The translations under genes and the position numbers were made by a program. The notes under the pieces are model-generated. The model was not told the origin of the DNA, ran no database searches, and worked only from the letters and a program-made list of their open reading frames with translations. 64,000 bases of DNA from Actinomycetota bacterium (GTDB taxonomy: Bacteria; Actinomycetota; Acidimicrobiia; Acidimicrobiales; JAJPHD01). Each line of letters starts with the position of its first letter. Position 1 is the stretch's first letter. Of this stretch, positions 1 to 64,000 are shown piece after piece. The DNA lies in NCBI GenBank assembly GCA_021325455.1, contig JAJPHD010000013.1, forward strand, positions 1-64,000, in the 5' to 3' direction.

Positions 1-2
1 CC

Positions 3-209
3 ACCCCGGCCACCGGGGTGGACAAGGGGGCGGTCATCTCCACCTTCGCCTCGGGCGGCAAGAGCCAGGCGGGCCAGCACGGGAAGGCGTCCTCCACCAC
101 CACGACCTCGGCTCCATCCCCTTCCACCACCGCCCCGGGGTCGAGCCCTCAGGCCAGCCACCCCAGCGCCAGCAGCCACCCCGGCGCCAGCAGCCACCCC
201 GGTCACTGA
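3..209 (+). CDS. C-terminal end of a cut-off protein with a Ser/Thr/Pro tail
   Basis: Only the last 68 codons are inside the window; the frame is open to the left edge, so the real start lies outside. The visible part is low complexity, rich in Thr, Ser, Pro and His, and ends in three copies of an ASSHPGA-like unit. Such tails are typical of secreted or membrane-anchored actinobacterial proteins, but no domain is visible and I do not assign a function. It converges on msrB with about 100 bp between the two stops. Confidence 0.55.
   Translation, partial: TPATGVDKGAVISTFASGGKSQAGQHGKASSTTTTSAPSPSTTAPGSSPQASHPSASSHPGASSHPGH
153..203 (+). repeat. Short tandem repeat encoding SSHPGA-type units
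   Basis: Two adjacent 18-bp units (168-185 and 186-203) differ only in the last base, and a shortened 15-bp copy precedes them at 153-167. They encode the repeated His-Pro-Gly tail of the partial gene. The number of units may vary between strains. Confidence 0.6.
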
Positions 210-313
210 GAGGCCCGGGGGCTTCGCCCTGAGGGCAGGGTCACCTGGACAGGCCCGAGCAGGGCCCTCGGCCCGGCGACCTCCGGGCTGGCTGACGGGC
301 AGGTGGCGGCCGG

Positions 314-730
314 CTACCGGTCGGCGGCCGGCTGGTGCCGGAGCGCCAGGGAGTTGATGCACCAGCGCTCGCCGGTCGGAGCGGGGCCGTCGTCGAAGAC
401 ATGGCCCAGATGGGACCCGCACCGCCGGCACCGCACCTCAGTGCGCACCATGCCGTGGCTGGTGTCGGGGACCAGCTCCACCCGTCCTGCCGCCGCTGGC
501 TGGGTGAAGCTGGGCCAGCCGCAGTGGGACTCGAACTGAGCCGAGGCGTCGAAGAGCTCCTGCCCGCACGCCGCGCACCGGTAAGTGCCGTCGGGCGCCA
601 CGTGCACGTACTCACCGCTCCAGGGCGGCTCGGTGCCCCCCTGGCGGAGGACCCGGAAGCGCTCCTCCCCCAGCACCTCCCGCCACTCCTGCTCGCTGCG
701 CTTGTCGACCTGGGGACTCTCGCTCTGCAT
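314..730 (-). CDS. msrB: Peptide-methionine (R)-S-oxide reductase MsrB
   Basis: This enzyme reduces methionine-R-sulfoxide in oxidised proteins, normally using thioredoxin. The 138-residue product has the full SelR fold signatures: the structural zinc pairs CAAC (52-55) and CRRC (101-104), the CGWPSF stretch, and the catalytic Cys124 in RWCINS. Start choice: an upstream Met would add 11 residues (start 763), but the product from 730 matches the usual family length. It lies downstream of the ccm operon on the same strand after a gap of about 90 bp, so it could be read with it. A dedicated reducing supply from the neighbouring thiol-redox genes is possible but only inferred. Confidence 0.93.
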   Translation of the reverse strand: MQSESPQVDKRSEQEWREVLGEERFRVLRQGGTEPPWSGEYVHVAPDGTYRCAACGQELFDASAQFESHCGWPSFTQPAAAGRVELVPDTSHGMVRTEVRCRRCGSHLGHVFDDGPAPTGERWCINSLALRHQPAADR

Positions 731-821
731 GGCCCCCAGGGTAGAGACCCTGGTCAGCCCCAACGCCCGGGGGACCTGCCCGGGGCACGCCCGGGCGGGC
801 CGCTCGGGCTCCCGGGGAACC

Positions 822-1802
822 TCACCTGTGCAGCAGGCGGGTGACCTCGGCGGGTACCGGCTGGTGGGCCTCCCGGTAGGCCCGGGCCATGGTGGAGGCG
901 GCCCGGGCCACCAGGGCCTGGGGCGGGCGATCCTTCAGGAACAAGCCGAACTGGGCCGCGGCGTCCACCGGGTCGTGCTCGTCCTGGAGGAGCATGTACC
1001 CCATGAACACATGGGCGTCGGGGTAGGAGGGGTCGATGGCGATGGCCTCGGCCACCATGTCGCGGCCCTTGTTCACGAGGGCGCGCTTGTGGTCCGCAAC
1101 CCCTGCCTTGCGCAGCAGCCAGCCCTGGTAGGCGAGGGCCTCGGGCTGGTCCGGGTTGGACTTGAGGACCTGGCTGAAGAGCTTGCTGGCCTGCACGTCC
1201 TTGCCCTGGCTGGCCAGCAGGCGGCCCTCGACCAGCTCGGCCGCCAGCTGCTTGGCCGGGGTGGAAGCCTGGACCGACCCGCTGACCTGCTGGGTGGGCA
1301 GGCGGGCGCTCAGGTAATGCCCGAGAAGCAGGCCCGCCGCCACCACGAAGGCGGCGATGGCGGCCAGACCCACCCAGGTGGACCGGTGCCTGCCCCCCCG
1401 GACGGGGACCTGACCGGCCGGGCCGCCCATGGAGGCAGCTCCGCCTGCCGGGGGGCCGCCGCCTCCCGGCGCCGGAGAAGCACCCCCGGCCCGGTCCTCA
1501 TCCCCGACGTCCCCCGGTGACGACGAGCTGCCGCCGCCCACTGCCCGCAGCTCGGCCAGGGCCCGGATGGCCGCCGCCGCCCGCGCCGTCTGCTCCTCGC
1601 GCAGGGCCTCGTAGTCGGCCTGCTCCAGCTCGCCGGCCCGGTGGTCGCGCTCCAGGGACCGCAGGGCGGCCAGCGCCGCGTCCCGCTCCTCCCGCAGGGC
1701 CAGCTCGTCCAGGGGCTGTCCTGTCTCCCGGGGGGCCAACCCCCCCCGCTCCCGAGGGGCCGCTTCCCGGGCCTCCGGCGAGACCCTTGCCTCTCCTCTC
1801 AC
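822..1802 (-). CDS. ccmI: CcmI-like TPR protein of cytochrome c maturation
   Basis: The 326-residue product has a helical Glu/Arg-rich N-terminal part that resembles the CcmI heme-lyase accessory domain (DHRAGELEQADYEALR), a Gly/Pro linker, one membrane segment near residues 148-165, and a C-terminal region with TPR-type repeats (KSNPDQPEALAYQGWLL and IDPSYPDAHVFMGYML). CcmI proteins hold apocytochrome c for the CcmF/H lyase. The GTG start overlaps the ccmH stop as GTGA. This is the last gene of the ccm operon. It is less conserved than its neighbours, so the name rests on both domains and position. Confidence 0.8.
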   Translation of the reverse strand: MRGEARVSPEAREAAPRERGGLAPRETGQPLDELALREERDAALAALRSLERDHRAGELEQADYEALREEQTARAAAAIRALAELRAVGGGSSSSPGDVGDEDRAGGASPAPGGGGPPAGGAASMGGPAGQVPVRGGRHRSTWVGLAAIAAFVVAAGLLLGHYLSARLPTQQVSGSVQASTPAKQLAAELVEGRLLASQGKDVQASKLFSQVLKSNPDQPEALAYQGWLLRKAGVADHKRALVNKGRDMVAEAIAIDPSYPDAHVFMGYMLLQDEHDPVDAAAQFGLFLKDRPPQALVARAASTMARAYREAHQPVPAEVTRLLHR

Positions 1803-2278
1803 CTGCGCAGCACCGCCTCCACCAGCTCCCGGTCCTCGTCGCTGACCACGGGACCCCCTGACCGGCCCCGTCGGCGCCGCCGCCCGAACACCCCCACCAG
1901 CACCACGGCTGCCGCCGCCACCAAGGCTCCCGGGAGGACCCAGACGAGGAAGCCCAACCCCGTGGCAGGGGGCCGCAGTATCACCCCGGCGCCGTAGCTG
2001 GACTCCACCGCCTTCTCGATGGCCGTGTCGCTCTTGCCTGCCCTCACCTCCTTGGCCACGAACTGCCTGATGGCCACGGCGGTGGAGGCATTGGACTCCG
2101 CCACCGACAGGTCGGCACAGCTGGGGCAGCCGATCAGGTGGTCCAGCTGGGAGATGCGCTGGGCGGTGGTGGGCGGCCGGCCACCCAGGCGCACGCCGCT
2201 CCCGATGACCAGCCCGAGGACCAGCAGGACGCCGAGGAGGGCCCAGCTCCAGCGGGCGACGATGCTCCTCATTGCCAT
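1799..2278 (-). CDS. ccmH: CcmH cytochrome c maturation thiol oxidoreductase
   Basis: CcmH keeps the CXXCH cysteines of apocytochrome c reduced and works with CcmF at ligation. The 159-residue product has an N-terminal membrane anchor, the redox motif CPSC at 51-54 within a QLDHLIGCPSC context, and a second membrane helix near residues 107-130, matching the short CycL/CcmH form. It starts one base inside the ccmG stop (TGATG) and its own stop overlaps ccmI by four bases. The usual RCPVC spelling is replaced by GCPSC, but both cysteines are kept. Confidence 0.93.
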   Translation of the reverse strand: MAMRSIVARWSWALLGVLLVLGLVIGSGVRLGGRPPTTAQRISQLDHLIGCPSCADLSVAESNASTAVAIRQFVAKEVRAGKSDTAIEKAVESSYGAGVILRPPATGLGFLVWVLPGALVAAAAVVLVGVFGRRRRRGRSGGPVVSDEDRELVEAVLRR

Positions 2279-2817
2279 CAGTACCCCCGGGCCCGGGCCA
2301 CGGCCAGCAGGCGGTCCAGCCCGCTCACCGTCACCGGGCCGTCGATCTCGGAGAGGATCCGCCCCTTAGGGCTGATGAGGAAGGACGTGGGCGGGCTGCG
2401 TACCCCGTAGCGGAAGGCGTAGTCCCCTTCGGGGTCGGCCAGCACCGGATAGCGCCCCCCGTGCTCCTCGACCCACTTGGCCGCCGGGCCCGGCTGGTCC
2501 TCCAGCACCACGCCGAGCACGGCCACCCCGCCGGACCGGCGGTGCTGGCGCCAGAAGGCTTCCAGCTGCGGCTCTTCCTGCTGGCAGGGGACGCACCAGT
2601 GGGCGAAGAAGTTCACCAGGACGAAGCTCCCCCTCATCCTGGCCAGGCTCACCCGGCCTCCCCCGGTGAGGGAGGGCCCGGCGAGGGCCGGGGCCGGCTT
2701 GTCGATGAGCGGGGTGCGGTCGGCCACCGTGGTCGCCGGGGGGGACACGGCGAAGACCACGATGAGGGCCACGACGACCACCCCCACGCCGGTAGCGATC
2801 CAGCGGATGCGGGTCAC
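2278..2817 (-). CDS. ccmG: CcmG/DsbE membrane-anchored thioredoxin-like protein
   Basis: CcmG passes electrons to CcmH or apocytochrome c on the outer face of the membrane. The 179-residue protein has one N-terminal anchor (about 5-25) and a TlpA/DsbE thioredoxin fold with active site WCVPC (74-78) preceded by VLVNFFAHW, a glutamate-rich QQEEPQLEAF helix, and the cis-Pro region SPPTSFLI. It overlaps ccmF by four bases (ATGA), so translation is probably coupled. Confidence 0.95.
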   Translation of the reverse strand: MTRIRWIATGVGVVVVALIVVFAVSPPATTVADRTPLIDKPAPALAGPSLTGGGRVSLARMRGSFVLVNFFAHWCVPCQQEEPQLEAFWRQHRRSGGVAVLGVVLEDQPGPAAKWVEEHGGRYPVLADPEGDYAFRYGVRSPPTSFLISPKGRILSEIDGPVTVSGLDRLLAVARARGY

Positions 2818-4880
2818 GCCCCGCCCTCCGCCGTCCTTGGGGCCTCCGCCATGGCGGAAACACCCGCCGGCGCTCCCCGGCGGCCGGGAACGGGCAACCC
2901 CGGCGCCAGGTCAGGAGAGGCGTCCCGGGCCCGCTCCTCCCGGCGTCGGCCGGGGGGCGCCTGCAAGCGGCGAGGGGCAGCTGCCAGCGCCGTCCCGAGG
3001 ACCACGATGGCGGCCCCGATCCACAGCCAGCTGACGAGGGGCTGGACGATCACACCGATGAGGACCGGCCCTCCCTTGTGCTGGGCCGGGCCGTCGAAGG
3101 TGAGGTACACGTCGGAGCGCCAGCCGGGAGAGACCGATGGCGACCCGATCCCCTGGGCGTCGGTCCCGAACTGGCTGATGCCGGGGCGCAGCACCCCCCG
3201 GCCCGACACGGCCACGTCGGCGACCAGCTCGCTGCGGGCCGGGGTGACCTTCGTGTGGGTGCCCTGGTAGGTGAGGGTGTGACCGAGCACCCGGGTGGGC
3301 CGGCCCCTGGACAGCTGGACCTGGGTCCGGTGGCCGAAGGAGAGGCTGGCGGCCAGGGCCACCCCGATCACCACCACCCCCAGATGGACCACCATCCCGC
3401 CGTTGGTCCGCCCCGTGAGGGCCCGCCACAGCCCCCGGCCGCTGGTGGCCTGGGCCCTTACGGAGTGGGCGAGCTGGCGCAGGGCCGTGGTGGCGGCAAA
3501 GGCGCCCAGGCCGAAGGCCAGCAACGGTGCCAGGCCCCTGATGCCGGCCAGGGCGCAGCCCAGGACGGTGAGCACCCCGGCCCAGGCAGGAAGCACCAGG
3601 CGGGACCCCAGGACGGCCGGCGAGGACCTCTTCCAGGACAGGACGGGCCCGATGGCCATGAAGAACAGCAATGCCAGCCCTATGGGGGTGGTCATGGTGT
3701 CGAAATAGGGTCGTCCCACCGTGAGCGACCGGTTGTCCAGGGCCTGCACGAACAGGGGGAAGACCGTGCCCAGCAGGACCACGAAGGCGAAGGCCGCGAA
3801 CAGCAGGTTGTTGACAAGGAAGCCGCCCTCCCGGGAGAGGGCGGAATCGACCCGGGCGGGAGCCCGCAACCGGTCCCCCCGCCACCCGATGAGCCCCACC
3901 GATGCCGCCACAGCCACCCCCAGGAAACCGATGAGAACGGGCCCCAGGTTCGAGTTGGAGAAGGCGTGCACGGATTGGAGCACACCCGAGCGGGTGAGGA
4001 AGGTGGCCAGGATGGTCAGGCAGAACGTGGCCATGACCAGGGACAGGTTCCACACCCGCAGCAAGCCCCTCCTCTCCTGGGCCACCACCGAGTGCAGGTA
4101 GGCGGTGGCCGTCAGCCAGGGAAGGAAGGCGGCGTTCTCGACCGGGTCCCACGCCCAGAACCCGCCCCAACCGAGGACCTGGTAGGACCACCACGCCCCG
4201 AGCACGATCCCCGCCGAGAGGAAGCCCCAGGCGAACAGGGTCCACCGCCTGGTCTCCACCAGCCATCCCTCCCCCAGGCGCCCGGTCACGAGCGCCCCCA
4301 CGGCGAAGGCGAAAGGCACCGTGAAGCCTACGAACCCGAGGTACAGCATGGGCGGGTGGATCACGACCAGGGGGTTGTTCTGCAGCAGCGGGTTGGGGCC
4401 GGGGCCGTCCACCGGCACGGGGCCCTTCACGGGGGCGAAGGGGTTGGCCGGGCCCACCATCAGCCCGAAGAAGAAGGCCGCCACGGCGTAGACGGTGAAG
4501 GTGGCCCAGCCCACCAGGGGATCTCCCGCCCGGCGCCGGAACTTCCAGCCCATGGCCGCCGCGTAGCCGGCCAGGATCAGGGCCCACAGCAGTATGGAGC
4601 CCTGGAGGGCCGACCACATGCCGGTGATGCTGAAGAGCAGTGGTGTCTCCCGGCTGTTGTTGGCCGCCACGTAGGCGAGGGAGAAGTCGTGGGTGATGAG
4701 GGCGTGCTCCATGGCCCCCGTCGCCACCAGCGCCCCCAGCAGGATCAGGCCGGCGTACAGCCCTCCCTGACGCAGGATGGAGGCCTTGTGACGGGCCAGC
4801 CCGACGCCCACCACCCCCATGCCGGCCAGGGCAGCGAGGAAGCCCAGGAGGACGGCGCTGCGCCCCAGAGCCTCGTTCAC
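2814..4880 (-). CDS. ccmF: CcmF heme lyase subunit
   Basis: CcmF joins heme, delivered by holo-CcmE, to apocytochrome c. The 688-residue polytopic protein shows the tryptophan-rich heme-handling WWD motif WGGFWAWDPVENA near 238-250, the conserved HPPMLYLGFVG region near 175-186, and a long C-terminal periplasmic part before the last membrane span. The length is in the normal range of 600-700 residues. It overlaps ccmE and ccmG by four bases each. The GC-rich antisense frame carries a long shadow ORF that has no domain features. Confidence 0.97.
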   Translation of the reverse strand: MNEALGRSAVLLGFLAALAGMGVVGVGLARHKASILRQGGLYAGLILLGALVATGAMEHALITHDFSLAYVAANNSRETPLLFSITGMWSALQGSILLWALILAGYAAAMGWKFRRRAGDPLVGWATFTVYAVAAFFFGLMVGPANPFAPVKGPVPVDGPGPNPLLQNNPLVVIHPPMLYLGFVGFTVPFAFAVGALVTGRLGEGWLVETRRWTLFAWGFLSAGIVLGAWWSYQVLGWGGFWAWDPVENAAFLPWLTATAYLHSVVAQERRGLLRVWNLSLVMATFCLTILATFLTRSGVLQSVHAFSNSNLGPVLIGFLGVAVAASVGLIGWRGDRLRAPARVDSALSREGGFLVNNLLFAAFAFVVLLGTVFPLFVQALDNRSLTVGRPYFDTMTTPIGLALLFFMAIGPVLSWKRSSPAVLGSRLVLPAWAGVLTVLGCALAGIRGLAPLLAFGLGAFAATTALRQLAHSVRAQATSGRGLWRALTGRTNGGMVVHLGVVVIGVALAASLSFGHRTQVQLSRGRPTRVLGHTLTYQGTHTKVTPARSELVADVAVSGRGVLRPGISQFGTDAQGIGSPSVSPGWRSDVYLTFDGPAQHKGGPVLIGVIVQPLVSWLWIGAAIVVLGTALAAAPRRLQAPPGRRREERARDASPDLAPGLPVPGRRGAPAGVSAMAEAPRTAEGGA

Positions 4881-5332
4881 GATGAGCCGTTGGCCCCGGG
4901 CTTCACCCGGTTGGGATGGGCGGCGACGTAGTTGGCCGAGTGCTTCACCATGATCTCGTTGGAGAGGAACTTGTCGGTCCCCCGGGCGAAGTGGCCGACC
5001 ACCACCACGGCGCGCCCCGGCGCGAAGAGCTGGGGCGGGCTGCTCGTGTTCACGACGGGGACCGTGACCCCGTGGCTGCGCATGGAGAAGTCCGTTCCCC
5101 GGGAGGTCTGGTGCACGGTGCCCCTCACCACCACCCCTTCCATGCGGAAGGTGGTCGTACCGAGGCTGGACCGCAGGGCCACGGCCTGGTTCACCGTCTC
5201 GAAGTAGTTGATGGAGCTTCCCAGGCCCTTGGCCAGGAGGAAGCCGATGGCGGCCACGATGATGACCCCCACCACCCAGAGCCGGCGGGGGTGCTCCAGG
5301 CGGCCACGAGAGCGGGCCGAGGCTACTGCCAC
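4877..5332 (-). CDS. ccmE: CcmE periplasmic heme chaperone
   Basis: CcmE binds heme covalently and carries it to CcmF. The 151-residue protein has one N-terminal membrane segment (about 18-36), an OB-fold beta region, and the heme-binding His131 in KHSANY, giving the classical HxxxY arrangement rather than the CxxxY variant found in some archaea and bacteria. The predicted GTG start at 5332 overlaps the ccmD stop by ten bases. The C-terminal tail after the histidine is short and flexible, as is usual for the family. Confidence 0.94.
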   Translation of the reverse strand: MAVASARSRGRLEHPRRLWVVGVIIVAAIGFLLAKGLGSSINYFETVNQAVALRSSLGTTTFRMEGVVVRGTVHQTSRGTDFSMRSHGVTVPVVNTSSPPQLFAPGRAVVVVGHFARGTDKFLSNEIMVKHSANYVAAHPNRVKPGANGSS

Positions 5333-5475
5333 TCGCCCTCCTCCTCGGGCTCGGCGTCCGGGGTGGGCGGGGGCAGGGACCGGGCCAAACTGCGGTGGCG
5401 GTAGACGACGGCGGCGGAGTAGGCGGCCACGCTCACCAGCACCACCGAGTAGCCGGCATCGATGAGCCCGCTCAT
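5323..5475 (-). CDS. ccmD: CcmD small membrane subunit of the heme exporter
   Basis: This 50-residue protein is hidden in the ORF track as the tail of a longer antisense-like frame. It has one transmembrane helix (SGLIDAGYSVVLVSVAAYSAAVVYRHR) followed by charged residues and an acidic C-terminus. CcmD releases holo-CcmE from CcmABC. The ATG overlaps the ccmC stop by four bases and its stop lies ten bases inside ccmE, the expected slot between ccmC and ccmE. Recognition rests on size, topology and position. Confidence 0.85.
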   Translation of the reverse strand: MSGLIDAGYSVVLVSVAAYSAAVVYRHRSLARSLPPPTPDAEPEEEGEWQ

Positions 5476-6248
5476 GCCGCCCTCCCTTCGGCCCGCCGCT
5501 CGGCTAGGGCCCGGGCCAGGCCCTCTCCCTGCTGGCGCTCGGCCAGGGCCTCCACGGCGTAGCGGTGGGCCACCAGCCAGGCGTAGACCAGGGTGAAGGC
5601 ACAGAACCCGAGGAGCAGGGTCCAGGCCATCAGCCCGTGAACGTGCACCTGGCGCTGGGGGTTCAAGACGGTGCCCGTCTGGTGCAGGGTCTTCCACCAG
5701 TAGACGGACAGGTAGCTGATGGGCACGTCGGCGAAGGCCAGGATGGCCGCCACTGCCGAGCGCTTGGCCCTGGTGCCGGGGTCCGAGGGCACCCGCCGCA
5801 GGGCAAGGTAACCGAGGTAGAGGACGAACAGCAGCGCGGTGGAGGTGAGCCGGGCGTCCCAGGTCCACCACACGCCCCAGGTGGCCTTGCCCCATATCGA
5901 GCCCGACACCAGGGTGAGCCCGCAGAAGAGCACCCCCACCTCACCGGACGCCGCTGCCAGGCGGTCCCAGACGACGGACCGGGTCCGGCGCCAGAGGTAG
6001 AGCAGGCTGGCGGCGGCGGTCACCCCAAAGGCCAGGTAGGCCACCCAGGCCACGGGCGGGTGGATGTACAAGAGGCGCACCAGCTGGCCCAGGTTCGTGC
6101 TGGGGGGGGTGACCCAGAGCCCGAGCCAGACCGTGGCCGCCACGGAGGCCAGGCCGACCACCCCCGTGGCTGTGCGGACGAGCGAGCCCGGCCGGCGGGA
6201 AGAAGAGGAAGTGAGGGGACGGCGCGCCTGGCGCCTGGTGATGATCAT
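5472..6248 (-). CDS. ccmC: CcmC heme-handling membrane protein
   Basis: CcmC loads heme onto CcmE. The 258-residue six-helix protein contains the WWD motif WGKATWGVWWTWDARLT (119-135) and the LLYIHPPVAWVAY segment (59-71) with a heme-ligand histidine; a second histidine follows in the later loop. An Arg/Ser-rich N-terminal extension of about 25 residues is longer than usual. It overlaps ccmB by four bases at the start and ccmD by four at the stop. Confidence 0.96.
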   Translation of the reverse strand: MIITRRQARRPLTSSSSRRPGSLVRTATGVVGLASVAATVWLGLWVTPPSTNLGQLVRLLYIHPPVAWVAYLAFGVTAAASLLYLWRRTRSVVWDRLAAASGEVGVLFCGLTLVSGSIWGKATWGVWWTWDARLTSTALLFVLYLGYLALRRVPSDPGTRAKRSAVAAILAFADVPISYLSVYWWKTLHQTGTVLNPQRQVHVHGLMAWTLLLGFCAFTLVYAWLVAHRYAVEALAERQQGEGLARALAERRAEGRAA

Positions 6249-6913
6249 GATTCCTCCAGCAGGGGGCCGAAGGCCAGCACCCCCAAGGCTAGGTAGACGA
6301 CGGCGAAGACGGCCAGGAGCCGGAGCCAGGGATCACCCTGTGCCGGGTGCCCGGCCAGGCCCGCCTCCCAGGCCTTGGTGGCACCCAGGAGGACGGGGGC
6401 CACCACCGGCAGCAGCAGGAGCGGCAGCAGGGTTTCCCGCACCCGGAGGCTGGCGGCGAGGACCCCGTAGGCGGTGCCTGCCGCGGCCAGGCCCACCGTG
6501 GCCGCCAGGCACGTCCCGAGCAGGAGGAGGGCGCCCTCGAGGTGGGCACCGTAGAGCACCACCACACCGGCGGTGAGCACGGCCTCCAGCACCCCGAGCT
6601 GGGCGGCCACGGCTGCCGCCTTGCCGAGGAAGATGCCTGCCGGGTCGAGGCCCGACAGCCGTAGCCCCTCCCGGGCGTGGTCGGAGGCCTCGATGGCGAA
6701 GCTGCGCTGGACGGCCAGCACGGCCGAGAACAGCACCGCCACCCAGAAGAGCCCCGGCGCCGCCTGGCCGAGGAAGCCCCGGTCGGGGTCCAGGGCGAAA
6801 GCGAACAGGATGAGCACCAGCAGGGCGAAGGGCAGGACCTGGTTGGTGGCCACCCGGGAGCGCAGCTCGACGCGGATGTCCTTGCCCGCCACCAGCGCGG
6901 CGTCACGCCACAT
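6245..6913 (-). CDS. ccmB: CcmB heme exporter permease
   Basis: CcmB is the membrane partner of the CcmA ATPase. The 222-residue protein has six predicted membrane helices, the N-terminal KDIRVELRSR motif and the FAIEASDHAREGLRLSGLDP loop that marks this family. It starts 11 bases inside ccmA and overlaps ccmC by four bases. Confidence 0.94.
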   Translation of the reverse strand: MWRDAALVAGKDIRVELRSRVATNQVLPFALLVLILFAFALDPDRGFLGQAAPGLFWVAVLFSAVLAVQRSFAIEASDHAREGLRLSGLDPAGIFLGKAAAVAAQLGVLEAVLTAGVVVLYGAHLEGALLLLGTCLAATVGLAAAGTAYGVLAASLRVRETLLPLLLLPVVAPVLLGATKAWEAGLAGHPAQGDPWLRLLAVFAVVYLALGVLAFGPLLEES

Positions 6914-7601
6914 GGACGCGCTCCGGGGTGTTGGGAGGGCTCCCGCCCCAGAGGACCAGCTCCTCCCCCTGCACCTGGCCCCCCGCCATGGCTACCAGGC
7001 GGCTGGCCAACGGCCGGGCCCGGTCGGCCTCGTGCGAAGCCAGCAGGACCGTGCTGCCCCCCGCCGCCGCCTCCCGCACCATCTCGTCCACCAGGTCCCG
7101 CCCCGAGGCGTCCAGGCCGGCATGGGGCTCGTCGAGCAGCCACAGCTCGGGGCGACGGGCCAGCAGGATGGCCAGGGCGACCCGGCGACGCTGGCCGGCG
7201 GACAGCCGCCCCACGCTCGTCCTGGGCAGCCGGCCGTCCAGGCCCACCCGGGCCAGGGCCGCACCCAGGTCCCGGGCGGGAGCGCCGGCGGCCCTCACCG
7301 CGAAGCGCACGTTGTCGATCACGGAAAGGTCGTCGTAGAGGAAGGTGGCGTGGCCGAGCAGGGCCACCCGCCGGCGCACGGCCCTCTGGCGGCGGGCCAG
7401 ATCCTCGCCCAGCACCTCGGCCCGCCCCGAGCTCACGGGCAGGAGCCCGGCGCAGGCCCGCAGCAGGCTGGTCTTGCCCGCCCCGTTCGGTCCCTGGATG
7501 AGGACGACCTCGCCGGGAGTGACCTCGAGGTCCACGCCGGCCAGCGCGGGGAAGCTGCCGATGAGGGCCACGGCGCGTTGGAGGCGGACAGCGGGGGGCA
7601 T
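6903..7601 (-). CDS. ccmA: CcmA heme exporter ATP-binding protein
   Basis: CcmA powers release of heme-loaded CcmE from CcmC/D. The 232-residue ABC ATPase has Walker A GPNGAGKTS (37-45), signature LSAGQRRR, and Walker B LLDEPHAGLD. It is the first gene of the leftward ccm operon. The 145-bp gap before it is shared with the divergent sortase gene and must contain the operon promoter; I see no strong consensus boxes in this GC-rich gap. Confidence 0.95.
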   Translation of the reverse strand: MPPAVRLQRAVALIGSFPALAGVDLEVTPGEVVLIQGPNGAGKTSLLRACAGLLPVSSGRAEVLGEDLARRQRAVRRRVALLGHATFLYDDLSVIDNVRFAVRAAGAPARDLGAALARVGLDGRLPRTSVGRLSAGQRRRVALAILLARRPELWLLDEPHAGLDASGRDLVDEMVREAAAGGSTVLLASHEADRARPLASRLVAMAGGQVQGEELVLWGGSPPNTPERVHVA

Positions 7602-7746
7602 GGGCTTCTCTCAACCGGCAATGGTAGGGGTGACCTGCCACTCCGTTCCATGCGGGCGCCCCCGGCCGGAGGCGGCCCCGGCGCCGGCCACTCCTGGTGA
7701 GGGCCCGACCCCTGCAGCCCCGGCCCCGGGGCTAACCTCGGCTGCG

Positions 7747-8688
7747 GTGGGGCTGAGGCGGGTGGCAGGCATCCTCGGGCGCCTTCTGGTGCTGGCAGGG
7801 GTGGTGGTCCTCCTGTTCGTGGCCTACCAGCTGTGGGGAACGGGGCTGGCGGAGGCCAAGAGCCAACAGGCTCTCCGCCGCCAGCTGACCCATGAGCTGC
7901 GCCGCCCAGCCGCCGCTCGGGCCCCCTCCGCCCCCTCCGCCACATCTGCCCCCACCTCCACCACCCCCGACCCCGCTCCCCCGCCCCCCCAGGGCCACGC
8001 CGTGGCCATCATCCGCATCCCCAAGATCCTGGTCAACAAGGCCGTGGTCCAGGGGGTGGCTGAGCAGGACCTGCGCATGGGGCCAGGGCACTACCCGAGC
8101 ACCCCCATGCCGGGCCAGCCGGGCAACTCGGCCATCGCCGGTCACCGGACCACCTATGGCGCCCCCTTCTTCCGGCTCAACGAGCTGGTGCGGGGGGACG
8201 TCATCTACGTCACCACCCGCCAGGGCCGCTTCGAGTACAAGGTCCTGAGGTCCTTGGTCGTATCGCCTGACGACCTGGCCGTCCTCGACCGCACCCGGCG
8301 GCCCGAGCTCACCCTCACCACCTGCAACCCCCGCTACAGCGCGGCCCAACGCCTGGTCGTCCAGGCCCTGCTGGTGGGCCACCCCGCCCCTCCCCCCCCC
8401 ATGGCGGCGCCGGCGCCGGGCCAGCAGGCCACCTCGGGCGGGCGCGACAACCCCACCCTGGCCGGTGGCCTGGCCGGGGGGACGGCCAGCTTCGTGCCCT
8501 CCCTCGAATGGGGCCTGCTGCTCCTGGCCGCCTTCTGCGCCACCTGGCTCCTCGGCCACTACTGGCGGCTCCGCCGCCATAGCCGGGCCGGGCAGTGGGT
8601 CACCTGGGTGGCGGGCACGCCGGTCTGCCTCGCCATCCTGTTCTTCTTCTTCCAGCAGGTCAGCCTGCTCCTGCCTGCCTCGTTCTGA
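7747..8688 (+). CDS. Class E sortase with extra C-terminal membrane helices
   Basis: Sortases cleave a C-terminal sorting signal on secreted proteins and link them to the cell surface. The 313-residue product (GTG start chosen just before the membrane segment; the track ORF starts far upstream in shadow sequence) has an N-terminal anchor, a Pro/Ser/Thr linker, and the sortase core with His133 in AGHRTTYG, the catalytic Cys193 in TLTTCNP and Arg197. Two further membrane helices follow the catalytic domain. The TTYG/TTCNP spelling is that of actinobacterial class E. It converges on gmd with a 21-bp gap. The substrate is not visible in the window. Confidence 0.88.
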   Translation: MGLRRVAGILGRLLVLAGVVVLLFVAYQLWGTGLAEAKSQQALRRQLTHELRRPAAARAPSAPSATSAPTSTTPDPAPPPPQGHAVAIIRIPKILVNKAVVQGVAEQDLRMGPGHYPSTPMPGQPGNSAIAGHRTTYGAPFFRLNELVRGDVIYVTTRQGRFEYKVLRSLVVSPDDLAVLDRTRRPELTLTTCNPRYSAAQRLVVQALLVGHPAPPPPMAAPAPGQQATSGGRDNPTLAGGLAGGTASFVPSLEWGLLLLAAFCATWLLGHYWRLRRHSRAGQWVTWVAGTPVCLAILFFFFQQVSLLLPASF

Positions 8689-8709
8689 CCGGGCCCCGCC
8701 AGGCTCGGC

Positions 8710-10185
8710 TCAGCCCCGCACCGCCTCCTCGCCCCGCACCAGGCGCAGGTCGGCGTCGACCATCATGGCCACCAGCTCGGGCAGGCCCACCTCCCGGCGC
8801 CAGCCCAGGATGGCCTCCGCCCGGGACGGGTCACCGACCAGCACGTCCACCTCCGCCGGGCGGATGTAGCGCTCGTCCACGATCACGTGGTCACGCCACT
8901 CCAGGCCCACGTGCCCGAAGGCCAGCTCGCAGAAGTCCCTCACCGAGTGGGTCCTTCCCGTGGCCATCACGTAGTCCGACGGCTGGTCCTGCTGCAGCAT
9001 CAGCCACATGGCCCGCACGTAGTCGGCGGCGTAGCCCCAGTCCCGCTGGGCCTCCAGGTTGCCGAGGGCCAGGTGGCGGTCCAGGCCGGCGACGATCCTC
9101 GCCACCCCGTGGCTGATCTTGCGGGTGACGAACTCGAGGCCCCGGCGGGGCGAGTTGTGCACCACCACCAGGCCCACCCCGGCGGCGAAGCGGCCCGACT
9201 CCGTTTCCAGGTCGCACATCCAGCCCCGGTAGGGCCGGCGCTCCACGGAGAAGACCTGGCCGGGGGCCTCTGCCCCCTCCAACGGTCCCCGGCGCCCGGC
9301 ATCCCCCCCTCCCCCCCGGGCCCGGGCGAGCCCCTCCGGGCCGACCAGGGCCGGCTCGGGTCGGGGGGACAGGCGCAGTCGGTCCCCGGCCCTCACGGCC
9401 TCGGCCGGTCGCTCCCCCGAGGCCAGGATGACGACGTGCTCCGGGGTGCACTCGATGGCCGCCCCCCGGGCGCGGAGGCTGACCGACTCCCCCTCGTGCC
9501 AGTAGGTGGAGCGGGCCGTCACGGGCGTCCAGCCGTCGCCGTCCCACACCTCGAGGGGCTCGGCTGATGACCGGGCCGCCTCGCCGATGGGCACGATGTC
9601 GACGCAGCCATCCCGGCGCACGACCACGGGCGTGGCCGGGGGCACGCTCTCGTGGTTGAACGAGATGCCCGATGAGGCGTGCAGCCCGTAGCTCTCCCGG
9701 TAGTTGACCGTGATCCAGTGGCCATAGACCTTGGCCACGCCGTAGGGGCTCCGGGGGTAGAAAGGGGTGGTCTCCCTCTGGGGCACCTCCTGGACCTTGC
9801 CGAACATCTCCGACGAGCTGGCCTGGTAGAAGCGGATCTCGGGGTCGACGACCCGGATGGCGTCGAGCATCCTGGTGACACCGAGGGCCGTGGTCTCCCC
9901 GGTCAGAACGGGCTGGCTCCAGGAGGTCTGCACGAAGGACTGGGCGGCGAGGTTGTAGACCTCGGTGGGCCGGTTCTCCCGCAGCACGTTGATCATCGAC
10001 ACCTCGTCAAGCAGGTCGCCCGTGACGAGCCTCAGGCGGTCCTGTATGTGCGCGATGCGCTCGAAGTTGACGGTGCTGCTCCGGCGCAGCATGCCGACCA
10101 CCTCGTAGCCCTGCTCGAGGAGGAACTCGGCAAGATAGGAGCCGTCCTGGCCCGTGATGCCGGTGATGAGGGCACGCCGCCGCAT
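8710..10185 (-). CDS. gmd: GDP-mannose 4,6-dehydratase interrupted in frame by a mini-intein
   Basis: The enzyme turns GDP-mannose into GDP-4-keto-6-deoxymannose, the precursor of fucose, rhamnose-type and perosamine sugars. The 491-residue ORF starts with the SDR nucleotide-binding motif TGITGQDG (8-15) and has the YGVAK active-site motif (148-152). The conserved stretch NHESPRRG is split: NHE ends at residue 179, 165 foreign residues follow, and [14 protein letters not shown] resumes at 345. Removing the insert gives 326 residues, the normal family size. Both host halves look intact. It lies 45 bp downstream of the enoyl-CoA hydratase on the same strand and near a sortase and a glycosyltransferase. 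Confidence 0.93.
9154..9648 (-). other. Mini-intein (Hint domain, 165 aa) inside Gmd
   Basis: The insert runs from Ser180 to Asn344 of the precursor. It starts with a splicing-block-A-like segment after Ser1 ([17 protein letters not shown]), has a block B with the TxxH motif ([11 protein letters not shown]), a block F with Cys/Asp ([18 protein letters not shown]), and a block G ending VVVHN followed by Ser as the +1 residue. Ser at position 1 and Ser at +1 are both allowed nucleophiles. No LAGLIDADG or HNH endonuclease is present; a Gly/Arg-rich linker of about 45 residues takes its place, so this is a mini-intein that cannot home by itself. Splicing is predicted, not shown. Confidence 0.9.
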
Positions 10186-10230
10186 GCCCTAAGTTTCTAG
10201 CGGTTGGGGGAGGCCGGTGCTGGGACGGCC

Positions 10231-11016
10231 CTATCTCCCCGTCCAGCGGGGCGGCCTCTTGTCGGCGAAGGCGGCGATCCCCTCCCGGCTGTCCTCGGTC
10301 TGGGTGGTGATCGTGAGGAGGGCGTGCAGGTGGGCCAGGGCGGGGCCGGCCGCCTGGTCCCACACCTGGTAGAAGGAGTCCCGTCCCAGGCGGACCACCC
10401 CCGGGGGCTTGGAGGCCAGGGTGGCGGCCAGCTCGTCGGTGGCGGCGTCCAGCTCCTCCGGGGGCACCACTTTGGTGACGAAGCCGATCCGCTCCGCCTC
10501 CTCGGCCCCCACCCGCCGGCCGGTGAGCATGAGCTCCAGGGCCTTCTTGGGGGGCATGGAACGGGTGAGGGGCACCGTGATCATGTAGGGCCAGAGCCCC
10601 ACGTCCACCTCGGGGGAGCCGAAGACGGCATCTTCGGAGGCCACCACCAGGTCGCAGGCCAGGGCCAGGCCGAACCCCCCGGCCAGCGCGTACCCCCTGA
10701 CGCGGGCGATGGTGGGCTTGCCGAGGGCCCACAGCTCCTGGAACAGCGAGGCCAGGTGCCCCCGGCCCTCGTGGAGGGCCAGGAACCCGGTGTCGTCCTC
10801 CGGCGCCATCCCCCCCAGGTCGGCACCGGCGCAGAAGGCCTTGTCACCCGCCCCGCTCAGCACCACCACCCTCACGTCGGGGTCGTCCTTGGCCCGGGCC
10901 ACCCCTTGGCGGAGCTCCTGGACCACGGACCAGGACATGGCGTTGCGGCGCTCGGGCCGGTTGATGGTGAGGCGGCCCACCCCCCCGGCCACCTGGTAGA
11001 GGACGTCCTCGCTCAC
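10231..11016 (-). CDS. Enoyl-CoA hydratase/isomerase family protein
   Basis: Crotonase-fold enzyme of 261 residues with the oxyanion-hole segments AFCAGADLGGM and the ALAGGFGLALACDLVVASEDAVFGSPEVDVGLWP stretch. Members hydrate or isomerise acyl-CoA esters. In the position of the first catalytic Glu of classical hydratases there is a Gly-Phe (GGFG), while the second acidic region reads GSPEVDVGL, so the exact reaction is open. The GTG start at 11016 was chosen because the upstream part of the track ORF is antisense to the next gene. It lies divergent to the DUF5317 gene with a 27-bp gap. Confidence 0.85.
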   Translation of the reverse strand: MSEDVLYQVAGGVGRLTINRPERRNAMSWSVVQELRQGVARAKDDPDVRVVVLSGAGDKAFCAGADLGGMAPEDDTGFLALHEGRGHLASLFQELWALGKPTIARVRGYALAGGFGLALACDLVVASEDAVFGSPEVDVGLWPYMITVPLTRSMPPKKALELMLTGRRVGAEEAERIGFVTKVVPPEELDAATDELAATLASKPPGVVRLGRDSFYQVWDQAAGPALAHLHALLTITTQTEDSREGIAAFADKRPPRWTGR

Positions 11017-11043
11017 CCGGGCGACGGTAGCGTGTTGACGACC

Positions 11044-11652
11044 ATGGGTTTCGCACTCGTCGCCCTGGCGGCTGGCCTGGCCCTCGGGCTGGCGACCGGA
11101 GGGCGCCTGGCCAACATCGGCCGGCGCCCGGTGCGCGCCTGGCCGCTCCTGGGCCTGGGCCTGGTTGCCGACCTGGCCGCCGCCCACCTCACCGGCCTCG
11201 GGGCGGTGGTCGTCGTCCTCCTCGGCTACGGCTTCCTGATGGCCTTCGCCCTGGCCAACCTGGGCCTGACCGGCATGAGCCTGGTGGTGGTGGGCCTGGC
11301 CCTCAACGCCTTGGTCATGTCGGTGGACACCGGGATGCCCGTGCGCGGGCCGGCCGTGGTGGCCGCCGGCCTGGCCACCCCCGCCCAGGTGGCGCGCCTG
11401 GACCACCCCGGGCCCGGCCTGGAGGTGGTGGACGGGCCCCACCACCTGGCCCGCGCCGCCGACGGCCTGGTGGCCCTCTCCGACACCATCCCCTTTGCAC
11501 CCTTCGGTGAGGTGGTGTCCTTCGGGGACCTCATCCTGGCCGTGGGCCTGGCCGACGTGGCCTTCAACCTCACCCGGCCCCGCCGCCGCCCCGCCCATGC
11601 CCGCCGTCGCCGCCTGCCCCTTCGCCTGGAGGGCCAGCCATCGCCTCGATAG
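11044..11652 (+). CDS. DUF5317-type small integral membrane protein
   Basis: The 202-residue protein has five or so hydrophobic helices, an early [18 protein letters not shown] segment and a later [23 protein letters not shown] motif, which I recognise as the DUF5317 family of actinobacteria and clostridia. The function of the family is unknown. The C-terminus is Arg-rich. Its end overlaps the proposed start of the next gene by 13 bp, so the two are probably read as one unit. Confidence 0.7.
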
Positions 11653-12713
11653 CCATCGTCTCCCACCGCCTGGGGGGCACCGACGGGGTCTCGGTGGAGG
11701 CGGCCAAGTGGGCCTCCGCCCTGACCGCCCTCGGGCACCAGGTGTACACGGTCGCCGGCGAGGGGGAGGCGGACCGCCTGGTGGCCGGCCTGGCCTGGGC
11801 CGCCGGCGCCCGCCCGTCCGGGGGGTGCCCGTCCCAGCCCGCCGAGCCCCCGTCCCGGCGGGAGGTGGAGGCCGCCCTGGGCGACGCCGACGTAGTCGTG
11901 GTCGAGAACCTCTGCTCGCTCCGCCTCAACCCAGCCGCCACCGAGGCCGTGGCCCTGGCCTTGCGAGGCCGGCCGGCCGTGCTGCGCCATCACGACCTCC
12001 CCTGGCAGCGCCCGGCGGCCGGGCGCGAGGTGCCCCCCAGTGACCCCGCCTGGGCGCACGTGACCATCAACGAGCTGTCCCGGCGCCAGCTCGCCGCCCG
12101 GGGCATCGCCGCCACGACCATCTACAACGCCTTCGACCCCGACCCCCCCGCCGGCGACAGGGAGGGTACCCGGGCCCGCCTGGGGGTCCCTCCGGACGGG
12201 TCCCTGGTGCTCCAGCCCACCCGGGCCATCAGGCGCAAGGCCGTCCCGGCCGGCCTGGCCCTGGCGGAGTCCCTGGGGGCGCACTACTGGCTGACCGGCC
12301 CCGCCGAGGAAGGGTACGGGCCCGAGCTGGAGGCCCTGGTGGCCCGGGCCCGGGTGCCGGTCCACCGGGGCCCGGCCGCCCGGGTGGCGGATGCCTACGC
12401 CGCCTCGGACCTGGTGGCCCTCCCCTCCTCGTGGGAGGGGTTCGGCAACCCTGCCATCGAGTCCGCCCTCCACCTCCGGCCCCTCGCTGTGGGCCCCTAC
12501 CCGGTGGCGGCAGAGCTGGCCGGGTTCGGGTTCCACTGGCTCCCCGCCAACAGGCCAGCGGCCGTGGCCAGCGCCCTGCGGGCACCCGGTCTGGCCGCCC
12601 TGGTCGGGGCCAACCGGGCCGTGGCCCGCCGCCACTTCTCCCTCCGAGACCTCCCTGGTCGCCTGGCCCGGCTCCTGGATGGCCTGTCCCGCCGGCCGGT
12701 TACCGTACAGTAA
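11640..12713 (+). CDS. GT-B glycosyltransferase, possible ATC start
   Basis: Glycosyltransferase group 4-like protein with the N-terminal acceptor domain ([30 protein letters not shown]) and a C-terminal donor domain containing [34 protein letters not shown]. The ORF track begins at a GTG at 11694, but the family-typical GGTDGVSVE region is coded upstream of that in the same frame and no ATG/GTG/TTG precedes it. The best start is ATC at 11640, seven bases after TGGAGG. The sugar and acceptor are unknown; closeness to gmd suggests a role in surface glycans. Its stop lies inside the tetR operator. Confidence 0.78.
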
Positions 12714-12715
12714 CC
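12698..12715. promoter_or_regulatory. Inverted repeat operator in front of tetR
   Basis: GGTTACCGTACAGTAACC has perfect 6-base arms around a 6-base centre and ends three bases before the tetR ATG. It shares the form TTAC-N6-GTAA with two sites between the acyl-CoA dehydrogenase and sigma genes (43451-43490). It is the likely site for autoregulation by the TetR protein. No clear ribosome site lies between it and the ATG, so tetR may be translated by coupling or from a short leader. Confidence 0.7.
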
Positions 12716-12718
12716 ACC

Positions 12719-13339
12719 ATGGCCCAGCCGACCGTCGTTGCCGCCTCCCCTCGGGCCACCCGGCTGCCGGCGGCGGTCCGGCGCCGCCAGCTGCTCGACA
12801 CCGCCCTCACCGTGTTCTCCGACCGCAGCTACCACGCCGTCTCCATGGACGAGGTGGCCGAGGCGGCGGGAGTGACCAAGCCCGTCCTCTACCAGCACTT
12901 CGGGTCCAAGCGGGCCCTCTACCTGGAGCTGCTCTCCGATGTGGGAGCCCAGCTGGGCGAGGCCCTGGCCAAGGCCACGGCCCAGGCCGCCTCCCCCCAC
13001 GAGCAGGTGGAGCGGGGATTCCGCGCCTACTTCCGTTTCGTCCAGGACCACGAGGCCGCCTTCCGGCTGCTCTTCAGCGGGGGGGCCCGGCGGGACCCCG
13101 AGTTCCGCCACGCCGCCCGCCGGGTGGAGGACGGCCTGGCCCAGGTGGTGGCCAGCCTCATCGATGCCGACATCGACGACGACCACCGTCACCAGCTCGC
13201 CTACGGGGTGGTGGGCCTGGCCGAGGCCACCAGCCGCCACTGGCTGTCCCGGCCCGCCGGCCGCACCGACCCCGAGGTCCTGGCCAAGCGGATGGCCCAG
13301 CTGGCGTGGGCCGGCCTGCGGGGGGTGTCGCGAGACTGA
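12719..13339 (+). CDS. TetR-family transcriptional regulator
   Basis: The 206-residue protein has an N-terminal helix-turn-helix (MDEVAEAAGVTKPVLYQHFGSKRALYLELL, about 43-72) typical of TetR repressors and a variable helical ligand domain. The start used (12719) is the ATG directly after the inverted repeat. It is followed almost without gap by an acyl-CoA synthetase gene, which together with the shared operator near an acyl-CoA dehydrogenase suggests that it senses an acyl-CoA or fatty acid. That ligand is inferred. Confidence 0.92.
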   Translation: MAQPTVVAASPRATRLPAAVRRRQLLDTALTVFSDRSYHAVSMDEVAEAAGVTKPVLYQHFGSKRALYLELLSDVGAQLGEALAKATAQAASPHEQVERGFRAYFRFVQDHEAAFRLLFSGGARRDPEFRHAARRVEDGLAQVVASLIDADIDDDHRHQLAYGVVGLAEATSRHWLSRPAGRTDPEVLAKRMAQLAWAGLRGVSRD

Positions 13340-13374
13340 GCCGGCCGATACCTGCCGACCTCCCCCGTCGCCTG

Positions 13375-15069
13375 GTGCAGACCCTGCGCCTGGGCCAGTC
13401 GATGCTCGGGACCGGCTACCTACAGCCGGTGAGGCCCGACCGGCTGGCCGCCCTGGCCCTGGACGTGGCCCGCTGGGGCATCTCGCCCGTGGGGGCCTGG
13501 GCCCTCGCCGCCCACGCCGGGCCCGATCGGCTGGCCGTGGTGGACGACAGGGGCGCTCTCACCTACCGGGAGCTTCACCAGCGGGCCAACGCCCTGGCCC
13601 ACTCCCTGCGACGGCGGGGCGTGGAACCCGGGGCGGGCGTGGCCATCCTGTGCCGCAACCACCGGGGCTTCGCCGAGGCCACCGTGGCCGCGTCCAAGCT
13701 GGGGGCACGGGTCCTGTTCCTCAACACCGCCTTCGCCCCTCCCCAGCTGGCCGATGTCGTGCGCCGGGAGGACCCGGCCGTCCTGGTCTACGACCATGGC
13801 CTGGCCGAGGTGGTCGAGCCGGCCGTCTCCACCTGCCAGCGGGTCGTCACCTGGGTCGAGGAGGGCCGGCGCCCCGCCGATCCCACCGTGGACGAGCTGG
13901 TGGAGGCGGGCGACCCCGGGGAGCCGCCGGCGCCGGCGAGGCCGGTGCGCTTCGTGGTGCTCACCTCGGGCACCACGGGGGCCCCCAAGGGGGCCCAGCG
14001 GGACAGCGCCAATGCCCTGGAGGCGGTGGACTCCATCCTCTCCAAGGTCCCCCTCCGGGCCCGGCAGGCCACGGTCATAGCGTCCCCTCTCTTCCACGCC
14101 TGGGGCTTCTTCCACCTGGCCACGGGGCTGGCGCTCGGGTCCACCCTGGTGCTCCGGGCCCGCTTCGACCCCGAGACCGCCCTCTCGGACATCTGCCGCC
14201 ACCGGGCCACCACGCTGGTGGTGGTGCCGGTGATGCTGCGCCGCATCCTGGACCTGCCCCCGGAGCGCTTGGCCCTCTACGGCCCGGCCCAGCTGGGCGT
14301 GATCGCCTCCAGCGGCTCCGCCCTGCCGGGCCCGCTGGCCCTGCGGGCCATGGACACCTTCGGGGACGTGCTCTACAACGTGTACGGCTCGACCGAGGTG
14401 GCCTGGGCGTCCATCGCCACTCCCGCCGACCTGAGGGCCGCTCCCGGCACGGCCGGGCGCCCGCCCCGGGGGACCGTGGTGCGCCTCTACGACCAGCGCG
14501 GCCGCCCGGTGGAGGGACCGGGCCGGGTGGGGCGGATCTTCGTGGGCAACCGCTTCCAGTTCGAGGGCTACACGGGAGGGGGCACCAAGACGGTGCGGGA
14601 CGGCCTGATGGCCACCGGCGACGTGGGCCACTTCGACGGGGAGGGCCGCCTGTGGGTGGACGGCCGGGACGACGAGATGGTCGTCTCGGGGGGCGAGAAC
14701 GTCTTCCCAGCCGAGGTCGAGTCCCTGCTCTCGGCCCACGAGGCGGTCGAAGAGGTGGCCGCCGTGGGGGTGGACGACGAGGAGTTCGGCCAGAGGCTCA
14801 AGGCCTTCGTGGTCCTCCGGCCCGGCGCCACCCTCACCGAGGACGAGGTCAAGGCGCACGTGCGGGCCAACCTGGCCCGCTACAAGGTGCCCCGGGAGGT
14901 CGAGTTCCTCGACTCCCTGCCCCGCAACGCGGCCGGCAAGGTGGTAAAGGCGGAGCTGGGCCTCGGCGCCGCCGGCCGCCTCGAGAGGGCCCGGGGGGCC
15001 GGCCGGGAAGGCGCTACTCCGGGGAGGAACGGCTCAAGCCGAGCTTCTCGTAGACCGGCGCGTCGCTGA
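13375..15069 (+). CDS. Fatty-acid--CoA ligase (FadD-like)
   Basis: ANL-superfamily enzyme that activates a carboxylic acid as acyl-AMP and transfers it to CoA. The P-loop TSGTTGAPKG, the YGSTEVAWAS motif, the hinge TGDVGHFDGEGRLWVDGRDDEMVVSGGENVFP and the C-terminal lysine in RNAAGKVVKAEL are all present. About 564 residues from the GTG at 13375; a start nearer the tetR stop cannot be excluded because no ATG precedes it. The last 35 residues are Arg/Gly-rich and read antisense through the 3' end of the next gene, giving a 56-bp convergent overlap. Confidence 0.9.
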   Translation: MQTLRLGQSMLGTGYLQPVRPDRLAALALDVARWGISPVGAWALAAHAGPDRLAVVDDRGALTYRELHQRANALAHSLRRRGVEPGAGVAILCRNHRGFAEATVAASKLGARVLFLNTAFAPPQLADVVRREDPAVLVYDHGLAEVVEPAVSTCQRVVTWVEEGRRPADPTVDELVEAGDPGEPPAPARPVRFVVLTSGTTGAPKGAQRDSANALEAVDSILSKVPLRARQATVIASPLFHAWGFFHLATGLALGSTLVLRARFDPETALSDICRHRATTLVVVPVMLRRILDLPPERLALYGPAQLGVIASSGSALPGPLALRAMDTFGDVLYNVYGSTEVAWASIATPADLRAAPGTAGRPPRGTVVRLYDQRGRPVEGPGRVGRIFVGNRFQFEGYTGGGTKTVRDGLMATGDVGHFDGEGRLWVDGRDDEMVVSGGENVFPAEVESLLSAHEAVEEVAAVGVDDEEFGQRLKAFVVLRPGATLTEDEVKAHVRANLARYKVPREVEFLDSLPRNAAGKVVKAELGLGAAGRLERARGAGREGATPGRNGSSRASRRPARR

Positions 15070-16069
15070 AGCAGAAGAGGTCGACCTGGCTCGCCGCCTC
15101 CACGCTGAAGGGGCACCAGGACGGCACGGCCACCAGGTCGCCGGTCCTTAGCTCGACGGCGCGTCCCTCCAGGTGGGCCCGGGCCTGGCCCGAGAAGACC
15201 TGCCACACGGCCGACCCACAGGTGCGGCGGACGGCGGTACGGGCCCCGGGGCGCAGACGGTGCATCTCCAGGCGCAGGGTCATGAGGGCGTCATCGCCGG
15301 TGGTGGGGTTGGAGAAGCGGACGGCGGCGTGGCCCGGTTCGACCGTGGCCGGGTGGCCCTCGGCCTCCAGCTCCAGCTGGGCGGCCAGGGCCTCCCCGGT
15401 GTGGGCGAAGCGGTAGGCCGCCAGCGGGGAGTTGGGCTGGTCGGGGAAGGCCACCGGCCGCAACCCGGGGTGGGCCCAGAGCCGCTCGGACCGGGAGCGG
15501 AGCGGCGTGGCCCGGGTGGCCAGCTCCTCGGGGCCCAGCTCGAAGAACCCGGCGTCGAGCTGGCGGACCAACGGGATGTCCAGTCCGTCCAGCCAGGCCA
15601 TGGGGTGGTCAGTGGTGTTGTGGTGCTCGTGCCATGACCAGCCCGGGGTGAGGAGCAGGTCTCCCCTCCGCATGGCAACGGGGTCGCCGTCCACGTTGGT
15701 CCACACCCCCTCGCCCTCCACCACGAAGCGGAAGGCGGTCTGGGTGTGCCGGTGGCAGGTGGCCACCTCGCGGGGCCCCAGGTACTGGATGGCGGCCCAC
15801 AGGGTGGGGGTGGCGTAGGGCTGGCCACCCAGCCCCGGGTTGGCCAGGGCCATGGCCCGCCGTTCCCCCCCCTTGCCCACGGGCACCAGCTCCCCGGCCC
15901 GGGCAGCCAGGGGCAGGAGGTCGGCCCACCGCCACACGTGGGGCCGTGCGGCGGGCGCGGGCGAGTCGGGCATCAGGCTGGGGGGCTGGGTCCAAAGGGG
16001 CATCAGCCCGGCAGCAGCCAGGTCGGCATAGAGCCGGTCGACGGCTGTCCGGTCGAGGGCGACGGTCAT
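15014..16069 (-). CDS. Gentisate 1,2-dioxygenase-like bicupin
   Basis: The 352-residue protein has two cupin domains. The first carries the iron-ligand set HRHTQTAFRFVVEGEG and WHEHHN, as in gentisate and related 1-hydroxy-2-naphthoate/salicylate dioxygenases, which open the aromatic ring between adjacent carbons. The second cupin (RLRPGARTAVRRTCGSAVWQVFSGQ) has lost the histidines, which is normal in this family. ATG at 16069 follows AGGAGGTGTGCC, a very good ribosome site. No other gentisate-pathway genes are adjacent, so the exact substrate is uncertain. Confidence 0.85.
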   Translation of the reverse strand: MTVALDRTAVDRLYADLAAAGLMPLWTQPPSLMPDSPAPAARPHVWRWADLLPLAARAGELVPVGKGGERRAMALANPGLGGQPYATPTLWAAIQYLGPREVATCHRHTQTAFRFVVEGEGVWTNVDGDPVAMRRGDLLLTPGWSWHEHHNTTDHPMAWLDGLDIPLVRQLDAGFFELGPEELATRATPLRSRSERLWAHPGLRPVAFPDQPNSPLAAYRFAHTGEALAAQLELEAEGHPATVEPGHAAVRFSNPTTGDDALMTLRLEMHRLRPGARTAVRRTCGSAVWQVFSGQARAHLEGRAVELRTGDLVAVPSWCPFSVEAASQVDLFCFSDAPVYEKLGLSRSSPE

Positions 16070-16098
16070 GGCACACCTCCTGGGGCCGTTGTACCCTC

Positions 16099-16602
16099 CT
16101 ATGCTGCCAGCCTGTCCCGGAGGGCCGCTGGCGGGGATGGCCGGCGAGGGGGGAGGGCCAGCACGTGGCCCACCAGCCGGGCCCGGCCCCCACCCTGGTC
16201 CAGGCGAATGGTCACCCGCACCGCCCCTTCCCCGCAGAGGGGCAGGCGCCAACAGCTCCTCGAGTAGGCATCCACCACCCCTAGCAGGGTGCCGGGCAGA
16301 GGGCGGGAGCCCTTCAGCCGGCGCGTCGTCCTCACCGAGACCGCTGGGGGCCCGGCCCAGTGCCGGAGCCGGGCCGCCCAGCCCGGCGCCCGCCTGGTGC
16401 GGGCCGACACCACGACCGGGACCGGGGAGGGGTTGCCGACCCACACCTCCGCTTCGGGGCCCCGGTCCCCGGCCCAGGCCAGGCTGACGAGGGCCTCCGC
16501 ATCCCCGGGCCGGTCACCGCCGCGTAGCCCGAGGCCGGTGAGGAGGCCGGCGCCGGCCAGGGCCCCCACCGTCACCGCCACCACCAGCGCCAGGTCGGCC
16601 AT
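16099..16602 (-). CDS. Hypothetical protein with one N-terminal membrane helix
   Basis: The 167-residue product begins MADLALVVAVTVGALAGAGLLTGLGL, a clear membrane segment or signal anchor, followed by a beta-rich domain with several Val/Arg stretches. I do not recognise the family. A start further upstream at 16653 (GTG) is possible but would begin inside the inverted repeat that faces lysR. It lies 29 bp upstream of the dioxygenase on the same strand and may be co-transcribed with it. Confidence 0.6.
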   Translation of the reverse strand: MADLALVVAVTVGALAGAGLLTGLGLRGGDRPGDAEALVSLAWAGDRGPEAEVWVGNPSPVPVVVSARTRRAPGWAARLRHWAGPPAVSVRTTRRLKGSRPLPGTLLGVVDAYSRSCWRLPLCGEGAVRVTIRLDQGGGRARLVGHVLALPPRRPSPPAALRDRLAA

Positions 16603-16603
16603 G

Positions 16604-16672
16604 GTGCAACTGTGCCCCTGGAGGCCGTGAAGGACCAGCAAAAAGTCCTTCACAATCTTTCAGTGCAACTGT
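16604..16672. promoter_or_regulatory. Direct repeats GTGCAACTGT flanking a 9+9 inverted repeat
   Basis: The lysR/hypothetical intergenic region has GTGCAACTGT at 16604-16613 and again at 16663-16672, with a perfect inverted repeat GTGAAGGAC-N9-GTCCTTCAC (16627-16653) between them. Such an arrangement fits a LysR recognition and activation site pair controlling both directions. One direct repeat covers the very start of the hypothetical gene, the other ends 13 bp before the lysR start. Confidence 0.65.
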
Positions 16673-16685
16673 AGGATCGGGTCCC

Positions 16686-17609
16686 GTGCTGGACCTCCGG
16701 CGCCTCCGGGCCCTGAGGGCGGTGGTTGAGACGGGCTCGGTGACGGCGGCCGCCGAGGAGGTGGGTTACACGCCCTCGGCCATCAGCCAGCACGTCACCA
16801 GCCTGGAGAGGGAGACCGGCACGGTCCTGCTGGAAAGGGCCGGTCGCGGGGTCCGGCCCACCGCCGCCGGCCGCCTCCTGGCCAGCCACGCTGCCGAGGT
16901 GATGGCCAAGGTGGCCGAGGCCGAAGCGGCACTGGCAGCCCTGCGGGCAGGCGAGATGGGGACCTTGCGGGTGGCCTCCTTCCCCACCGCCGGCGCCGCC
17001 CTGGTGCCCCCCGCCCTGGCCCGCCTGCGCCGCCGCATGCCCGCGCTGGAGGTCGACCTGCGGGTGGCCGAGGCGCACGAGTCCTTGCCCATGGTGCGCC
17101 AGGGCGAGCTGGACCTGGCCGTGATCACCTATGACCCCCACCTCTCGGAAGGGCGCGGCGAGGGCCTCCACCTCGAGCACCTGCTGGACGATCCCTTCAG
17201 GGTGGTCCTGCCCCGCGGCCACCGGCTGTCGCGCCGGCGGGTGCTGAGGCTCGCCGAGCTGGCCGGCGAAGCCTGGGTGGAGACCATGTGCTCCCAGGGC
17301 TGCTGCCAGAACGCCGCCTACGAGGCCTATGGCCGGGCCGGCTTCACCCCCCGCCGGGCCGTGCAAGCCGCCGAGTACTGGCCGGCCCAGGGCTTCGTGG
17401 CCGCCGGCCTCGGGGTGGCGCTGATCCCCACCCTCGGCCTCGGCACCCTCCACGACGGCGTGGTCGTGCGACGGCTGGAGCGCTCCGAGGAGCCGGTCCG
17501 CCGGGTGCAGGCCGCCACCCGGCCGTCCATCGCCGGCCAGCCCCCGGTCAAGGCCATGCTCGAGGCCCTGCACGAGGCCGCCTGGTCCCACCGGCGGACC
17601 TCGGCCTAG
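16686..17609 (+). CDS. LysR-family transcriptional regulator
   Basis: 307 residues with a winged HTH at the N-terminus (LRRLRALRAVVETGSVTAAAEEVGYTPSAISQHVTSLERETG) and a periplasmic-binding-protein-like effector domain. The GTG start sits 13 bp after a direct repeat. A Cys-rich stretch in the effector domain (MCSQGCCQNAAYEAYGRAGF) is common in one actinobacterial LysR branch. It is divergent from the hypothetical protein and the gentisate-dioxygenase-like gene, its likely targets together with its own promoter. Confidence 0.92.
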   Translation: MLDLRRLRALRAVVETGSVTAAAEEVGYTPSAISQHVTSLERETGTVLLERAGRGVRPTAAGRLLASHAAEVMAKVAEAEAALAALRAGEMGTLRVASFPTAGAALVPPALARLRRRMPALEVDLRVAEAHESLPMVRQGELDLAVITYDPHLSEGRGEGLHLEHLLDDPFRVVLPRGHRLSRRRVLRLAELAGEAWVETMCSQGCCQNAAYEAYGRAGFTPRRAVQAAEYWPAQGFVAAGLGVALIPTLGLGTLHDGVVVRRLERSEEPVRRVQAATRPSIAGQPPVKAMLEALHEAAWSHRRTSA

Positions 17610-17676
17610 GCTCGCAAGCACCTGTCCTGGTGGTGAGCGGCAGGACGGGACCCCGCTGCCAAACGAGAGGTCGCTG

Positions 17677-18363
17677 ATGCTCTCCCGATCCAGTCCGACC
17701 CGGCCCCCCCTGACCCGGCACCAGGCGGAGCACCATTTCGTGGTGCCCGCCGGCGACCTCGTGCGCCGGGCCGTCCCCACCCTGGTCGAGGTGGCCCTGG
17801 TGCCGGCGGTGGTCTTCTACCTGGTGCTCACGAACTTCGGCCTGGAGGGGGCCATGATGGGGGCCCTCTCGTGGTTTGGGCTGGCCCTGGTGCGCCGGGC
17901 GGTGGCGGAGCGCCGCCTGTCGGCCATCCTGTGCGTGGCGGCCCTCCCCATGGCCTTCCGGGCCGCCACCTCCCTCGCCACCCATTCAGCCTTCGCCTAC
18001 TTCGGCCAGTCCATGGCCGCCGCCGCCGGCCTGGGGGGGCTGTTCCTGCTCTCGGCCGTCCTGGGCCGCCCCATCATCCAGCGCCTGGCCACCGACTTCT
18101 GCCCCCTTCCCCCCGCCCTGCTGGGACTGGCACCCGTTCGCCGCCTCATGGTTGGGCTCTCCTACATCTGGGGGGTGGTGCTGGTCGTGGAGGCCGCCGG
18201 CGTGGCGGTGGCCTTCCTCAGCCTGCCCCTGCCTACCTTCGCGGCCGCCAACGCCGGCCTCTACTGGGGCCCCACCCTGCTGGCGGCGGTGGGCTCGGGC
18301 GTCTGGTTCGTGCGCTCGGCCCGCCGGCACGGCATCCGGGTGAGCTTCCGGCCGGCGATGTAA
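17677..18363 (+). CDS. Polytopic membrane protein, VC0807-like
   Basis: The 228-residue protein has about six hydrophobic helices and the segment LTNFGLEGAMMGALSWFGLALVRRAVAERRLSAILCVAA, which resembles the VC0807 family of uncharacterised membrane proteins. A His-containing amphipathic N-terminus precedes the first helix. It lies 67 bp downstream of lysR on the same strand. The function is unknown. A hairpin that looks like a terminator follows its stop. Confidence 0.6.
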   Translation: MLSRSSPTRPPLTRHQAEHHFVVPAGDLVRRAVPTLVEVALVPAVVFYLVLTNFGLEGAMMGALSWFGLALVRRAVAERRLSAILCVAALPMAFRAATSLATHSAFAYFGQSMAAAAGLGGLFLLSAVLGRPIIQRLATDFCPLPPALLGLAPVRRLMVGLSYIWGVVLVVEAAGVAVAFLSLPLPTFAAANAGLYWGPTLLAAVGSGVWFVRSARRHGIRVSFRPAM

Positions 18364-18378
18364 CCCTCAGGGCAGGTG

Positions 18379-18400
18379 CCGGCACCGGAGGTGCCGGTTT
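18379..18400 (+). terminator. Hairpin CCGGCACC-GGA-GGTGCCGG followed by TTT
   Basis: A perfect 8-bp GC stem with a three-base loop is followed by TTTAT, 15 bp after the stop of the membrane protein gene and before the Fur-type regulator. This is a good intrinsic terminator for a GC-rich genome, although the T-run is short. Confidence 0.55.
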
Positions 18401-18403
18401 ATC

Positions 18404-18427
18404 CAAGTGAGTTGCGCAACCCACTTG
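18404..18427. promoter_or_regulatory. Palindromic box upstream of the Fur-family gene
   Basis: CAAGTGAGTTGCGCAACCCACTTG is a 24-bp palindrome with one mismatched pair, placed 22 bp before the ATG of the Fur-type regulator. It is a natural candidate for autoregulation and control of the downstream transporter. The central TTGCGCAA differs from the classical iron Fur box and from the zinc Zur box. Confidence 0.65.
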
Positions 18428-18449
18428 AAGATACGCTAACCTGTCCCTC

Positions 18450-18917
18450 ATGGGCCGCCGACCCCGGGTGCCGGCCATCGTGGCCGAGGTGATGAGGGAC
18501 CAGGAGCACCACGCCTGGACCCTGGAGGAGCTGGAGGCGGCCCTCGATGCCCGGGGCACCCCCGCCGACTTCTCCACCGTCTTTCGGGCCATGGGGCGCC
18601 TGGAGGCCGAGGGGGTGGTGTGCAAGGTCGAGCTGGCCGACGGGCGGGCCCGCTACGAGCTGGGCACCGGGCACCACGATCACCTGCACTGCGAGTCCTG
18701 CGGGCGGCTCACCCCCCTGCCCTGCCGGGTGGTCGACGCCGCCGTGGCCGAGGTCGAGGCCGCCACCGGCTTCGCCGTGAGCGGCCATCGCCTGGTGGTG
18801 ACCGGAACCTGCCGCCCCTGCCAGTCGAGCGGGACCACCAGCGCCCGCCACCCTGCAGCCGAGGAGCCTGCCCAGCGGGCCGCATCCCGTGAGGAGGCCA
18901 CATGGCCGGGTCCATAA
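18450..18917 (+). CDS. Fur-family metal-responsive regulator
   Basis: 155 residues with the Fur winged helix (STVFRAMGRLEAEGVVCKVEL) and the metal-binding dimer domain. HHDHLHCESCG provides the regulatory histidines and the first structural Cys pair; CRPC provides the second. The C-terminal tail overlaps the next gene by 16 bp, so regulator and transporter are coupled. The metal could be nickel, zinc or iron; sequence alone does not settle it. A 24-bp palindrome lies just upstream. Confidence 0.9.
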   Translation: MGRRPRVPAIVAEVMRDQEHHAWTLEELEAALDARGTPADFSTVFRAMGRLEAEGVVCKVELADGRARYELGTGHHDHLHCESCGRLTPLPCRVVDAAVAEVEAATGFAVSGHRLVVTGTCRPCQSSGTTSARHPAAEEPAQRAASREEATWPGP

Positions 18918-19816
18918 ACCTGTGGGACCCCTCCCACGTGAGCGGGGTGGCCGTGCTCGTCACAGCCTTCCTGCTCGGCATCGTGCACGGGGTCACCCCC
19001 GACGAGCACACCTGGCCCATCACCTTCTCCTACGCCGTGGGCAGCTACTCGAGCCGCCGGGGCCTGCGCACGGGGCTCACCTTCTCCCTGGCCTTCACCT
19101 TCCAGCGGGCCCTCACCGCCGAGCTCGCCTACCTGGGACTGGCGGGGCTGTTCACCATCGCCCCGCTGGACGACGCCATCTATGTGGCGGTGGGAGCCCT
19201 CATGGTCGTGGGAGGGGTCATGATCCTGCGCCGGGGCCATCCCGTCCACGCCCACCTCACCGCCCTGGCCCGCCACGGCCACTCCGCCGACCCCGAGAGC
19301 ACCCCGGCCTGGCTCGACGACCCCCGTCCCTGGATGCCCGCCGTGCACGGCTTCGTGGCCGGCTGGGGGTTCGGCGCCTTCGCCATCATCATCTACACGG
19401 TCCTCGCCCCCGCCATGCACTCCGCCGTCCTGGGATGGGTCCCAGGGGCGCTCTTCGGCCTCGGGACCACGGTGGTGCAGGCCCTCGGGGGGGCCGCCTT
19501 CGGCTGGTTCATGTCCCGCCGGGGCCTCACCCCCGACGCCCTGCGCCAGGTGGCCCTGCTCACCGCCGCCCGGACCCTCAAGTGGGGCGGGGTGGCCTTC
19601 GTGGCCGCCGGGCTGCTCGGCCTCACCTTGCCCCGCCTGGCCGGGGCGAGCCTGGCCACCGGCATCCACGTGCACAACCTGGACACCATCGGGCTGCCCC
19701 TGGCCCTGGTCGTGCTCACCGTCCTCGGGGTGGGAGGGGGCACCCTCGTCACCCAGGTGCGCGCCTGGAGCCGAAGGGCCCCGAAGGACCTCACCGGCCC
19801 GGCCCCCACCCGCTGA
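18902..19816 (+). CDS. Polytopic membrane transporter, probably for a metal ion
   Basis: The 304-residue protein has six to eight membrane helices. The N-terminal LLGIVHGVTPDEHTWPITFSYAVGSYS motif resembles the His/Asp/Glu motif in the early helices of nickel/cobalt (NiCoT/RcnA) and TauE-like exporters, and a His-rich cytoplasmic loop (RRGHPVHAHLTALARHGHSAD) follows. The start overlaps the Fur-type gene, which strongly suggests metal transport under its control. Direction and metal are not known. Confidence 0.6.
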   Translation: MAGSINLWDPSHVSGVAVLVTAFLLGIVHGVTPDEHTWPITFSYAVGSYSSRRGLRTGLTFSLAFTFQRALTAELAYLGLAGLFTIAPLDDAIYVAVGALMVVGGVMILRRGHPVHAHLTALARHGHSADPESTPAWLDDPRPWMPAVHGFVAGWGFGAFAIIIYTVLAPAMHSAVLGWVPGALFGLGTTVVQALGGAAFGWFMSRRGLTPDALRQVALLTAARTLKWGGVAFVAAGLLGLTLPRLAGASLATGIHVHNLDTIGLPLALVVLTVLGVGGGTLVTQVRAWSRRAPKDLTGPAPTR

Positions 19817-19820
19817 GGCT

Positions 19821-21167
19821 ATGACCGAGGAGCCGGCCCCCGACCAACCCCCGCCCGAGCAGCATCCCATCCTGAGGACCCCCCTCTCGGAGGGGGCGCC
19901 GGCCCCCCGCCGGCGGCCCGGACCGCTGCGCCTCGGGCGCAACGTGAACGTGGCCACCCTGGCCCGGGTGTCCATGAGCGCGGCCCGGGCCCTGGCCGGC
20001 GTGGTCGTGCCCGTGTACCTGGCCTCGGTGGGCTACAGCGCCCTGAGGCTGGGCCTTCTCTTCGTGGTGGCGGGCGTGGCGTCGGCCCTGCTCTCCACCA
20101 CAGTGGGGTTCCTCTCGGACCGCCTCGGGCGCAAGGCCTTCATGGTGGCCGTCCCCCTCCTGGCCACCCTGGGCGGGGTGGCCTTCGCCCTCACCCTCAA
20201 CCCGGTGGCCATCTTCGCCGGCGCCGCCCTCGGCTCGTTCGGCCGGGGCGGTGGGGCCGGCGGGGGGACGGTGGGTCCCTACGCCCCCGCCGAGCAGGCC
20301 CTGGTGGCCGAGTCGGTACCCGCTGCCAGGCGCAACAGCGCCTTTGGATGGCTCGGGTTCGGCTCCTCGGTCGGGGCCGTGGCCGGCAGCGCCGTGGTCG
20401 TCGGCCTGGTCCCGGGCCATCCCTCGGCAGCCCATGCCATGGCCGCCTACCGCCCTGCCTTCGTGGCCCTGGCGGCGTGCGCCTTCCTGGCCTCGGTGCT
20501 CGGGCTTCTCCTTCGCGAGATACGGCCTTGCTCCCCCACCCCCCACCCCCGATCGCACCGGCCCCTCCTCCCCCGGGCATCCCGCGGCCTGCTCTACCGG
20601 CTGTGGATCACCAACGCCATCAACGGCACGGCGGTGGGCATGTTCGGGCCCTTCGTCTCCTACTGGTTCTACCGCCGCTTCGGGGTGGGGGCGGGGACCA
20701 TCGGGGAGCTGTACGCCATCATCAACGCCTCCACCACCGTGGCCAACCTGGCGGCGCCTGTCGTGGCCCGGCGCCTGGGCCTGATCCGGTCCTCGACGCT
20801 CTTCCGCATAGCCCAGTCGGTCCTGCTCGTGCCCATGGTGCTGGCTCCCAGCTTCGCCGTGGCGGGCGCCATCTACCTAGTCCGCATGATGGCCCAGAGG
20901 GCCTCCATGCCCCTCCGCCAGTCATACGTCATGGCCCAATCCGATCCCGCCGAGCGGGCCAGGGTGGCTGCCCTGGCCCAGCTCCCGACCCAGGGGACGA
21001 CAGCAGCCTCTCCGGCCGCAGCGGGAGAGCTGTTCGACCACGTGGCCCTGGCCGCCCCCTTCCTGGCCGGCGCCGCCCTCCAGCTCACCAACGCCATCGT
21101 GTACTACGCCTTCTTCCGGCGGCGACCTCCGGAGGAGGAATTGGCCCGGGCAGCAGGGTCCTCATAG
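19821..21167 (+). CDS. MFS transporter
   Basis: 448 residues with about twelve membrane helices and the MFS loop motif GFLSDRLGRKAFM between helices 2 and 3. A Pro-rich cytoplasmic N-terminus of about 40 residues precedes helix 1. The conserved SFGRGGGAGGGTVGPYAPAEQALVAESVPAARRNSAFG loop is typical of a drug/unknown-substrate branch. It begins four bases after the metal transporter stop, so it is likely in the same transcript. Substrate unknown. Confidence 0.85.
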   Translation: MTEEPAPDQPPPEQHPILRTPLSEGAPAPRRRPGPLRLGRNVNVATLARVSMSAARALAGVVVPVYLASVGYSALRLGLLFVVAGVASALLSTTVGFLSDRLGRKAFMVAVPLLATLGGVAFALTLNPVAIFAGAALGSFGRGGGAGGGTVGPYAPAEQALVAESVPAARRNSAFGWLGFGSSVGAVAGSAVVVGLVPGHPSAAHAMAAYRPAFVALAACAFLASVLGLLLREIRPCSPTPHPRSHRPLLPRASRGLLYRLWITNAINGTAVGMFGPFVSYWFYRRFGVGAGTIGELYAIINASTTVANLAAPVVARRLGLIRSSTLFRIAQSVLLVPMVLAPSFAVAGAIYLVRMMAQRASMPLRQSYVMAQSDPAERARVAALAQLPTQGTTAASPAAAGELFDHVALAAPFLAGAALQLTNAIVYYAFFRRRPPEEELARAAGSS

Positions 21168-21220
21168 GATTCACATCCAGATCTCAGGAACCTTCCAGCA
21201 TCCCGTCATACCCTTTGCCC

Positions 21221-22858
21221 ATGACCGCTCCCCGTTTCAGCCGCCGGAGCCTGCTCGCCACCTCGGCCAAGGTGGGGGCGGGGGCGGCCGCCATGACCGC
21301 CGGACTGGCCGGCGGGGGCTTCTTCCAGGGTGGCCCGGCCAGCACGGTGCCCAGCTCGTCACGGCGGTCTGCGGGCCGGACCCGGCCCCGGACCGTGGCC
21401 ACCACCGACCTGCGCTCGCCGCCCGCTCCCCCCGGCGTGCAGAGGTTCGTGAGCCGGCCCGACCTCACCCCCCCTCAGGTGAGGGTGATCCGTTCCGAGG
21501 CCTACAGGGACCAGGAGCCGGAGCTCCCCCGCTACCTGTTCCTCTCGCCCGACCCCATCAACGTCAAGGGGCCCATCGGAGCCATGATCGTGGACACCGG
21601 GGGCGACCTGGTCTGGTGGTCGGTACCGCCCCACGGCGTCCCCTTCAACCTGCGGCCCCAGACCTACGACGGCCAGACCGTCCTCACCTACTGGCAGGGG
21701 GACTTCATTGCCGGCCACGGCGAGGGCTATTACGTGATGCTGGACACCACGTACCGGCCCAGCCGCCACAGCCCGGTCAAGGCCGGCAACGGGCTGCAGG
21801 GCGACCTGCACGAGTTCCTCATCACCCCCTACGGCAGCGCCCTGCTCACCTGCTACTACGAGCACCAGGGCGTCTACCAGTGCGCCGCCCAGGAGGTGGA
21901 CATCGCCACGGGCGAGGTCAAGTTCCAGTGGGACACCCTGCACAACGTGAGCCTGGCGGAGTCCTACCAGCCCAAGCCCTCCAAGGGCGCCTACGACTTC
22001 TTCCACATCAACTCCATCGACCTCTGGCCGGCCCGGGTCGCCCCTTACCACCAGGACCTGCTGGTGAGCGGGCGCAACGTGTGGGCCGCCTACCGCATAT
22101 CGAGGGACCGCCCGGGGGGGCGGATCGTGTGGAAGCTCTCGGGCAACCCGACGGGCAAGGGCCCCCACGGCGGGTCGTTCCGCATGGGCAAGAACACCAA
22201 CTTCGAGTGGCAGCACGACGTGCTGGCCCTCCCTGACGGCTCGGGGGTGAGCATCTTCGACGACGCCGAGGGGCCGCCGTCCCCTGAGAAGCAGGCCCGG
22301 GGCCTGATCCTCAACATGGACCAGCGCACTCGGTCGGTGACCCTGCGCCACCAGTTCTTGCATACCAGCACCCCGGGCGGGGTCCAGGTCCCCTTCGAGG
22401 GCAACGTCCAGCTCCTTCCCAACGGGGGCTACCTGGTGGGCTGGGGGGGCGTGCCCTTCGTGTCGGAGTACGGGCCCCCCGGCGGCGACGTGAACGGGAC
22501 CATGGACCTCGACCTCCAGCTGCCCGAGCACTACAGCTCCTACCGGGCCTACCTCTACGACTGGACGGGGCGCCCTCCCGACAGCGAGCTGGCTCTCACG
22601 GTGCTGCCCGGCCCCTCCTCGGGCCAGTACGTGGCCCACGTCAGCTGGAACGGGGCCACCGAGGTCGACTCCTGGTCGCTGCATGCCGGCTCGTCCCACT
22701 CCTCGAGCCTCCCCGAGGTGGCGGCGGCCGCCCGCACGGGCTTCGAGACCGTCATCCCGGTGGACCTTTCCGGATCGTCCCTTGACTTCCAGGTGACGGC
22801 TCTGGACCGGGAGGGGCGCCCCCTGGCCACCTCCCGGCGGGCTCAACCGCCATCCTGA
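21221..22858 (+). CDS. Tat-exported arylsulfotransferase-like protein
   Basis: 545 residues starting MTAPRFSRRSLLATSAKVGAGAAAMTAGLAG, a twin-arginine signal with SRRSLL. The rest matches the arylsulfotransferase (ASST) beta-propeller family: GDLHEFLITPYGSALLTCYY, HINSIDLWP, FEWQHDVLALPDGSGVSIFDD. ASSTs move sulfate between phenols, but many actinobacterial members are uncharacterised. The start is the Met in front of the Tat signal; the track ORF starts much earlier in shadow sequence. Its 3' end overlaps the convergent MFS gene by 107 bp. Confidence 0.82.
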   Translation: MTAPRFSRRSLLATSAKVGAGAAAMTAGLAGGGFFQGGPASTVPSSSRRSAGRTRPRTVATTDLRSPPAPPGVQRFVSRPDLTPPQVRVIRSEAYRDQEPELPRYLFLSPDPINVKGPIGAMIVDTGGDLVWWSVPPHGVPFNLRPQTYDGQTVLTYWQGDFIAGHGEGYYVMLDTTYRPSRHSPVKAGNGLQGDLHEFLITPYGSALLTCYYEHQGVYQCAAQEVDIATGEVKFQWDTLHNVSLAESYQPKPSKGAYDFFHINSIDLWPARVAPYHQDLLVSGRNVWAAYRISRDRPGGRIVWKLSGNPTGKGPHGGSFRMGKNTNFEWQHDVLALPDGSGVSIFDDAEGPPSPEKQARGLILNMDQRTRSVTLRHQFLHTSTPGGVQVPFEGNVQLLPNGGYLVGWGGVPFVSEYGPPGGDVNGTMDLDLQLPEHYSSYRAYLYDWTGRPPDSELALTVLPGPSSGQYVAHVSWNGATEVDSWSLHAGSSHSSSLPEVAAAARTGFETVIPVDLSGSSLDFQVTALDREGRPLATSRRAQPPS

Positions 22859-24038
22859 GCGGAGCCGGCTGGAGCTGGCGCCCCAGCAGGCCGGCCAGGC
22901 CCAGGGCGACCACCCCCACCAGGGCCAGGACCGAGAAGGCAGCGGCGGGGTCCCCCTGCAGGCCCTGCACCACCAGGGCCACCACGATGCCCCCGGCGTT
23001 CCCCGACAGCCACAGGAAGGCCGTGGCCGTCCCGCCGGCACTCCCGGCCCGGCGCTCGGCCAGCTCCAGGACGACGGGCAGGTCGGGCAGCACCAGCAGC
23101 CCGATCACGACCAGGGCGCCGGCGGCGGTGCCCAGGCCGGGGCGGGCGGCCATCAGGGCGCACCCGGCCGCCATGGCCACCGCCGAGAGCCCGATGGCCT
23201 GGGGCTGGAGCCGGCGGGACGCCACGAGCGGCGGGATGGCGGCGCAACCTGCCACCCCCGCCACCACCATGGCCACCAGGACGCTGTCGGTGCCCGAGGC
23301 GCTGACCCCCGCCGGCTTGAGAAGGGCCTCCACCCAGGTGGCCAGGGCGATGAAGACGCCGAAGCCGAGGAACACCATGGCGGCCAGGTTGCGCAGCACC
23401 CGGTCGGACCACAGGTCCCTCATGGCCCCGGCGGTAGCTCCCACGTCGGCTGCCTGGGGGGCGTGCAGGGGGCGGCCGAGGGAGACGACCAGCACGCCGG
23501 CCGCGGCCAGGCTGTAGGCCGCGCTCACGACCAGGACCAGGTCCAGGCGGCCTGCCCCCAGGGCCCCGCCCAGCACGAAGGCCTCTATGAAGCCGAGGAA
23601 GGTCCCCGCCGAGCACACGGCGATGCCGGCCGGGCGCTGGGGCTCGGCCAGGTAACGGGTGGCGACGCCCGTCAGGGCGTTGAGGACGGCCGGCTGGGCC
23701 ACCGCCACCAGGAGCTGGCCGGCCAGCAGGAAGGGGTAGCTCCCTCCCCCTCCCAGGCGCACCAGGGCCCCGGCCGCCGTCAGCCCCGCCCCCGCCGCCA
23801 GCGTGGGGCGGAACCAGCGGTCAAGGGCCCGCCCGGCCGGCAGGGCCAGCACCACGTAGACGAGCGGGAAGACCTCGGAAAGCCATCCGATGTCGGACGC
23901 GGACACGCCCAGGTGAGCGGCTGCCCCGGTCGTGACGGGGGTGAAGTTGAGCCACAGCATCTGGTTGGCCGAGGCGAGGAGGCCGAAGCCGCCGATGGGC
24001 AGCCAGCGGCTGGCGGGAGGACCGGGGCGAGCGGCCAT
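22752..24038 (-). CDS. MFS transporter
   Basis: 428 residues with twelve predicted helices; LVYVVLALPAGRALDRWFRP represents the loop 2-3 motif. Helix 12 ends near position 22880; the last 40 residues are a Pro/Gly tail that runs antisense through the coding end of the arylsulfotransferase-like gene, as if an earlier stop had been lost. The ATG at 24038 is 9 bp from the divergent start of the PLP enzyme gene. Substrate unknown. Confidence 0.85.
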   Translation of the reverse strand: MAARPGPPASRWLPIGGFGLLASANQMLWLNFTPVTTGAAAHLGVSASDIGWLSEVFPLVYVVLALPAGRALDRWFRPTLAAGAGLTAAGALVRLGGGGSYPFLLAGQLLVAVAQPAVLNALTGVATRYLAEPQRPAGIAVCSAGTFLGFIEAFVLGGALGAGRLDLVLVVSAAYSLAAAGVLVVSLGRPLHAPQAADVGATAGAMRDLWSDRVLRNLAAMVFLGFGVFIALATWVEALLKPAGVSASGTDSVLVAMVVAGVAGCAAIPPLVASRRLQPQAIGLSAVAMAAGCALMAARPGLGTAAGALVVIGLLVLPDLPVVLELAERRAGSAGGTATAFLWLSGNAGGIVVALVVQGLQGDPAAAFSVLALVGVVALGLAGLLGRQLQPAPLRMAVEPAGRWPGGAPPGPEPSPGSQGTIRKGPPG

Positions 24039-24047
24039 CGCAGCAGT

Positions 24048-25340
24048 ATGGACCAAGATAGGGTTCGGCTGATGCCTCCCCCCGCCCTGGCCCGCCCGAG
24101 CCCGAGCCCGACCGGGGCTGCCCCCGCCCCGGTGGTCGTCCCCCCGGAGGCCCTCTTCACCCGCCTCGAAGCCGCCACGGCCGGCCTCGACCCGCCCCTG
24201 GCGGCCGTGGACCTGGCGTCGTTTGACGCCAATGCCCTTGACCTGGCCCGGAGGGCCGGGGGCCTCCCGGTGCGGGTGGCCACCAAGTCCGTGCGCTGCC
24301 GGCACCTGCTGGAAAGGGTCCTGGCCGTCCCCGGCTTCCGGGGGGTGATGGCCCACTCCCTGGCCGAGGCCCTCTGGCTGGCCCGGGGTCCCGGAGGCCT
24401 CCCCGACGTGCTGATGGGCTACCCCAGCGCCGACCGGCGGTCGCTTGGCGAGCTGGCCTCCGACGAGCTGGCCGCCTCCCGGGTCACGATCATGGTCGAC
24501 TCGCCCGATCAGCTCGACCTGGTCGACTCCGTTGCCCCTCCGTCCCGGAGGCCCCCCATCCGGGTGTGCCTGGACATCGACGCCTCCTTGCGGATGGCCG
24601 GCGGCCGGGTGCACCTGGGGGTCCGCCGCTCGCCCGTCCACCTGGCCTCCGAGGCCGAGGCCCTGGCCAGGGCGGTGGTCGGGAGGCGGGGGTTCTCCCT
24701 CGTGGGGGTCATGGCCTACGAGGCCCAGATAGCAGGGGTGGCAGATCGCCCTCCCGGGCGCCCCTTGCGGGCCATGGCCGTGCGGGCCATGCAGGCGGCC
24801 TCGGCTGCCGAGCTGGCCCGGAGGAGGGGGGCGGTGGTGGCCGCCGTGTCCAAGGTGTCACCCCTCGAGCTGGTCAACGGGGGCGGCACCGGCAGCCTGG
24901 AGAGGACCGCCGCCGACCCTGCCGTCACCGAGCTGACAGCTGGCTCCGGGCTGTTCGGCCCGGCCCTGTTCGACCATTACCGCGCCTTTCGCCCCTACCC
25001 GGCCGCCCTCTTCGCCCTGCCCGTGGTGCGCCGGCCCGACCAGGGGACGGTCACGGTGGCGGGCGGGGGCTGGGTGGCCTCGGGGGCGGCCGGAGCCGAT
25101 CGCCTCCCGGTCCCGGTGTGGCCCGAGGGGCTCCAGCTCACCCGGGCCGAGGGGGCAGGCGAGGTCCAGACCCCCCTGCGCGGGACGGGAGTGAGCAGCC
25201 TGCGGGTGGGGGACCGGGTGTGGTTCCGGCATGCCAAGGCTGGAGAGCTGTGCGAGCACGTGTCGGCCCTCCACCTGGTGGGCGAGGGGGAGGCCCGGGC
25301 GGTCCCCACCTACCGGGGGGAGGGCCAGGCCTTCGTGTGA
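24048..25340 (+). CDS. PLP-dependent D-amino-acid deaminase/alanine-racemase-fold enzyme
   Basis: The 430-residue protein combines an alanine-racemase-type barrel (PLP lysine in VRVATKSVRC) and a C-terminal D-serine-dehydratase-like domain with the zinc-site-like HAKAGELCEHV. Related proteins split D-serine, D-threonine or hydroxy-aspartate. An alternative start at 24072 would shorten it by eight residues. The stop overlaps the next gene as GTGA, so the two enzymes are coupled. The natural substrate is not evident. Confidence 0.78.
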   Translation: MDQDRVRLMPPPALARPSPSPTGAAPAPVVVPPEALFTRLEAATAGLDPPLAAVDLASFDANALDLARRAGGLPVRVATKSVRCRHLLERVLAVPGFRGVMAHSLAEALWLARGPGGLPDVLMGYPSADRRSLGELASDELAASRVTIMVDSPDQLDLVDSVAPPSRRPPIRVCLDIDASLRMAGGRVHLGVRRSPVHLASEAEALARAVVGRRGFSLVGVMAYEAQIAGVADRPPGRPLRAMAVRAMQAASAAELARRRGAVVAAVSKVSPLELVNGGGTGSLERTAADPAVTELTAGSGLFGPALFDHYRAFRPYPAALFALPVVRRPDQGTVTVAGGGWVASGAAGADRLPVPVWPEGLQLTRAEGAGEVQTPLRGTGVSSLRVGDRVWFRHAKAGELCEHVSALHLVGEGEARAVPTYRGEGQAFV

Positions 25341-26644
25341 CCGGCACCTGGGCCAACTGGGCCGGGAACCAGAGGGCCAGCGGCATGACGGTCGTCCACC
25401 CCCGGGGCCCCGAGGAGATCGCCCGGGTGGTGAGGAGGGCGGCGGAGGAGGGCCGGCGGGTCAAGGTGGCCGGCTCGGGGCACTCCTTCACCGGTATCGC
25501 CGTGCCCGTGGACGTGCTCGTGGTCCTGGACCGCCACGCCGGCGTGGTGGCCCTGGACCGGAGGACGGGCCTGGTCACGGTGGAGGCCGGCATGACCCTC
25601 GGCCGGCTGAGCGCGGTGCTGGCCGAGGCGGGGCTGTCGCTCACCAACCTGGGCGACATCGACGCCCAGACGGTGGCCGGCGCCATGGCGACGGGCACCC
25701 ACGGGACCGGCGAGCGCTACGGGGGGCTGGCCACCCAGGTCCGGGGGCTGCAGATGGTGCTAGCCGACGGATCGGTGCTGGACTGCGAGGCCGAGGTGCT
25801 CCGGGCCGCCCGGGTGAGCCTGGGCGCCCTGGGGGTGGTCTCCACCGTGACCCTCCAGGCCGAGCCCCTCTTCCCCATGCGGGCCGAGGAGGGCCCCATG
25901 GGGCTCTCGGAGCTGCTGGACCGCTTCGACGAGCTGGCCGGCTCCGTGGACCATTTCGAGGCCTACTGGTTCCCGCACACGCAGCGGGCGCTGGTCAAGC
26001 GCAATACCCGCCTGCCCCCCGACGCCGCCCTGGACCGGCTCCCCCGGTGGCGGGAGTGGGTGGACGACGAGCTGCTGGCCAACACGGTCTTCGGCTGGGT
26101 GCAGGCCCTGGGTCGGCGCTTCCCGTCCACCGTGCGGCCCCTGGCCCAGGTATCGGCCCGGGGCCTGGCGCCCCGGACCTTCACCGACTGGTCCCACCGG
26201 GTCTTCACCTCGCCAAGGCGCGTCCGGTTCAAGGAGATGGAGTACGCCCTGGCCCGGGAGGGCTTCGTCCCCGTGCTGCGGGAGCTGGTGGAGGCCATCG
26301 GGCGCTCGGACCTGCGCATCAGCTTCCCCGTGGAGCTGAGGGTGGCCCCCGCTGACGACATCCCGCTATCCACCGCCAGCGGCCGGGACTCCGCCTACGT
26401 GGCGGTGCACGTGGACCACGCCACCCCCCACCGGGACTACTTCGACCTGGTCGAGTCGGTGCTGGCCGGAGCGGGGGGGCGGCCCCACTGGGGAAAGCTC
26501 CACAGCTTGGACGCCGAGTCCCTCCGGCCCCGCTACGACGGGTTCGACGGCTTCGTGGCCCTCCGGGACCGGCTGGACCCCTGCGGGCGGTTCACGAACC
26601 CCTACCTGGACCGGGTGCTCGGGCCGCCCGGGTCGGCGGCTTGA
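25337..26644 (+). CDS. D-arabinono-1,4-lactone/L-gulono-lactone oxidase family FAD protein
   Basis: 435 residues with a VAO-type FAD domain: VKVAGSGHSFTGIAV holds the histidine that usually binds FAD covalently, followed by NLGDIDAQTVAGAMATGTHGTG, and the C-terminal HWGKLH motif of the aldonolactone oxidase family. Members oxidise sugar lactones or alditols. GTG start at 25337 overlaps the upstream stop. Its last 53 bp overlap the convergent tag gene. Confidence 0.85.
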   Translation: MTGTWANWAGNQRASGMTVVHPRGPEEIARVVRRAAEEGRRVKVAGSGHSFTGIAVPVDVLVVLDRHAGVVALDRRTGLVTVEAGMTLGRLSAVLAEAGLSLTNLGDIDAQTVAGAMATGTHGTGERYGGLATQVRGLQMVLADGSVLDCEAEVLRAARVSLGALGVVSTVTLQAEPLFPMRAEEGPMGLSELLDRFDELAGSVDHFEAYWFPHTQRALVKRNTRLPPDAALDRLPRWREWVDDELLANTVFGWVQALGRRFPSTVRPLAQVSARGLAPRTFTDWSHRVFTSPRRVRFKEMEYALAREGFVPVLRELVEAIGRSDLRISFPVELRVAPADDIPLSTASGRDSAYVAVHVDHATPHRDYFDLVESVLAGAGGRPHWGKLHSLDAESLRPRYDGFDGFVALRDRLDPCGRFTNPYLDRVLGPPGSAA

Positions 26645-27275
26645 AGCGGGAGCGCTCCTTCTCGGCCGAGGCCCGGAAGCGGCAGCCGGCCAGGTGGTCG
26701 TTCACGACCCCCAGGGCCTGCATGGCCGCGTAGGCCGTGGTCGGGCCCACGAACCTGAACCCCCTCCGGCGCAGCTCGGCCGAGAGGGCCTTCGACTCGG
26801 CCGTGGAGGAGGGGACCTCGGAGAAGGACCCTGGCGCCGGCCGGGCCCGGGGAGGCTCGTACGCCCACAGCAGGCCTCCCAGGGACAGTCCCTCCTCCCA
26901 CAGGGCCAGGGTGGCGCGGGCATTGGTCAGCGCCGCCTCGATCTTGCCCCGGTGGCGCACGATGCCCGGGTCCGACAGCAGCCGCTCCAGGTCCTGGTCC
27001 CCGAAGGCGGCCAGGGAGGCGGGGTCGAAGGAGGCGAAGGCCTTCCTGAAGGCCGGGCGCTTGCGCAGGATGGTGAGCCAGGACAGACCGGCCTGGAACC
27101 CCTCCAGGCACAGCTTCTCCAGCACCCGGGCCTCTTCTCCCACTGGCCTCCCCCACTCGCGGTCGTGGTAGGAGCGGTACTCGGGGGGGGAGTCGCCCCA
27201 GCGGCAGCGGGGGACGCCGTCGTCGCCGACGGCGAGGTCGGCAGGGAGGCCGGCAGTACCGCCCGGGTGTGCCAC
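26592..27275 (-). CDS. tag: DNA-3-methyladenine glycosylase I
   Basis: Tag removes 3-methyladenine from alkylated DNA. The 227-residue product has the family zinc ligands: Cys24 in RCRWG, His37 in YHDREWG, and the C-terminal VNDHLAGC. The substrate pocket motif FQAGLSWLTILRKRPAFRKAF is present. A GTG start lies four bases after the hyfB-like stop behind a GAGGAG site, so it is the last gene of that operon. The C-terminal tail is Arg/Pro-rich and overlaps the convergent oxidase gene. Confidence 0.93.
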   Translation of the reverse strand: MAHPGGTAGLPADLAVGDDGVPRCRWGDSPPEYRSYHDREWGRPVGEEARVLEKLCLEGFQAGLSWLTILRKRPAFRKAFASFDPASLAAFGDQDLERLLSDPGIVRHRGKIEAALTNARATLALWEEGLSLGGLLWAYEPPRARPAPGSFSEVPSSTAESKALSAELRRRGFRFVGPTTAYAAMQALGVVNDHLAGCRFRASAEKERSRFKPPTRAARAPGPGRGS

Positions 27276-27279
27276 CTCC

Positions 27280-29367
27280 TCAGCGTAAGGCGGCCGCCAC
27301 GGCCAGGACGGCGACCAGGGCCACCAGCATGTAGGCCATGTACGCCTCCAGGCGCCCGCACTGGAGCCTTCGCACCTGGGCCACCACCCACAGGAGGCCG
27401 AGGCGGGCGGGCCGGTAGAGGTAGGTCTCGACCGGCTCGACCACCCGGGCCTGGTGCTCCAGGTGGGCGTGCCCGGGCCCCGGCGCGGCCCCAGGACCGG
27501 CCCCGGGCGGCGGGGGTGAGAGAGAGGGGGAGGCCGACGACACCAGGGCCCGCCTCGACCCCAGCACGTTGCCGAGCACGTGGCGGGCGACGTTGGCGTA
27601 GCCGAAGGCGCTGTAGCTGTCCGGTCCGCTCACCCCCCCCGTGGCCGAGCGCCAGGCCGGGACCCGCCGCACCCGGAGGAACCGGCCCCGGGACAGTGCC
27701 ATGGTGGCAAGGGTCACGACCACGAACCCGACGGGCAGGGCCACGAAGGCCCATGAGGGGGAGAGGATCGAGAACCCCTTGAAGACGGGCTGGAGGACCC
27801 AGGGCGACTTGAGGCTCTGGTCCACCAGGCCGACGGGGACCACCGGGCCCAGCCCCCGGGCCACGTAGCGGATGACGTAGGGAGCCCCGGCGGCCAGGCC
27901 CAGGCACGAGGCCGCCAGGAGGACCAGGCCGGCCCGGCCCAGGAGCCCTCCTTCGCCGGCCACCGGGGGGCGGGATCGCCCCCGGGGGCCGTCCCCACCG
28001 GAGCTCCCGAGCACCCCCAGCCCGACCAGCCGGGCGAAGGTGAGGGCGGCCACGCCGGCGGTGAGGGCCACCAGAGCCCCGCCGGCAGCCATGGACAGCC
28101 GCACCGCCAGGGAGTGCACCCGGAACTGCTGCATGAGGGCCTCCAGGACGAACCACTCGGACACGAAGCCCATCGTGGGCGGCAGGCCGGCCAGGGTCAG
28201 AGCCGAGGCGGTGAACGCGGCCGAGCTCCAGGGGTGGGTCCGCCACAGGCCCGAGAGGTGCTCCAGGCGGGAGCTCCCCCAGTCGGCCTCCATGTTGCTG
28301 GCCGCGGCGAACAGGCCCGACTTGGCCACCCCATGGGCGATGGCCTGGAGGGTGGCCGCCAGCAACCCCACCGCCACCAGGCCCGCGTGGTGGGTCGACG
28401 CCCCCGCCAGGGCCACCCCGTAGCCGACCAGGATCACGCCCCCGTTCTCCACGCTGGAGTAGGCGATGACCCGGTCCAGGTCGGACTGGACGGCGGCAAA
28501 GACCATCCCCAGCAGGGCCGTCAGCCCGCCCATGACCAGCACCAGGCAGGCCAGCCACACCGGGGGAGGTCCGAGGAGGCCGAGGAACCGCCACAGGCCG
28601 TAGAAGCCGGCGTTGACGGCCACCCCGGCCAGGGCCGCCCTGACCGGGCCGGGCGCCACGGGGTAGCCAGGGGGCATCCAGACCTGGAAGGGGACCAGAC
28701 CCACCTTGGCCCCGAACCCGCCCACGATGAGGGCGTAGGCGGCGGCCTCCACCCCGCCAGCGGGCAGGGCGTGCCAGGAGCCGAAGGCCAGCGAGTGGGT
28801 CTGGCCGGCGAGGAGCAGGAAGCCGAGCAGCAGCAGGGCTCCTCCCCCCTTCCCGATCCCCAGAGCGGCCCAGCTGGCCACTGGCTGGCTGGCCCGGGCC
28901 CGGGTCACCGCCATCAGCACGTAGAAGGCGACGGTCATCGCCTCCCAGGCGAAGAGGAAGGTGAAGGCGTCGCCGGCCACGATGACCAGAGCCACCGACC
29001 CCAGCAGGAGGGCGTAGCCGGCGCCCGCCCCCCTCCCCTGGACACGGCGTTGGGGCCCCGCCCAGCCGGCGGCCACGGCCGAGACCAGCACCCCGAGACC
29101 CGAGGTCAAGGTGAGGAACAGCCCGGCCAGGTGGTCCAGGCGGAGCGAGGTGCGTCCCAGGCCGAGAAGGTTCCCGAGGTCCACCGACTCCGCCGGGCCC
29201 ACCACCGAGAGGACCCCGGCGGCCAGGAGGGCGCAGCTCCCGGCCAGGGCGGCCAGGTAGGGAAGGGGCCTGACCCAGCGCCGCGCCGTCCCCCAGACGT
29301 GGTCGATGGCCGCCCCCAGGGCCAGCACGGCCAGGCCCACGACGAGGAGGGCTTCGCGGGGCGTCAC
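27280..29367 (-). CDS. HyfB/HycC-like antiporter-type membrane subunit
   Basis: The 695-residue protein belongs to the Mrp/NuoL-N family of proton-pumping subunits. It has about fourteen helices, the conserved FLFAWEAMTVAFYVLM helix with the key Glu, the lysine-containing helices GFGAKVGLVPFQVWMPP and AIAHGVAKSGLFAAA, and DLDRVIAYSSVENGGVI. The GTG start overlaps the upstream gene by four bases; the track ORF begins earlier in shadow sequence. It is the fifth subunit after the small subunit and resembles the HyfB position in hydrogenase-4 and in the M. tuberculosis Rv0083 locus. Confidence 0.88.
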   Translation of the reverse strand: MTPREALLVVGLAVLALGAAIDHVWGTARRWVRPLPYLAALAGSCALLAAGVLSVVGPAESVDLGNLLGLGRTSLRLDHLAGLFLTLTSGLGVLVSAVAAGWAGPQRRVQGRGAGAGYALLLGSVALVIVAGDAFTFLFAWEAMTVAFYVLMAVTRARASQPVASWAALGIGKGGGALLLLGFLLLAGQTHSLAFGSWHALPAGGVEAAAYALIVGGFGAKVGLVPFQVWMPPGYPVAPGPVRAALAGVAVNAGFYGLWRFLGLLGPPPVWLACLVLVMGGLTALLGMVFAAVQSDLDRVIAYSSVENGGVILVGYGVALAGASTHHAGLVAVGLLAATLQAIAHGVAKSGLFAAASNMEADWGSSRLEHLSGLWRTHPWSSAAFTASALTLAGLPPTMGFVSEWFVLEALMQQFRVHSLAVRLSMAAGGALVALTAGVAALTFARLVGLGVLGSSGGDGPRGRSRPPVAGEGGLLGRAGLVLLAASCLGLAAGAPYVIRYVARGLGPVVPVGLVDQSLKSPWVLQPVFKGFSILSPSWAFVALPVGFVVVTLATMALSRGRFLRVRRVPAWRSATGGVSGPDSYSAFGYANVARHVLGNVLGSRRALVSSASPSLSPPPPGAGPGAAPGPGHAHLEHQARVVEPVETYLYRPARLGLLWVVAQVRRLQCGRLEAYMAYMLVALVAVLAVAAALR

Positions 29368-30209
29368 GCCCCGCCTCCCGAGGGCAGCAGGCCGACGGCG
29401 AGCAGGATGCCGTGCAGCAGGCTGAACGGGCTGGGCGGCGAGCCCGGCACCCAAACGTCCACGGGCACCAGGTCCCCCACTCCTCCCCTGGTGGCGTACG
29501 TGGGGTGCACCAGCCCGCCGCTCACGGCGTCGGTCCCGGCCGCCACCACCACCTTGGGATCGGGCATGGCCTCCCACGTCCGGCGCAGCGGCCCCGCCAT
29601 GCCCGCCGCCCCGGCCCCCGTCACGAGCAGCAGGTCGGCGTGGCGGGGGGTGGCGGTGAAGAAGATGCCCAGGCGCTGGACGTCGTACACCGGGTTGGTG
29701 AGGGCGGCCACCTCCCATTCCTCGGAGCCGTCGGAGCCGGCATCCACGTGGCGCACGTGGATGGAGCGCCGCAGGGACCTGACCCGGCGGCCCAGCTCGG
29801 AGCGGACCTTCCCCAGCGCCTCCTCGTCGTCCTCCCCCGGAGGGACCACCAGGGCCTGCCGGGAGACGCTGGCCGTCTCGTGGTCGGGCCCGAACCGGAA
29901 CAGCTCGGGGTGGCGGGAGGTGCAGCGTCCGCACAGGATGCAGCGGCCCCGATCCAGGCGGAGCCGGCCTCCTTCCTCGCTGATGGCTCCGGTCGGGCAC
30001 ACCTCCGCCACCCCCTGGGGGGGGCTGGCCCCCTCCGCGACCGACACCGCACCCATCCATCCCGGTCCGTAGCCATCGGGGCGGCGGGGGTAGGCGGTGG
30101 TGACGATCCCTTCCCGCAGGCCGCGCAGCACCCACATGTGGGCCTGGCCCGGGATGTGGCGGAACGGCTCCAGCGACCGCCGCACCCTGTCCGGGACCCC
30201 CCTACCCAT
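29364..30209 (-). CDS. Ferredoxin-NuoB/HycG fusion subunit lacking the proximal-cluster cysteines
   Basis: 281 residues. The N-terminal part has one ferredoxin-type site (C71 in VCPTGAI, C90xxC93xxC96 in CILCGRC). The C-terminal half aligns by eye with the NuoB/HycG small subunit: RHVDAGS..., NPVYDVQRLGIFFTATPRHADLLLVTG, PKVVVAAG, PVDVWVPGSPPSP. All four ligands of the usual proximal [4Fe-4S] cluster are gone: the CNGCE-like segment reads SDGSEEWE, GDCA reads GTDA, and PGCPP reads PGSPP. So this subunit cannot hold the normal cluster. The start at 30209 forms TGATG with the upstream stop. Confidence 0.85.
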   Translation of the reverse strand: MGRGVPDRVRRSLEPFRHIPGQAHMWVLRGLREGIVTTAYPRRPDGYGPGWMGAVSVAEGASPPQGVAEVCPTGAISEEGGRLRLDRGRCILCGRCTSRHPELFRFGPDHETASVSRQALVVPPGEDDEEALGKVRSELGRRVRSLRRSIHVRHVDAGSDGSEEWEVAALTNPVYDVQRLGIFFTATPRHADLLLVTGAGAAGMAGPLRRTWEAMPDPKVVVAAGTDAVSGGLVHPTYATRGGVGDLVPVDVWVPGSPPSPFSLLHGILLAVGLLPSGGGA

Positions 30210-31708
30210 CACCCGGCCACCCCGGCCACCGACAGCCCGAAGCTGGCTTCTATGAACACGAAGTCCGTGTAGATGTCCCCCCGGAAGGCCTGGGCGAAGA
30301 GGGCCAGGTTGTGGAAGGCCGGGCACCTCGGCCTGGCCGCCCGGAGGCGGCCGTCCTCCACCTCCACGAGGTAGAGCAGCTCGCCCTGGGGGGCCTCGGC
30401 CCAGCCCAGGGCGGTGCCGTCAGGAGGGTCGAACTGCGCCCGCCAGGGCCCGTCCCCGGCCCCCGCCAGCCCCTCCAGGGCCTGGCGGGCCAGGGAGAAG
30501 GAGCGAGCCACCTCCGCCACCCGCACCTCCTGGCGGGCCAGGGCGTCCCCCCTCTCCCGGGGCTCGACGGCCTGGGCGCCCAGGCGGGGATAGGCGCCGT
30601 AGGGGCGGGCCACCCTGAGGTCCTCGGCCAGCCCGGATGCCCGCCCTATGGGCCCGACGGCGCCGTGGGCCCCGGCCACCTCTGGGGGCAGCACACCGGT
30701 CCCCCGCAGCCGGTCCAGGAAGGAAGGGGTCTCCATCAAGAGCCTGATGTCGGCCGTGGCCCCCTTGTCGATCCGGGCCAGCTCGGCCAGGGCCTGGGCC
30801 GCCCCCAGGGAGGGCGGGCCCGAGACCCCCCCCGGCACGACCACCCCCCGGCCGAAGCGGTGCCCGCACAGGCGGGCCTGCAGGCGCAGCACCCGTTCCT
30901 TGTGGAGGCTCAGGCGGGCGTAGGCCACGGCCTGGCCCGCCCCCTCGGTGTGGCGGACCATGGAGTCCAGGTGGTTGGCCACCCTCTCCAGCTCGGCGTG
31001 CAGCACCCGGGAGAGGCCGGCCCGGGGCGGGACCTCGACCCCGGCCAGGGCCTCCAGCGCCTGGCAGTAGGCGCTGGCCTGGGCCACCGAGGTGGTCCCC
31101 TCCACCCTCTCCGCCAGGAGGACCCCGTCCCCGACAGACAGGCCACAGAAGCGCCGGGAGAGGCCCCGGTGCTTGTGGTACACGCGCGTGCGCAGGTGCG
31201 GTATCTCCTCCCCCGGCGTCTCGACCAGGTACTGGATGGCCTCGAAGACCCCGGAGCGCACCGGGCCGTAGGGGATGGTGAACAGCCCCTCGCCGCTCAC
31301 ATGGCCGGGCAGGGGCTCCTCGCTGGGGTCGAGGCAGCCGACGTCGGCCGCCGTCCCCGGGCGGGGCCGGGGCGTCCCCGGGGCCAGGGGCAGCACCAGG
31401 GGGTCGAGGCGGGGGTGCCCGAGGGGCCGGACCCCGTAGAGGTCGTGCAGCTCCCGCTCGTACCAGGTGGCCCCGGGCGTGGTAGGGGTGAGGGCCTGGT
31501 AGGCACCCACCTCGGGAGCCAGGACCTCCTCCTCCAGCCCATAGCGGCCCGGCCAGGCCAGGACGGCCCGGAGGCAGAGGGACCCGTCCGGCCGTCCGGT
31601 GGGCAGCAGGGCGGCGAAGCGGGCGCCGGCCCGGACGGCACCCGCCACCCGGGAGGCCAGCTCCTCGCCCACCAGCCCACCCCCCACCGGGGCAGCGGCC
31701 TCCCTCAT
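30209..31708 (-). CDS. HycE-like large subunit (NuoC+NuoD fusion) lacking NiFe ligands
   Basis: 499 residues. The N-terminal NuoC-like domain ends in ERELHDLYGVRPLGHPRLDPLVLP; the NuoD/HycE domain starts GEGLFTIPYGPVRSGVFEAIQYLVETPGEEI and has YHKHRGLSRRFCGL. In a hydrogenase the next residues would be CGxC and the C-terminus DPCxxC. Here the first motif reads RFCGLS (only Cys188 kept) and the end reads DFVFIEASFGLSVAG, with no cysteine. The protein therefore looks like a non-hydrogenase member of the group 4 family. It overlaps the hyfF-like gene by four bases. Confidence 0.88.
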   Translation of the reverse strand: MREAAAPVGGGLVGEELASRVAGAVRAGARFAALLPTGRPDGSLCLRAVLAWPGRYGLEEEVLAPEVGAYQALTPTTPGATWYERELHDLYGVRPLGHPRLDPLVLPLAPGTPRPRPGTAADVGCLDPSEEPLPGHVSGEGLFTIPYGPVRSGVFEAIQYLVETPGEEIPHLRTRVYHKHRGLSRRFCGLSVGDGVLLAERVEGTTSVAQASAYCQALEALAGVEVPPRAGLSRVLHAELERVANHLDSMVRHTEGAGQAVAYARLSLHKERVLRLQARLCGHRFGRGVVVPGGVSGPPSLGAAQALAELARIDKGATADIRLLMETPSFLDRLRGTGVLPPEVAGAHGAVGPIGRASGLAEDLRVARPYGAYPRLGAQAVEPRERGDALARQEVRVAEVARSFSLARQALEGLAGAGDGPWRAQFDPPDGTALGWAEAPQGELLYLVEVEDGRLRAARPRCPAFHNLALFAQAFRGDIYTDFVFIEASFGLSVAGVAG

Positions 31709-33168
31709 GGCCCCACTCCCAGCTCGCTCGCCGCCCGGGAAAGGACGTGGCTCAGCGCCGAGGGGGGATGGACCCCGAGGATGGCCAGAGCCACCAGGCC
31801 GGCTGCCATGGCGGCCACCATCCAGGCGCTCGTCTCCCCCCTGGCAACGGTGGCGCCGGCGGTGGAGCCACCGGCGGGCGTCGGCGAGGCCATGGTCCTG
31901 GTGGCCCACCAGCTGAGCCCCAGGAAGGCCAGGACCACCAGGCCCACCAGCACCGCCACCACGCCGTCGCTCGGGACCGAGAGCCCGCCGGCCACGATCA
32001 GGAACTCCGAGCGGAAGATGCCGAACGGCGGTGCCGCCGACAGGGCCAGCACGGCCAGCACCAGCATGGGCCCCGTCCAGGGGAGCACGCCGATCCCCCC
32101 CCGAATAAGGCGCAGGTCCTTGGTCCCCAGCTTGGCGAGCACGGACCCGGCGCCGAAGAAGGCCGTCCCCTTGGCGGCGCCGTGGGCCAGGACCTGGAGG
32201 AGGACCCCGACCACGGCCAGAGGGGCGGCGAAGCTCATGCCTATGGCCATGATCCCCATGTGCTCGATGCTGGAGTAGGCAAGGAGGCGCTTGAGGTCCC
32301 GCTGGCTCACCACGTACAAGGCGGCCAGGGCGAGGGAGGTGATGCCGAACCCGAGGAGCACCTCTCGGGGGAAGGCGTAGCCCACGGCGCGCCCGGTTAT
32401 CTGGAAGTAGCGCAGGATGGCGTAGAACGAGACGGCCAGCAATGCCCCCGAGAGCAGAGCGGAGACCGGGGTGGGGGCCTCGGAGTGGGCGTCGGGCAGC
32501 CAGGTGTGCACCGGCACCAGGCCCATCTTGGTCCCGAAGCCCAGCACGGCCAGGAGGTAGGCGAGCCGGACGAGACCGGGGGGCAGCCGATGGGCGACGG
32601 AAAGGAGAGGCCCTATGGCCATGTGGTAGGCGGGGCCGAGGGCGCTGGCCCCTGCGGCGTACATGGCCACCGTGCCGAACAGAGCTATCCCCAGCCCCAT
32701 GGAGGCGATGATCAGGTACTTCCAGGACGCCTCCGCCGCCCCGTCGGTGTCGTCCAGGGCCACGAGCAGGGCCGACACCACGCTGGCGATCTCGAGGGCG
32801 GCCCAGATCTCCACCAGGCTGTTGACGACGGGCGTCACGGCCATGGCCCAGCAGAACAGGTTCAGCCCTGCGTAGAGGCGCCGGGAGTAGCGGGGGTCGT
32901 GCCGCCGGCCCACGTAACCCATGGCGAACACCGCCGTCAGGGCGTAGAGGAAGGCCGTGGTGAGCAGGAACACCAACGAGAGGTCATCGGCCCGCAACCA
33001 ACCACCGAGCGCCATCTGGCTTCTCCCCCCGGCTCTTCCCACCAGGGCGAGGGAGAGGCCGAAGGTGGCTGCCCCGGCTACGACCGTGGCCCCCTGGGCC
33101 AGGCGGGTAGGGCCCCACCACGCCACCACGGCGGCCACGAGGGGGACGACCAGTATCGCCAGGAGCAT
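31705..33168 (-). CDS. HyfF-like antiporter-type membrane subunit
   Basis: 487 residues, about fourteen helices, Mrp/NuoL-M family. Key charged helices are visible: NSLVEIWAALEIASVVSALLVAL (Glu), GFGTKMGLVPVHTWLPDAHSEAPTPVSALLSG (Lys), and QVLAHGAAKGTAFFGAG. The full LPDAHSEAPTPVSALLSG motif shows this is a well-preserved pumping subunit, in contrast to the degraded soluble subunits. ATG at 33168; two bases separate the hyfE-like stop from it. Confidence 0.9.
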   Translation of the reverse strand: MLLAILVVPLVAAVVAWWGPTRLAQGATVVAGAATFGLSLALVGRAGGRSQMALGGWLRADDLSLVFLLTTAFLYALTAVFAMGYVGRRHDPRYSRRLYAGLNLFCWAMAVTPVVNSLVEIWAALEIASVVSALLVALDDTDGAAEASWKYLIIASMGLGIALFGTVAMYAAGASALGPAYHMAIGPLLSVAHRLPPGLVRLAYLLAVLGFGTKMGLVPVHTWLPDAHSEAPTPVSALLSGALLAVSFYAILRYFQITGRAVGYAFPREVLLGFGITSLALAALYVVSQRDLKRLLAYSSIEHMGIMAIGMSFAAPLAVVGVLLQVLAHGAAKGTAFFGAGSVLAKLGTKDLRLIRGGIGVLPWTGPMLVLAVLALSAAPPFGIFRSEFLIVAGGLSVPSDGVVAVLVGLVVLAFLGLSWWATRTMASPTPAGGSTAGATVARGETSAWMVAAMAAGLVALAILGVHPPSALSHVLSRAASELGVGP

Positions 33169-33170
33169 CC

Positions 33171-33860
33171 CTAGCCCCTCAGCCTGTCCAGCACTTCGGT
33201 GGAGAGGGTCCCCGTGCGGCCGTGATGGACCCGCACCAGCACGCCGAAGAAGACCACGGCCACCAGCAGGTCGAAGAAGAACGTGACCTCGGCCAGCAGA
33301 GGCAGCCGGGAGGCCAGCACCAGGCTGGCGACGGACACCCCGTTCTCCAGGGCGAAGAAGCCGATGGCCTGGGACACCACGTCAGCGCGCAGGATGACGA
33401 GGAGGAAGGCCACGAGCACGGCCGCCATGGCCAGGCCGAGGGCCGCCACCGGAAGGGTCGAGGTCACGGGAACCGCCTCCAGGATGAAGAGCCCGAAGGC
33501 CGCCACGGCCAAGGCGATGAGGGTCATGCTGGCCACCTTGAGCCGTTCGCTGCCCGCCACCTCCGTCTCCACCCCGGCCAGGAGGCGAAGGACGACGGCA
33601 GGGATCACCACGACCTTGATGAGGAACGAGATGCCCGCCACGGCGTAGGCCTCGGGGACATGGCGGAGAGCGGCCAGCAGCACGGCCAGGCCCACCACGC
33701 AAAGGGACTGGAACGCATAGAGCCGTACCTGGGTGCGGGCCAGGGCGGAGCGGAGCATGGCGAACTCGGCCAGCACCACGAGCAGGGCGATGGCATCGGC
33801 CACCCCCGAGAAGGCCGGGGGGGCAGCCAGGGTGGAGACCGCCAGGAGGGCTGGACCCAT
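33171..33860 (-). CDS. HyfE-like membrane subunit
   Basis: The 229-residue protein has about six helices and the features of HyfE/HycP: NuoK-like GFFALENGVSVASLVLASRLPLLAEVTFFFDLLVAVVFFGVLVRVHH at the C-terminus, with Glu residues in the membrane that carry protons in NuoK. The ATG at 33860 overlaps the stop of the upstream gene. Length matches the hydrogenase-4 subunit. Confidence 0.87.
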   Translation of the reverse strand: MGPALLAVSTLAAPPAFSGVADAIALLVVLAEFAMLRSALARTQVRLYAFQSLCVVGLAVLLAALRHVPEAYAVAGISFLIKVVVIPAVVLRLLAGVETEVAGSERLKVASMTLIALAVAAFGLFILEAVPVTSTLPVAALGLAMAAVLVAFLLVILRADVVSQAIGFFALENGVSVASLVLASRLPLLAEVTFFFDLLVAVVFFGVLVRVHHGRTGTLSTEVLDRLRG

Positions 33861-34816
33861 CAGGCGTGCCCCACGTAGAGGATGAGGATGGCCAGGACGG
33901 AGAGCAGGAAGGCGGCGGCCATGAACTCGGTGATCTTGAACAGGCGCAGCTTGGAGAACGAGTTGTCGATGAGGGCGAAGAGGAAGCCCACACCCAGGGC
34001 CTTGCCGAAGAAGATGGGGATGGCGAGCAGCACCGACGAGGCGTCCCGGGTGCTGGACAAGCCCCAGGGGGCGGCGAAGACGTTGATGAGCAGCACGTAG
34101 AGGATCACCTGCTTCATGGCCGATCCCCACTTGAGGAGGGCCATGGCCGCTCCGGAGTGCTCCAGGGTCCGGGCCTCGTCGATCATGCCGAACTCGAGGG
34201 TGCTGGAGTGGGTCTCCACGGGGATGCGGGCCGTGTCGGACAGCACGGCCAGGAAGAAGGCGAAGGCGGCCAGGATGTGGGAGGGGCGCACCGCCTGGCC
34301 CAGCGAGGCCCGGGCCGTGGCCGCCTCGGCGTAGGGGAGGTCCGTCGTGGTGATGATCGCCACCACGAAGGTCACGAAGAGGATGGTGGGCTCGATCAGG
34401 GCGGCGAAGGTCATGGCCCGGCTGCTGCCCAGCTGGGCGTAGGGGCCGCCGGTCTCGGCCGCCGCCACCGAGATCGAGAAGGCGGCCAGGGCGAGGAAGA
34501 AGGCACCACCCAGGATGTCCCCCATGTAGCCGAGCGGGAGGCCGAAGGTGGTGAGCTCGGGGATGAGGAGGGGGACGATCAGGTAGCAGGTGAAGGCCAC
34601 CACCGGGGCGGCCAGGAACACCCAGCTGGCCTGCTCGGGGACCAGGGTCTCCTTGCTGAAGAGCTTGGCCAGGTCATAGTACGGCTGCAGGATGCGGGGC
34701 CCACGCCGGCCCTGCAGACGCGCCTCCATGTGGGAGATGGCTCCGGAGAGGAAGGGGGCGAGGCCCACCACCATCAGGTCCTGGACCAGCTGGATCGTGT
34801 AGACAGACAGCTCCAC
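33860..34816 (-). CDS. HycD/HyfC-like (NuoH-type) membrane subunit
   Basis: 318 residues, eight helices. It is the anchor subunit of the group 4 hydrogenase/complex I family: ARLQGRRGPRILQPYYDLAKLFSKE near the N-terminus and AETGGPYAQLGSSRAMTFAALIEP plus DTARIPVETHSSTLEFGMIDEA in the loops that connect to the soluble arm. These motifs are intact. GTG start at 34816 behind GGGAGG. It is the first gene of the operon; the promoter should lie in the 190-bp gap shared with the divergent LLM gene. Confidence 0.92.
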   Translation of the reverse strand: MELSVYTIQLVQDLMVVGLAPFLSGAISHMEARLQGRRGPRILQPYYDLAKLFSKETLVPEQASWVFLAAPVVAFTCYLIVPLLIPELTTFGLPLGYMGDILGGAFFLALAAFSISVAAAETGGPYAQLGSSRAMTFAALIEPTILFVTFVVAIITTTDLPYAEAATARASLGQAVRPSHILAAFAFFLAVLSDTARIPVETHSSTLEFGMIDEARTLEHSGAAMALLKWGSAMKQVILYVLLINVFAAPWGLSSTRDASSVLLAIPIFFGKALGVGFLFALIDNSFSKLRLFKITEFMAAAFLLSVLAILILYVGHA

Positions 34817-35007
34817 CCACGCCTCCCGCTAAGGGAACACCGACTTGGGTAGAGGCCATCAGCACGCTGGCGGTTCGGGCAGAACCCACCGGAGCCTCAT
34901 CCGGTCGGGCCAGCATACCGAGGCGGGACCGGGCCGTGCGACATCGCCCCCCGGTGGCCACCTCCGGTCGTTGGCCCGGGGCCGCCCCGGGTTAGGGTCC
35001 AGGCCCC

Positions 35008-35937
35008 ATGGAGAGCGGCTCGGCCATCGAGACCGGCCTCGGCTTCCTTCCCGAGGCTGGCCCTACCCGGGAGGTCTGCCGGATCGCCGAGGAGGGCCCT
35101 TGGGACTACCTCGCCACCGGGGAGCACATCATGTTCCATGGGCCGGCCACCAACGGGATGGTGGCCCTGGCGTGGGCAGCGGGACAGACCAGCCGGGTCA
35201 GGCTCCTCACCAGCATCACGCTCGTGCCCCTCTATCCGCCCGTGCTGCTGGCCAAGCAGGCCGCCGAGCTGGACCGGCTCTCGGGCGGCCGGCTGGCCCT
35301 GGGGGTGGGCATCGGGGGGGAGAGCCCCCTCGAGTTCGGCGCCGCCGGCGTCCCCCGCCATGAGCGGGGCGCTCGCACCGACGAGGCTCTGGTCGTGGCC
35401 AGGCGCCTGTGGACGGGCCAGGAGGTGACCTTCGACGGGAGGTTCTGTGCGTTCGAGGCAGGTCGCCTCCAGCCGCCGCCGGCCCAGCCCGGCGGGCCTC
35501 CTGTCTGGGTGGCCGGCCGGGCCGAGGCCGCCGTGCGGCGGGCAGGGCGCCTGGGCGATGTCTGGTACCCCTACCTGTACTCCCCCGAGCGCCTGGCCAG
35601 GAGCCTCGTCCTGCTCCGGCAAGCCGAGGCCGAAGCGGGGCGGCCGCCGGGGTCGGTGGGGAGCGCCGTCTTGTGCTTCGTCAACGCCGGGCCCGACGCT
35701 GCTGGCGCTCACCGCGAGGCCGTGGCGGCGGTCAGCTACACCTACCAGACCGATTTCAGCGGCGCACCGGGGCGCTACCTGGTGACGGGGACGCCGGCCA
35801 TGGTGGCCCGCCGGCTGGCCGAGCTGGTCGAGGCCGGGGCCGGGAAGGTCGTGCTGCAGCCCAGCTGCCCTCCGGAGGAGGCGGTGACCCAGAGCCGGCG
35901 CCTCGGGGAGGAGGTGGTGCCGGCACTGAGAGGCTGA
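35008..35937 (+). CDS. LLM-class flavin/F420-dependent oxidoreductase
   Basis: 309 residues with the luciferase-like barrel: LATGEHIMFHGPATNGMVALAWAAGQTSRVRLLTSITLVPLYPPVLLAKQAAELDRLSGGRLALGVGIGGES. This TSRVRLLTSI...PVLLAKQAAELDRLSGGR pattern is the classical LLM signature; in actinobacteria most members use F420 or FMN. Divergent from the hydrogenase-like operon. Substrate unknown. Confidence 0.88.
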   Translation: MESGSAIETGLGFLPEAGPTREVCRIAEEGPWDYLATGEHIMFHGPATNGMVALAWAAGQTSRVRLLTSITLVPLYPPVLLAKQAAELDRLSGGRLALGVGIGGESPLEFGAAGVPRHERGARTDEALVVARRLWTGQEVTFDGRFCAFEAGRLQPPPAQPGGPPVWVAGRAEAAVRRAGRLGDVWYPYLYSPERLARSLVLLRQAEAEAGRPPGSVGSAVLCFVNAGPDAAGAHREAVAAVSYTYQTDFSGAPGRYLVTGTPAMVARRLAELVEAGAGKVVLQPSCPPEEAVTQSRRLGEEVVPALRG

Positions 35938-35967
35938 GACGGCGGCTCCTCCCCGGGGGCCGCCCTG

Positions 35968-36870
35968 TCACCGCCGGGCGGGCCGAAGCCGCCGCCTGGG
36001 GGATGGGAGCGCCTCGGAGACGGCGATGCCTGCCAGCACCAGCCCCGCCCCCACGGCCGCCAGGGGCCGGAGAGGCACCCCGGTGGCCAATCCCACCATG
36101 GCCGCCGTGACCGGTTCCAGCATCAGGAGCAGGGCTGCTCGCGAAGCGCTCAGCCGGCGCTGGCCCCAGGTCTGGAGGACGAAGGCCAGCACCGAGGCGA
36201 CCACCGCCGTGTAGAGAGCGGCCAGGAGGGCGCCCCCGCTGAGGCCGTAACCGCCGTAGAAGAAGCCAGGGACGAGGGCCCCCACACCCACCACCGCCAG
36301 CTGGATGGCGGTGAGCCGGACGGGGTCGTGGCGGGAAGCGACCCGGGCCAGGACGACCAGGTTGAGGGCGAACCCGAGCGCGCACCCCAGGGTCAGCGCC
36401 TCACCCAGACCGAGGGTGGGCCTGGCCCCGGTCAGCAGGTACAGGCCACCGCCGGCCAGGGCCGCCCCCGCCCACACCCGGGCCCGGGGCCAGCGCTTCC
36501 AGGCCATGGCCGACAGCACGGGCACGATCACCACCAGGAGGTCGGTGATGAAGGCGGACACCGACGATGTGACCAGGCGCAGGCCCGCCGTCTGCAGCAG
36601 GTAGCCCGCCAGGAGCGGCACCCCGGCCGCCACCCCCGCTCCCCACTCCCCGGGCGTGGCCGGCCGCCGCCAGGCCACCGGGGCCAGGATGGCGGCGGCG
36701 ATGAGGAACCGTACGGCTACGAAGGGCACCGGGCCTGCCCCGCTCAGAGCCCCCTTCACGACCAGGAACGTGCTCCCGAACAGGACGGCTGCCCCGGCCA
36801 CGGCCAGCTGGGAGCACAGGCGGGTCCGCCCTTCTCCCGCGTGGGCGCTGCGGTCGGTACACTGGAGCAC
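35968..36870 (-). CDS. EamA/DMT-family transporter
   Basis: 300 residues with ten membrane helices in two EamA halves (AVLFGSTFLVVKGAL...RFLIAAAILAPVAWRRP and the second repeat near GALVPGFFYGGYGLSGGALLAALYTAVVASVLAFVLQTWGQRRLSASRAALLLMLEPVTAA). Such proteins export amino acids or metabolites. GTG start only two bases from the divergent XRE regulator start, both lying in or next to the inverted repeat, so the regulator most likely controls it. Confidence 0.88.
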   Translation of the reverse strand: MLQCTDRSAHAGEGRTRLCSQLAVAGAAVLFGSTFLVVKGALSGAGPVPFVAVRFLIAAAILAPVAWRRPATPGEWGAGVAAGVPLLAGYLLQTAGLRLVTSSVSAFITDLLVVIVPVLSAMAWKRWPRARVWAGAALAGGGLYLLTGARPTLGLGEALTLGCALGFALNLVVLARVASRHDPVRLTAIQLAVVGVGALVPGFFYGGYGLSGGALLAALYTAVVASVLAFVLQTWGQRRLSASRAALLLMLEPVTAAMVGLATGVPLRPLAAVGAGLVLAGIAVSEALPSPRRRLRPARR

Positions 36871-36875
36871 CAGTG
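36860..36875. promoter_or_regulatory. Inverted repeat spanning both start codons of EamA and XRE genes
   Basis: CACTGG-AGCA-CCAGTG is a perfect 6-base-arm repeat. The GTG of the EamA gene (36868-36870) and the GTG of the XRE gene (36873-36875) both fall within it. This implies that either both mRNAs are leaderless or that one start is further inside; it is a probable binding site for the XRE protein. Confidence 0.6.
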
Positions 36876-37472
36876 CAGTATAACGACCGGGACGCCCACT
36901 CCGACCTGAGCCGCCTGGCCCATGGCGTGGCCCGTACCGCCCGGGCGCTGCGCACCGCCCGGGGCTGGAGCCTGGATGCCCTCTCGGCCCGCTCCGGGGT
37001 GAGCAAGGGCGTACTGGTGGCCTTGGAGCAGGGCCGGGCCAACCCCAACCTGGCCACCCTGGTGCGCCTCACCGAGGCCTTCGGGGTCCCCCTCACCCAC
37101 CTGCTGCAGATGGAGGAGGAGCCGACCGTCCGCCTGGTCAGCCCCGACCAGGCGGTCGTGCTGTGGAGGGGTGAGGCCGGGGGAAGCGGCACCCTCCTGG
37201 CCGGGAGCGATCCACCTCACGGGGTGGAGGTGTGGCGCTGGGTCATGGAGCCGGGCGAGGTCAAGGTGGGAGGTGCCCATGCCCCCGGGACCCACGAGGT
37301 GGTCTCGGTGGAGAGCGGCAGGCTCACCCTGGTCGTCGACGAGGGGGCCTACGAGATCGGGGCGGGGGGGTCGGCCTCCTTCTCGGCCTGGCACGACCAC
37401 CGGTACGAGAACCAGAGCCGGCGCCAGGTGCGCTTCGTCATGGTGGTCACGGTTCCCTCGCCGGAGGGGTGA
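36873..37472 (+). CDS. XRE-family regulator with C-terminal cupin
   Basis: 199 residues: an N-terminal XRE helix-turn-helix (TARALRTARGWSLDALSARSGVSKGVLVALEQGRANPNLATLVRLTEAFGVPLTHLL) and a C-terminal cupin sensor (GGAHAPGTHEVVSVESGRLTLVVDEGAYEIGAGGSASFSAWHDHRYENQS). XRE-cupin proteins commonly sit next to the amino-acid or EamA transporter they control. The 3' end overlaps arsC by 26 bp. Confidence 0.9.
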   Translation: MQYNDRDAHSDLSRLAHGVARTARALRTARGWSLDALSARSGVSKGVLVALEQGRANPNLATLVRLTEAFGVPLTHLLQMEEEPTVRLVSPDQAVVLWRGEAGGSGTLLAGSDPPHGVEVWRWVMEPGEVKVGGAHAPGTHEVVSVESGRLTLVVDEGAYEIGAGGSASFSAWHDHRYENQSRRQVRFVMVVTVPSPEG

Positions 37473-37884
37473 CGGGTCCCGTTCCCCCGGTGAGCTGGGC
37501 CACGAGCCCCCTCACCCGTCGGTCGATCTCGTCGACGATGGGGCGGACCTGGTCGACCGGGAGGCCGGCCGGGTCCCTGAGGTCCCAGTCGAGATGCTGC
37601 GTGCCGGGGAAGACGGGGCACGTGTCGCCGCAGCCCATGGTGACGACCACATCGGCCGCTCGAGCAGCGTCCTCGGTGAGCGGTTTGGGGAACTCCTTGG
37701 AGGTGTCCAGCCCTTTCTCCTCGAGCACGGCGACGACGGAGGGATTGAGCTCTCTGGCGGGCTCTGAGCCGGCGGAGAGAACCTCGACGCGGCCGGCGGC
37801 GTGGTGGTCGAGCAGGACCTTGGCGGCCAGGCTCCGCCCCGAATTGTGGACGCAGAGGAACAGCACCACGGGCTTGGCGCTCAC
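37447..37884 (-). CDS. arsC: Arsenate reductase (LMW phosphatase type)
   Basis: 145 residues. The phosphate/arsenate loop CVHNSGRS (Cys11-Arg17) and the TMGCGDTCPVFPGTQHLDWDLRDPAG region with two more cysteines are typical of thioredoxin- or mycothiol-linked ArsC. It reduces arsenate to arsenite for Acr3. GTG start overlaps the acr3 stop by four bases; the upstream track ORF part is shadow. Last gene of the ars operon. Confidence 0.93.
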   Translation of the reverse strand: MSAKPVVLFLCVHNSGRSLAAKVLLDHHAAGRVEVLSAGSEPARELNPSVVAVLEEKGLDTSKEFPKPLTEDAARAADVVVTMGCGDTCPVFPGTQHLDWDLRDPAGLPVDQVRPIVDEIDRRVRGLVAQLTGGTGPVTPPAREP

Positions 37885-38945
37885 CGGCCGGCTCCCGCCT
37901 TGACGCTGCCAGGTCGGCGGTAGGAGCGCTGGCGTGCCCACAGGGCGACATAGACCAACGTCACGAGAACCGGGACCTCGATGAGCGGGCCGACCACCCC
38001 GGCCAGGGCCTGCCCGCTGGTGACCCCGAACACCCCGATGGCGACGGCGATGGCGAGCTCGAAGTTGTTCCCGGCAGCGGTGAAGGCCACCGTGGCAGTG
38101 CGCTCGTAGCCGAGGCCGATGGCCCGGCCCAGGAGGAACGACCCGAACCACATGATGACGAAGTAGGCCAGCAGGGGCAGGGCGATACGGGCCACGTCCC
38201 CAGGGTGGGTGGCGATGGTGTGGCCCTGGAGAGCGAAGAGGATGACGATCGTGTACAGGAGGCCATAGAGGGCGAACGGCCCCAGGCGGGGGAGCAGCCG
38301 GTTCTCGTACCAGTCCCGGCCGCGGGCCCGCTCACCGATGATGCGGGTGAGGAAGCCGGCAACCAGCGGCACGCCGAGAAAGATGCCCACGGTCCCGGCG
38401 ATGCGGCCCATGGACAGGTGCAGGCCCACCGTGGAAAGGCCGAGCCAGCCGGGAAGCACCTCGAGGTAGAAGTAGCCGAGGACGGAGAACATGAGGATCT
38501 GGAAGAGCGAGTTGAGAGCCACCAGGACCGCCGCCGCCTCCCGGTCGCCGCAGGACAGGTCGTTCCAGATGAGCACCATGGCGATGCAGCGGGCCAGGCC
38601 GACGATGATCAGCCCGGTGCGGTAGGTGGGCTGGCCGGGCAGTAGCAGCCAGGCCAGGGCGAACATGACCGCCGGGCCGACCAGCCAGTTGAGGACCAGG
38701 GACAGGGCGAGCATGCGCCGGTCCCGGGTGACGGCGCCGATCTGGCCGTAGCGGACCTTGGCCAGCACCGGGTACATCATCACCAGCAACCCGATGAATA
38801 TGGGCAGGGAGGTCCCCGATGTGACCTGGATGGCGTCGAGGTGCCTGTTGAGGCCGGGGACGGCCCGGCCGAGCCCGATGCCGGCCACCATGGCGGCGAT
38901 GATCCACACTGGCAGGAAGCGGTCGGCCAAGCGGAGATGGGCCAT
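37881..38945 (-). CDS. acr3: Arsenite efflux transporter Acr3
   Basis: 354 residues, ten helices, bile-acid/arsenite family. It holds the conserved Cys in GLARCIAMVLIWNDLSCGD and the Glu in AAGNNFELAIAVAIGVFG, both needed for arsenite transport in Acr3. ATG at 38945 gives MAHLRLADRFLPVWI, a normal N-terminus; a GTG at 39002 would add 19 residues. It lies between arsI and arsC. Confidence 0.93.
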   Translation of the reverse strand: MAHLRLADRFLPVWIIAAMVAGIGLGRAVPGLNRHLDAIQVTSGTSLPIFIGLLVMMYPVLAKVRYGQIGAVTRDRRMLALSLVLNWLVGPAVMFALAWLLLPGQPTYRTGLIIVGLARCIAMVLIWNDLSCGDREAAAVLVALNSLFQILMFSVLGYFYLEVLPGWLGLSTVGLHLSMGRIAGTVGIFLGVPLVAGFLTRIIGERARGRDWYENRLLPRLGPFALYGLLYTIVILFALQGHTIATHPGDVARIALPLLAYFVIMWFGSFLLGRAIGLGYERTATVAFTAAGNNFELAIAVAIGVFGVTSGQALAGVVGPLIEVPVLVTLVYVALWARQRSYRRPGSVKAGAGR

Positions 38946-39042
38946 CACCGGCCCCCCGGGCACGCTCCCCGGCGCCGCTCGCCGGGACACCACGTCGCTC
39001 ACGTCCGGTCCCCGCCAGCGAGGGCGGCCCTCCGAGGGAGGA

Positions 39043-39480
39043 TCAGCGGCACGAGCTGGCCCGTGCCGCTGATCCCTCCGGCTCGGGACCCGTCGTGCAG
39101 CACCCCGGCGTGTCGAGGTCGTAGAGGACCGTGTAGATCTCCCACCGCTCCCCGCCGGGGGCACGCACCCACACCTTGTCCTGGAGGGCGTAGCAGCAGG
39201 CGGTGTGCTCCTCCACCGCAGTGGGCAGGCCCTGTTCCGCCAGGCGGGCCCGAGCGCCAGCCACCTCTTCGGTCGACTCCACCTCGACGCCCAAGTGGTC
39301 GAGCGTGCCGGGCCGCCGGTCGTGGTCCTCGATCAGGACCAGCTTGAGCGGCGGCTCGCCGATGGCGAAGTTGGCATAGCCGGGCCGGCGCTTGGCCGGG
39401 GTCGTGGCGAACAGCTTGGAGTAGAAGTCGACGGCCCGGTCGAGGTCGGCCACACTGAGGGCCAGTTGCACCCGTGACAT
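39043..39480 (-). CDS. arsI: ArsI/CadI-family vicinal-oxygen-chelate protein
   Basis: 145 residues, VOC (glyoxalase) fold. The vicinal cysteines in HTACCYALQDKVWV (Cys95-Cys96) and the WEIYTVLYD segment are diagnostic for ArsI C-As lyases and the closely related CadI proteins; a second Cys pair occurs near the C-terminus (TPGCC). In an ars operon ArsI, which cleaves methylarsenite, is the more likely role. First gene of the leftward operon, divergent from arsR. Confidence 0.85.
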   Translation of the reverse strand: MSRVQLALSVADLDRAVDFYSKLFATTPAKRRPGYANFAIGEPPLKLVLIEDHDRRPGTLDHLGVEVESTEEVAGARARLAEQGLPTAVEEHTACCYALQDKVWVRAPGGERWEIYTVLYDLDTPGCCTTGPEPEGSAARASSCR

Positions 39481-39496
39481 CCCAACCCCCTGCTAG

Positions 39497-39547
39497 CATT
39501 GAGTCCGGTCAATGCATTCATCTTAGTCGATGCAATGACGTTCGTCA
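39497..39547. promoter_or_regulatory. Two inverted repeats between arsI and arsR
   Basis: CATTGA-GTCCGG-TCAATG (39497-39514) has perfect 6-base arms, and TGACG-TT-CGTCA (39536-39547) ends directly at the arsR ATG. The region is AT-rich compared with the surrounding DNA and serves both directions. These are the expected ArsR operator sites. Confidence 0.7.
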
Positions 39548-39937
39548 ATGGAAAGGTGGGCGGTGGCCCGAAGAACCAGGCTGACGCCGGTGGAGCAGGA
39601 GGTCGAGTGCTGCCCCTCGGGGTTGTCCGTTCCACTCGCATCCGATGACGCCGCCGAGCTGGCCCGGGCCTTCGACGCCTTGGGAGACCCGGTCCGGCTC
39701 CGGCTCCTTTCCATGCTGGCGGCCGCCCCTTCGGGTGAGATCTGCGTATGCGACCTCGTGGGCCCGCTGGGCAGGACCCAAGGCACCGTCTCGCACCACC
39801 TGAAGGTCCTGGGTGAGGCCGGGCTGGTCCATGGTGAACGCCGGGGCAAGTGGGTCTGGTACTCCCTGGACCGGGACCGGCTCGCCGCTCTGAGAGACGC
39901 CATCGAGCCAGCCAGAGTGGCCTCCGAGGCCGGCTAG
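39548..39937 (+). CDS. arsR: ArsR arsenic-responsive repressor
   Basis: 129 residues, winged HTH (TQGTVSHHLKVLGEAGLVHGERRGKWVWYSL). Cys21-Cys22 in VECCPSG at the N-terminus together with Cys66 and Cys68 in EICVCDL form a possible As(III) site; the N-terminal ECC motif is the actinobacterial type described in Corynebacterium, while the CVCDL helix is the classical site. Having both makes it a combined form worth testing. The stop overlaps the convergent cupin gene by four bases. Confidence 0.93.
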   Translation: MERWAVARRTRLTPVEQEVECCPSGLSVPLASDDAAELARAFDALGDPVRLRLLSMLAAAPSGEICVCDLVGPLGRTQGTVSHHLKVLGEAGLVHGERRGKWVWYSLDRDRLAALRDAIEPARVASEAG

Positions 39938-40191
39938 GAGCCCGTGAGGGTGAAGTCGACGATGATGCACTCCTGGTCCCCCACCACCCAGGCGTCATGG
40001 CCCGGGCCCACCCCATGGGCGTCCCCGGGTCCGAGGTCCAGCTCGGTCCCGTCGTCCATGGACACGTGCAGCCGGCCGGCCATGACGTAGCCGGTATGGG
40101 CCAGCTGGCACGAGGCGGAGCCCGCTGTCAGTCCGAGGGCTCGCATCTCCGCCTCCCTGCCCAGGAGGCGAGGGCAGAGCACCTGCACCAC
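39934..40191 (-). CDS. Small single-domain cupin
   Basis: 85 residues. The cupin barrel shows HTGYVMAGRLHVSMDDGTELDLGPGDAHGVGPGHDAWVVGDQ, where a normal metal site would need two more histidines in the first motif; only part of the ligands is visible. GTG start. It converges on arsR and has a 193-bp gap upstream, so it is transcribed on its own. Function unknown. Confidence 0.65.
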   Translation of the reverse strand: MVQVLCPRLLGREAEMRALGLTAGSASCQLAHTGYVMAGRLHVSMDDGTELDLGPGDAHGVGPGHDAWVVGDQECIIVDFTLTGS

Positions 40192-40384
40192 CCGGCCAGT
40201 CTGCCACGCCCGGCCTTGCCCGGCACCGAAGCGCCGTAGCCTGGGACAGGCTGGGTCACCGGCGGACGAGGCACCGTGGCTGGCCGGGTGCGGATCTTGG
40301 CGACGGCCCTTCCCGGAGCTGGCCGGCTGATCTCACACTTCGACGTGCCGGCGCCCTTCGGGGCGCCTGAGAGGAGGACACCAG

Positions 40385-41188
40385 GTGCGCCACGGACTCT
40401 TCTGCCCCCCCTTCGACGCGCTGGCCGACCCGGCCACGCTGGCACGCCTGGCGGCCGCCGCTGAGGCAGCAGGCTGGGACGGCATGTTCCTCTGGGACCA
40501 CCTCCTCTACTCGGGCCCGGTGCGGGACATCTGCGACCCGTGGATATGCCTGGCGGCGATGGCGGCGGCTACCTCCCAGCTCGAGCTCGGGCCCATGGTC
40601 ACCCCCCTCCCTCGCCGCCGCCCGGCCGTGGTGGCCCGCCAGGCGGCGACCCTGGACCGGCTGGCGAGGGGCCGCCTCGTGCTCGGGTTCGGCCTCGGGG
40701 ATGACTTCGTCGGCGAGTTCTCCCGCCTCGGTGACGTTGCCGACCCCCGAGTGCGGGCGTCCCAGCTGGACGAGGGTTTGGAGGTGCTGGCCGCCCTCTT
40801 GTCCGGCCGCCGCGTCAGCCACCGCGGGATGCATTACACCGTTGCCGACGTGAGCTTCCACCCCGGTCCCAGCCGGCCAGGGGGCATCCCGCTGTGGGTG
40901 GCGGGACGCTGGCCGCACCGGGCACCGCTCCGGCGAGCCGCCCGTCACGACGGGATCGTCGTCATCCAGATGGAGCGGCCGGCCCAAGTCGCCGAGCTCC
41001 GGGAGCGCCTGGCCGGCTACGGGGCCGACCTGGCCCGGTTCTCCGTGGTGGTCGTGGGCGGCCAACTCAATGAACCTGGGCCCTGGGAGGAGGCGGGAGT
41101 CGACTGGTGGCTAACGCAGGTCGGCCCCTACCGGATCGAACCGGGCCAGGTGCGCAGGATGGTCGAGGCCGGGCCGCCCACGACGTGA
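40385..41188 (+). CDS. LLM-class flavin-dependent oxidoreductase
   Basis: 267 residues, luciferase-like barrel with AAAAEAAGWDGMFLWDHLL, RRPAVVARQAATLDRLARGRLVLGFGLGDD. A shorter member than the copy at 35 kb and clearly a different branch. The GTG start follows GAGAGGAGGACACCAG, a good ribosome site. Cofactor F420 or FMN; substrate unknown. Confidence 0.82.
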   Translation: MRHGLFCPPFDALADPATLARLAAAAEAAGWDGMFLWDHLLYSGPVRDICDPWICLAAMAAATSQLELGPMVTPLPRRRPAVVARQAATLDRLARGRLVLGFGLGDDFVGEFSRLGDVADPRVRASQLDEGLEVLAALLSGRRVSHRGMHYTVADVSFHPGPSRPGGIPLWVAGRWPHRAPLRRAARHDGIVVIQMERPAQVAELRERLAGYGADLARFSVVVVGGQLNEPGPWEEAGVDWWLTQVGPYRIEPGQVRRMVEAGPPTT

Positions 41189-41342
41189 CGGGCCCGGCCT
41201 CGAGCACGGCATGGCGATCTTCGACGCTCTCGGCAGCTACCTGGCGTTCCGAACCCGTCGTGGACGACCCTCGGTCCTCGACTGGCCCTCCCCGGTGTCG
41301 AAAGTACGCCGACCTGGACCATGCACCGCAAAGGAGAATGTC

Positions 41343-42026
41343 GTGAAGCTGCTCCTCACCTCGGCCGGCATCAAGAACGCCAGTATCGGGGATGCCCTCG
41401 TCCAACTCCTCGGCAAGCCGATTGCCGACTCCGACGCCCTCTGCATCCCTACCGCCAGCTACGCCAGCTACGCCATGGGGGGACCGGGGGCGGCCTGGCG
41501 GTTCATCACCGGCCGAGCCACCACCCCGATGTGCGAACTGGGTTGGAACTCCTTGGGAGTACTCGAGCTCACCGCCCTGCCCAGCATCGGCAAGGACCAA
41601 TGGGTTCCCCTGGTCGAGAAAACGGACGCCCTGTTGGTGAACGGTGGTGATGCCCTGTATCTCAGCCACTGGATGCGCCAGTCGGGTCTGGCGGATCTGC
41701 TGCCGTCGCTGTCGGAGGTGGTGTGGGCAGGGTTGAGTGGTGGGAGCATGGTCATGGCCCCGCAGATCGGCAAGGAGTTCGTCAGCTGGGAGCCACCCGG
41801 TGGCGGCGACGCCGCGTTGGGAGTGGTCGATTTTGCGATCTTCCCGCACCTCGATCACCCGGACCTGCCCGAGAACACGATGGCCGACGCAGCCAGGTGG
41901 GCAGCGAGCTTGCCCGTGCCGGGTTACGCCATCGACGATGAGACTGCCATCAAGGTGACCGACGGCACCGTTGAGGTCGTCTCAGAAGGGCACTGGAGGC
42001 TATTTACCCCACCCCGAAGAACATGA
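41343..42026 (+). CDS. Peptidase E-like (S51) family protein
   Basis: 227 residues. The serine nucleophile elbow LSGGSMV follows the VNGGDALYL strand, and PHLDHPD and IDDETAI provide the His and acidic positions of the S51 fold. S51 peptidases cleave Asp-dipeptides; related proteins degrade cyanophycin. GTG start after AAAGGAG. The gene is slightly less GC-rich than its neighbours. An inverted repeat CCGGAA-N10-TTCCGG follows directly after the stop (42027-42048). Confidence 0.82.
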   Translation: MKLLLTSAGIKNASIGDALVQLLGKPIADSDALCIPTASYASYAMGGPGAAWRFITGRATTPMCELGWNSLGVLELTALPSIGKDQWVPLVEKTDALLVNGGDALYLSHWMRQSGLADLLPSLSEVVWAGLSGGSMVMAPQIGKEFVSWEPPGGGDAALGVVDFAIFPHLDHPDLPENTMADAARWAASLPVPGYAIDDETAIKVTDGTVEVVSEGHWRLFTPPRRT

Positions 42027-42048
42027 CCGGAATCCGACCGGCTTCCGG
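42027..42048. terminator. Inverted repeat after the peptidase E-like gene
   Basis: CCGGAA-N10-TTCCGG begins one base after the TGA stop. It has no T-run, so it may only stabilise the mRNA end or mark a factor-dependent stop between the convergent genes. Confidence 0.3.
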
Positions 42049-42144
42049 CCCGGGACGACGGCTCCAGGAGGACGGCGACGACCAGCGGGCCAGGCGCCCA
42101 TAGCCCAGACGGACCCACTCCCTGTCCGTGGGCACCAAGGTCGG

Positions 42145-43359
42145 CTACTGGATGTGCATGCCACTGATGGCCCTGGCGATGATGAGGCGCTGGATCTCGG
42201 AGGTCCCCTCGAAGATCGTGTAGATCTTGGCGTCCCGGTGCCAGCGCTCGACCGGGTAATCCCTCACGTAGCCGTAGCCGCCCAGGACCTGGATGGCCTG
42301 CTCGGTGACCCACACCGCGGTCTCTCCAGCGAACAGCTTGGACATGCTCCCCTCGCCCGCGCTGAAGGGCTTGCCGGCCTTGCCCATCCAGGCCGCCCGC
42401 CAGCAGAGCAGCCGGGCAGCATCTATGTGCATCTTCATGTCGGCCAGCTTGAAGGCGATGGCCTGGTTCTCGATGATGGCCCGCCCGAACTGCTTGCGCT
42501 CCTTGGCGTACTGCAGGGCGTATTCATAGGCGGCCCGGGCGATACCCACAGCCTGGGCCCCCACGATGGGGCGGGAAGCCTCGAAGGTGGCCATGGCTGC
42601 CTGTGAGCTGGACGATCGTCCCTCACGGGCCCGGGCCAGCCTCTCGTCAAGCCTCTCCTTGCCACCGAGCAGGCAGGAGCCGGGGACCCGGCAGTCGTCC
42701 AGGATGACCTCGGCGGTGTGGGAGGCCCTGATGCCCATCTTCTTGAACTTCTGGCCCTGGGACAGCCCGGGTGTCCCAGGGGGCACCACGAAGCTGGCCT
42801 GCCCCCTCGACCCGAGGGCGGGGTCCACCGAGGCCACCACCACGTGCAGGTCGGCCAGGCCGCCGTTGGTGATCCAGGTCTTGGTCCCGTTGAGCACCCA
42901 GGTGTCGCTGGCCTCGTCATAGGTGGCCCGGGTCCGCAGCGAGCTCACGTCCGAACCGGCGTCGGGCTCCGATACGCAGAAGGCGGCCAGCTTGATGTCG
43001 TCCGGGGTCCCGAAGCATTGCGGCACCCACTCGAGGATCTGCTCCTGGGTCCCGTTGGCGAAGATGCCCGCCACCCCCAGCGTGGAGCCGAAGATGGCCA
43101 AGGCTATGCCGGCATCCCCCCAGGACATCTCCTCGTTGACCAGCGGCATGGTGATGCCCGTCGGGTCGGCGAAGGCGTTGGCGACGAACTCGAAGGAGTA
43201 GAGCCCGATCCGGGCCGCCTCCTCGATGATCGGCCACGGGGTCTCCTCCCGCTCGTCCCACTCATGGGCTGCAGGGCGGATCACCGACTCGGCGAAGTCG
43301 TGCACCCACTTCTGGATCTGGAGCTGGTCCTCGTTGAGATCGAGCGATAGGTCCGCCAT
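42145..43359 (-). CDS. Acyl-CoA dehydrogenase
   Basis: 404 residues with all family signatures: [44 protein letters not shown], and [41 protein letters not shown], where the Glu in FEGTSE is the catalytic base. It performs the first step of beta-oxidation with FAD. Upstream lie TTAC-N6-GTAA operators like the one in front of tetR-fadD, so it probably belongs to the same regulon. Confidence 0.95.
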
Positions 43360-43450
43360 GTCCTGTCCTCACTTGAGAGTCGGGCGCCGGGAAGGCCGCC
43401 CCTGCCCCGCTCCCGGCCGGGCACCCACTGGCGGCCTTCGCGTCGCCATG

Positions 43451-43490
43451 TTACTGTCGGGTAAGTTACCCATAAGTTACTGGATGGTAA
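43451..43490. promoter_or_regulatory. Tandem TTAC-N6-GTAA operators
   Basis: TTAC-TGTCGG-GTAA (43451-43464) and TTAC-TGGATG-GTAA (43477-43490) are two copies of the pattern seen before tetR at 12698-12715. A GGTAAGTTACC palindrome (43460-43470) lies between them. They are about 90-130 bp upstream of the acyl-CoA dehydrogenase start and about 190 bp before the sigma-factor start. The rest of this 317-bp gap holds an AT-rich stretch (about 43560-43590) that may contain the sigma-gene promoter; no gene is seen. Confidence 0.7.
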
Positions 43491-43676
43491 CCCGTCTGGC
43501 CAGTGGGACCTGACCGCGGAGACGAGGGGCGCCGGGCCACCTGGCGCCTCATCCCGGCCGGTAGTAGTCTTTCTTTACTAGATAGAGCTGGGCATGCCAC
43601 CGATGAGGCAGGCGAGCTAACGTTGACCTCGACCACCTTGAGGGTCCGTACGGGGGCGTGCCGTAGCGAACAGGGG

Positions 43677-45329
43677 ATGAGCATGCGGGATCGCAGGCAG
43701 CACCGTGAGGGGTCGGGGTTGGCTGACCTGGACGAGGCCGATCTCGTCGCCGCCTATGGGGAAGGCAGGCCGGGGGCCTTCGAGGAGCTCTACCACCGCC
43801 ATGCCCCCGTCGCCTGGCGTACGGCGGCCGCCGTGCTCGGGACCGTCGAGGGAGCGGTGGACGCCGTGGTGGCCGCCTTCGCCTGGGTGCTGATGCTCGT
43901 CCCCCGCGAGCAGGTCTGCGAACCGGGGCAGTTCCGCTCCTGCCTGCTGGCGGCCACCAGGGATGCCTCCTTGGACGAGCTGCGCAAGCAGGAGCACCTG
44001 GTAGGAGCGGGCGCCACCGGTCATGCGGGCAGCGCCCTGGCGGAGGGCGCTCCTTCCGGCGCGCTCCCCGAAAGGGACGCCCCCCGGCCCCGGGACGATG
44101 AGGGCACCACCCCCGGCGACGGCCCCCCTTCCCTTCCGGCCCGGGCCATGGCCAGCGCCCCGCTGGCCGATGCCTTCAGGGGCCTGCCTGAGCGGTGGCG
44201 GACCATCCTGTGGCTCACCGAGGCGGAGGGGGTCCCGGTCCCCGATGCAGCTGGCATCCTCGGGGTGCAGCCGTCAACGGCGGTGCAGCTGGCCAAGCGG
44301 GCCCGCTCTGCCCTCACGGCCCGTGCCCGCCAGCTCTGGCTGTCCCGCCCGGACCTCGACCGGCGCTGCCCACCCGTGGTCCGGCGCCTGGACGAGTACG
44401 CCGCCGGCGGCCTGGGGCGGCAAGACCGGGCCCGGGTGGGGAGCCACCTGGCCGGCTGCCCCCTTTGCCGCTCCCGCCTGGCCGAGATCGACGACCTGGG
44501 AGGGGCCCTGCGGTCCTGCCTCGTCCCGCTCCCCCTCTCGCTGTTAGAGGAAGCGGCCGTCAGGGCCCATCTCGCCGGGGAGGAGCCTCACCGGGAGCCG
44601 GGGCTCAGGCTGGGCGCCTTCTCGTTGGCCGCCCGCAAGCCCCTGGCCAGCGTCTCCCTCGGCCTCCTGGCCCTCGGCATCATCGGCACCTCGTTGGCCG
44701 GCCAGGGAGCGGTGTCCAGCCGCAAGCCGCATTTCGCCCTGCCCGAACTGCCCGGTGCCAGCGCCACGGTGGTGCAACCGGTGGCCGGCCACCACCGGGA
44801 CACGCCGGCGCTGCGGGCCCTGCTGGCCCGGGCCCTGAGCTCGGGCTCTCGAGGGCGAGCCCATCGGTTCCCCGGGACGGGATCGACCTCGACCGCCGCC
44901 ACCAGCACGGTGGGAGCAGTGCTCGGGCCGTCGCTGGCCAGCCCCACCGGGAGCCCGGGAGGCTCCAGTGGTCCTACGAGCACCAGCGGCAGCGGAGGAG
45001 CCGGGACTTCTACTGGAGGTGGAGGTAGCGGGACCACTGCCGCCCCCAACCAGACGACCACCACCTCCCCGGCCCCCACCACCTCGCTGGTGACGAGCAC
45101 CACGGCACCATCGACGACCGCACCTCAGGTCACTTTGACGGTACCCACCCTGTCGTCCACCACGACGACCCTCGACCTCCAGAAGACAGTCTCATCGGTG
45201 GTGTCGACCCTGGCCGGCACCGCCTCGAGCACGGTGTCGACGACGACCCAGACGGCCACCAGCCTGACCGACACCGTCTCCTGCACCGGCGTCCAGCTGC
45301 TCCAAGCCGGCTCCGGCTGCACCGGCTGA
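43677..45329 (+). CDS. ECF sigma factor fused to a zinc-finger anti-sigma domain and an outer Thr/Ser tail
   Basis: About 550 residues. Domains in order: sigma region 2 (ADLVAAYGEGRPGAFEELYHRHAP, 21-100), an acidic linker, region 4 (FRGLPERWRTILWLTEAEGVPVPDAAGILGVQPSTAVQLAKRARSAL, 167-214), a zinc-binding HxxxCxxC (257-264, SHLAGCPLC) as in anti-sigma factors, one membrane helix (322-342), and a long extracellular Thr/Ser/Gly-rich region that ends with a Cys pair. The sigma part and its own membrane-bound inhibitor are in one chain, so release probably needs proteolysis. Start: the ATG at 43677, because the upstream part of the ORF has no domain features. Confidence 0.83.
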   Translation: MSMRDRRQHREGSGLADLDEADLVAAYGEGRPGAFEELYHRHAPVAWRTAAAVLGTVEGAVDAVVAAFAWVLMLVPREQVCEPGQFRSCLLAATRDASLDELRKQEHLVGAGATGHAGSALAEGAPSGALPERDAPRPRDDEGTTPGDGPPSLPARAMASAPLADAFRGLPERWRTILWLTEAEGVPVPDAAGILGVQPSTAVQLAKRARSALTARARQLWLSRPDLDRRCPPVVRRLDEYAAGGLGRQDRARVGSHLAGCPLCRSRLAEIDDLGGALRSCLVPLPLSLLEEAAVRAHLAGEEPHREPGLRLGAFSLAARKPLASVSLGLLALGIIGTSLAGQGAVSSRKPHFALPELPGASATVVQPVAGHHRDTPALRALLARALSSGSRGRAHRFPGTGSTSTAATSTVGAVLGPSLASPTGSPGGSSGPTSTSGSGGAGTSTGGGGSGTTAAPNQTTTTSPAPTTSLVTSTTAPSTTAPQVTLTVPTLSSTTTTLDLQKTVSSVVSTLAGTASSTVSTTTQTATSLTDTVSCTGVQLLQAGSGCTG

Positions 45330-45389
45330 CCGGAGGGCGGCCCCTGGTCCCCCCCCAGGTCAGCGGGCCCGGCGGGAGCCGGCCCTGCT

Positions 45390-45408
45390 CGGCGCCCCGG
45401 TGGCGCCG
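45390..45408. terminator. GC hairpin between convergent sigma and cold-shock genes
   Basis: CGGCGCC-CCGGT-GGCGCCG is a 7-bp perfect stem located between the two stop codons, where a bidirectional terminator would be expected. No T-tract is present, which is common in GC-rich actinobacteria. Confidence 0.35.
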
Positions 45409-45415
45409 GCCCGAG

Positions 45416-45616
45416 TCAGGCCGGCCTGACGTTGGAGGCCTGCAGGCCCTTGGGTCCTTCCACGATGTCGAACTCCACCTTCTGGCCCTCCTGCAGGCTG
45501 CGGTACCCATTCATCTGGATGACCGAATGATGGACGAAGACGTCACGGCCTCCATCCTGCGAGATGAACCCGTAGCCCTTGTCGGCATTGAACCACTTGA
45601 CTGTCCCGGTCGCCAC
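45416..45616 (-). CDS. Cold-shock protein
   Basis: 66-residue single CSD domain with RNP1 KGYGFISQ and RNP2 VFVHHSVI; it binds single-stranded RNA/DNA and melts mRNA structure. GTG start after GAAGGGGG. A leader of up to 175 bp separates it from the upstream cysS stop, the usual size of cold-shock leaders, and contains a less GC-rich stretch. Confidence 0.95.
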
Positions 45617-45793
45617 GGCGGCAAACCCCCTTCGTTGATGCTGATCCTTGAAGAGGGCACTGCTTTGTAGCGACTGCCGTCGTCCAGCGAACTCCCTCGG
45701 CCGGGCACCATAGCAGGCCCCGGAGCCCGGCAAGGCCCGCCCGGGCCGAACGCTCGCCGGGCCGGGGGGCCCTCCGGGCTCGAGCACGGCTGG

Positions 45794-47155
45794 CTAGAGC
45801 CCCCTCGCTCTCCTCACCTTCGTCCCCCCGGGGCTGTCCTCCACGACCCAGCCCCTGGACACCAGCTCCTGCCTCAGGGCGTCGGCGCTGGCATAGTCCC
45901 GCTCAGCGCGGGCCCGGTCGCGCCGGGCCACGAGGGAGGCCGTCTCCCCGTCCAGGGCGTCCCCTCCCCCACCGAGGGCCAGCCCCAGGGGCGACGCCAG
46001 GCTGGCGACCGTGGCGGCCAGGCGCCGGCCCTCTTCCACCCGGCCGGAGTCCAGGGCGGAGTTGGCCCGCCTCACCAGGTCGAAGAGCATCCCCACGGCT
46101 GCGGGGGTGTCGAGGTCGTCCTCCATGGCGGCCGCAAAGCGCTCTCGCGCCCCCTCATCGGCTTCGCCCAGCTCAGCCCCGGCCACCCGGCGGGCCAGGG
46201 CGTCCAGGCGATCCAAGGAGCGGCTGGCGTCGGCCATGACCGCCGGCGTGACCTCCATGGGCTTGCGGTAATGCGACTGCAGCACGGCCAGCCGGTAGGC
46301 GCGCCCCTCGTACCGGGCCAGGAGGTCGGCCATGGTGGTGAAGTTGCCGAGAGACTTGGACATCTTCTCCCCGCCGGTCTCGACCATGCCATGGTGCATC
46401 CAGTGCCTGGCGAAGGGCCGGCCCAGCGCCACCGCCTGGGCCCGCTCGTTCTCGTGGTGGGGGAAGCGCAGGTCCAGCCCCCCCGTGTGCAGGTCGAAAC
46501 CCTCCCCCAGCAGGTCCAGCGACATGACCACGCACTCGGTGTGCCAGCCTGGCCGCCCCGGCCCCCAGGGAGCCTCCCAGGACGGTTCGTCCGACCGGGC
46601 CAGCTTCCACAGGGCGAAGTCCAAGGGGGAGCGCTTGTCGGCGGGCCCTTCCACCCGGGCCCCGGCCCGCAGGGAGTCCAGGGGCTGGCGGGCCAGCAGC
46701 CCGTATCCCTCGACCCTGGCCACCTCCATGTAGACCCCGTCGGCAGCCCGGTAGGCGTAGCCGCGCGACTCGAGCTCCGCCACCGCCTCCACCATGGCCT
46801 CCACGTAGCGGGTGGCATGCGGCGTCTCGGTGGGACGGGCCGCCCCCAGGGCGTCCATCGCCTCCCACCAGGCCTTCTCCTGCTCGGTGGCGACCTCCTC
46901 CCACGAACGGCCCTCGGAGCGGGCCCGGTCGATGATCTTGTCGTCGATGTCGGTCACGTTGGAGACGTGGTGGACTTCCACGCCTCGCCACTCCAGGTAG
47001 CGACGGAGCACGTCGTAGACCAGGACGAAGCGCCCGTGCCCTATATGGGGGGTGTCGTAGACGGTGGGGCCGCACACGTACATGGCCAGGTGGCCCGGTT
47101 GACGCTGGTCCAGGTCCACCACCCGGCCCAGCGCCGTGTCGTGGACGCGGAGCAC
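45794..47155 (-). CDS. cysS: Cysteinyl-tRNA synthetase
   Basis: 453 residues, class I synthetase. HIGH-type motif PHIGHGRF, KMSKS motif GEKMSKSLGN, and zinc ligands Cys in YVCGPTVYD, Cys in WHTECVVM and His/Glu in FPHHENERAQ. The C-terminal DALR-like region is short. Length and context fit CysS rather than the mycothiol ligase MshC. The GTG start lies only 17 bp from the divergent valS start. Confidence 0.93.
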   Translation of the reverse strand: MLRVHDTALGRVVDLDQRQPGHLAMYVCGPTVYDTPHIGHGRFVLVYDVLRRYLEWRGVEVHHVSNVTDIDDKIIDRARSEGRSWEEVATEQEKAWWEAMDALGAARPTETPHATRYVEAMVEAVAELESRGYAYRAADGVYMEVARVEGYGLLARQPLDSLRAGARVEGPADKRSPLDFALWKLARSDEPSWEAPWGPGRPGWHTECVVMSLDLLGEGFDLHTGGLDLRFPHHENERAQAVALGRPFARHWMHHGMVETGGEKMSKSLGNFTTMADLLARYEGRAYRLAVLQSHYRKPMEVTPAVMADASRSLDRLDALARRVAGAELGEADEGARERFAAAMEDDLDTPAAVGMLFDLVRRANSALDSGRVEEGRRLAATVASLASPLGLALGGGGDALDGETASLVARRDRARAERDYASADALRQELVSRGWVVEDSPGGTKVRRARGL

Positions 47156-47172
47156 AACGCTACGGTAACGCC

Positions 47173-49761
47173 ATGCCGCTCCCCGACAAGCCCTCGCTCG
47201 AAGGCTTGGAGGAGGCCTGGTCGGCCCGGTGGGAGGCCGAGGGCACCTACCGCTTCGACCGCCGCCAACCCCGCGAGCAGGTCTTTGCCATCGACACGCC
47301 CCCACCCACGGTGAGCGGCTCCCTCCACATCGGCCACGTCTTCTCCTACACCCACACCGACACGGTGGCCCGCTACCGGCGCATGCGGGGGGCTGACGTC
47401 TTCTACCCGATGGGTTGGGACGACAACGGCCTGCCCACCGAGCGGAGGGTCCAGCTCTTCTTCGGGGTCCGCTGCGACCCGTCCCTGCCCTACGACCCCG
47501 GCTTCCAGCCCCCCGAGAAGCCCGGCGCCGAGCCCGTCCCCATCTCCCGGCCCAACTTCATCGAGCTGTGCCTGCGCCTCTCGGCCCAGGACGAGCAGGC
47601 CTTCGAGGCCCTGTGGCGCCGGCTGGGCCTCTCGGTCGACTGGAGCCTCACCTACACCACCATCGGCGAGCGGGCCCGCCGGGCCGCCCAGCGGGGGTTC
47701 CTGCGCCTCCTCGACCGGGGTGAGGTCTACCAGTCCGAGGCCCCCACGCTCTGGGATGTGGACTTCCAGACCCCCGTGGCCCAGGCCGAGCTGGAGGAGA
47801 GGCAGATAGCCGGCGCCTACCACCGCCTCCGCTTCCCCAGCGTCGCCGAAGGTCGACCTCCAGTTGAAATCGAGACGACCCGGCCCGAGCTGCTGGCCGC
47901 CTGCGTGGCGCTGGTGGCCCACCCCGGGGACGCCCGGTACTCAGACCTGGCCGGGACCAGGGTGAGGACCCCGCTGTTCGGGGCCGAGGTCCCCGTCCTC
48001 ACCCACCCTCTGGCCGACCCCGAGAAGGGCACCGGTGCGGCCATGGTCTGCACTTTCGGGGACACGACCGACGTGACCTGGTGGCGGGACCTCGGGCTCG
48101 GGTCCCGGGTGATAGTGGGGCGCGACGGCCGGCTCCTTCCCGTGCAGTGGGGCACCCCCGGCTGGGAGAGCGCCGACCCGGCGCGGGCCCAGGCCGTCTA
48201 CGACCAGCTTGAGGGCCAGACGGTGGCCAGCGCCCGCCGGCGGGTGGTTGGCCTGCTCCGGGAGGAGAGGGCCCTGGTCGGCGAGCCCACGCCCATCACC
48301 CACCCCGTGAAGTTCTACGAGAGGGGGGAGCGACCCCTGGAGGTGGTCACCAGCCGCCAGTGGTTCATCCGCACCATGGACCACCGCGACGAGTTGCTGA
48401 GGAGAGGGGAGGAGCTGGCCTGGCACCCGCCCTTCATGGCGGCCCGCTTCCGCTCCTGGGTGGAAGGGCTGTCGGGGGACTGGAACATCAGCCGCCAGCG
48501 CTACTTCGGTGTCCCCTTCCCGGTCTGGTACCGGGTGAGGCCCGACGGCTCGGTCGACCATGCCCAGCGCCTGCTCCCCCCTGAGGACCTCCTCCCCGTG
48601 GACCCCTCCACCGATGCCCCTCCCGGCTACACCGAGGACCAGCGGGGCGAGCCGGGGGGTTTCGCCGGCGACCCCGACGTCATGGACACCTGGGCCACCT
48701 CCTCGCTCTCACCCCAAATAGCGGGAGGCTGGGAGGACGACCCTGACCTCTTCGCCCGGGTCTTCCCCATGGACCTGCGCCCCCAGGGGCATGACATCAT
48801 CCGCACCTGGCTCTTCTCCACCGTCGTGCGCTCCCACCTCGAGCACGGAACCCTCCCCTGGTCCCACGCCGCCATCTCCGGGTTCGTGGTGGACCCGGAC
48901 CGCAAGAAGATGTCCAAGTCCAAGGGCAACGTGGTCACCCCCATGGCTCTCCTGGAGCGCTATGGAGCCGATGCCGTGCGCTACTGGGCGGCCTGTGGGC
49001 GCCCCGGCATGGACGCCACCTTGGACCCTAACCGTCCGAAGCAGGTTGAGGTCGGGCGGCGCCTGGCCATCAAGCTGCTCAACGCCTCCCGCTTCGTCAT
49101 CGGCCGCCTGGACCAGGCAGCCTCCGGGGCGGCCCGCAGCGCCATCCGCTCCGGGACCCTGGCCAGCGTGACGGACCCGGTCGACCGGGCCCTGCTAGCC
49201 CGCCTGGGGAACGTGGTGGACGAGGCCACGGCCGCCTTCGAGGGCTACGACTACGCCAGGGCATTGGAGCGGGTGGAGAGCTTCTTCTGGGCGTTCTGCG
49301 ACGACTACCTGGAGCTGGTCAAGATCCGCTCCTACGGAGGGGACGGCTTGGCGCCGGCCCGCACTGCTTCGGCCCGGGCCTCCCTGCGCCTGGCGCTCTC
49401 GGCCATCCAGAGGCTCTTCGCCCCCTTCCTCCCCTTCGCCACCGAGGAGGCCTGGTCGTGGTGGCAGGAGGGCTCGGTCCACCGGGCTCCCTGGCCCACC
49501 AGCGCCGAGCTGGACTGCGGGGGGCGGGCCGAGCTGCTCGAGCCGGTCACTGCTGTGCTGGGCGCCATCCGGGGGGCCAAGTCCGAGGCTCACCGCTCCA
49601 TGCGCTCCCCCGTGGAGGAGGTGCGCGTCGCCGGAGGACCCGACGACCTGGAGGCCCTTCGGCTGGCCCACGACGACCTGGTGGCCGCAGGCAACGTCAC
49701 CGGCACCATCACCATGGCTCCCGCCCCCTCGCTGGGGATCCGGGTGGTGCTGGGCGGCTGA
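47173..49761 (+). CDS. valS: Valyl-tRNA synthetase
   Basis: 862 residues, class I. PPTVSGSLHIGHVFSYTHTD holds the HIGH motif, MGWDDNGLPTERRVQ follows, the CP1 editing domain is in the middle, and DRKKMSKSKGN holds KMSKS. The MGWDDNGLPTER form is found in actinobacterial and archaeal-type ValS. It is divergent from cysS and followed after seven bases by an amidohydrolase gene. Confidence 0.96.
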   Translation: MPLPDKPSLEGLEEAWSARWEAEGTYRFDRRQPREQVFAIDTPPPTVSGSLHIGHVFSYTHTDTVARYRRMRGADVFYPMGWDDNGLPTERRVQLFFGVRCDPSLPYDPGFQPPEKPGAEPVPISRPNFIELCLRLSAQDEQAFEALWRRLGLSVDWSLTYTTIGERARRAAQRGFLRLLDRGEVYQSEAPTLWDVDFQTPVAQAELEERQIAGAYHRLRFPSVAEGRPPVEIETTRPELLAACVALVAHPGDARYSDLAGTRVRTPLFGAEVPVLTHPLADPEKGTGAAMVCTFGDTTDVTWWRDLGLGSRVIVGRDGRLLPVQWGTPGWESADPARAQAVYDQLEGQTVASARRRVVGLLREERALVGEPTPITHPVKFYERGERPLEVVTSRQWFIRTMDHRDELLRRGEELAWHPPFMAARFRSWVEGLSGDWNISRQRYFGVPFPVWYRVRPDGSVDHAQRLLPPEDLLPVDPSTDAPPGYTEDQRGEPGGFAGDPDVMDTWATSSLSPQIAGGWEDDPDLFARVFPMDLRPQGHDIIRTWLFSTVVRSHLEHGTLPWSHAAISGFVVDPDRKKMSKSKGNVVTPMALLERYGADAVRYWAACGRPGMDATLDPNRPKQVEVGRRLAIKLLNASRFVIGRLDQAASGAARSAIRSGTLASVTDPVDRALLARLGNVVDEATAAFEGYDYARALERVESFFWAFCDDYLELVKIRSYGGDGLAPARTASARASLRLALSAIQRLFAPFLPFATEEAWSWWQEGSVHRAPWPTSAELDCGGRAELLEPVTAVLGAIRGAKSEAHRSMRSPVEEVRVAGGPDDLEALRLAHDDLVAAGNVTGTITMAPAPSLGIRVVLGG

Positions 49762-49768
49762 TCCCGCC

Positions 49769-50737
49769 GTGGTCCCTCCCCCGCCCACCACCGACGCCGA
49801 GGTCGCCCCCTTTGCCCGGGCCATCGGCCTGCCCGGCATCGTGGACATGCACACCCACTTCATGCCCCCCGCCATCCAGGACGCCGTCTGGCGCCACTTC
49901 GACTCCCTGGAGCCGCCCTGGCCGGTCCTCTACCGGTGGCCGGAGGACCGGCGCCTGGAGATGCTGGCGCGCCTCGGGGTCCGCCACCACACGGCCCTGG
50001 CCTACGCCCACCGGCCGGGGGTGGCGGGCTGGCTCAACCGCTACACCCTGGCCCTGGCCGCCCGGGAGGCCCAGGTGGTCCCCACCTTCACCTTCTATCC
50101 CGAGCCCGGGGCTGCCGAGGAGGTGGGTCGGGCCCTGGCCGCCGGCGGGGCATGTGCCAAGGTGCACCTCCAGGTGGGCCGGTTCGACGCCAACGACCCG
50201 CTCCTCGACGAGGTGTGGGCCCAGCTGGAGCAGGCCGCCATCCCCATAGTGCTCCACGCCGGGGCGGTGGAGGACGGCTCAGGGGGCGAGGAATGGTGCG
50301 GCCCGGGGCCCGTAGCCCGCCTGCTGGAGCGCTTCCCCGCCCTGCACCTGGTCCTGGCCCACCTGGGCGCCCCCGACCATGCCGCCTTCTTGGACCTGGC
50401 CCGCCGGCACCCGCTCATGTGCCTCGACACCGCCATGGCCCTGGTGGGCTGGCCCCGGCTGGGCCAACCCCCCCGGGACCTGGACCGCCGCCTCGCCGAG
50501 CTGGACGGGAGGGTGGTGTGGGGATCGGACTTCCCCACCATCCCCGTGCCCTACGCCGACCAGGTGGCGGCCCTGGTCCGGCTGGGGTTGGGAGAGGGGT
50601 TCCTCCGCCGGGTGCTCTGGGAGACCCCGGGGCGCCTGCTCGGGATAGGCACCGACGAGAGCGGAGGCCAGGCCGGAGCGGCACGGGCGCCGTTTGGCCC
50701 GGGAGAGGTCAGCGGGCAGGAACGGCGGAGTAGGTGA
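49769..50737 (+). CDS. Amidohydrolase_2-family metal hydrolase
   Basis: 322 residues with the TIM-barrel metal motif VDMHTHFMPP near the start, the later histidines in VLHAGAVEDG and LVLAHLGAPDH, and the Asp in VVWGSDFPTIPVPY. Members hydrolyse or decarboxylate ring compounds (ACMSD-like). GTG start seven bases after valS. The C-terminal 29 bp overlap the convergent lipoprotein gene. Confidence 0.85.
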   Translation: MVPPPPTTDAEVAPFARAIGLPGIVDMHTHFMPPAIQDAVWRHFDSLEPPWPVLYRWPEDRRLEMLARLGVRHHTALAYAHRPGVAGWLNRYTLALAAREAQVVPTFTFYPEPGAAEEVGRALAAGGACAKVHLQVGRFDANDPLLDEVWAQLEQAAIPIVLHAGAVEDGSGGEEWCGPGPVARLLERFPALHLVLAHLGAPDHAAFLDLARRHPLMCLDTAMALVGWPRLGQPPRDLDRRLAELDGRVVWGSDFPTIPVPYADQVAALVRLGLGEGFLRRVLWETPGRLLGIGTDESGGQAGAARAPFGPGEVSGQERRSR

Positions 50738-51344
50738 GGCTGGTGACGTCACCGGGGTCGAAGACGGCCCCCGGGCTGCGCATCACCACCACCGCCTCGT
50801 CCCCGGTGGCGGCCTGGAGGGCGGCGCTGGCCACCACCACCTTCTCCCCCCCCGGCACCCTGGCCTCTGAGACTATGCGTGCATCGGGGGGCATCTCGTC
50901 GCCGATGACGGCCCTCACCTGGGCCGCCGTCTCGGCCGGGTAGACGTTCTCCACGTAGGAGAGGGCCCGCCCCCTTATGAAGCGGACGTCCTGGTAGGTG
51001 TCCTCGCCGTTGGCGTAACGGGGCCAGTAGCTCCCCTTGGGTGCATCCGGGTCGGGGGTGTGCCCGGCGTCCCATGCGGCCTTGGTGGCCCCGAAGCCGG
51101 TTATGTCAGCCACGGCAGGATTCGTGGTGGTGGTCGTGGGATGGGTGGTCGGCGGCGCTGTCCCCCCGGGGGAGGCCGCCGTGGTGGACGGGGCCGTGAG
51201 CTTCGTCGTGGCCGGGCGCCGGTGGGTCGTGGCAGTGGCCGCCGTGGAGGAGTGGGTGCAGGCGGTGAGCACCAGCCCCCCGGCCACCAGCACAGCGGGG
51301 ACCGCCCCGCCTCGCCACCCCCGCATCGCGCCCATGGGCCCCAA
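50709..51344 (-). CDS. Putative lipoprotein with a Thr/Ser-rich linker
   Basis: 211 residues. A signal peptide ends in the lipobox LVLTAC, followed by about 50 residues rich in Thr, Ser and Pro and then a small globular region (DVRFIRGRALSYVENVYPAETAAQVRAVIGDEMPPDARIVSEARVPGGEKVVVASAALQAATGDEAVVVMRS). I do not recognise the domain. Shorter starts at later Met residues are possible. Four inverted repeats lie upstream in the gap to the mannosidase. Confidence 0.72.
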   Translation of the reverse strand: MGPMGAMRGWRGGAVPAVLVAGGLVLTACTHSSTAATATTHRRPATTKLTAPSTTAASPGGTAPPTTHPTTTTTNPAVADITGFGATKAAWDAGHTPDPDAPKGSYWPRYANGEDTYQDVRFIRGRALSYVENVYPAETAAQVRAVIGDEMPPDARIVSEARVPGGEKVVVASAALQAATGDEAVVVMRSPGAVFDPGDVTSLTYSAVPAR

Positions 51345-51379
51345 CCTAGTGACGGCGGAGCAACCGGAGGTGTTCGCTG

Positions 51380-51527
51380 GCGGGGGGCTGAAGGGGGGGC
51401 GGCCAGCCCCCCGCTGCGAACGCCGGAGCCAGCGGGGAGGGGGAACCCGCGGCTCCGTTCAGGAGCCATTCTGCCCGAAGGGGCAATATCTGTCAACCAG
51501 GTATTAGAGATAGGGATTATCTCTAAT
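51380..51527. other. Cluster of four inverted repeats between lipoprotein and GH38 genes
   Basis: Four stems occur in 150 bp: GCGGGGGGCTG-N13-CAGCCCCCCGC (51380-51414, 11 bp perfect), CGGAGCC(A)GCGGG-N9-CCCGCGGCTCCG (51424-51457), TGCCC-GAAG-GGGCA (51472-51485) followed by ATAT, and ATTAGAGATA-GGGAT-TATCTCTAAT (51503-51527, 10 bp perfect, AT-rich). The last one covers the stop codon of the mannosidase. They could include terminators for the mannosidase and a structured leader or operator for the lipoprotein gene. The block is unusual because it contains one of the few AT-rich stretches in the window. Confidence 0.6.
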
Positions 51528-54500
51528 CTCGATGGGCACCTGTCACCGTGAGCTTGAGGGTCAGGATCTCGAAGGGCTCGAGGACGGTCGAAAGGGCCGT
51601 CCCCGCTTCCATCGGCTCCAACGCCAGGGGGGCGATCTCCCGCTCCATCAGGTCCGCCCGAACGGCCCGGGAAAGGGGGAAGCCGACCTCGATCCGTACC
51701 GGGCCTCGACCGCCATGGGCCTCGTAGGCCCGCAGGATGAGCTCATCCCCCTCCTCGGCCTGCTTCAGGGTGTCGAGGACCACCCCGGGCCGGTCGACGC
51801 GGACCAGCGAGCCCGCCCTTGCCAGCGGACCGGGGTGGGGGTCGGCCAAGGTGGGCTCCAAGGCCATGTTGAGGGCCAACCCCTCCTCGACCACCCGACC
51901 GCCCTCGATGCCGCCCCGATGGGGCAGGAGGGAGTAGGTGAACCGGTGCCGGCCCTGGTCGGCCTCAGGGTCAGGGGAGGTGGGGGACCGCAGCAGGGAC
52001 AGGCGAAGGGTGTGGCCCCTTACGTCGTAGCCGTACTTGCTGTCGTTGAGAAGGGCCACCCCGTAGCCTGACTCCGAGAGGTCCGCCCAGCGGTGGGCGC
52101 ACACCTCGAAGCGGGCCTGGTCCCAGCTCGTGTTGGCATGGGTGGGGCGCTCGACGTGGCCGAACTGGATCTCGAAGCTGGCATGGGGAGCGCGCACGGC
52201 TACGGGGAAGGCCACCTTGAGCAGGCGGTGGCGCTCGTGCCAGTCCACCTCGGTCTCGAAGTCGATGCGGGGGGAGCCGGCATGGAGCCACACGACCTGA
52301 TCCAGCCGGGAGGACCCGAACGAGCGCCGCAGGCGCAGGCCGGCCCTAAGCGGGCCCGACTCCACCACCTCCAAGCTGTCGAGGGCGGTGAGGGCCGTGG
52401 TGCGGTCCTGGTAGTGGTCGTCGATGTCCCAGGCGTCGAAGTGCGGGGGTTCATCGTCAAAAAGCGCCAGCAGGTTGGCCCGCTCGCCGGCTGCCACCAC
52501 CTCCCGGGCAGCCACCTTATCGAAGACCGAGGTGAACAGCCCATCGGCGTCCAGGGTCAGGCGGAGCAGGCCGTTCTCCAGGCGATCGGGAGCGGCTTCC
52601 ACCGGAGCCTCCTCGAGAGGCGTGGTGGCGGGCAAAGCGTCCTCCGGCCCGAGGTCGAAGCTGGCCCACCCGCAGGGCGGCACCGGGACCCGGGCCAACC
52701 ATGACCCGTCATGGGCGCGCTGAACGGGATGGACCCTTCCGTCGCCGCCGGCCAGGGCCGGCCCCCGGGGGGCTCCGGGCAGGGGGACCGTCTCGTGGCG
52801 GGCGTGGCCGGCGGGGTTGAAGACCACCACGGGGCGCCTGGCCCACGACGTGTCGACCAAGCTCGCCAGGCCCTCCCGAGCGCGATAGGTGATCCGGCCG
52901 GCAGAGCCCAGCACCCGGGCGTGGGCCTCGCCCGTCTCCCGGTACACCCAGTTGATGCTGGACCCGGGCAGGATGTCGTGGAACTGGTGAAGGAGCAGCT
53001 CCTCCCAGGCCCGGTGGAGCTCCCCGGCCGGGTAGGCCTGGGCGCCCCCCAGGGCAGCCAGCCCCGAGGACCACAGCTCGGCTGCCCGCAGGGCCAGCTC
53101 GGCCTGCCGGTTGGCCGCCTTGGTCCTGGCCTGGGTGGTGTAGGTGCCCCGGTGGAACTCCAGGTAGAGCTCCCCCACCCAGGTGGCCAGGCGGGGCCCA
53201 TCGGAAGCCAGCCGGTCGAGGAAGTCCCTCACCGGCTCGACCCTCACCCTGGGCAGACCGCCCAGGTCCGCCAGGCGGGCGGCCCGCTCCAGCATCTCCC
53301 GGTTGGGCCCGCCCCCTCCGTCGCCGTACCCGAACGGGTAGAGGGACACAGCCGAGCGGCCGTGGTCGGCGAAGTTGGCCGTGCTGTGGCGCAGCTGGGC
53401 CACTGAGAAGTCACCGTTGTAGGTGTCAGCGGGCGGGAAGTGGGCCAGCACCCTCGTACCGTCGATGCCCTCCCACCAGAAGCTGTGGTGCGGGAAGCGG
53501 TTGGCGTCGTTCCAGGACAGCTTCTGGCTCACGAACGCCCTCACCCCGGCCCGGGCCAGGATCTGGGGCAGGCTGGCGGGGTAGCCGAAGGCGTCGGGCA
53601 GCCAGCAGTCCGTGGTCTCCACGCCGTAGGCCGAGGCGAAGAACCGCTTGCCGTGCAGCAGCTGGCGCACCAGGGACTCGCCCGAGGGGATGTTGCAGTC
53701 GGCCTCCACCCACATGGACCCGACCGGCTCCAGGCGTCCCTCCGCCACCCGTCGGCGCATCCGCTCGAACAGGTCGGGGTAGCTCTCCTGCATCCAGGCG
53801 TGGTGCTGGGCCTGGGAGCAGGCGAAGCGGTAGGCAGGATGAGCCTCCATGAGGCCGAGGGCCGTGGCCAGGGTGCGGGCGCACTTGCGCTTGGCCTCGC
53901 GCACGGGCCAGAGCCAGGCCGTGTCTATGTGGGCATGGCCAACCGCCGAGACCCAGTGGGCTCCGGCCGCCGCAGGCAGCGCCAGGGCATCGACCAGCCT
54001 GTCGCGGGCCGCCCTGGCCGAGGCTCCCACCGCCCGGGGGTCCAGGGCGGCGCAGGCTTCCCGGAGGGCGGCGAGCACCTCCGCCTTCCGGGGCTCGCCC
54101 GGGGGGAGGGCTCGAGCCAGCTCGGCCAGCACGCCCAGGTCCAGGGCCAGGGCGTCCACCACCTGGTTGCGCACCGCCAGATCCATCGGCCCCAGCTGCA
54201 GGCGGGGGGGCCCTCCGGGGTCGGGGTCGAGGAGCCTCTCGCCCCGGGCCACGGGGTTGGCCGCTGCCTCCAGGTACAGCTCCACCGCCTCGCCCCCTTC
54301 GGCCTTGGTGGCCAGGGTCACCTCCTGGTGGCGGGAGGAGACTCCCGCCAGCGGCGCCCCGTCCCGCCACAACAGGCCCTCGGCGCCGAACCCGGGGTCC
54401 CCGTGGTAGCCGAGGTCTGCCCGCAGGACGACCTCCTCGCCGGCCCAGTCCTCGGGCACCCGGCCCACCAGGCGGAACCAACATGTGTCCCAGTCCGCGC

Positions 54501-54687
54501 CCCACGCCCAGCCCGGGCCACAGGCCTCCCAGGGCCCGGCCACCGCTTCCTCATAGGGCACCGGCTCTCCGTGCACGGGGTGGGCGGCCAGGACCAGCGG
54601 CGAGAAGGGGCCGAGCCGGGCCGGCAGGACATAGCGGCGGAGCAGGTGCCCCACCCGGTCCAGGATCCGGCCAGCCTCATCGCGCAA
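51523..54687 (-). CDS. Glycoside hydrolase family 38 alpha-mannosidase
   Basis: 1054 residues. The catalytic domain has the zinc/active-site motif GHAHIDTAWLWPVREAKRK and the nucleophile Asp in DCWLPDAFGYPASLPQILARAGV; the C-terminal beta domains follow. It removes alpha-linked mannose, probably from glycans taken up or in the cell; no signal peptide is visible. A TTG start at 54687 follows AAGGAGG with a seven-base spacer. The 3' end overlaps the AT-rich hairpin. Confidence 0.92.
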   Translation of the reverse strand: MRDEAGRILDRVGHLLRRYVLPARLGPFSPLVLAAHPVHGEPVPYEEAVAGPWEACGPGWAWGADWDTCWFRLVGRVPEDWAGEEVVLRADLGYHGDPGFGAEGLLWRDGAPLAGVSSRHQEVTLATKAEGGEAVELYLEAAANPVARGERLLDPDPGGPPRLQLGPMDLAVRNQVVDALALDLGVLAELARALPPGEPRKAEVLAALREACAALDPRAVGASARAARDRLVDALALPAAAGAHWVSAVGHAHIDTAWLWPVREAKRKCARTLATALGLMEAHPAYRFACSQAQHHAWMQESYPDLFERMRRRVAEGRLEPVGSMWVEADCNIPSGESLVRQLLHGKRFFASAYGVETTDCWLPDAFGYPASLPQILARAGVRAFVSQKLSWNDANRFPHHSFWWEGIDGTRVLAHFPPADTYNGDFSVAQLRHSTANFADHGRSAVSLYPFGYGDGGGGPNREMLERAARLADLGGLPRVRVEPVRDFLDRLASDGPRLATWVGELYLEFHRGTYTTQARTKAANRQAELALRAAELWSSGLAALGGAQAYPAGELHRAWEELLLHQFHDILPGSSINWVYRETGEAHARVLGSAGRITYRAREGLASLVDTSWARRPVVVFNPAGHARHETVPLPGAPRGPALAGGDGRVHPVQRAHDGSWLARVPVPPCGWASFDLGPEDALPATTPLEEAPVEAAPDRLENGLLRLTLDADGLFTSVFDKVAAREVVAAGERANLLALFDDEPPHFDAWDIDDHYQDRTTALTALDSLEVVESGPLRAGLRLRRSFGSSRLDQVVWLHAGSPRIDFETEVDWHERHRLLKVAFPVAVRAPHASFEIQFGHVERPTHANTSWDQARFEVCAHRWADLSESGYGVALLNDSKYGYDVRGHTLRLSLLRSPTSPDPEADQGRHRFTYSLLPHRGGIEGGRVVEEGLALNMALEPTLADPHPGPLARAGSLVRVDRPGVVLDTLKQAEEGDELILRAYEAHGGRGPVRIEVGFPLSRAVRADLMEREIAPLALEPMEAGTALSTVLEPFEILTLKLTVTGAHRD

Positions 54688-54890
54688 GGGCGCGCCTCCT
54701 TGGTGTCGTCTCTGCTCTCGGCCCGGCTGCCGTGGCCCACACGGCTGGGGTCGTCGTGGGCGACCCCGCCTCAGCGCGGAAGGCTAGCCCAGTGGGCCAG
54801 GAAGAACGTCGGAGGGGCCTGAGCGCCCAGCGCTAACTGGGTCACGGGACCCCCTGTGCTCGGCCGGGGAGAAACGGCTGGAACTGCTCG

Positions 54891-55418
54891 TCAGCGCGGC
54901 TCCCGAGCGGAATAGACCCGTTCGGCGAAGTCCTCGACCGTCTCCCCGCATTCCTTCAGGCGCCGCTCGGCCATCTCGGCAGAAGGGGCACTGAACAGGT
55001 CCCGGGCCCGCAGCTCCCGGAACCAGCGGCGCAGGCGGTCGTAGCTCTGCTCCTCCTCTTCCAGCTCGGGCAGGGTGAGCTTGTCTATCTCGATCTCCCT
55101 TCTCACCTCGGCCTCGAACTTGTCGCACTCGGCCAGGAACTCCGCCCACTCGGCCTCGCGGTCCTCGGTGAACATGCGCTCCAGCAGGGAGGCCGTCTCC
55201 TCGGAGGGGACCACATCGAAGACATAGAGCTGGCCATCGGCCCGCTCCACCAGCCGGGCGGCCCGCTCCACCCGCTCGTCGAAGCCCTCCCCCGTGGGAA
55301 GAGCCCACGTGGCCTGCTGGAGGGAGACGGCTCCCGCCCTTCTCAGCTCCCGCCAGATCGCCACGCGATGGCGCGAGGGCTCCGCCGGGACGCGGTAGGC
55401 GAGCACCCGCCAGCTCAT
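54891..55418 (-). CDS. ChrB N-terminal-domain protein (possible regulator)
   Basis: 175 residues. MSWRVLAYRVPAEPSRHRVAIWRELRRAGAVSLQQATWALP matches the N-terminal winged-helix part of chromate resistance regulator ChrB; the C-terminal enzyme-like ChrB domain is absent and a Glu-rich helical part follows (EAEWAEFLAECDKFEAEVRREIEIDKL). Truncated ChrB proteins often act as regulators of transporters. Divergent from dedA with a promoter region between. Confidence 0.78.
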   Translation of the reverse strand: MSWRVLAYRVPAEPSRHRVAIWRELRRAGAVSLQQATWALPTGEGFDERVERAARLVERADGQLYVFDVVPSEETASLLERMFTEDREAEWAEFLAECDKFEAEVRREIEIDKLTLPELEEEEQSYDRLRRWFRELRARDLFSAPSAEMAERRLKECGETVEDFAERVYSAREPR

Positions 55419-55492
55419 GGCGCCATGCCCTCCGGGCCGCTCCAGGCGCCGGCCGCTGCCATGCTCTGTCGCCCGTCTACTTTCGTAACGCA

Positions 55493-55501
55493 TGCTACAA
55501 T
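55493..55501 (+). promoter_or_regulatory. Extended -10 promoter element TGCTACAAT
   Basis: A TGN-TACAAT element lies in an AT-rich pocket of the ChrB-like/DedA intergenic region, 160 bp upstream of the dedA start. The surrounding GTAAC, GCATGC and AGTACT elements may be regulator sites for the neighbouring ChrB-like protein. Confidence 0.45.
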
Positions 55502-55661
55502 CCAGTACTGTAACAATTATGCCCGTCAAAGGGGGACGTGCCGTACCTGGTGGACCCTGGCTCCTCCCCCCGACAGCCGTCCCGCTCCTCAGCGCCCCGG
55601 GGGCCGCACCGGCCACGGCGGGCCGCCGGAGCCCCCCCAGGGGAGCCGTCGAGGAGGCCCG

Positions 55662-56432
55662 GTGACCCCCCAGCCCCACCTCCCCGGCATCTTCCGCACC
55701 CTCGAGCCCCTACTGGCCCACTACGGCTACCTGGCCGTGGGCGGCCTGGTGCTGCTCGAGGACTTCGGGGTCCCCGCCCCGGGCGAGACGGTGCTCATCG
55801 CCGCCGCCGTCTATGCCGGCGCCGGGCGCCTGAACGTGGTGGCGGTGGCCGCCTTGGCCTTCGTGGCCGCCGTCCTGGGCGACAACATCGGCTACGCCAT
55901 CGGCCACTTCGGGGGCAGGGAGCTGGCCCTGCGCTGGGGGCGCTACGTGCTCCTCACGCCCGAGCGCCTCGACCACGCCGAGGACTTCTTCCGCCGCCAC
56001 GGAGGCAAGGTGGTGAGCATCGCCCGGTTCGTGGAGGGCCTGCGCCAGGTCAACGGGATCATCGCCGGGATCTCCGAGATGCCCTGGATCGCCCGCTTCG
56101 TCCCCTACAACGCCCTGGGGGCGGCGCTGTGGGTGGGCCTGTGGGTCACCGTGGGCTACACCGCCGGGAACCACATCGACGCCATCTACCACCAGGTCAT
56201 CCATTACGAGGCCTACTTCGGCATCGCCGTGGTGGTGGTGTTCCTGGCCTACCTGGGTCACCGGCTCTGGCGCCGCCGCCAACGGTCCCTCTCCCCCTCC
56301 CGGGCCGGCTCCCCGGTAGAGCCCGGCGTCCTCATCGGCAGCAACTCGACGGCCGAGGACCCAGATAGGTCCCCGCTGCCGGGGGGTCCGGCCGTCGACC
56401 AGGAGGGTCGACCCGGCCCCAGCGCCTCATAG
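55662..56432 (+). CDS. DedA-family membrane protein
   Basis: 256 residues with five to six helices. The DedA/VTT core is clear: LVLLEDFGVPAPGETVLIAAAVYAGAG, FVAAVLGDNIGYAIGHFGG, and FFRRHGGKVVSIARFVEGLRQVNGIIAGISEMPWIARFVPYNALGAALWVG. The EDFGVPAPGE and RFVEGLRQVNGIIAG motifs carry the conserved acidic and arginine residues. DedA proteins help move lipid carriers and affect envelope homeostasis. GTG start after GAGGAGGCCCG. Confidence 0.9.
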   Translation: MTPQPHLPGIFRTLEPLLAHYGYLAVGGLVLLEDFGVPAPGETVLIAAAVYAGAGRLNVVAVAALAFVAAVLGDNIGYAIGHFGGRELALRWGRYVLLTPERLDHAEDFFRRHGGKVVSIARFVEGLRQVNGIIAGISEMPWIARFVPYNALGAALWVGLWVTVGYTAGNHIDAIYHQVIHYEAYFGIAVVVVFLAYLGHRLWRRRQRSLSPSRAGSPVEPGVLIGSNSTAEDPDRSPLPGGPAVDQEGRPGPSAS

Positions 56433-56553
56433 GGGTGCGCCTCCCGGTGGGGAGACCCTGACCTACTCCCCGCCAGGACTTCCCGCTCCTCTCACCCCAG
56501 CCCTCCAGCAGCCCTGCCTCATCCCACCCTCCGGGCAGCCACGGACACTGGGC

Positions 56554-57423
56554 ATGGCCTTCGATCTGGAGCACTACAAGCGCCGGGCATCCAGGCTGCT
56601 CTGGGACGACCTCGACTTCGGGTCGTTCCGAGCTGAACCCCTCCGTCCCGAGGTCCTCCGCTGTCTCAGCTACATGCACGACGTCGAGTACCACACGGTG
56701 TGCTATCTCCGGGACCTCCTGCTAACTCCGGCTCACGCTGACCCCCGGATGACGGCCTTCCTCAGCATGTGGGCCTACGAGGAGCTCTGGCACGGCGAGG
56801 CGCTGGCGGGGGTGCTGGAGGCCCACGGGCACCCCCACGGCGATGACCGGGTGGCCGCTCTCCGGGCGGGCCTGGGATGGCGGGACCGCGTCCGGCCCCT
56901 CGTCATGGCTGCCGGAGGCTGGTGGGCGGGGCCCAGTTTCGTCGCCTTGCAGATGGCATGGGGAGCGGTGAACGAGTCCACCACCCAGGCCGGGTACTCG
57001 CTGCTCGCCCGCCAGGCCGGCCACCCCGTGCTCGCCCAGCTGCTGTCCCGGATCATGCGCCAGGAAGGCGTGCACCTGGACTTCTACACCAGCCAGGCCA
57101 GGGCCCGGCTGGCCGCCAGCGCCAAGGCCCAGCACCTCACCCGTTGGGCTCTGGCCCGGCTGTGGCGTCCGGTGGGATCGGGGGTCATGCCGCCCGAAGA
57201 GACCGGGTTCGTGCTCTCCTACCTGCTGGGGGACGCCGAAGGCCGCCGGCAGGCCGAGCGCTTGGACCGCCGGATCGACCGCCTCCCCGGCCTGGCCGGG
57301 CTCGGGCTGCTGCGCCGAGTGGTGGAGGCCATTCCCTGCCCCCAGCCGGGCCCACCCCGGGCGGATCCTGTCCGAGGCCCGGCTGCTGCCCGGCAGGGGG
57401 GAAGGGGTACCGTCTCTGCGTGA
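56554..57423 (+). CDS. Ferritin-like diiron protein
   Basis: 289 residues, four-helix bundle. Diiron ligands appear in order: Glu/His in YMHDVEYHTVCYL, EExxH in WAYEELWHGEAL, Glu in WGAVNESTTQAGY and ExxH in IMRQEGVHLDFY. This resembles acyl-ACP desaturase and related oxygen-activating enzymes. The last 25 residues are Pro/Gly-rich. Its stop overlaps the next gene as GTGA, so the two are translationally coupled. Substrate unknown. Confidence 0.8.
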   Translation: MAFDLEHYKRRASRLLWDDLDFGSFRAEPLRPEVLRCLSYMHDVEYHTVCYLRDLLLTPAHADPRMTAFLSMWAYEELWHGEALAGVLEAHGHPHGDDRVAALRAGLGWRDRVRPLVMAAGGWWAGPSFVALQMAWGAVNESTTQAGYSLLARQAGHPVLAQLLSRIMRQEGVHLDFYTSQARARLAASAKAQHLTRWALARLWRPVGSGVMPPEETGFVLSYLLGDAEGRRQAERLDRRIDRLPGLAGLGLLRRVVEAIPCPQPGPPRADPVRGPAAARQGGRGTVSA

Positions 57424-58418
57424 CAACGATCTACCGGGATGCAGATGCCAGCCTCGACGACCTACAGGGGCTCCCCGTCACCATCGTCGGCTTCGGCAAC
57501 CAGGGACAGGCGCAGGCCCTCAACCTCCGGGACTCGGGAGTGGAGGGCATCGTCGTTGCCAACCGGGAGGACGACTACCGGGAGCGGGCCGCCGCGGCCG
57601 GGTTCCCCGTCATGGCCATACCCGACGGCGTCCGCCGGGCCGGCGTGGTGCTCCTCCTCATACCGGACGAGGTCCAACCTCAGGTGTTCCGGGCGGAAGT
57701 GGCTCCGAACCTGGCCACAGGGAGCTGCCTGGTGGTGGCATCCGGCTACAACCTGGCCTTCGGCCTCCTCGACGTCCCTCCCGGAGTGGACGTCGTCATG
57801 GTTGCCCCCCGCATGATCGGCGCCGCCGTCCGGTCCCTCTATGCACAGGGGAAGGGCTTCCCCTGCTTTGTCTCGGTGGAGCGCGACGCCACGGGCCGGG
57901 CCTTGGCACTGGCCCTGGCCGTCGCCAGGGGGATCGGGGCCACGCGGGCCGGAGCCATCGGCTCCTCGGCCCGGGAGGAGGCCGCCCTGGACCTCTTCAG
58001 CGAGCAGGCGGTGTGGCCGGTGATCCTCTCGGTGTTCCGGGCTGCCTACGACGTGCTGCACGCCGAGGGGTTCTCGGACGAGGCCGTGCTCTCCGAGCTG
58101 TACCTCTCGGGCGAGCCGGCCGAGGTCATGACTGCCGCCGCCGAGGTGGGCCTGTTCGAGCAGCTGGCCCTGCACTCCCAGACGAGCCAGTACGGCCAGC
58201 TGCGCTCCTTGCTCATGTCCGACGAGTCGGCCCTGCGGGCCCGCTTCGCCGAGGTGATGCGGGGCTCCATCCTCTCGGGCACCTTCGCCCTGGAGTGGTC
58301 CTCGGGGTCGGAAGGGGGCCCCGACCGCATCGCCCCGCTCCGAGAGCAGGCCCTCGCTCACCCGCTGGTGGCCGCCGAGAGGAAGGTGCGCGACGGATTG
58401 GCGAGGCGGCTCCCGTAG
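57420..58418 (+). CDS. Ketol-acid reductoisomerase-like protein with altered active site
   Basis: 332 residues with the KARI architecture: Rossmann GFGNQGQAQALNL near 24, LIPDEVQPQVF near 80-90, the GIGATRAGAIGSSAREEAALDLFSEQAVW metal region with Asp191 and Glu195, and the all-helical C-terminal part. The catalytic His of LAFAHGFN is Ser108 (VVASGYN), the Lys of APKGPG is Arg131 (APRMIG), and only one Glu of the E-x3-E helix is kept. So it is probably not a normal IlvC. The GTG overlaps the diiron gene stop. Confidence 0.8.
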   Translation: MTTIYRDADASLDDLQGLPVTIVGFGNQGQAQALNLRDSGVEGIVVANREDDYRERAAAAGFPVMAIPDGVRRAGVVLLLIPDEVQPQVFRAEVAPNLATGSCLVVASGYNLAFGLLDVPPGVDVVMVAPRMIGAAVRSLYAQGKGFPCFVSVERDATGRALALALAVARGIGATRAGAIGSSAREEAALDLFSEQAVWPVILSVFRAAYDVLHAEGFSDEAVLSELYLSGEPAEVMTAAAEVGLFEQLALHSQTSQYGQLRSLLMSDESALRARFAEVMRGSILSGTFALEWSSGSEGGPDRIAPLREQALAHPLVAAERKVRDGLARRLP

Positions 58419-58497
58419 CGGGTGCGGCCGGGGGTGGGCCTCGGTCGGCCCGCTGGAGGGGTCCAGGTTCCCGGCTCCGGGCCCGACCAAGGTCGGA

Positions 58498-58513
58498 ATA
58501 CCCATAGGGGTAT
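58498..58513. promoter_or_regulatory. CsoR/CstR-type operator before the thioredoxin operon
   Basis: ATACCC-ATAG-GGGTAT has perfect 6-base arms and continues into TATACT, a good -10 sequence, so bound repressor would block RNA polymerase. The form ATACCC-N4-GGGTAT is that of the CsoR/CstR copper or sulfide sensors. The same pattern occurs at 60231. No CsoR-like gene is in the window. Confidence 0.68.
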
Positions 58514-58569
58514 ACTGGTTCACATCACCGTGAGGAGCCCGAACAGCGGCTCCAGGACAGGAGGAAGCG

Positions 58570-58977
58570 GTGACGGTCGCGCTGAACAACGGCAACTTCG
58601 ATGAGACCGTGAGGTCGAACGAGACGGTGCTCGTGGATTTCTGGGCCAGCTGGTGCGGTCCGTGCCGGATGTTCGCCCCCATCTTCGAAGCGGCATCGGT
58701 CGCCCACCCCGACCTGGTCTTTGCCAAGGTCGACACCGAGGAGGAGCAAGAGCTAGCGGCCCGGTTCGGGATCATGTCGATCCCCACGCTGATGGTCTTT
58801 CGCCAGAGCGTGCTGCTCTACGCCCAGCCCGGGGCGCTCCCCGGCCCTGCCCTCGAAGAGCTGATCAACAAGGTGCAGGCGCTCGACATGGAGGAGGTGC
58901 ACCGCCAACTGGCCAGGGCCAGCTCGGCACCTCAGGGGCCGGCGGTGGAGGAGCCAACCCGAGGGGAGGTGGCCTGA
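58570..58977 (+). CDS. Thioredoxin
   Basis: 135 residues. LVDFWASWCGPCRMFAPIFE contains the CGPC active site (Cys29-Cys32) and SIPTLMVF the cis-proline. A C-terminal extension of about 30 residues after the fold is rich in Ala and Glu. GTG start after AGGAAGC. It is the first gene of an operon with a DUF302 protein (2-bp gap) and a deacetylase, behind a CsoR/CstR-type site, so it is likely induced by copper or reactive sulfur rather than a housekeeping TrxA. Confidence 0.92.
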   Translation: MTVALNNGNFDETVRSNETVLVDFWASWCGPCRMFAPIFEAASVAHPDLVFAKVDTEEEQELAARFGIMSIPTLMVFRQSVLLYAQPGALPGPALEELINKVQALDMEEVHRQLARASSAPQGPAVEEPTRGEVA

Positions 58978-58979
58978 CC

Positions 58980-59378
58980 ATGGAGGCCTTCGAGACGGTC
59001 CTCGAGCGGCCGCTGGACGATGCCGAGACAGTGGTACGCGAGGCGCTGGCCGAGGAGGGGTTCGGGGTCCTGACCGAGATCGATGTTGCTGCCACCCTGG
59101 AGGCCAAGCTCGGCGTGCACCGGTCGCCGCTCAAGATCCTCGGGGCCTGCAACCCGGGGCTCGCCCATCGGGCTCTGGGCATCGACCCCAGCCTGGCCCT
59201 GGTCCTGCCCTGCAATGTGGTCCTCGAGGACGCTGGCGAGGGCCGTAGCCGGGTGGCCATCGTCGATCCTCGTCTCCTCCTCGCCACGGGCGGGGGGGCG
59301 TCAGATGGTGAGCTCGAGACGCTGGGGGCACAAGCTGCCGCCTCCCTCGAACGGGTGGCCGACCGTCTGAAGGGATGA
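58980..59378 (+). CDS. DUF302-domain protein
   Basis: 132 residues: LDDAETVVREALAEEGFGVLTEIDVAATLEAKLGVHRSPLKILGACNPGLAHRALGIDPSLALVLPCNVVLED matches the DUF302 fold with its Cys-Asn-Pro signature and VLPCNVV strand. DUF302 proteins often accompany sulfur or copper stress genes; biochemical function is unknown. The stop overlaps the next start as ATGA. Confidence 0.85.
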   Translation: MEAFETVLERPLDDAETVVREALAEEGFGVLTEIDVAATLEAKLGVHRSPLKILGACNPGLAHRALGIDPSLALVLPCNVVLEDAGEGRSRVAIVDPRLLLATGGGASDGELETLGAQAAASLERVADRLKG

Positions 59379-60100
59379 CGATGGCGGGCGGCCCGGACAG
59401 CCAGGACCTCCCAGCTGCCAGGTCGGTGCTGGCCGTCTGCGCCCATCCCGACGACGAGAGCTTCGGGCTCGGAGCGGTGCTTGACCGCTTCGTCGAGAAC
59501 GGCGCCCTGGTGTCCGTGCTGTGCTTCACCCGCGGGGAGGCCTCCACTCTTGGCATCACCGAGGCGGCTCTTGACGAGCTGCGCAGCGCCGAGCTGGCCC
59601 GGGCCGCTGCCGAGCTCGGCGTCGCCCGGGTGGAGCTGACCGCTCATCCTGACGGCTCGTTGGAGTCGGAACCCCTGGACCAGCTGGCCGCCGAGGTGGC
59701 GGCCATGGCCCTGGAGGTGGGTGCGGAGCTGCTGGTCGTCTTCGATGAAGACGGCGTCACGGACCACCCCGATCACCGCCGTGCCACCCAGGCTGCTCTG
59801 GCCGGCGCCCCTGGACTGGCGGCGCTGGCCTGGACCGTCCCCCGGAGCGTCTCTCAGGTCCTCAACGCCGAGCTGGGCACCACCTTCATCGGGCGTCCCG
59901 AGGAAGAGATCGACCTGGTGCTGCGGGTGGACCGCGCTCGTCAGCATCGAGCGATCGCCTGCCACCAGAGCCAGTCCACCAACAACCCCGTGCTCAGGAG
60001 ACGGCTCGAACTGCTAGGTGATACCGAGTCGCTGCACTGGCTTCGCAAGGCAGATCCTCACGTTCCCCCCCGGCTCCCCCACCACCCGAGGAGGCCCTAG
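59375..60100 (+). CDS. PIG-L/LmbE-family zinc deacetylase
   Basis: 241 residues with the metal motif AHPDDESFGLG and the later HPDHRRATQAA histidines. In actinobacteria this family includes MshB and Mca, which act on mycothiol precursors and mycothiol conjugates. Its place behind a thioredoxin and DUF302 gene suggests a thiol-related role, but this is inferred. The C-terminus is Pro/His/Arg-rich. Confidence 0.88.
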   Translation: MTMAGGPDSQDLPAARSVLAVCAHPDDESFGLGAVLDRFVENGALVSVLCFTRGEASTLGITEAALDELRSAELARAAAELGVARVELTAHPDGSLESEPLDQLAAEVAAMALEVGAELLVVFDEDGVTDHPDHRRATQAALAGAPGLAALAWTVPRSVSQVLNAELGTTFIGRPEEEIDLVLRVDRARQHRAIACHQSQSTNNPVLRRRLELLGDTESLHWLRKADPHVPPRLPHHPRRP

Positions 60101-60230
60101 TCGAGGCCGAGGGCCCGCCGGGCGCCCCGGCACCGAGCCTGCCGTCCTCTGCCAGGCCGGGCTCCTCGGCCACTCCTGGGCCGAGCTCCCCGCTCTCCGA
60201 GCGAGTGGCAGGCCCGGCTTCATCTCTGTG

Positions 60231-60246
60231 ATACCCTACTGGGTAT
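60231..60246. promoter_or_regulatory. CsoR/CstR-type operator overlapping a start codon
   Basis: ATACCC-TACT-GGGTAT has the same arms and spacing as the site at 58498. The ATG of the small Cys-rich protein begins at 60245, inside the second arm, so the transcript is probably leaderless or starts within the operator. Confidence 0.68.
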
Positions 60247-60439
60247 GTGCAGAATGGTGACGTGCCGGAAGTGCGGGCGACCCTCCTGGCGGGGGTGCGG
60301 TGCCCATGTCGAGCAGGTGCTCGGACATGTTCCCAAGTCGGAGCGGTGCCGGTGCAGAGAGGAGGCAGCCCCGTCTCGTCGTGGCTGGTGGCAACGGGTC
60401 GTCGGCGACCGGGGCCCCTCCCAGGTTCCTCAGCGCTAG
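60245..60439 (+). CDS. Small Cys-rich (zinc-ribbon-like) protein
   Basis: 64 residues. MCRMVTCRKCGRPSWRGCGAHVEQVLGHVPKSERCRCREE contains CxxxxCxxC, a GCGAHVEQVL motif and a CRC pair, seven cysteines in all. I recognise this as a recurring small actinobacterial protein without assigned function. The second half is Arg/Trp-rich and may be disordered. The operator overlap suggests it is induced together with the thioredoxin operon; Cys-rich makeup would suit metal or sulfur binding. Confidence 0.72.
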   Translation: MCRMVTCRKCGRPSWRGCGAHVEQVLGHVPKSERCRCREEAAPSRRGWWQRVVGDRGPSQVPQR

Positions 60440-60449
60440 GCATCGAGAC

Positions 60450-60710
60450 GGGCTCCTCCACCCACCGCCGCCGGGCCGCATCCAGCGCGACGAGCTCGGC
60501 ACATGGGCCGCCCGTGAGGTGGTAGCGGTTCACCCCACGAAGGGCGGCCCATCCTCGGCCCGGACAGCCGCTCCCATCGTGTGCACACCGGTCCCGTTTG
60601 GGACCAGCAGCGGTCGATCGTGGACCGGTCAGTTCGACCAGCTCCCCCTCGTCGTCGGTCAGGTCCCGGCGCAGATCGAGGCTGACGGCCACCGTGCCCG
60701 TAGCGGCCAT
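60450..60710 (-). pseudogene. Cytidine deaminase-like pseudogene with frameshifts
   Basis: Pieces of one protein are spread over two frames: DLTDDEGELVEL, then in another frame HDRPLLVPNGTGVHTMGAAVRAEDGPPFVG, then back in the first frame GVNRYHLTGGPCAELVALDAA. Together they follow the cytidine/blasticidin deaminase order with the zinc Cys and catalytic Glu in PCAEL. The second shift lies in a G run (TTCGTGGGGTGAAC; one more G would restore FVGVN). The C-terminal PCGRC half is missing. It is either a decayed gene or partly a sequencing error; the missing half argues for decay. Confidence 0.68.
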
Positions 60711-60735
60711 TGGAGATCAATGCCATGATCTCGGC

Positions 60736-61431
60736 ATGGAGTTCATCGGCCAGGATCTGTCCGGCGTGCGGTTCACTCGCTGCCTGCTGCCCGGCGCTGT
60801 CATCCGAGGGTCCGACGTCACCGGGATGGAAATCGATGACCCCCATCTTCCCGAGGTTTCCCTGTGGGTCAACGACGTCAACGTCGTCCCGTTCGTAGAG
60901 GGCGAGCTCAACCGCCGCTTCCCCGGCCGCGAGCTGAAGGCGGCGACCACCCCCGACGGTTTGCGCGCCGCCTGGGCGGCGGTCGAGGAGACGTGGGCAG
61001 CCGCCCTGCCCACCGCCATTGGGCTCCAGGACGTCTCCGTCGACGGTGAGTGGAGCTTCTCCCAGACTCTTCGCCATCTCGTGATGGCCACCAACGCCTG
61101 GCTCCATGGCACGATCCTCGGCCGGGAGAAGCCGTTCCACTGGATTGGCCAGCCCTTCGCCGAGTACGAGCTGGAGGGGGGCGACATGACGATCTTCCGG
61201 GAGCCGGCGTCGTACGAAGAGGTCCTCGCCATCCGTGGTGACCACCAAAAGATGGTCCGCGACTACCTGGACACCGTCACCGAGGAAGTGCTCGCCGAGA
61301 CCCGCCCCCATCCATGGACACCCGAGCACCGCGTCACCATCCTCCACTGCCTGCATGTCATCCTCAACGAAGAGTGGGAGCACCACCGGTACGCTGTCCG
61401 CGACCTCCGGAAGGCCGAAGTGGACACGTGA
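60736..61431 (+). CDS. DinB-superfamily protein with pentapeptide-like N-terminus
   Basis: 231 residues. The first 50 (MEFIGQDLSGVRFTRCLLPGAVIRGSDVTGMEI) resemble pentapeptide repeats; the rest is a DinB-type four-helix bundle (GEWSFSQTLRHLVMATNAWLHGTIL ... HCLHVILNEEWEHHRYAVRDL) with three histidines that usually bind metal. DinB-like enzymes include mycothiol-dependent isomerases and S-transferases. Start at the ATG at 60736 because upstream sequence belongs to the pseudogene on the other strand. Confidence 0.82.
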   Translation: MEFIGQDLSGVRFTRCLLPGAVIRGSDVTGMEIDDPHLPEVSLWVNDVNVVPFVEGELNRRFPGRELKAATTPDGLRAAWAAVEETWAAALPTAIGLQDVSVDGEWSFSQTLRHLVMATNAWLHGTILGREKPFHWIGQPFAEYELEGGDMTIFREPASYEEVLAIRGDHQKMVRDYLDTVTEEVLAETRPHPWTPEHRVTILHCLHVILNEEWEHHRYAVRDLRKAEVDT

Positions 61432-61448
61432 CGGGTCTCCCGCCTGCG

Positions 61449-62828
61449 CTATCCGGGCGAACAGGCGCCCCCGTGGAGACGGATCTCTTCCCGCCACGGT
61501 GTGACATCGGGGTCGGGCCGGAAGTCACCGGTGCGAGCGTCTTGGTGGTAAGAGGCGAGGGGCGGATCGCCCGCTGCTATGCGGTTGAGCGCCTCCAGGA
61601 GGCGATCGACATCGCCTTCAGTGGTGTTGATGCCGCAGCTGGCCCGCACCGCCCCGGGCATGTGGCGCCGGTCGCCGCGGCGCACCTCGCTGCGGTAGGT
61701 GGCCACCTCGCTCGCCGACAGGCCCAGCAGGCGCATGAGGTAGGGATGGGCGCAGAAGCAGCCGTGGCGGACGCCGATGCCCTCCTCGGCAGCCAGGCGA
61801 GCTGCCACCAGCCCATGGGGTATGCCCTCAACCGTGAAGGCGGCGACCGGCAGGGTCTCTTGCCCGGAACTGGGCCCGAGCAGCCGCACCCCCGGGATGG
61901 ATGCCAGGCCCCCGCGTAGCTGCCGGGCCAGTCTGCGGTCGTGGTCGGCTATGGCCTCCCAGCCGATGTCGCCCAGGACGTCCATGGCCCCGTGGAGGGC
62001 CACCGCCCCGACCACGTTGGGGGATCCGGCCTCCTCGCGCTCCGGGGGCTCGGTCCAGACCACCTCGCCCAGGTCGACCAGGTCGACGGCACCGCCCCCA
62101 GCAAGGAACGGGTCGCCATCGGCAAATGCGGCTCGGGGCCCGATGAGCACTCCGGCCCCGAACGGGGCGTACATCTTGTGACCACTGAACGCCACGAAGT
62201 CTGCGCCTTCGTATAGGCGTCGATGAGGTGCGAGCTGGGCGGCGTCGACCACTACCGGTACGCCCCGGCGGTGGGCGGCGGCGATGATCGTGTCGACAGG
62301 CGGAAGCCATCCGGTGATGTTCGAGGCACCGGTGACGGCCACGAGGGCCGGGCGGGGACGTTCGTCGAGGGCCGCCTCAACGTCCTCGAGGGAGAAGGTA
62401 CCCTCGGGTCCGCACTCCACATGACGGCACGTGGCGACCCGGGCCCATGGCAGCAGGTTGGCGTGGTGCTCGACCACGGTAGTCACGACCACATCGGTGG
62501 GAGCCAGGCGCAGGCGGTAGGCGAGATGGTTGAGCGCCTCGGTGGTGTTGCGGCAGATGATGGCCACATCGTCGCCTCCGGCGCGCCCGGCAAAGGTCAG
62601 CGCCGCCTCGCGGGCCTCCTCGTAGGCGGCGGTGGAAAGGCGGGACTTGTAGCCCGCCCCTCGGTGGACGCTTGAGTACCAGGGTACGAACTCGTCCACC
62701 CTCTTCATGACCGAGGGCAGCGCAGCGGTGGAGGCGGCGGCGTCCAGGGACAGGTACGGTCGCCTCCTGCCGTCGAGGCAGGGCACCGGCGTGCCGTCTC
62801 CGACCAGCGGGAGCGGAGGAGCTCTCAC
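61449..62828 (-). CDS. Cysteine-desulfurase-like class V aminotransferase
   Basis: 459 residues. PLP lysine in FVAFSGHKMYAPFGAGVLIG, the NTTEALNHLAYRL and VVEHHANLLPW segments of the SufS/CsdA type, and RHGCFCAHPYLMRLLGL, where a Cys follows the arginine as in the active-site loop. Such enzymes remove sulfur from cysteine for Fe-S or thio-compounds. GTG start overlaps the hsp20 stop by four bases. The last 30 residues form an unusual tail. Operon position behind hsp20 and a DosR-like box suggests stress use. Confidence 0.86.
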   Translation of the reverse strand: MRAPPLPLVGDGTPVPCLDGRRRPYLSLDAAASTAALPSVMKRVDEFVPWYSSVHRGAGYKSRLSTAAYEEAREAALTFAGRAGGDDVAIICRNTTEALNHLAYRLRLAPTDVVVTTVVEHHANLLPWARVATCRHVECGPEGTFSLEDVEAALDERPRPALVAVTGASNITGWLPPVDTIIAAAHRRGVPVVVDAAQLAPHRRLYEGADFVAFSGHKMYAPFGAGVLIGPRAAFADGDPFLAGGGAVDLVDLGEVVWTEPPEREEAGSPNVVGAVALHGAMDVLGDIGWEAIADHDRRLARQLRGGLASIPGVRLLGPSSGQETLPVAAFTVEGIPHGLVAARLAAEEGIGVRHGCFCAHPYLMRLLGLSASEVATYRSEVRRGDRRHMPGAVRASCGINTTEGDVDRLLEALNRIAAGDPPLASYHQDARTGDFRPDPDVTPWREEIRLHGGACSPG

Positions 62829-63241
62829 GAGTCCCGGAGCGGGGCAGCCGAGGAAGAGGCCACCTCGACCCGACGAGGTTTGGCTCCCTCGGCCACTGGT
62901 ACCCGGAGATGGAGCACCCCATCGACGTAGGACGCCTTGACCTCGTCTGCCTCCAGGCTCTCACCCAGCAGCAGCTGACGGGTGAAGATCCCCTGCGGCC
63001 GCTCGCACACGACGGTCTCGGTCCCCTCGTCGCTCCAGTACCGCTCGGCCTTGACCGTGAGCACGCTCCTCTCCACCGTCACCTCGATGGACTCCGGCCT
63101 CACGCCGGGCAGATCGAGGTCGAGGTGAAGCTGCTCGCCCTTGCGGTAGGCGTCGAGAGGCATCGCATAGGTGATCCTCTCATCACGCAGGGGTTCGAAG
63201 AGTCGCTCGAGCTCGTGGAAGGGATCGAATCGCACCAACAT
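62825..63241 (-). CDS. Small heat-shock protein Hsp20
   Basis: 138 residues, alpha-crystallin domain: MPLDAYRKGEQLHLDLDLPGVRPESIEVTVERSVLTVKAERYW and the C-terminal KASYVDGVLHLRVPVAEGAKPRRVEV. The MLVRFDPFHELERLFEPL start is typical of the actinobacterial Hsp20/Acr group. The ATG at 63241 follows AAGGAGGTAGAG; the track ORF extends 16 residues further upstream without support. It acts as an ATP-independent holdase. Confidence 0.95.
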   Translation of the reverse strand: MLVRFDPFHELERLFEPLRDERITYAMPLDAYRKGEQLHLDLDLPGVRPESIEVTVERSVLTVKAERYWSDEGTETVVCERPQGIFTRQLLLGESLEADEVKASYVDGVLHLRVPVAEGAKPRRVEVASSSAAPLRDS

Positions 63242-63272
63242 CTCTACCTCCTTGCTGGTTGGGACTTCTTCG

Positions 63273-63905
63273 TCACCGTTGAACACCATGAGCCGATCGG
63301 TCGGTGGGGCCGAAGGTCACAACCTCTCGGCCAGTGAGGCGCCAGGCAGCCTGGCTGGGGGCTGCGGGACCAGGACGGGCATGGGCCCCGGCCGCAACCG
63401 AGGATGCCTCCGCCACCCGCTCCGGGTTCATGGTGCGGACAGGGCCGGTCCCGTCGAGGTCCCGGAGGGTCACCAGCACCCTGTGCAGGGAGTGCAGAGC
63501 AGCTTCGAGGTTGACGGACGAGACGTTGTCGGGGCGCCTCCCGAGATGCTGGGCCAGCTCGCTGGCGAGCCCCTGGAGCCTGGCGACGAGCTCTGGGAGA
63601 GCCTCCGTCCGGCTGGTGGGGGCCTCTTCTGGAGCCCTGGGCCCAGGACCGCCTCTCTCTCCGGGGGCCGGCACAGGCAGGGCGCTACTCTGCTCGGCCG
63701 CCAGGTCGGCCCGCCCGTACGCCGGATGGCAGTTCCAGCTCCTGAGGAACCCTTGGGCCTGTCGGTAATCCCCGGCCCGAGGGCCGCCTTCTCGGGGGGC
63801 ACAGAGAGCGATGACCCCCGTGTGCCCTGCGCCTCTCGGTTCGGCACCAGCCCCGCGGTGGTTCCGGTCGGCTGCTGTCTGTGCTGGGAGCTTGTCAGCC
63901 GTCAT
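63273..63905 (-). CDS. Hypothetical protein upstream of hsp20
   Basis: 210 residues from an ATG preceded by AGGAGGTG with a seven-base spacer, the strongest ribosome site in this end of the window. The product has an Ala/Pro/Gly-rich N-terminal half and a central helical segment (LPELVARLQGLASELAQHLGRRPDNVSSVNLEAALHSLHRVLVTLRDL). I do not recognise it. It is 31 bp upstream of hsp20 and downstream of the DosR-like box, so it is probably the first gene of that operon. Confidence 0.5.
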   Translation of the reverse strand: MTADKLPAQTAADRNHRGAGAEPRGAGHTGVIALCAPREGGPRAGDYRQAQGFLRSWNCHPAYGRADLAAEQSSALPVPAPGERGGPGPRAPEEAPTSRTEALPELVARLQGLASELAQHLGRRPDNVSSVNLEAALHSLHRVLVTLRDLDGTGPVRTMNPERVAEASSVAAGAHARPGPAAPSQAAWRLTGREVVTFGPTDRSAHGVQR

Positions 63906-63954
63906 CTCGGTGCACCTCCTGGGCCCATCGTGCAAGAGCCAGGGGCGGGCCGTC

Positions 63955-63970
63955 AGGGCCGAAAGTCCCT
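63955..63970. promoter_or_regulatory. DosR/DevR-like box
   Basis: On the minus strand the sequence reads AGGGACTTTCGGCCCT, very close to the GGGACTTTxGxCCCT core of mycobacterial DosR boxes that control hspX/acr. It lies about 50 bp upstream of the first gene of the Hsp20 operon. This predicts induction under low oxygen or nitric oxide by a DosR-type response regulator encoded elsewhere. Confidence 0.6.
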
Positions 63971-64000
63971 ACCGCACTGAGTTGCGCCGACTGGGAGAGG

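Follow-up and report, generated by a model that had tools for sequence, protein, structure and literature searches.

Complex-I-type antiporter subunits are used without redox chemistry in the Mrp-type Na+/H+ antiporters. The Ehr complexes, in which a hydrogenase-like assembly is built without NiFe ligands, retain an N2-type cluster and are themselves thought to be redox-coupled (PMC6349859), and the Rv0082-Rv0087 genes of M. tuberculosis are annotated as HycD, HycP, HycQ, HycE and oxidoreductases (PMC6901956). A gene class named "formate hydrogen lyase" was reported among those associated with the crcB motif by Weinberg in 2010 (PMC2864571) and again in a 2024 review, which accounts for the link between this class and the fluoride riboswitch by fermentative formate oxidation (PMC11139923). 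The same review describes HF as lowering both the proton motive force and pH and ranks Na+/H+ antiporters as the second most common riboswitch-linked genes (PMC11139923).

The window, by which we mean the whole 64,000-nucleotide stretch analysed, contains six adjacent or overlapping minus-strand open reading frames that span positions 27280-34816. The first encodes a HyfC/NuoH-like membrane anchor (33860-34816; 318 residues, GTG start; PF00146, E = 2.4e-33). It is followed by a HyfE-like membrane subunit (33171-33860; 229 residues) that matches NCBIfam NF008556, the hydrogenase 4 membrane subunit, with an E-value of 7.1e-20 but under the curated cut-off; a HyfF-like antiporter subunit (31705-33168; 487 residues; PF00361, E = 2.8e-47; hydrogenase 4 subunit F, E = 8.6e-99); an Ehr-type NuoCD/HycE-like large subunit (30209-31708; 499 residues; PF00346 and PF00329); a fusion of a ferredoxin, with one [4Fe-4S] site of the N6b type, to a NuoB/HycG fold (29364-30209); and a HyfB-like antiporter subunit of about 695 residues (27280-29367; PF00361, E = 2.1e-43; hydrogenase 4 subunit B, E = 2.6e-111), whose GTG start overlaps the stop codon of the fusion gene. 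An alternative start at 30137 is possible for the fusion.

The membrane arm retains the residues of the ion pathway. The equivalents of NuoM E144, K234 and E407 are conserved in both antiporter subunits, as E126, K214 and E388 in HyfF and as E143, K222 and E405 in HyfB, and the HyfC/NuoH-like subunit has conserved glutamates at E142, E208, E214 and E219. Conservation of these key residues is near 100% in the clade described below. The TM8 lysine (NuoM K265) is replaced in HyfF and HyfB alike. The positions and domain matches of the open reading frames thus support the earlier note's description of a six-gene operon with a full membrane arm, and the Glu and Lys columns of HyfF and HyfB agree with its claim that the charged residues of both antiporter subunits are intact.

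By contrast, the soluble arm has lost the ligands of its NiFe site and of its proximal cluster. The large subunit is clearly related to hydrogenase subunits (phmmer, MbhL 6cfw_L, 1.3e-36; HycE 7z0s_E, 1.5e-34), yet in the alignment the NiFe ligands of HycE, C241, C244, C531 and C534, correspond to E203, T206, S493 and G496. The earlier note had one of the four cysteines surviving; none does, and the residue it took for a ligand is apparently C188 (RRFCGLS), which lies about 15 residues upstream of the ligand motif. E156 of the former NiFe pocket is retained. A complete NiFe ligand set was found in none of the 88 clade rows, nor in any fluoride-linked member examined.

The same holds for the proximal cluster. 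The NuoB part of the fusion keeps its fold, with E. coli HycG as a match in both phmmer (7z0s_G, 1.9e-33) and Foldseek (7.9e-16; the AlphaFold model of the fusion has a pLDDT of 76), while the four cysteine ligands of HycG are replaced by D161, E164, D228 and S258 (P0002 numbering, which is the earlier note's numbering plus one). Cysteines at shifted positions were ruled out by the alignment with HycG and HycE. A single four-cysteine ferredoxin site remains (C72, C91, C94 and C97). The HycG alignment therefore bears out that all four cluster cysteines are gone from the NuoB part and that one ferredoxin site is kept, as had been read from the window before. Reading the complex as a true formate hydrogenlyase or a true hydrogenase-4 is scarcely credible: its top database names are hydrogenase 4 and formate hydrogenlyase subunits, and formate hydrogenlyase is named with the crcB motif in both surveys (PMC2864571, PMC11139923), but four of four NiFe ligands and four of four HycG ligands are replaced.

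If the complex were still an oxidoreductase, its single N6b-type cluster would accept electrons from a soluble carrier and pass them to some other acceptor without N2, and so drive the pump. The ferredoxin cysteines, all four kept in 80 of the 80 closest relatives, speak for this possibility, as do the Ehr relatives, which have an N2-type cluster and are thought to be redox-coupled (PMC6349859). Against it, neither N2 nor any NiFe ligand is left. Going by complex I, the distance from N6b to the former active site is probably too great for electrons to tunnel usefully. Moreover, two loci (L043 and L044) have lost the whole ferredoxin domain and, judged on the operon region, contain no Fe-S motif, though the riboswitch described below and the remainder of the complex persist, and no dehydrogenase gene, including a formate dehydrogenase partner, was present in the annotated neighbourhoods of two relatives. 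We consider continued oxidoreductase function unlikely.

The 80 closest relatives are all from Actinomycetota, and the positions of the lost HycG ligands are occupied by D in 80 of 80, E or D in 77 of 80 and D or E in 80 of 80 sequences. As the same kinds of replacement recur throughout these relatives, they go beyond coincidence and are not signs of decay. Decay of the operon into a functionless remnant, for which the lost catalytic cysteines might be cited, was rejected as exceedingly improbable: open frames occur in many families of actinobacteria, at identities of about 50-71%, many columns of a 31-row alignment are invariant, and the replacement residues, the ion-pathway residues and the riboswitch are themselves conserved, the first two nearly without variation. 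In a tree of the large subunit the cysteine-free complexes form a single clade within the Ehr complexes, which upholds the earlier comparison with Ehr. The sister of this clade is a locus that keeps a CxxC pair and has Ser at the fourth ligand; inside the clade fall the cysteine-free loci L034 and L138 and a locus on a Mycobacterium branderi plasmid (51.7% identical). Fluoride-linked relatives from Burkholderia and Caballeronia, and locus L042, have all four N2 cysteines, which indicates that the redox function is ancestral. In some relatives (G043, G064) a cysteine-containing Ehr complex adjoins a cysteine-free one.

A second NuoB supplying the missing cluster was also considered and rejected, as no other hydrogenase-type NuoB/HycG was found in the window's own genome, which is 96% complete. 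Beyond the operon itself, that genome has a single weak NuoB-like match and a single 49-kDa subunit, the latter on contig C14; both presumably belong to ordinary complex I.

A pointer to the purpose of the complex comes from the DNA in front of the first gene. About 30 nt upstream of it, at 34847-34905 on the minus strand, lies a fluoride riboswitch aptamer (crcB motif, RF01734) with the hallmark GCTGATGGCCTCTAC and, as a variant feature, an additional hairpin between P1 and AACCGCC. It sits just beyond the region covered by the earlier note, which overlooked it. The full-length RF01734 match (34843-34899) scores 17.6 bits with E = 0.013 in a 311-bp stretch, below the gathering score of 34; the match at the operon is nevertheless the top one of the whole genome (E = 0.03). 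A clade model, R1, built from 16 relatives with the window left out, scores the window at 60.3 bits (E = 2.2e-14). R1 covers only the Acidimicrobiales type, since aligning every riboswitch together with MAFFT mixed two architectures; several sites in Actinomycetes reach 40-53 bits on the Rfam model. Upstream DNA could be read for 75 clade members, and in 70 of them a riboswitch is located within 300 nt of hyfC, at a median of 40 nt; the 11 Ehr control loci with hyfB first gave no convincing match at the operon start. On these sequence grounds, fluoride control of the operon is well supported.

The genes around the clade operons point in the same direction. Neighbours encode DUF190, UspA, CrcB and enolase proteins, all of them frequent, as well as MutS-like and dynamin-like proteins, names that rest on sequence reading and on annotations of relatives; as the neighbour clustering includes antisense frames, only sequence-recognised clusters were used. 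Several of these gene types match published fluoride operons (PMC5533749, PMC11139923). Within the same order, CrcB occurs in 2 of 12 carriers compared with 21 of 23 non-carriers (Fisher p = 2e-5, uncorrected for phylogeny). It is absent from the window's own genome, which contains CLC proteins, some of them potential fluoride exporters.

These data raise the question of whether the complex itself exports fluoride and replaces CrcB/FluC, with F- or a metal-fluoride held in the former active-site and cluster pockets and its export coupled to H+ via the membrane arm. Consistent with this, the own genome lacks CrcB and has its top fluoride riboswitch match at this very operon, and CrcB is missing from 10 of the 12 same-order carriers. 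In the former NiFe pocket, R151 is found in 88 of 88 cysteine-free, 7 of 9 cysteine-containing fluoride-linked and 0 of 12 other Ehr sequences, and K179 in 88 of 88, 9 of 9 and 2 of 12, respectively; an acidic triad could hold Mg2+, the ion with which F- is complexed when the riboswitch binds it (PMC11139923). However, CrcB is also present in many actinomycete carriers, sometimes beside the complex, CLC proteins are available, HyfB, HyfF and HyfC have no known anion path, and the pocket assignment is interpretive. Direct export therefore appears improbable.

With the metal centres replaced and a fluoride riboswitch in front, the operon probably helps the cell to cope with fluoride rather than to make hydrogen. 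We modestly favour a fluoride-induced, redox-free complex of the Ehr branch that carries out H+-linked transport and so guards pH and the proton motive force. The mechanism of transport is one that we infer. HF would enter as a weak acid and release H+ and F- in the cytoplasm, upon which the riboswitch would turn the operon on. The HyfB/HyfF/HyfC/HyfE arm may then exchange ions in an H+-linked, Mrp-like way and so bring cytoplasmic pH and the proton motive force back. The soluble arm, which would no longer carry electrons to a catalytic site, could serve as a gate that binds a ligand: the former NiFe pocket appears to have gained R151, K179 and E203 beside E156, which is retained, and the former N2 pocket would be an acidic site, possibly binding a metal or metal-fluoride. 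Because two members have lost it, the remaining ferredoxin cluster might be structural or a redox sensor. The strong conservation of the soluble arm and of the ferredoxin cluster (80/80), both needless for a plain antiporter, argues against the transport reading. Also counting against it are the replaced TM8 lysine of both antiporter subunits, the ancestral redox function and the presence of CLC proteins.

Loss of the canonical redox path is, again from sequence comparison, well supported. The earlier proposal that pumping is kept while the usual redox chain is gone, so that another driving reaction is needed, is upheld by the absence of all four NiFe ligands and by the conserved clade, and the two members without any Fe-S motif in the operon make it stronger than first stated. 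A more far-reaching version, to which we give less credence than to its negation, is that a machine of the complex I type has given up electron transfer altogether and become a fluoride-gated or fluoride-coupled proton or ion transporter, its metal centres now carboxylate and cationic sites. If true, the entire architecture of complex I would here be put to a ligand-driven use free of redox chemistry, and the system would represent a new class of fluoride resistance. As the NiFe site is gone and the proximal cluster is lost clade-wide, fermentative formate oxidation cannot explain the cysteine-free complexes, and the clade offers a natural experiment on a question central to bioenergetics: what the soluble arm contributes to ion translocation in complex I without electron flow. 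Both points are testable, since carriers include named strains (Amycolatopsis orientalis, A. echigonensis, Nostocoides japonicum, Micromonospora solifontis and Streptomyces).

The closest described systems are the Ehr complexes, with which the operon shares a Hyf-type membrane arm (HyfB/C/E/F), a NuoCD-like subunit without NiFe ligands, which groups with the NiFe-less Ehr proteins in the tree, and a NuoB-like subunit. The Ehr controls, with the exception of L149, keep four N2-type cysteines, a cluster that is usual for Ehr though outside the published definition, whereas the cysteine-free clade has none; the gene order also differs (hyfC-E-F-large-FdNuoB-hyfB, preceded by the riboswitch, versus hyfB first). 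The surveyed riboswitch-linked "formate hydrogen lyase" genes probably belong to the same family as the cysteine-free complexes; both have a fluoride riboswitch before hydrogenase-4/FHL-like genes. The literature treats them as formate-oxidising, yet the fluoride-linked members examined are without the NiFe ligand set and the actinobacterial clade is also without the proximal cluster. E. coli FHL-1 (HycBCDEFG) has homologous subunits in HycC, D, E, F and G, but the operon has neither NiFe site nor proximal cluster and its HycF-like part has one cluster instead of two. Compared with respiratory complex I (Nuo), the operon has six genes only, no NuoEFG NADH module and no N2 ligands. The likeness to Mrp lies in the proposed mode of working; unlike Mrp, the operon keeps a NuoH-like subunit and a soluble NuoCD/NuoB arm.

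The host genome (2.95 Mb, 96% complete), which its relatives suggest to be of the Acidimicrobiales, carries the six genes that the earlier note had described, adjacent or overlapping on the minus strand of the window from 34816 to 27280, in the order HyfC/NuoH-like, HyfE, HyfF, NuoCD/HycE-like large subunit, ferredoxin-NuoB/HycG fusion and HyfB. On a sequence reading, the window also probably encodes an arsenate reductase and an ACR3-type arsenite transporter (37447-39164). Homology searches relate the large subunit to MbhL (1.3e-36) and HycE (1.5e-34), and alignment places E203, T206, S493 and G496 at its four NiFe ligand positions; the single NiFe cysteine previously thought to be kept, apparently C188, lies off any ligand position. 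The NuoB part of the fusion is homologous to HycG (1.9e-33), and its predicted structure has the HycG/NuoB fold (mean pLDDT 76; Foldseek 7.9e-16). Its ligand positions read D161, E164, D228 and S258, bearing out the proposed loss of all four cluster cysteines.

The scan of a genome collection yielded 341 relatives, of which the best 80, chosen by patterns outside the N2 positions and ranked by similarity to the query family, were all from Actinomycetota. Among these 80, the first N2 position is always D, the second E (63), D (14), A (2) or V (1), the third D (76) or E (4), and the fourth S (72), A (5) or N (2), with one row ending short; the Mycobacterium branderi plasmid locus reads N, D, D, A. 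The antiporter Glu/Lys and HyfC Glu residues are conserved near 100%, whereas both antiporter subunits have another residue in place of the TM8 lysine. The cysteine-free complexes are conserved, not decayed. In an even sample, 3 of 397 Actinomycetota genomes were positive (E<=1e-40), so the type is widespread but uncommon.

The ferredoxin site said to survive is present in the window (the CP of the first motif and the CxxCxxC of the second) and its four cysteines are kept in 80/80 best relatives. We take the remaining cluster, from the known NuoI pattern, to be of the N6b type, adjoining the missing N2. A cryptic oxidoreductase working through this cluster seems to us improbable. In genomes G039 and G085 the ferredoxin domain is lost too and a search of the operon region found no plausible ferredoxin frame, so these complexes appear, from sequence, to be free of Fe-S.

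Upstream of the window hyfC, Rfam detected an RF01734 (fluoride riboswitch) match in a 311-bp stretch (17.6 bits, gathering score 34, E=0.013), which is the top such match of the whole genome (E=0.03). Its sequence, CCGGATGAGGCTCCGG...CGAACCGCC...GCTGATGGCCTCTACC, contains an extra hairpin that would explain the weak score. A covariance model of 16 Acidimicrobiales sites, the window left out (13 pairs, 7 with compensatory changes), scored the site at 60.3 bits (E=2.2e-14, the model's E-values being rough). By Rfam and model matches, a riboswitch lies within 300 nt of hyfC (median 40 nt) in 70 of the 75 cysteine-free loci for which 150 nt or more of upstream DNA is available, 16 of the 70 being training sites; both Fe-S-free members have one (E about 1e-8). 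Taken by itself, the hallmark 15-mer is present in the 400 nt upstream of 35/79 loci, versus one match in 1.26 Mb of shuffled sequence, and no convincing riboswitch was found at the operons of 11 hyfB-first Ehr controls. In Acidimicrobiales fluoride riboswitches (window 34847-34905; upstream regions of loci L060-L136) the extra hairpin sits between P1 and the AACCGCC segment, and their scores often fall below the gathering threshold, so that RF01734 probably misses part of this type.

In a quick large-subunit tree, without bootstraps, the cysteine-free loci, L034 and L138 among them, group in a single clade (SH-aLRT 100). The sister of this clade is the G183 locus, which keeps the CxxC pair with Ser at the fourth ligand, and both are nested among Cys-containing Ehr (Burkholderia, Caballeronia, others). 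Loci L139-L142 (CxxC pair retained, Ser at the fourth ligand) and L144 (Asn there) are apparent cluster-loss intermediates. In L039 (genome G064) and L040 (G043), cysteine-free and Cys-containing Ehr complexes stand side by side on the same contig, and in G064 a riboswitch-like match precedes both. Outside the fluoride clade, a distant Ehr on an Allomeiothermus silvanus plasmid (L149:8248-9018) has T, D, E and S for its four NuoB cysteines, two of these replacements again being acidic; no riboswitch was found at this locus, and its cysteine loss is apparently independent.

Neighbours of the cysteine-free loci include DUF190-like proteins (27 loci), universal stress proteins (26), MutS-like ATPases (25), CrcB-like proteins (19), dynamin-like GTPases (18) and enolase (11), several of which have counterparts in a characterised fluoride-resistance operon (ppaC, uspA, eno, gpmA, crcB; PMC5533749). 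The flanks of L058-L137 recurrently encode dynamin-like GTPases, paired MutS-like ATPases and DegV-like proteins. On the 864-kb mycobacterial plasmid pJCM12687 of M. branderi, a fluoride island (L054, 508572-529903) adjoining PE/PPE genes unites the cysteine-free complex with several riboswitches and with enolase, DUF190 and UspA genes. A plasmid island of Alicyclobacillus sp. ALC3, with CrcB and two DUF190 genes, also has a NuoCD/HycE-like large-subunit gene (L148:6818-8314) that stands alone behind a fluoride riboswitch; no other hydrogenase-like subunits were detected there. Searching the window's own genome revealed neither CrcB nor DUF190. Within the order, CrcB occurs in 2/12 carriers of the complex versus 21/23 non-carriers (p=2e-5, ignoring kinship), and CLC genes, whether of the chloride or the fluoride type, are found in most genomes. 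That the complex is itself a direct fluoride exporter we hold to be unlikely.

NiFe-ligand-free Ehr complexes are already known (PMC6349859, PMC10432482), as is the association of the crcB motif with genes labelled 'formate hydrogen lyase' (PMC2864571, PMC11139923). The literature covered, with few subscription papers, held no report of the missing NiFe site in those crcB-linked genes, of a clade without the proximal cluster or of Fe-S-free versions. Judged by their sequences, the complexes combine a fluoride riboswitch with kept ion-pathway residues, have lost the canonical redox path and bear carboxylates where the cluster cysteines would be; a categorically new mechanism is possible but unproven. 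The old NiFe pocket contains E156, E203, R151 and K179, the last two marking the fluoride clade, and E156 is equivalent to HycE E193, a conserved proton-relay Glu (PMC9474812). We hypothesise that these residues bind F- or a metal-fluoride. After HF entry, the membrane arm would exchange H+ against another ion, restoring pH and proton-motive force, with the soluble arm acting as a gate. The role proposed for the membrane arm would resemble the one attributed to the Na+/H+ antiporters of the same regulon (PMC11139923).
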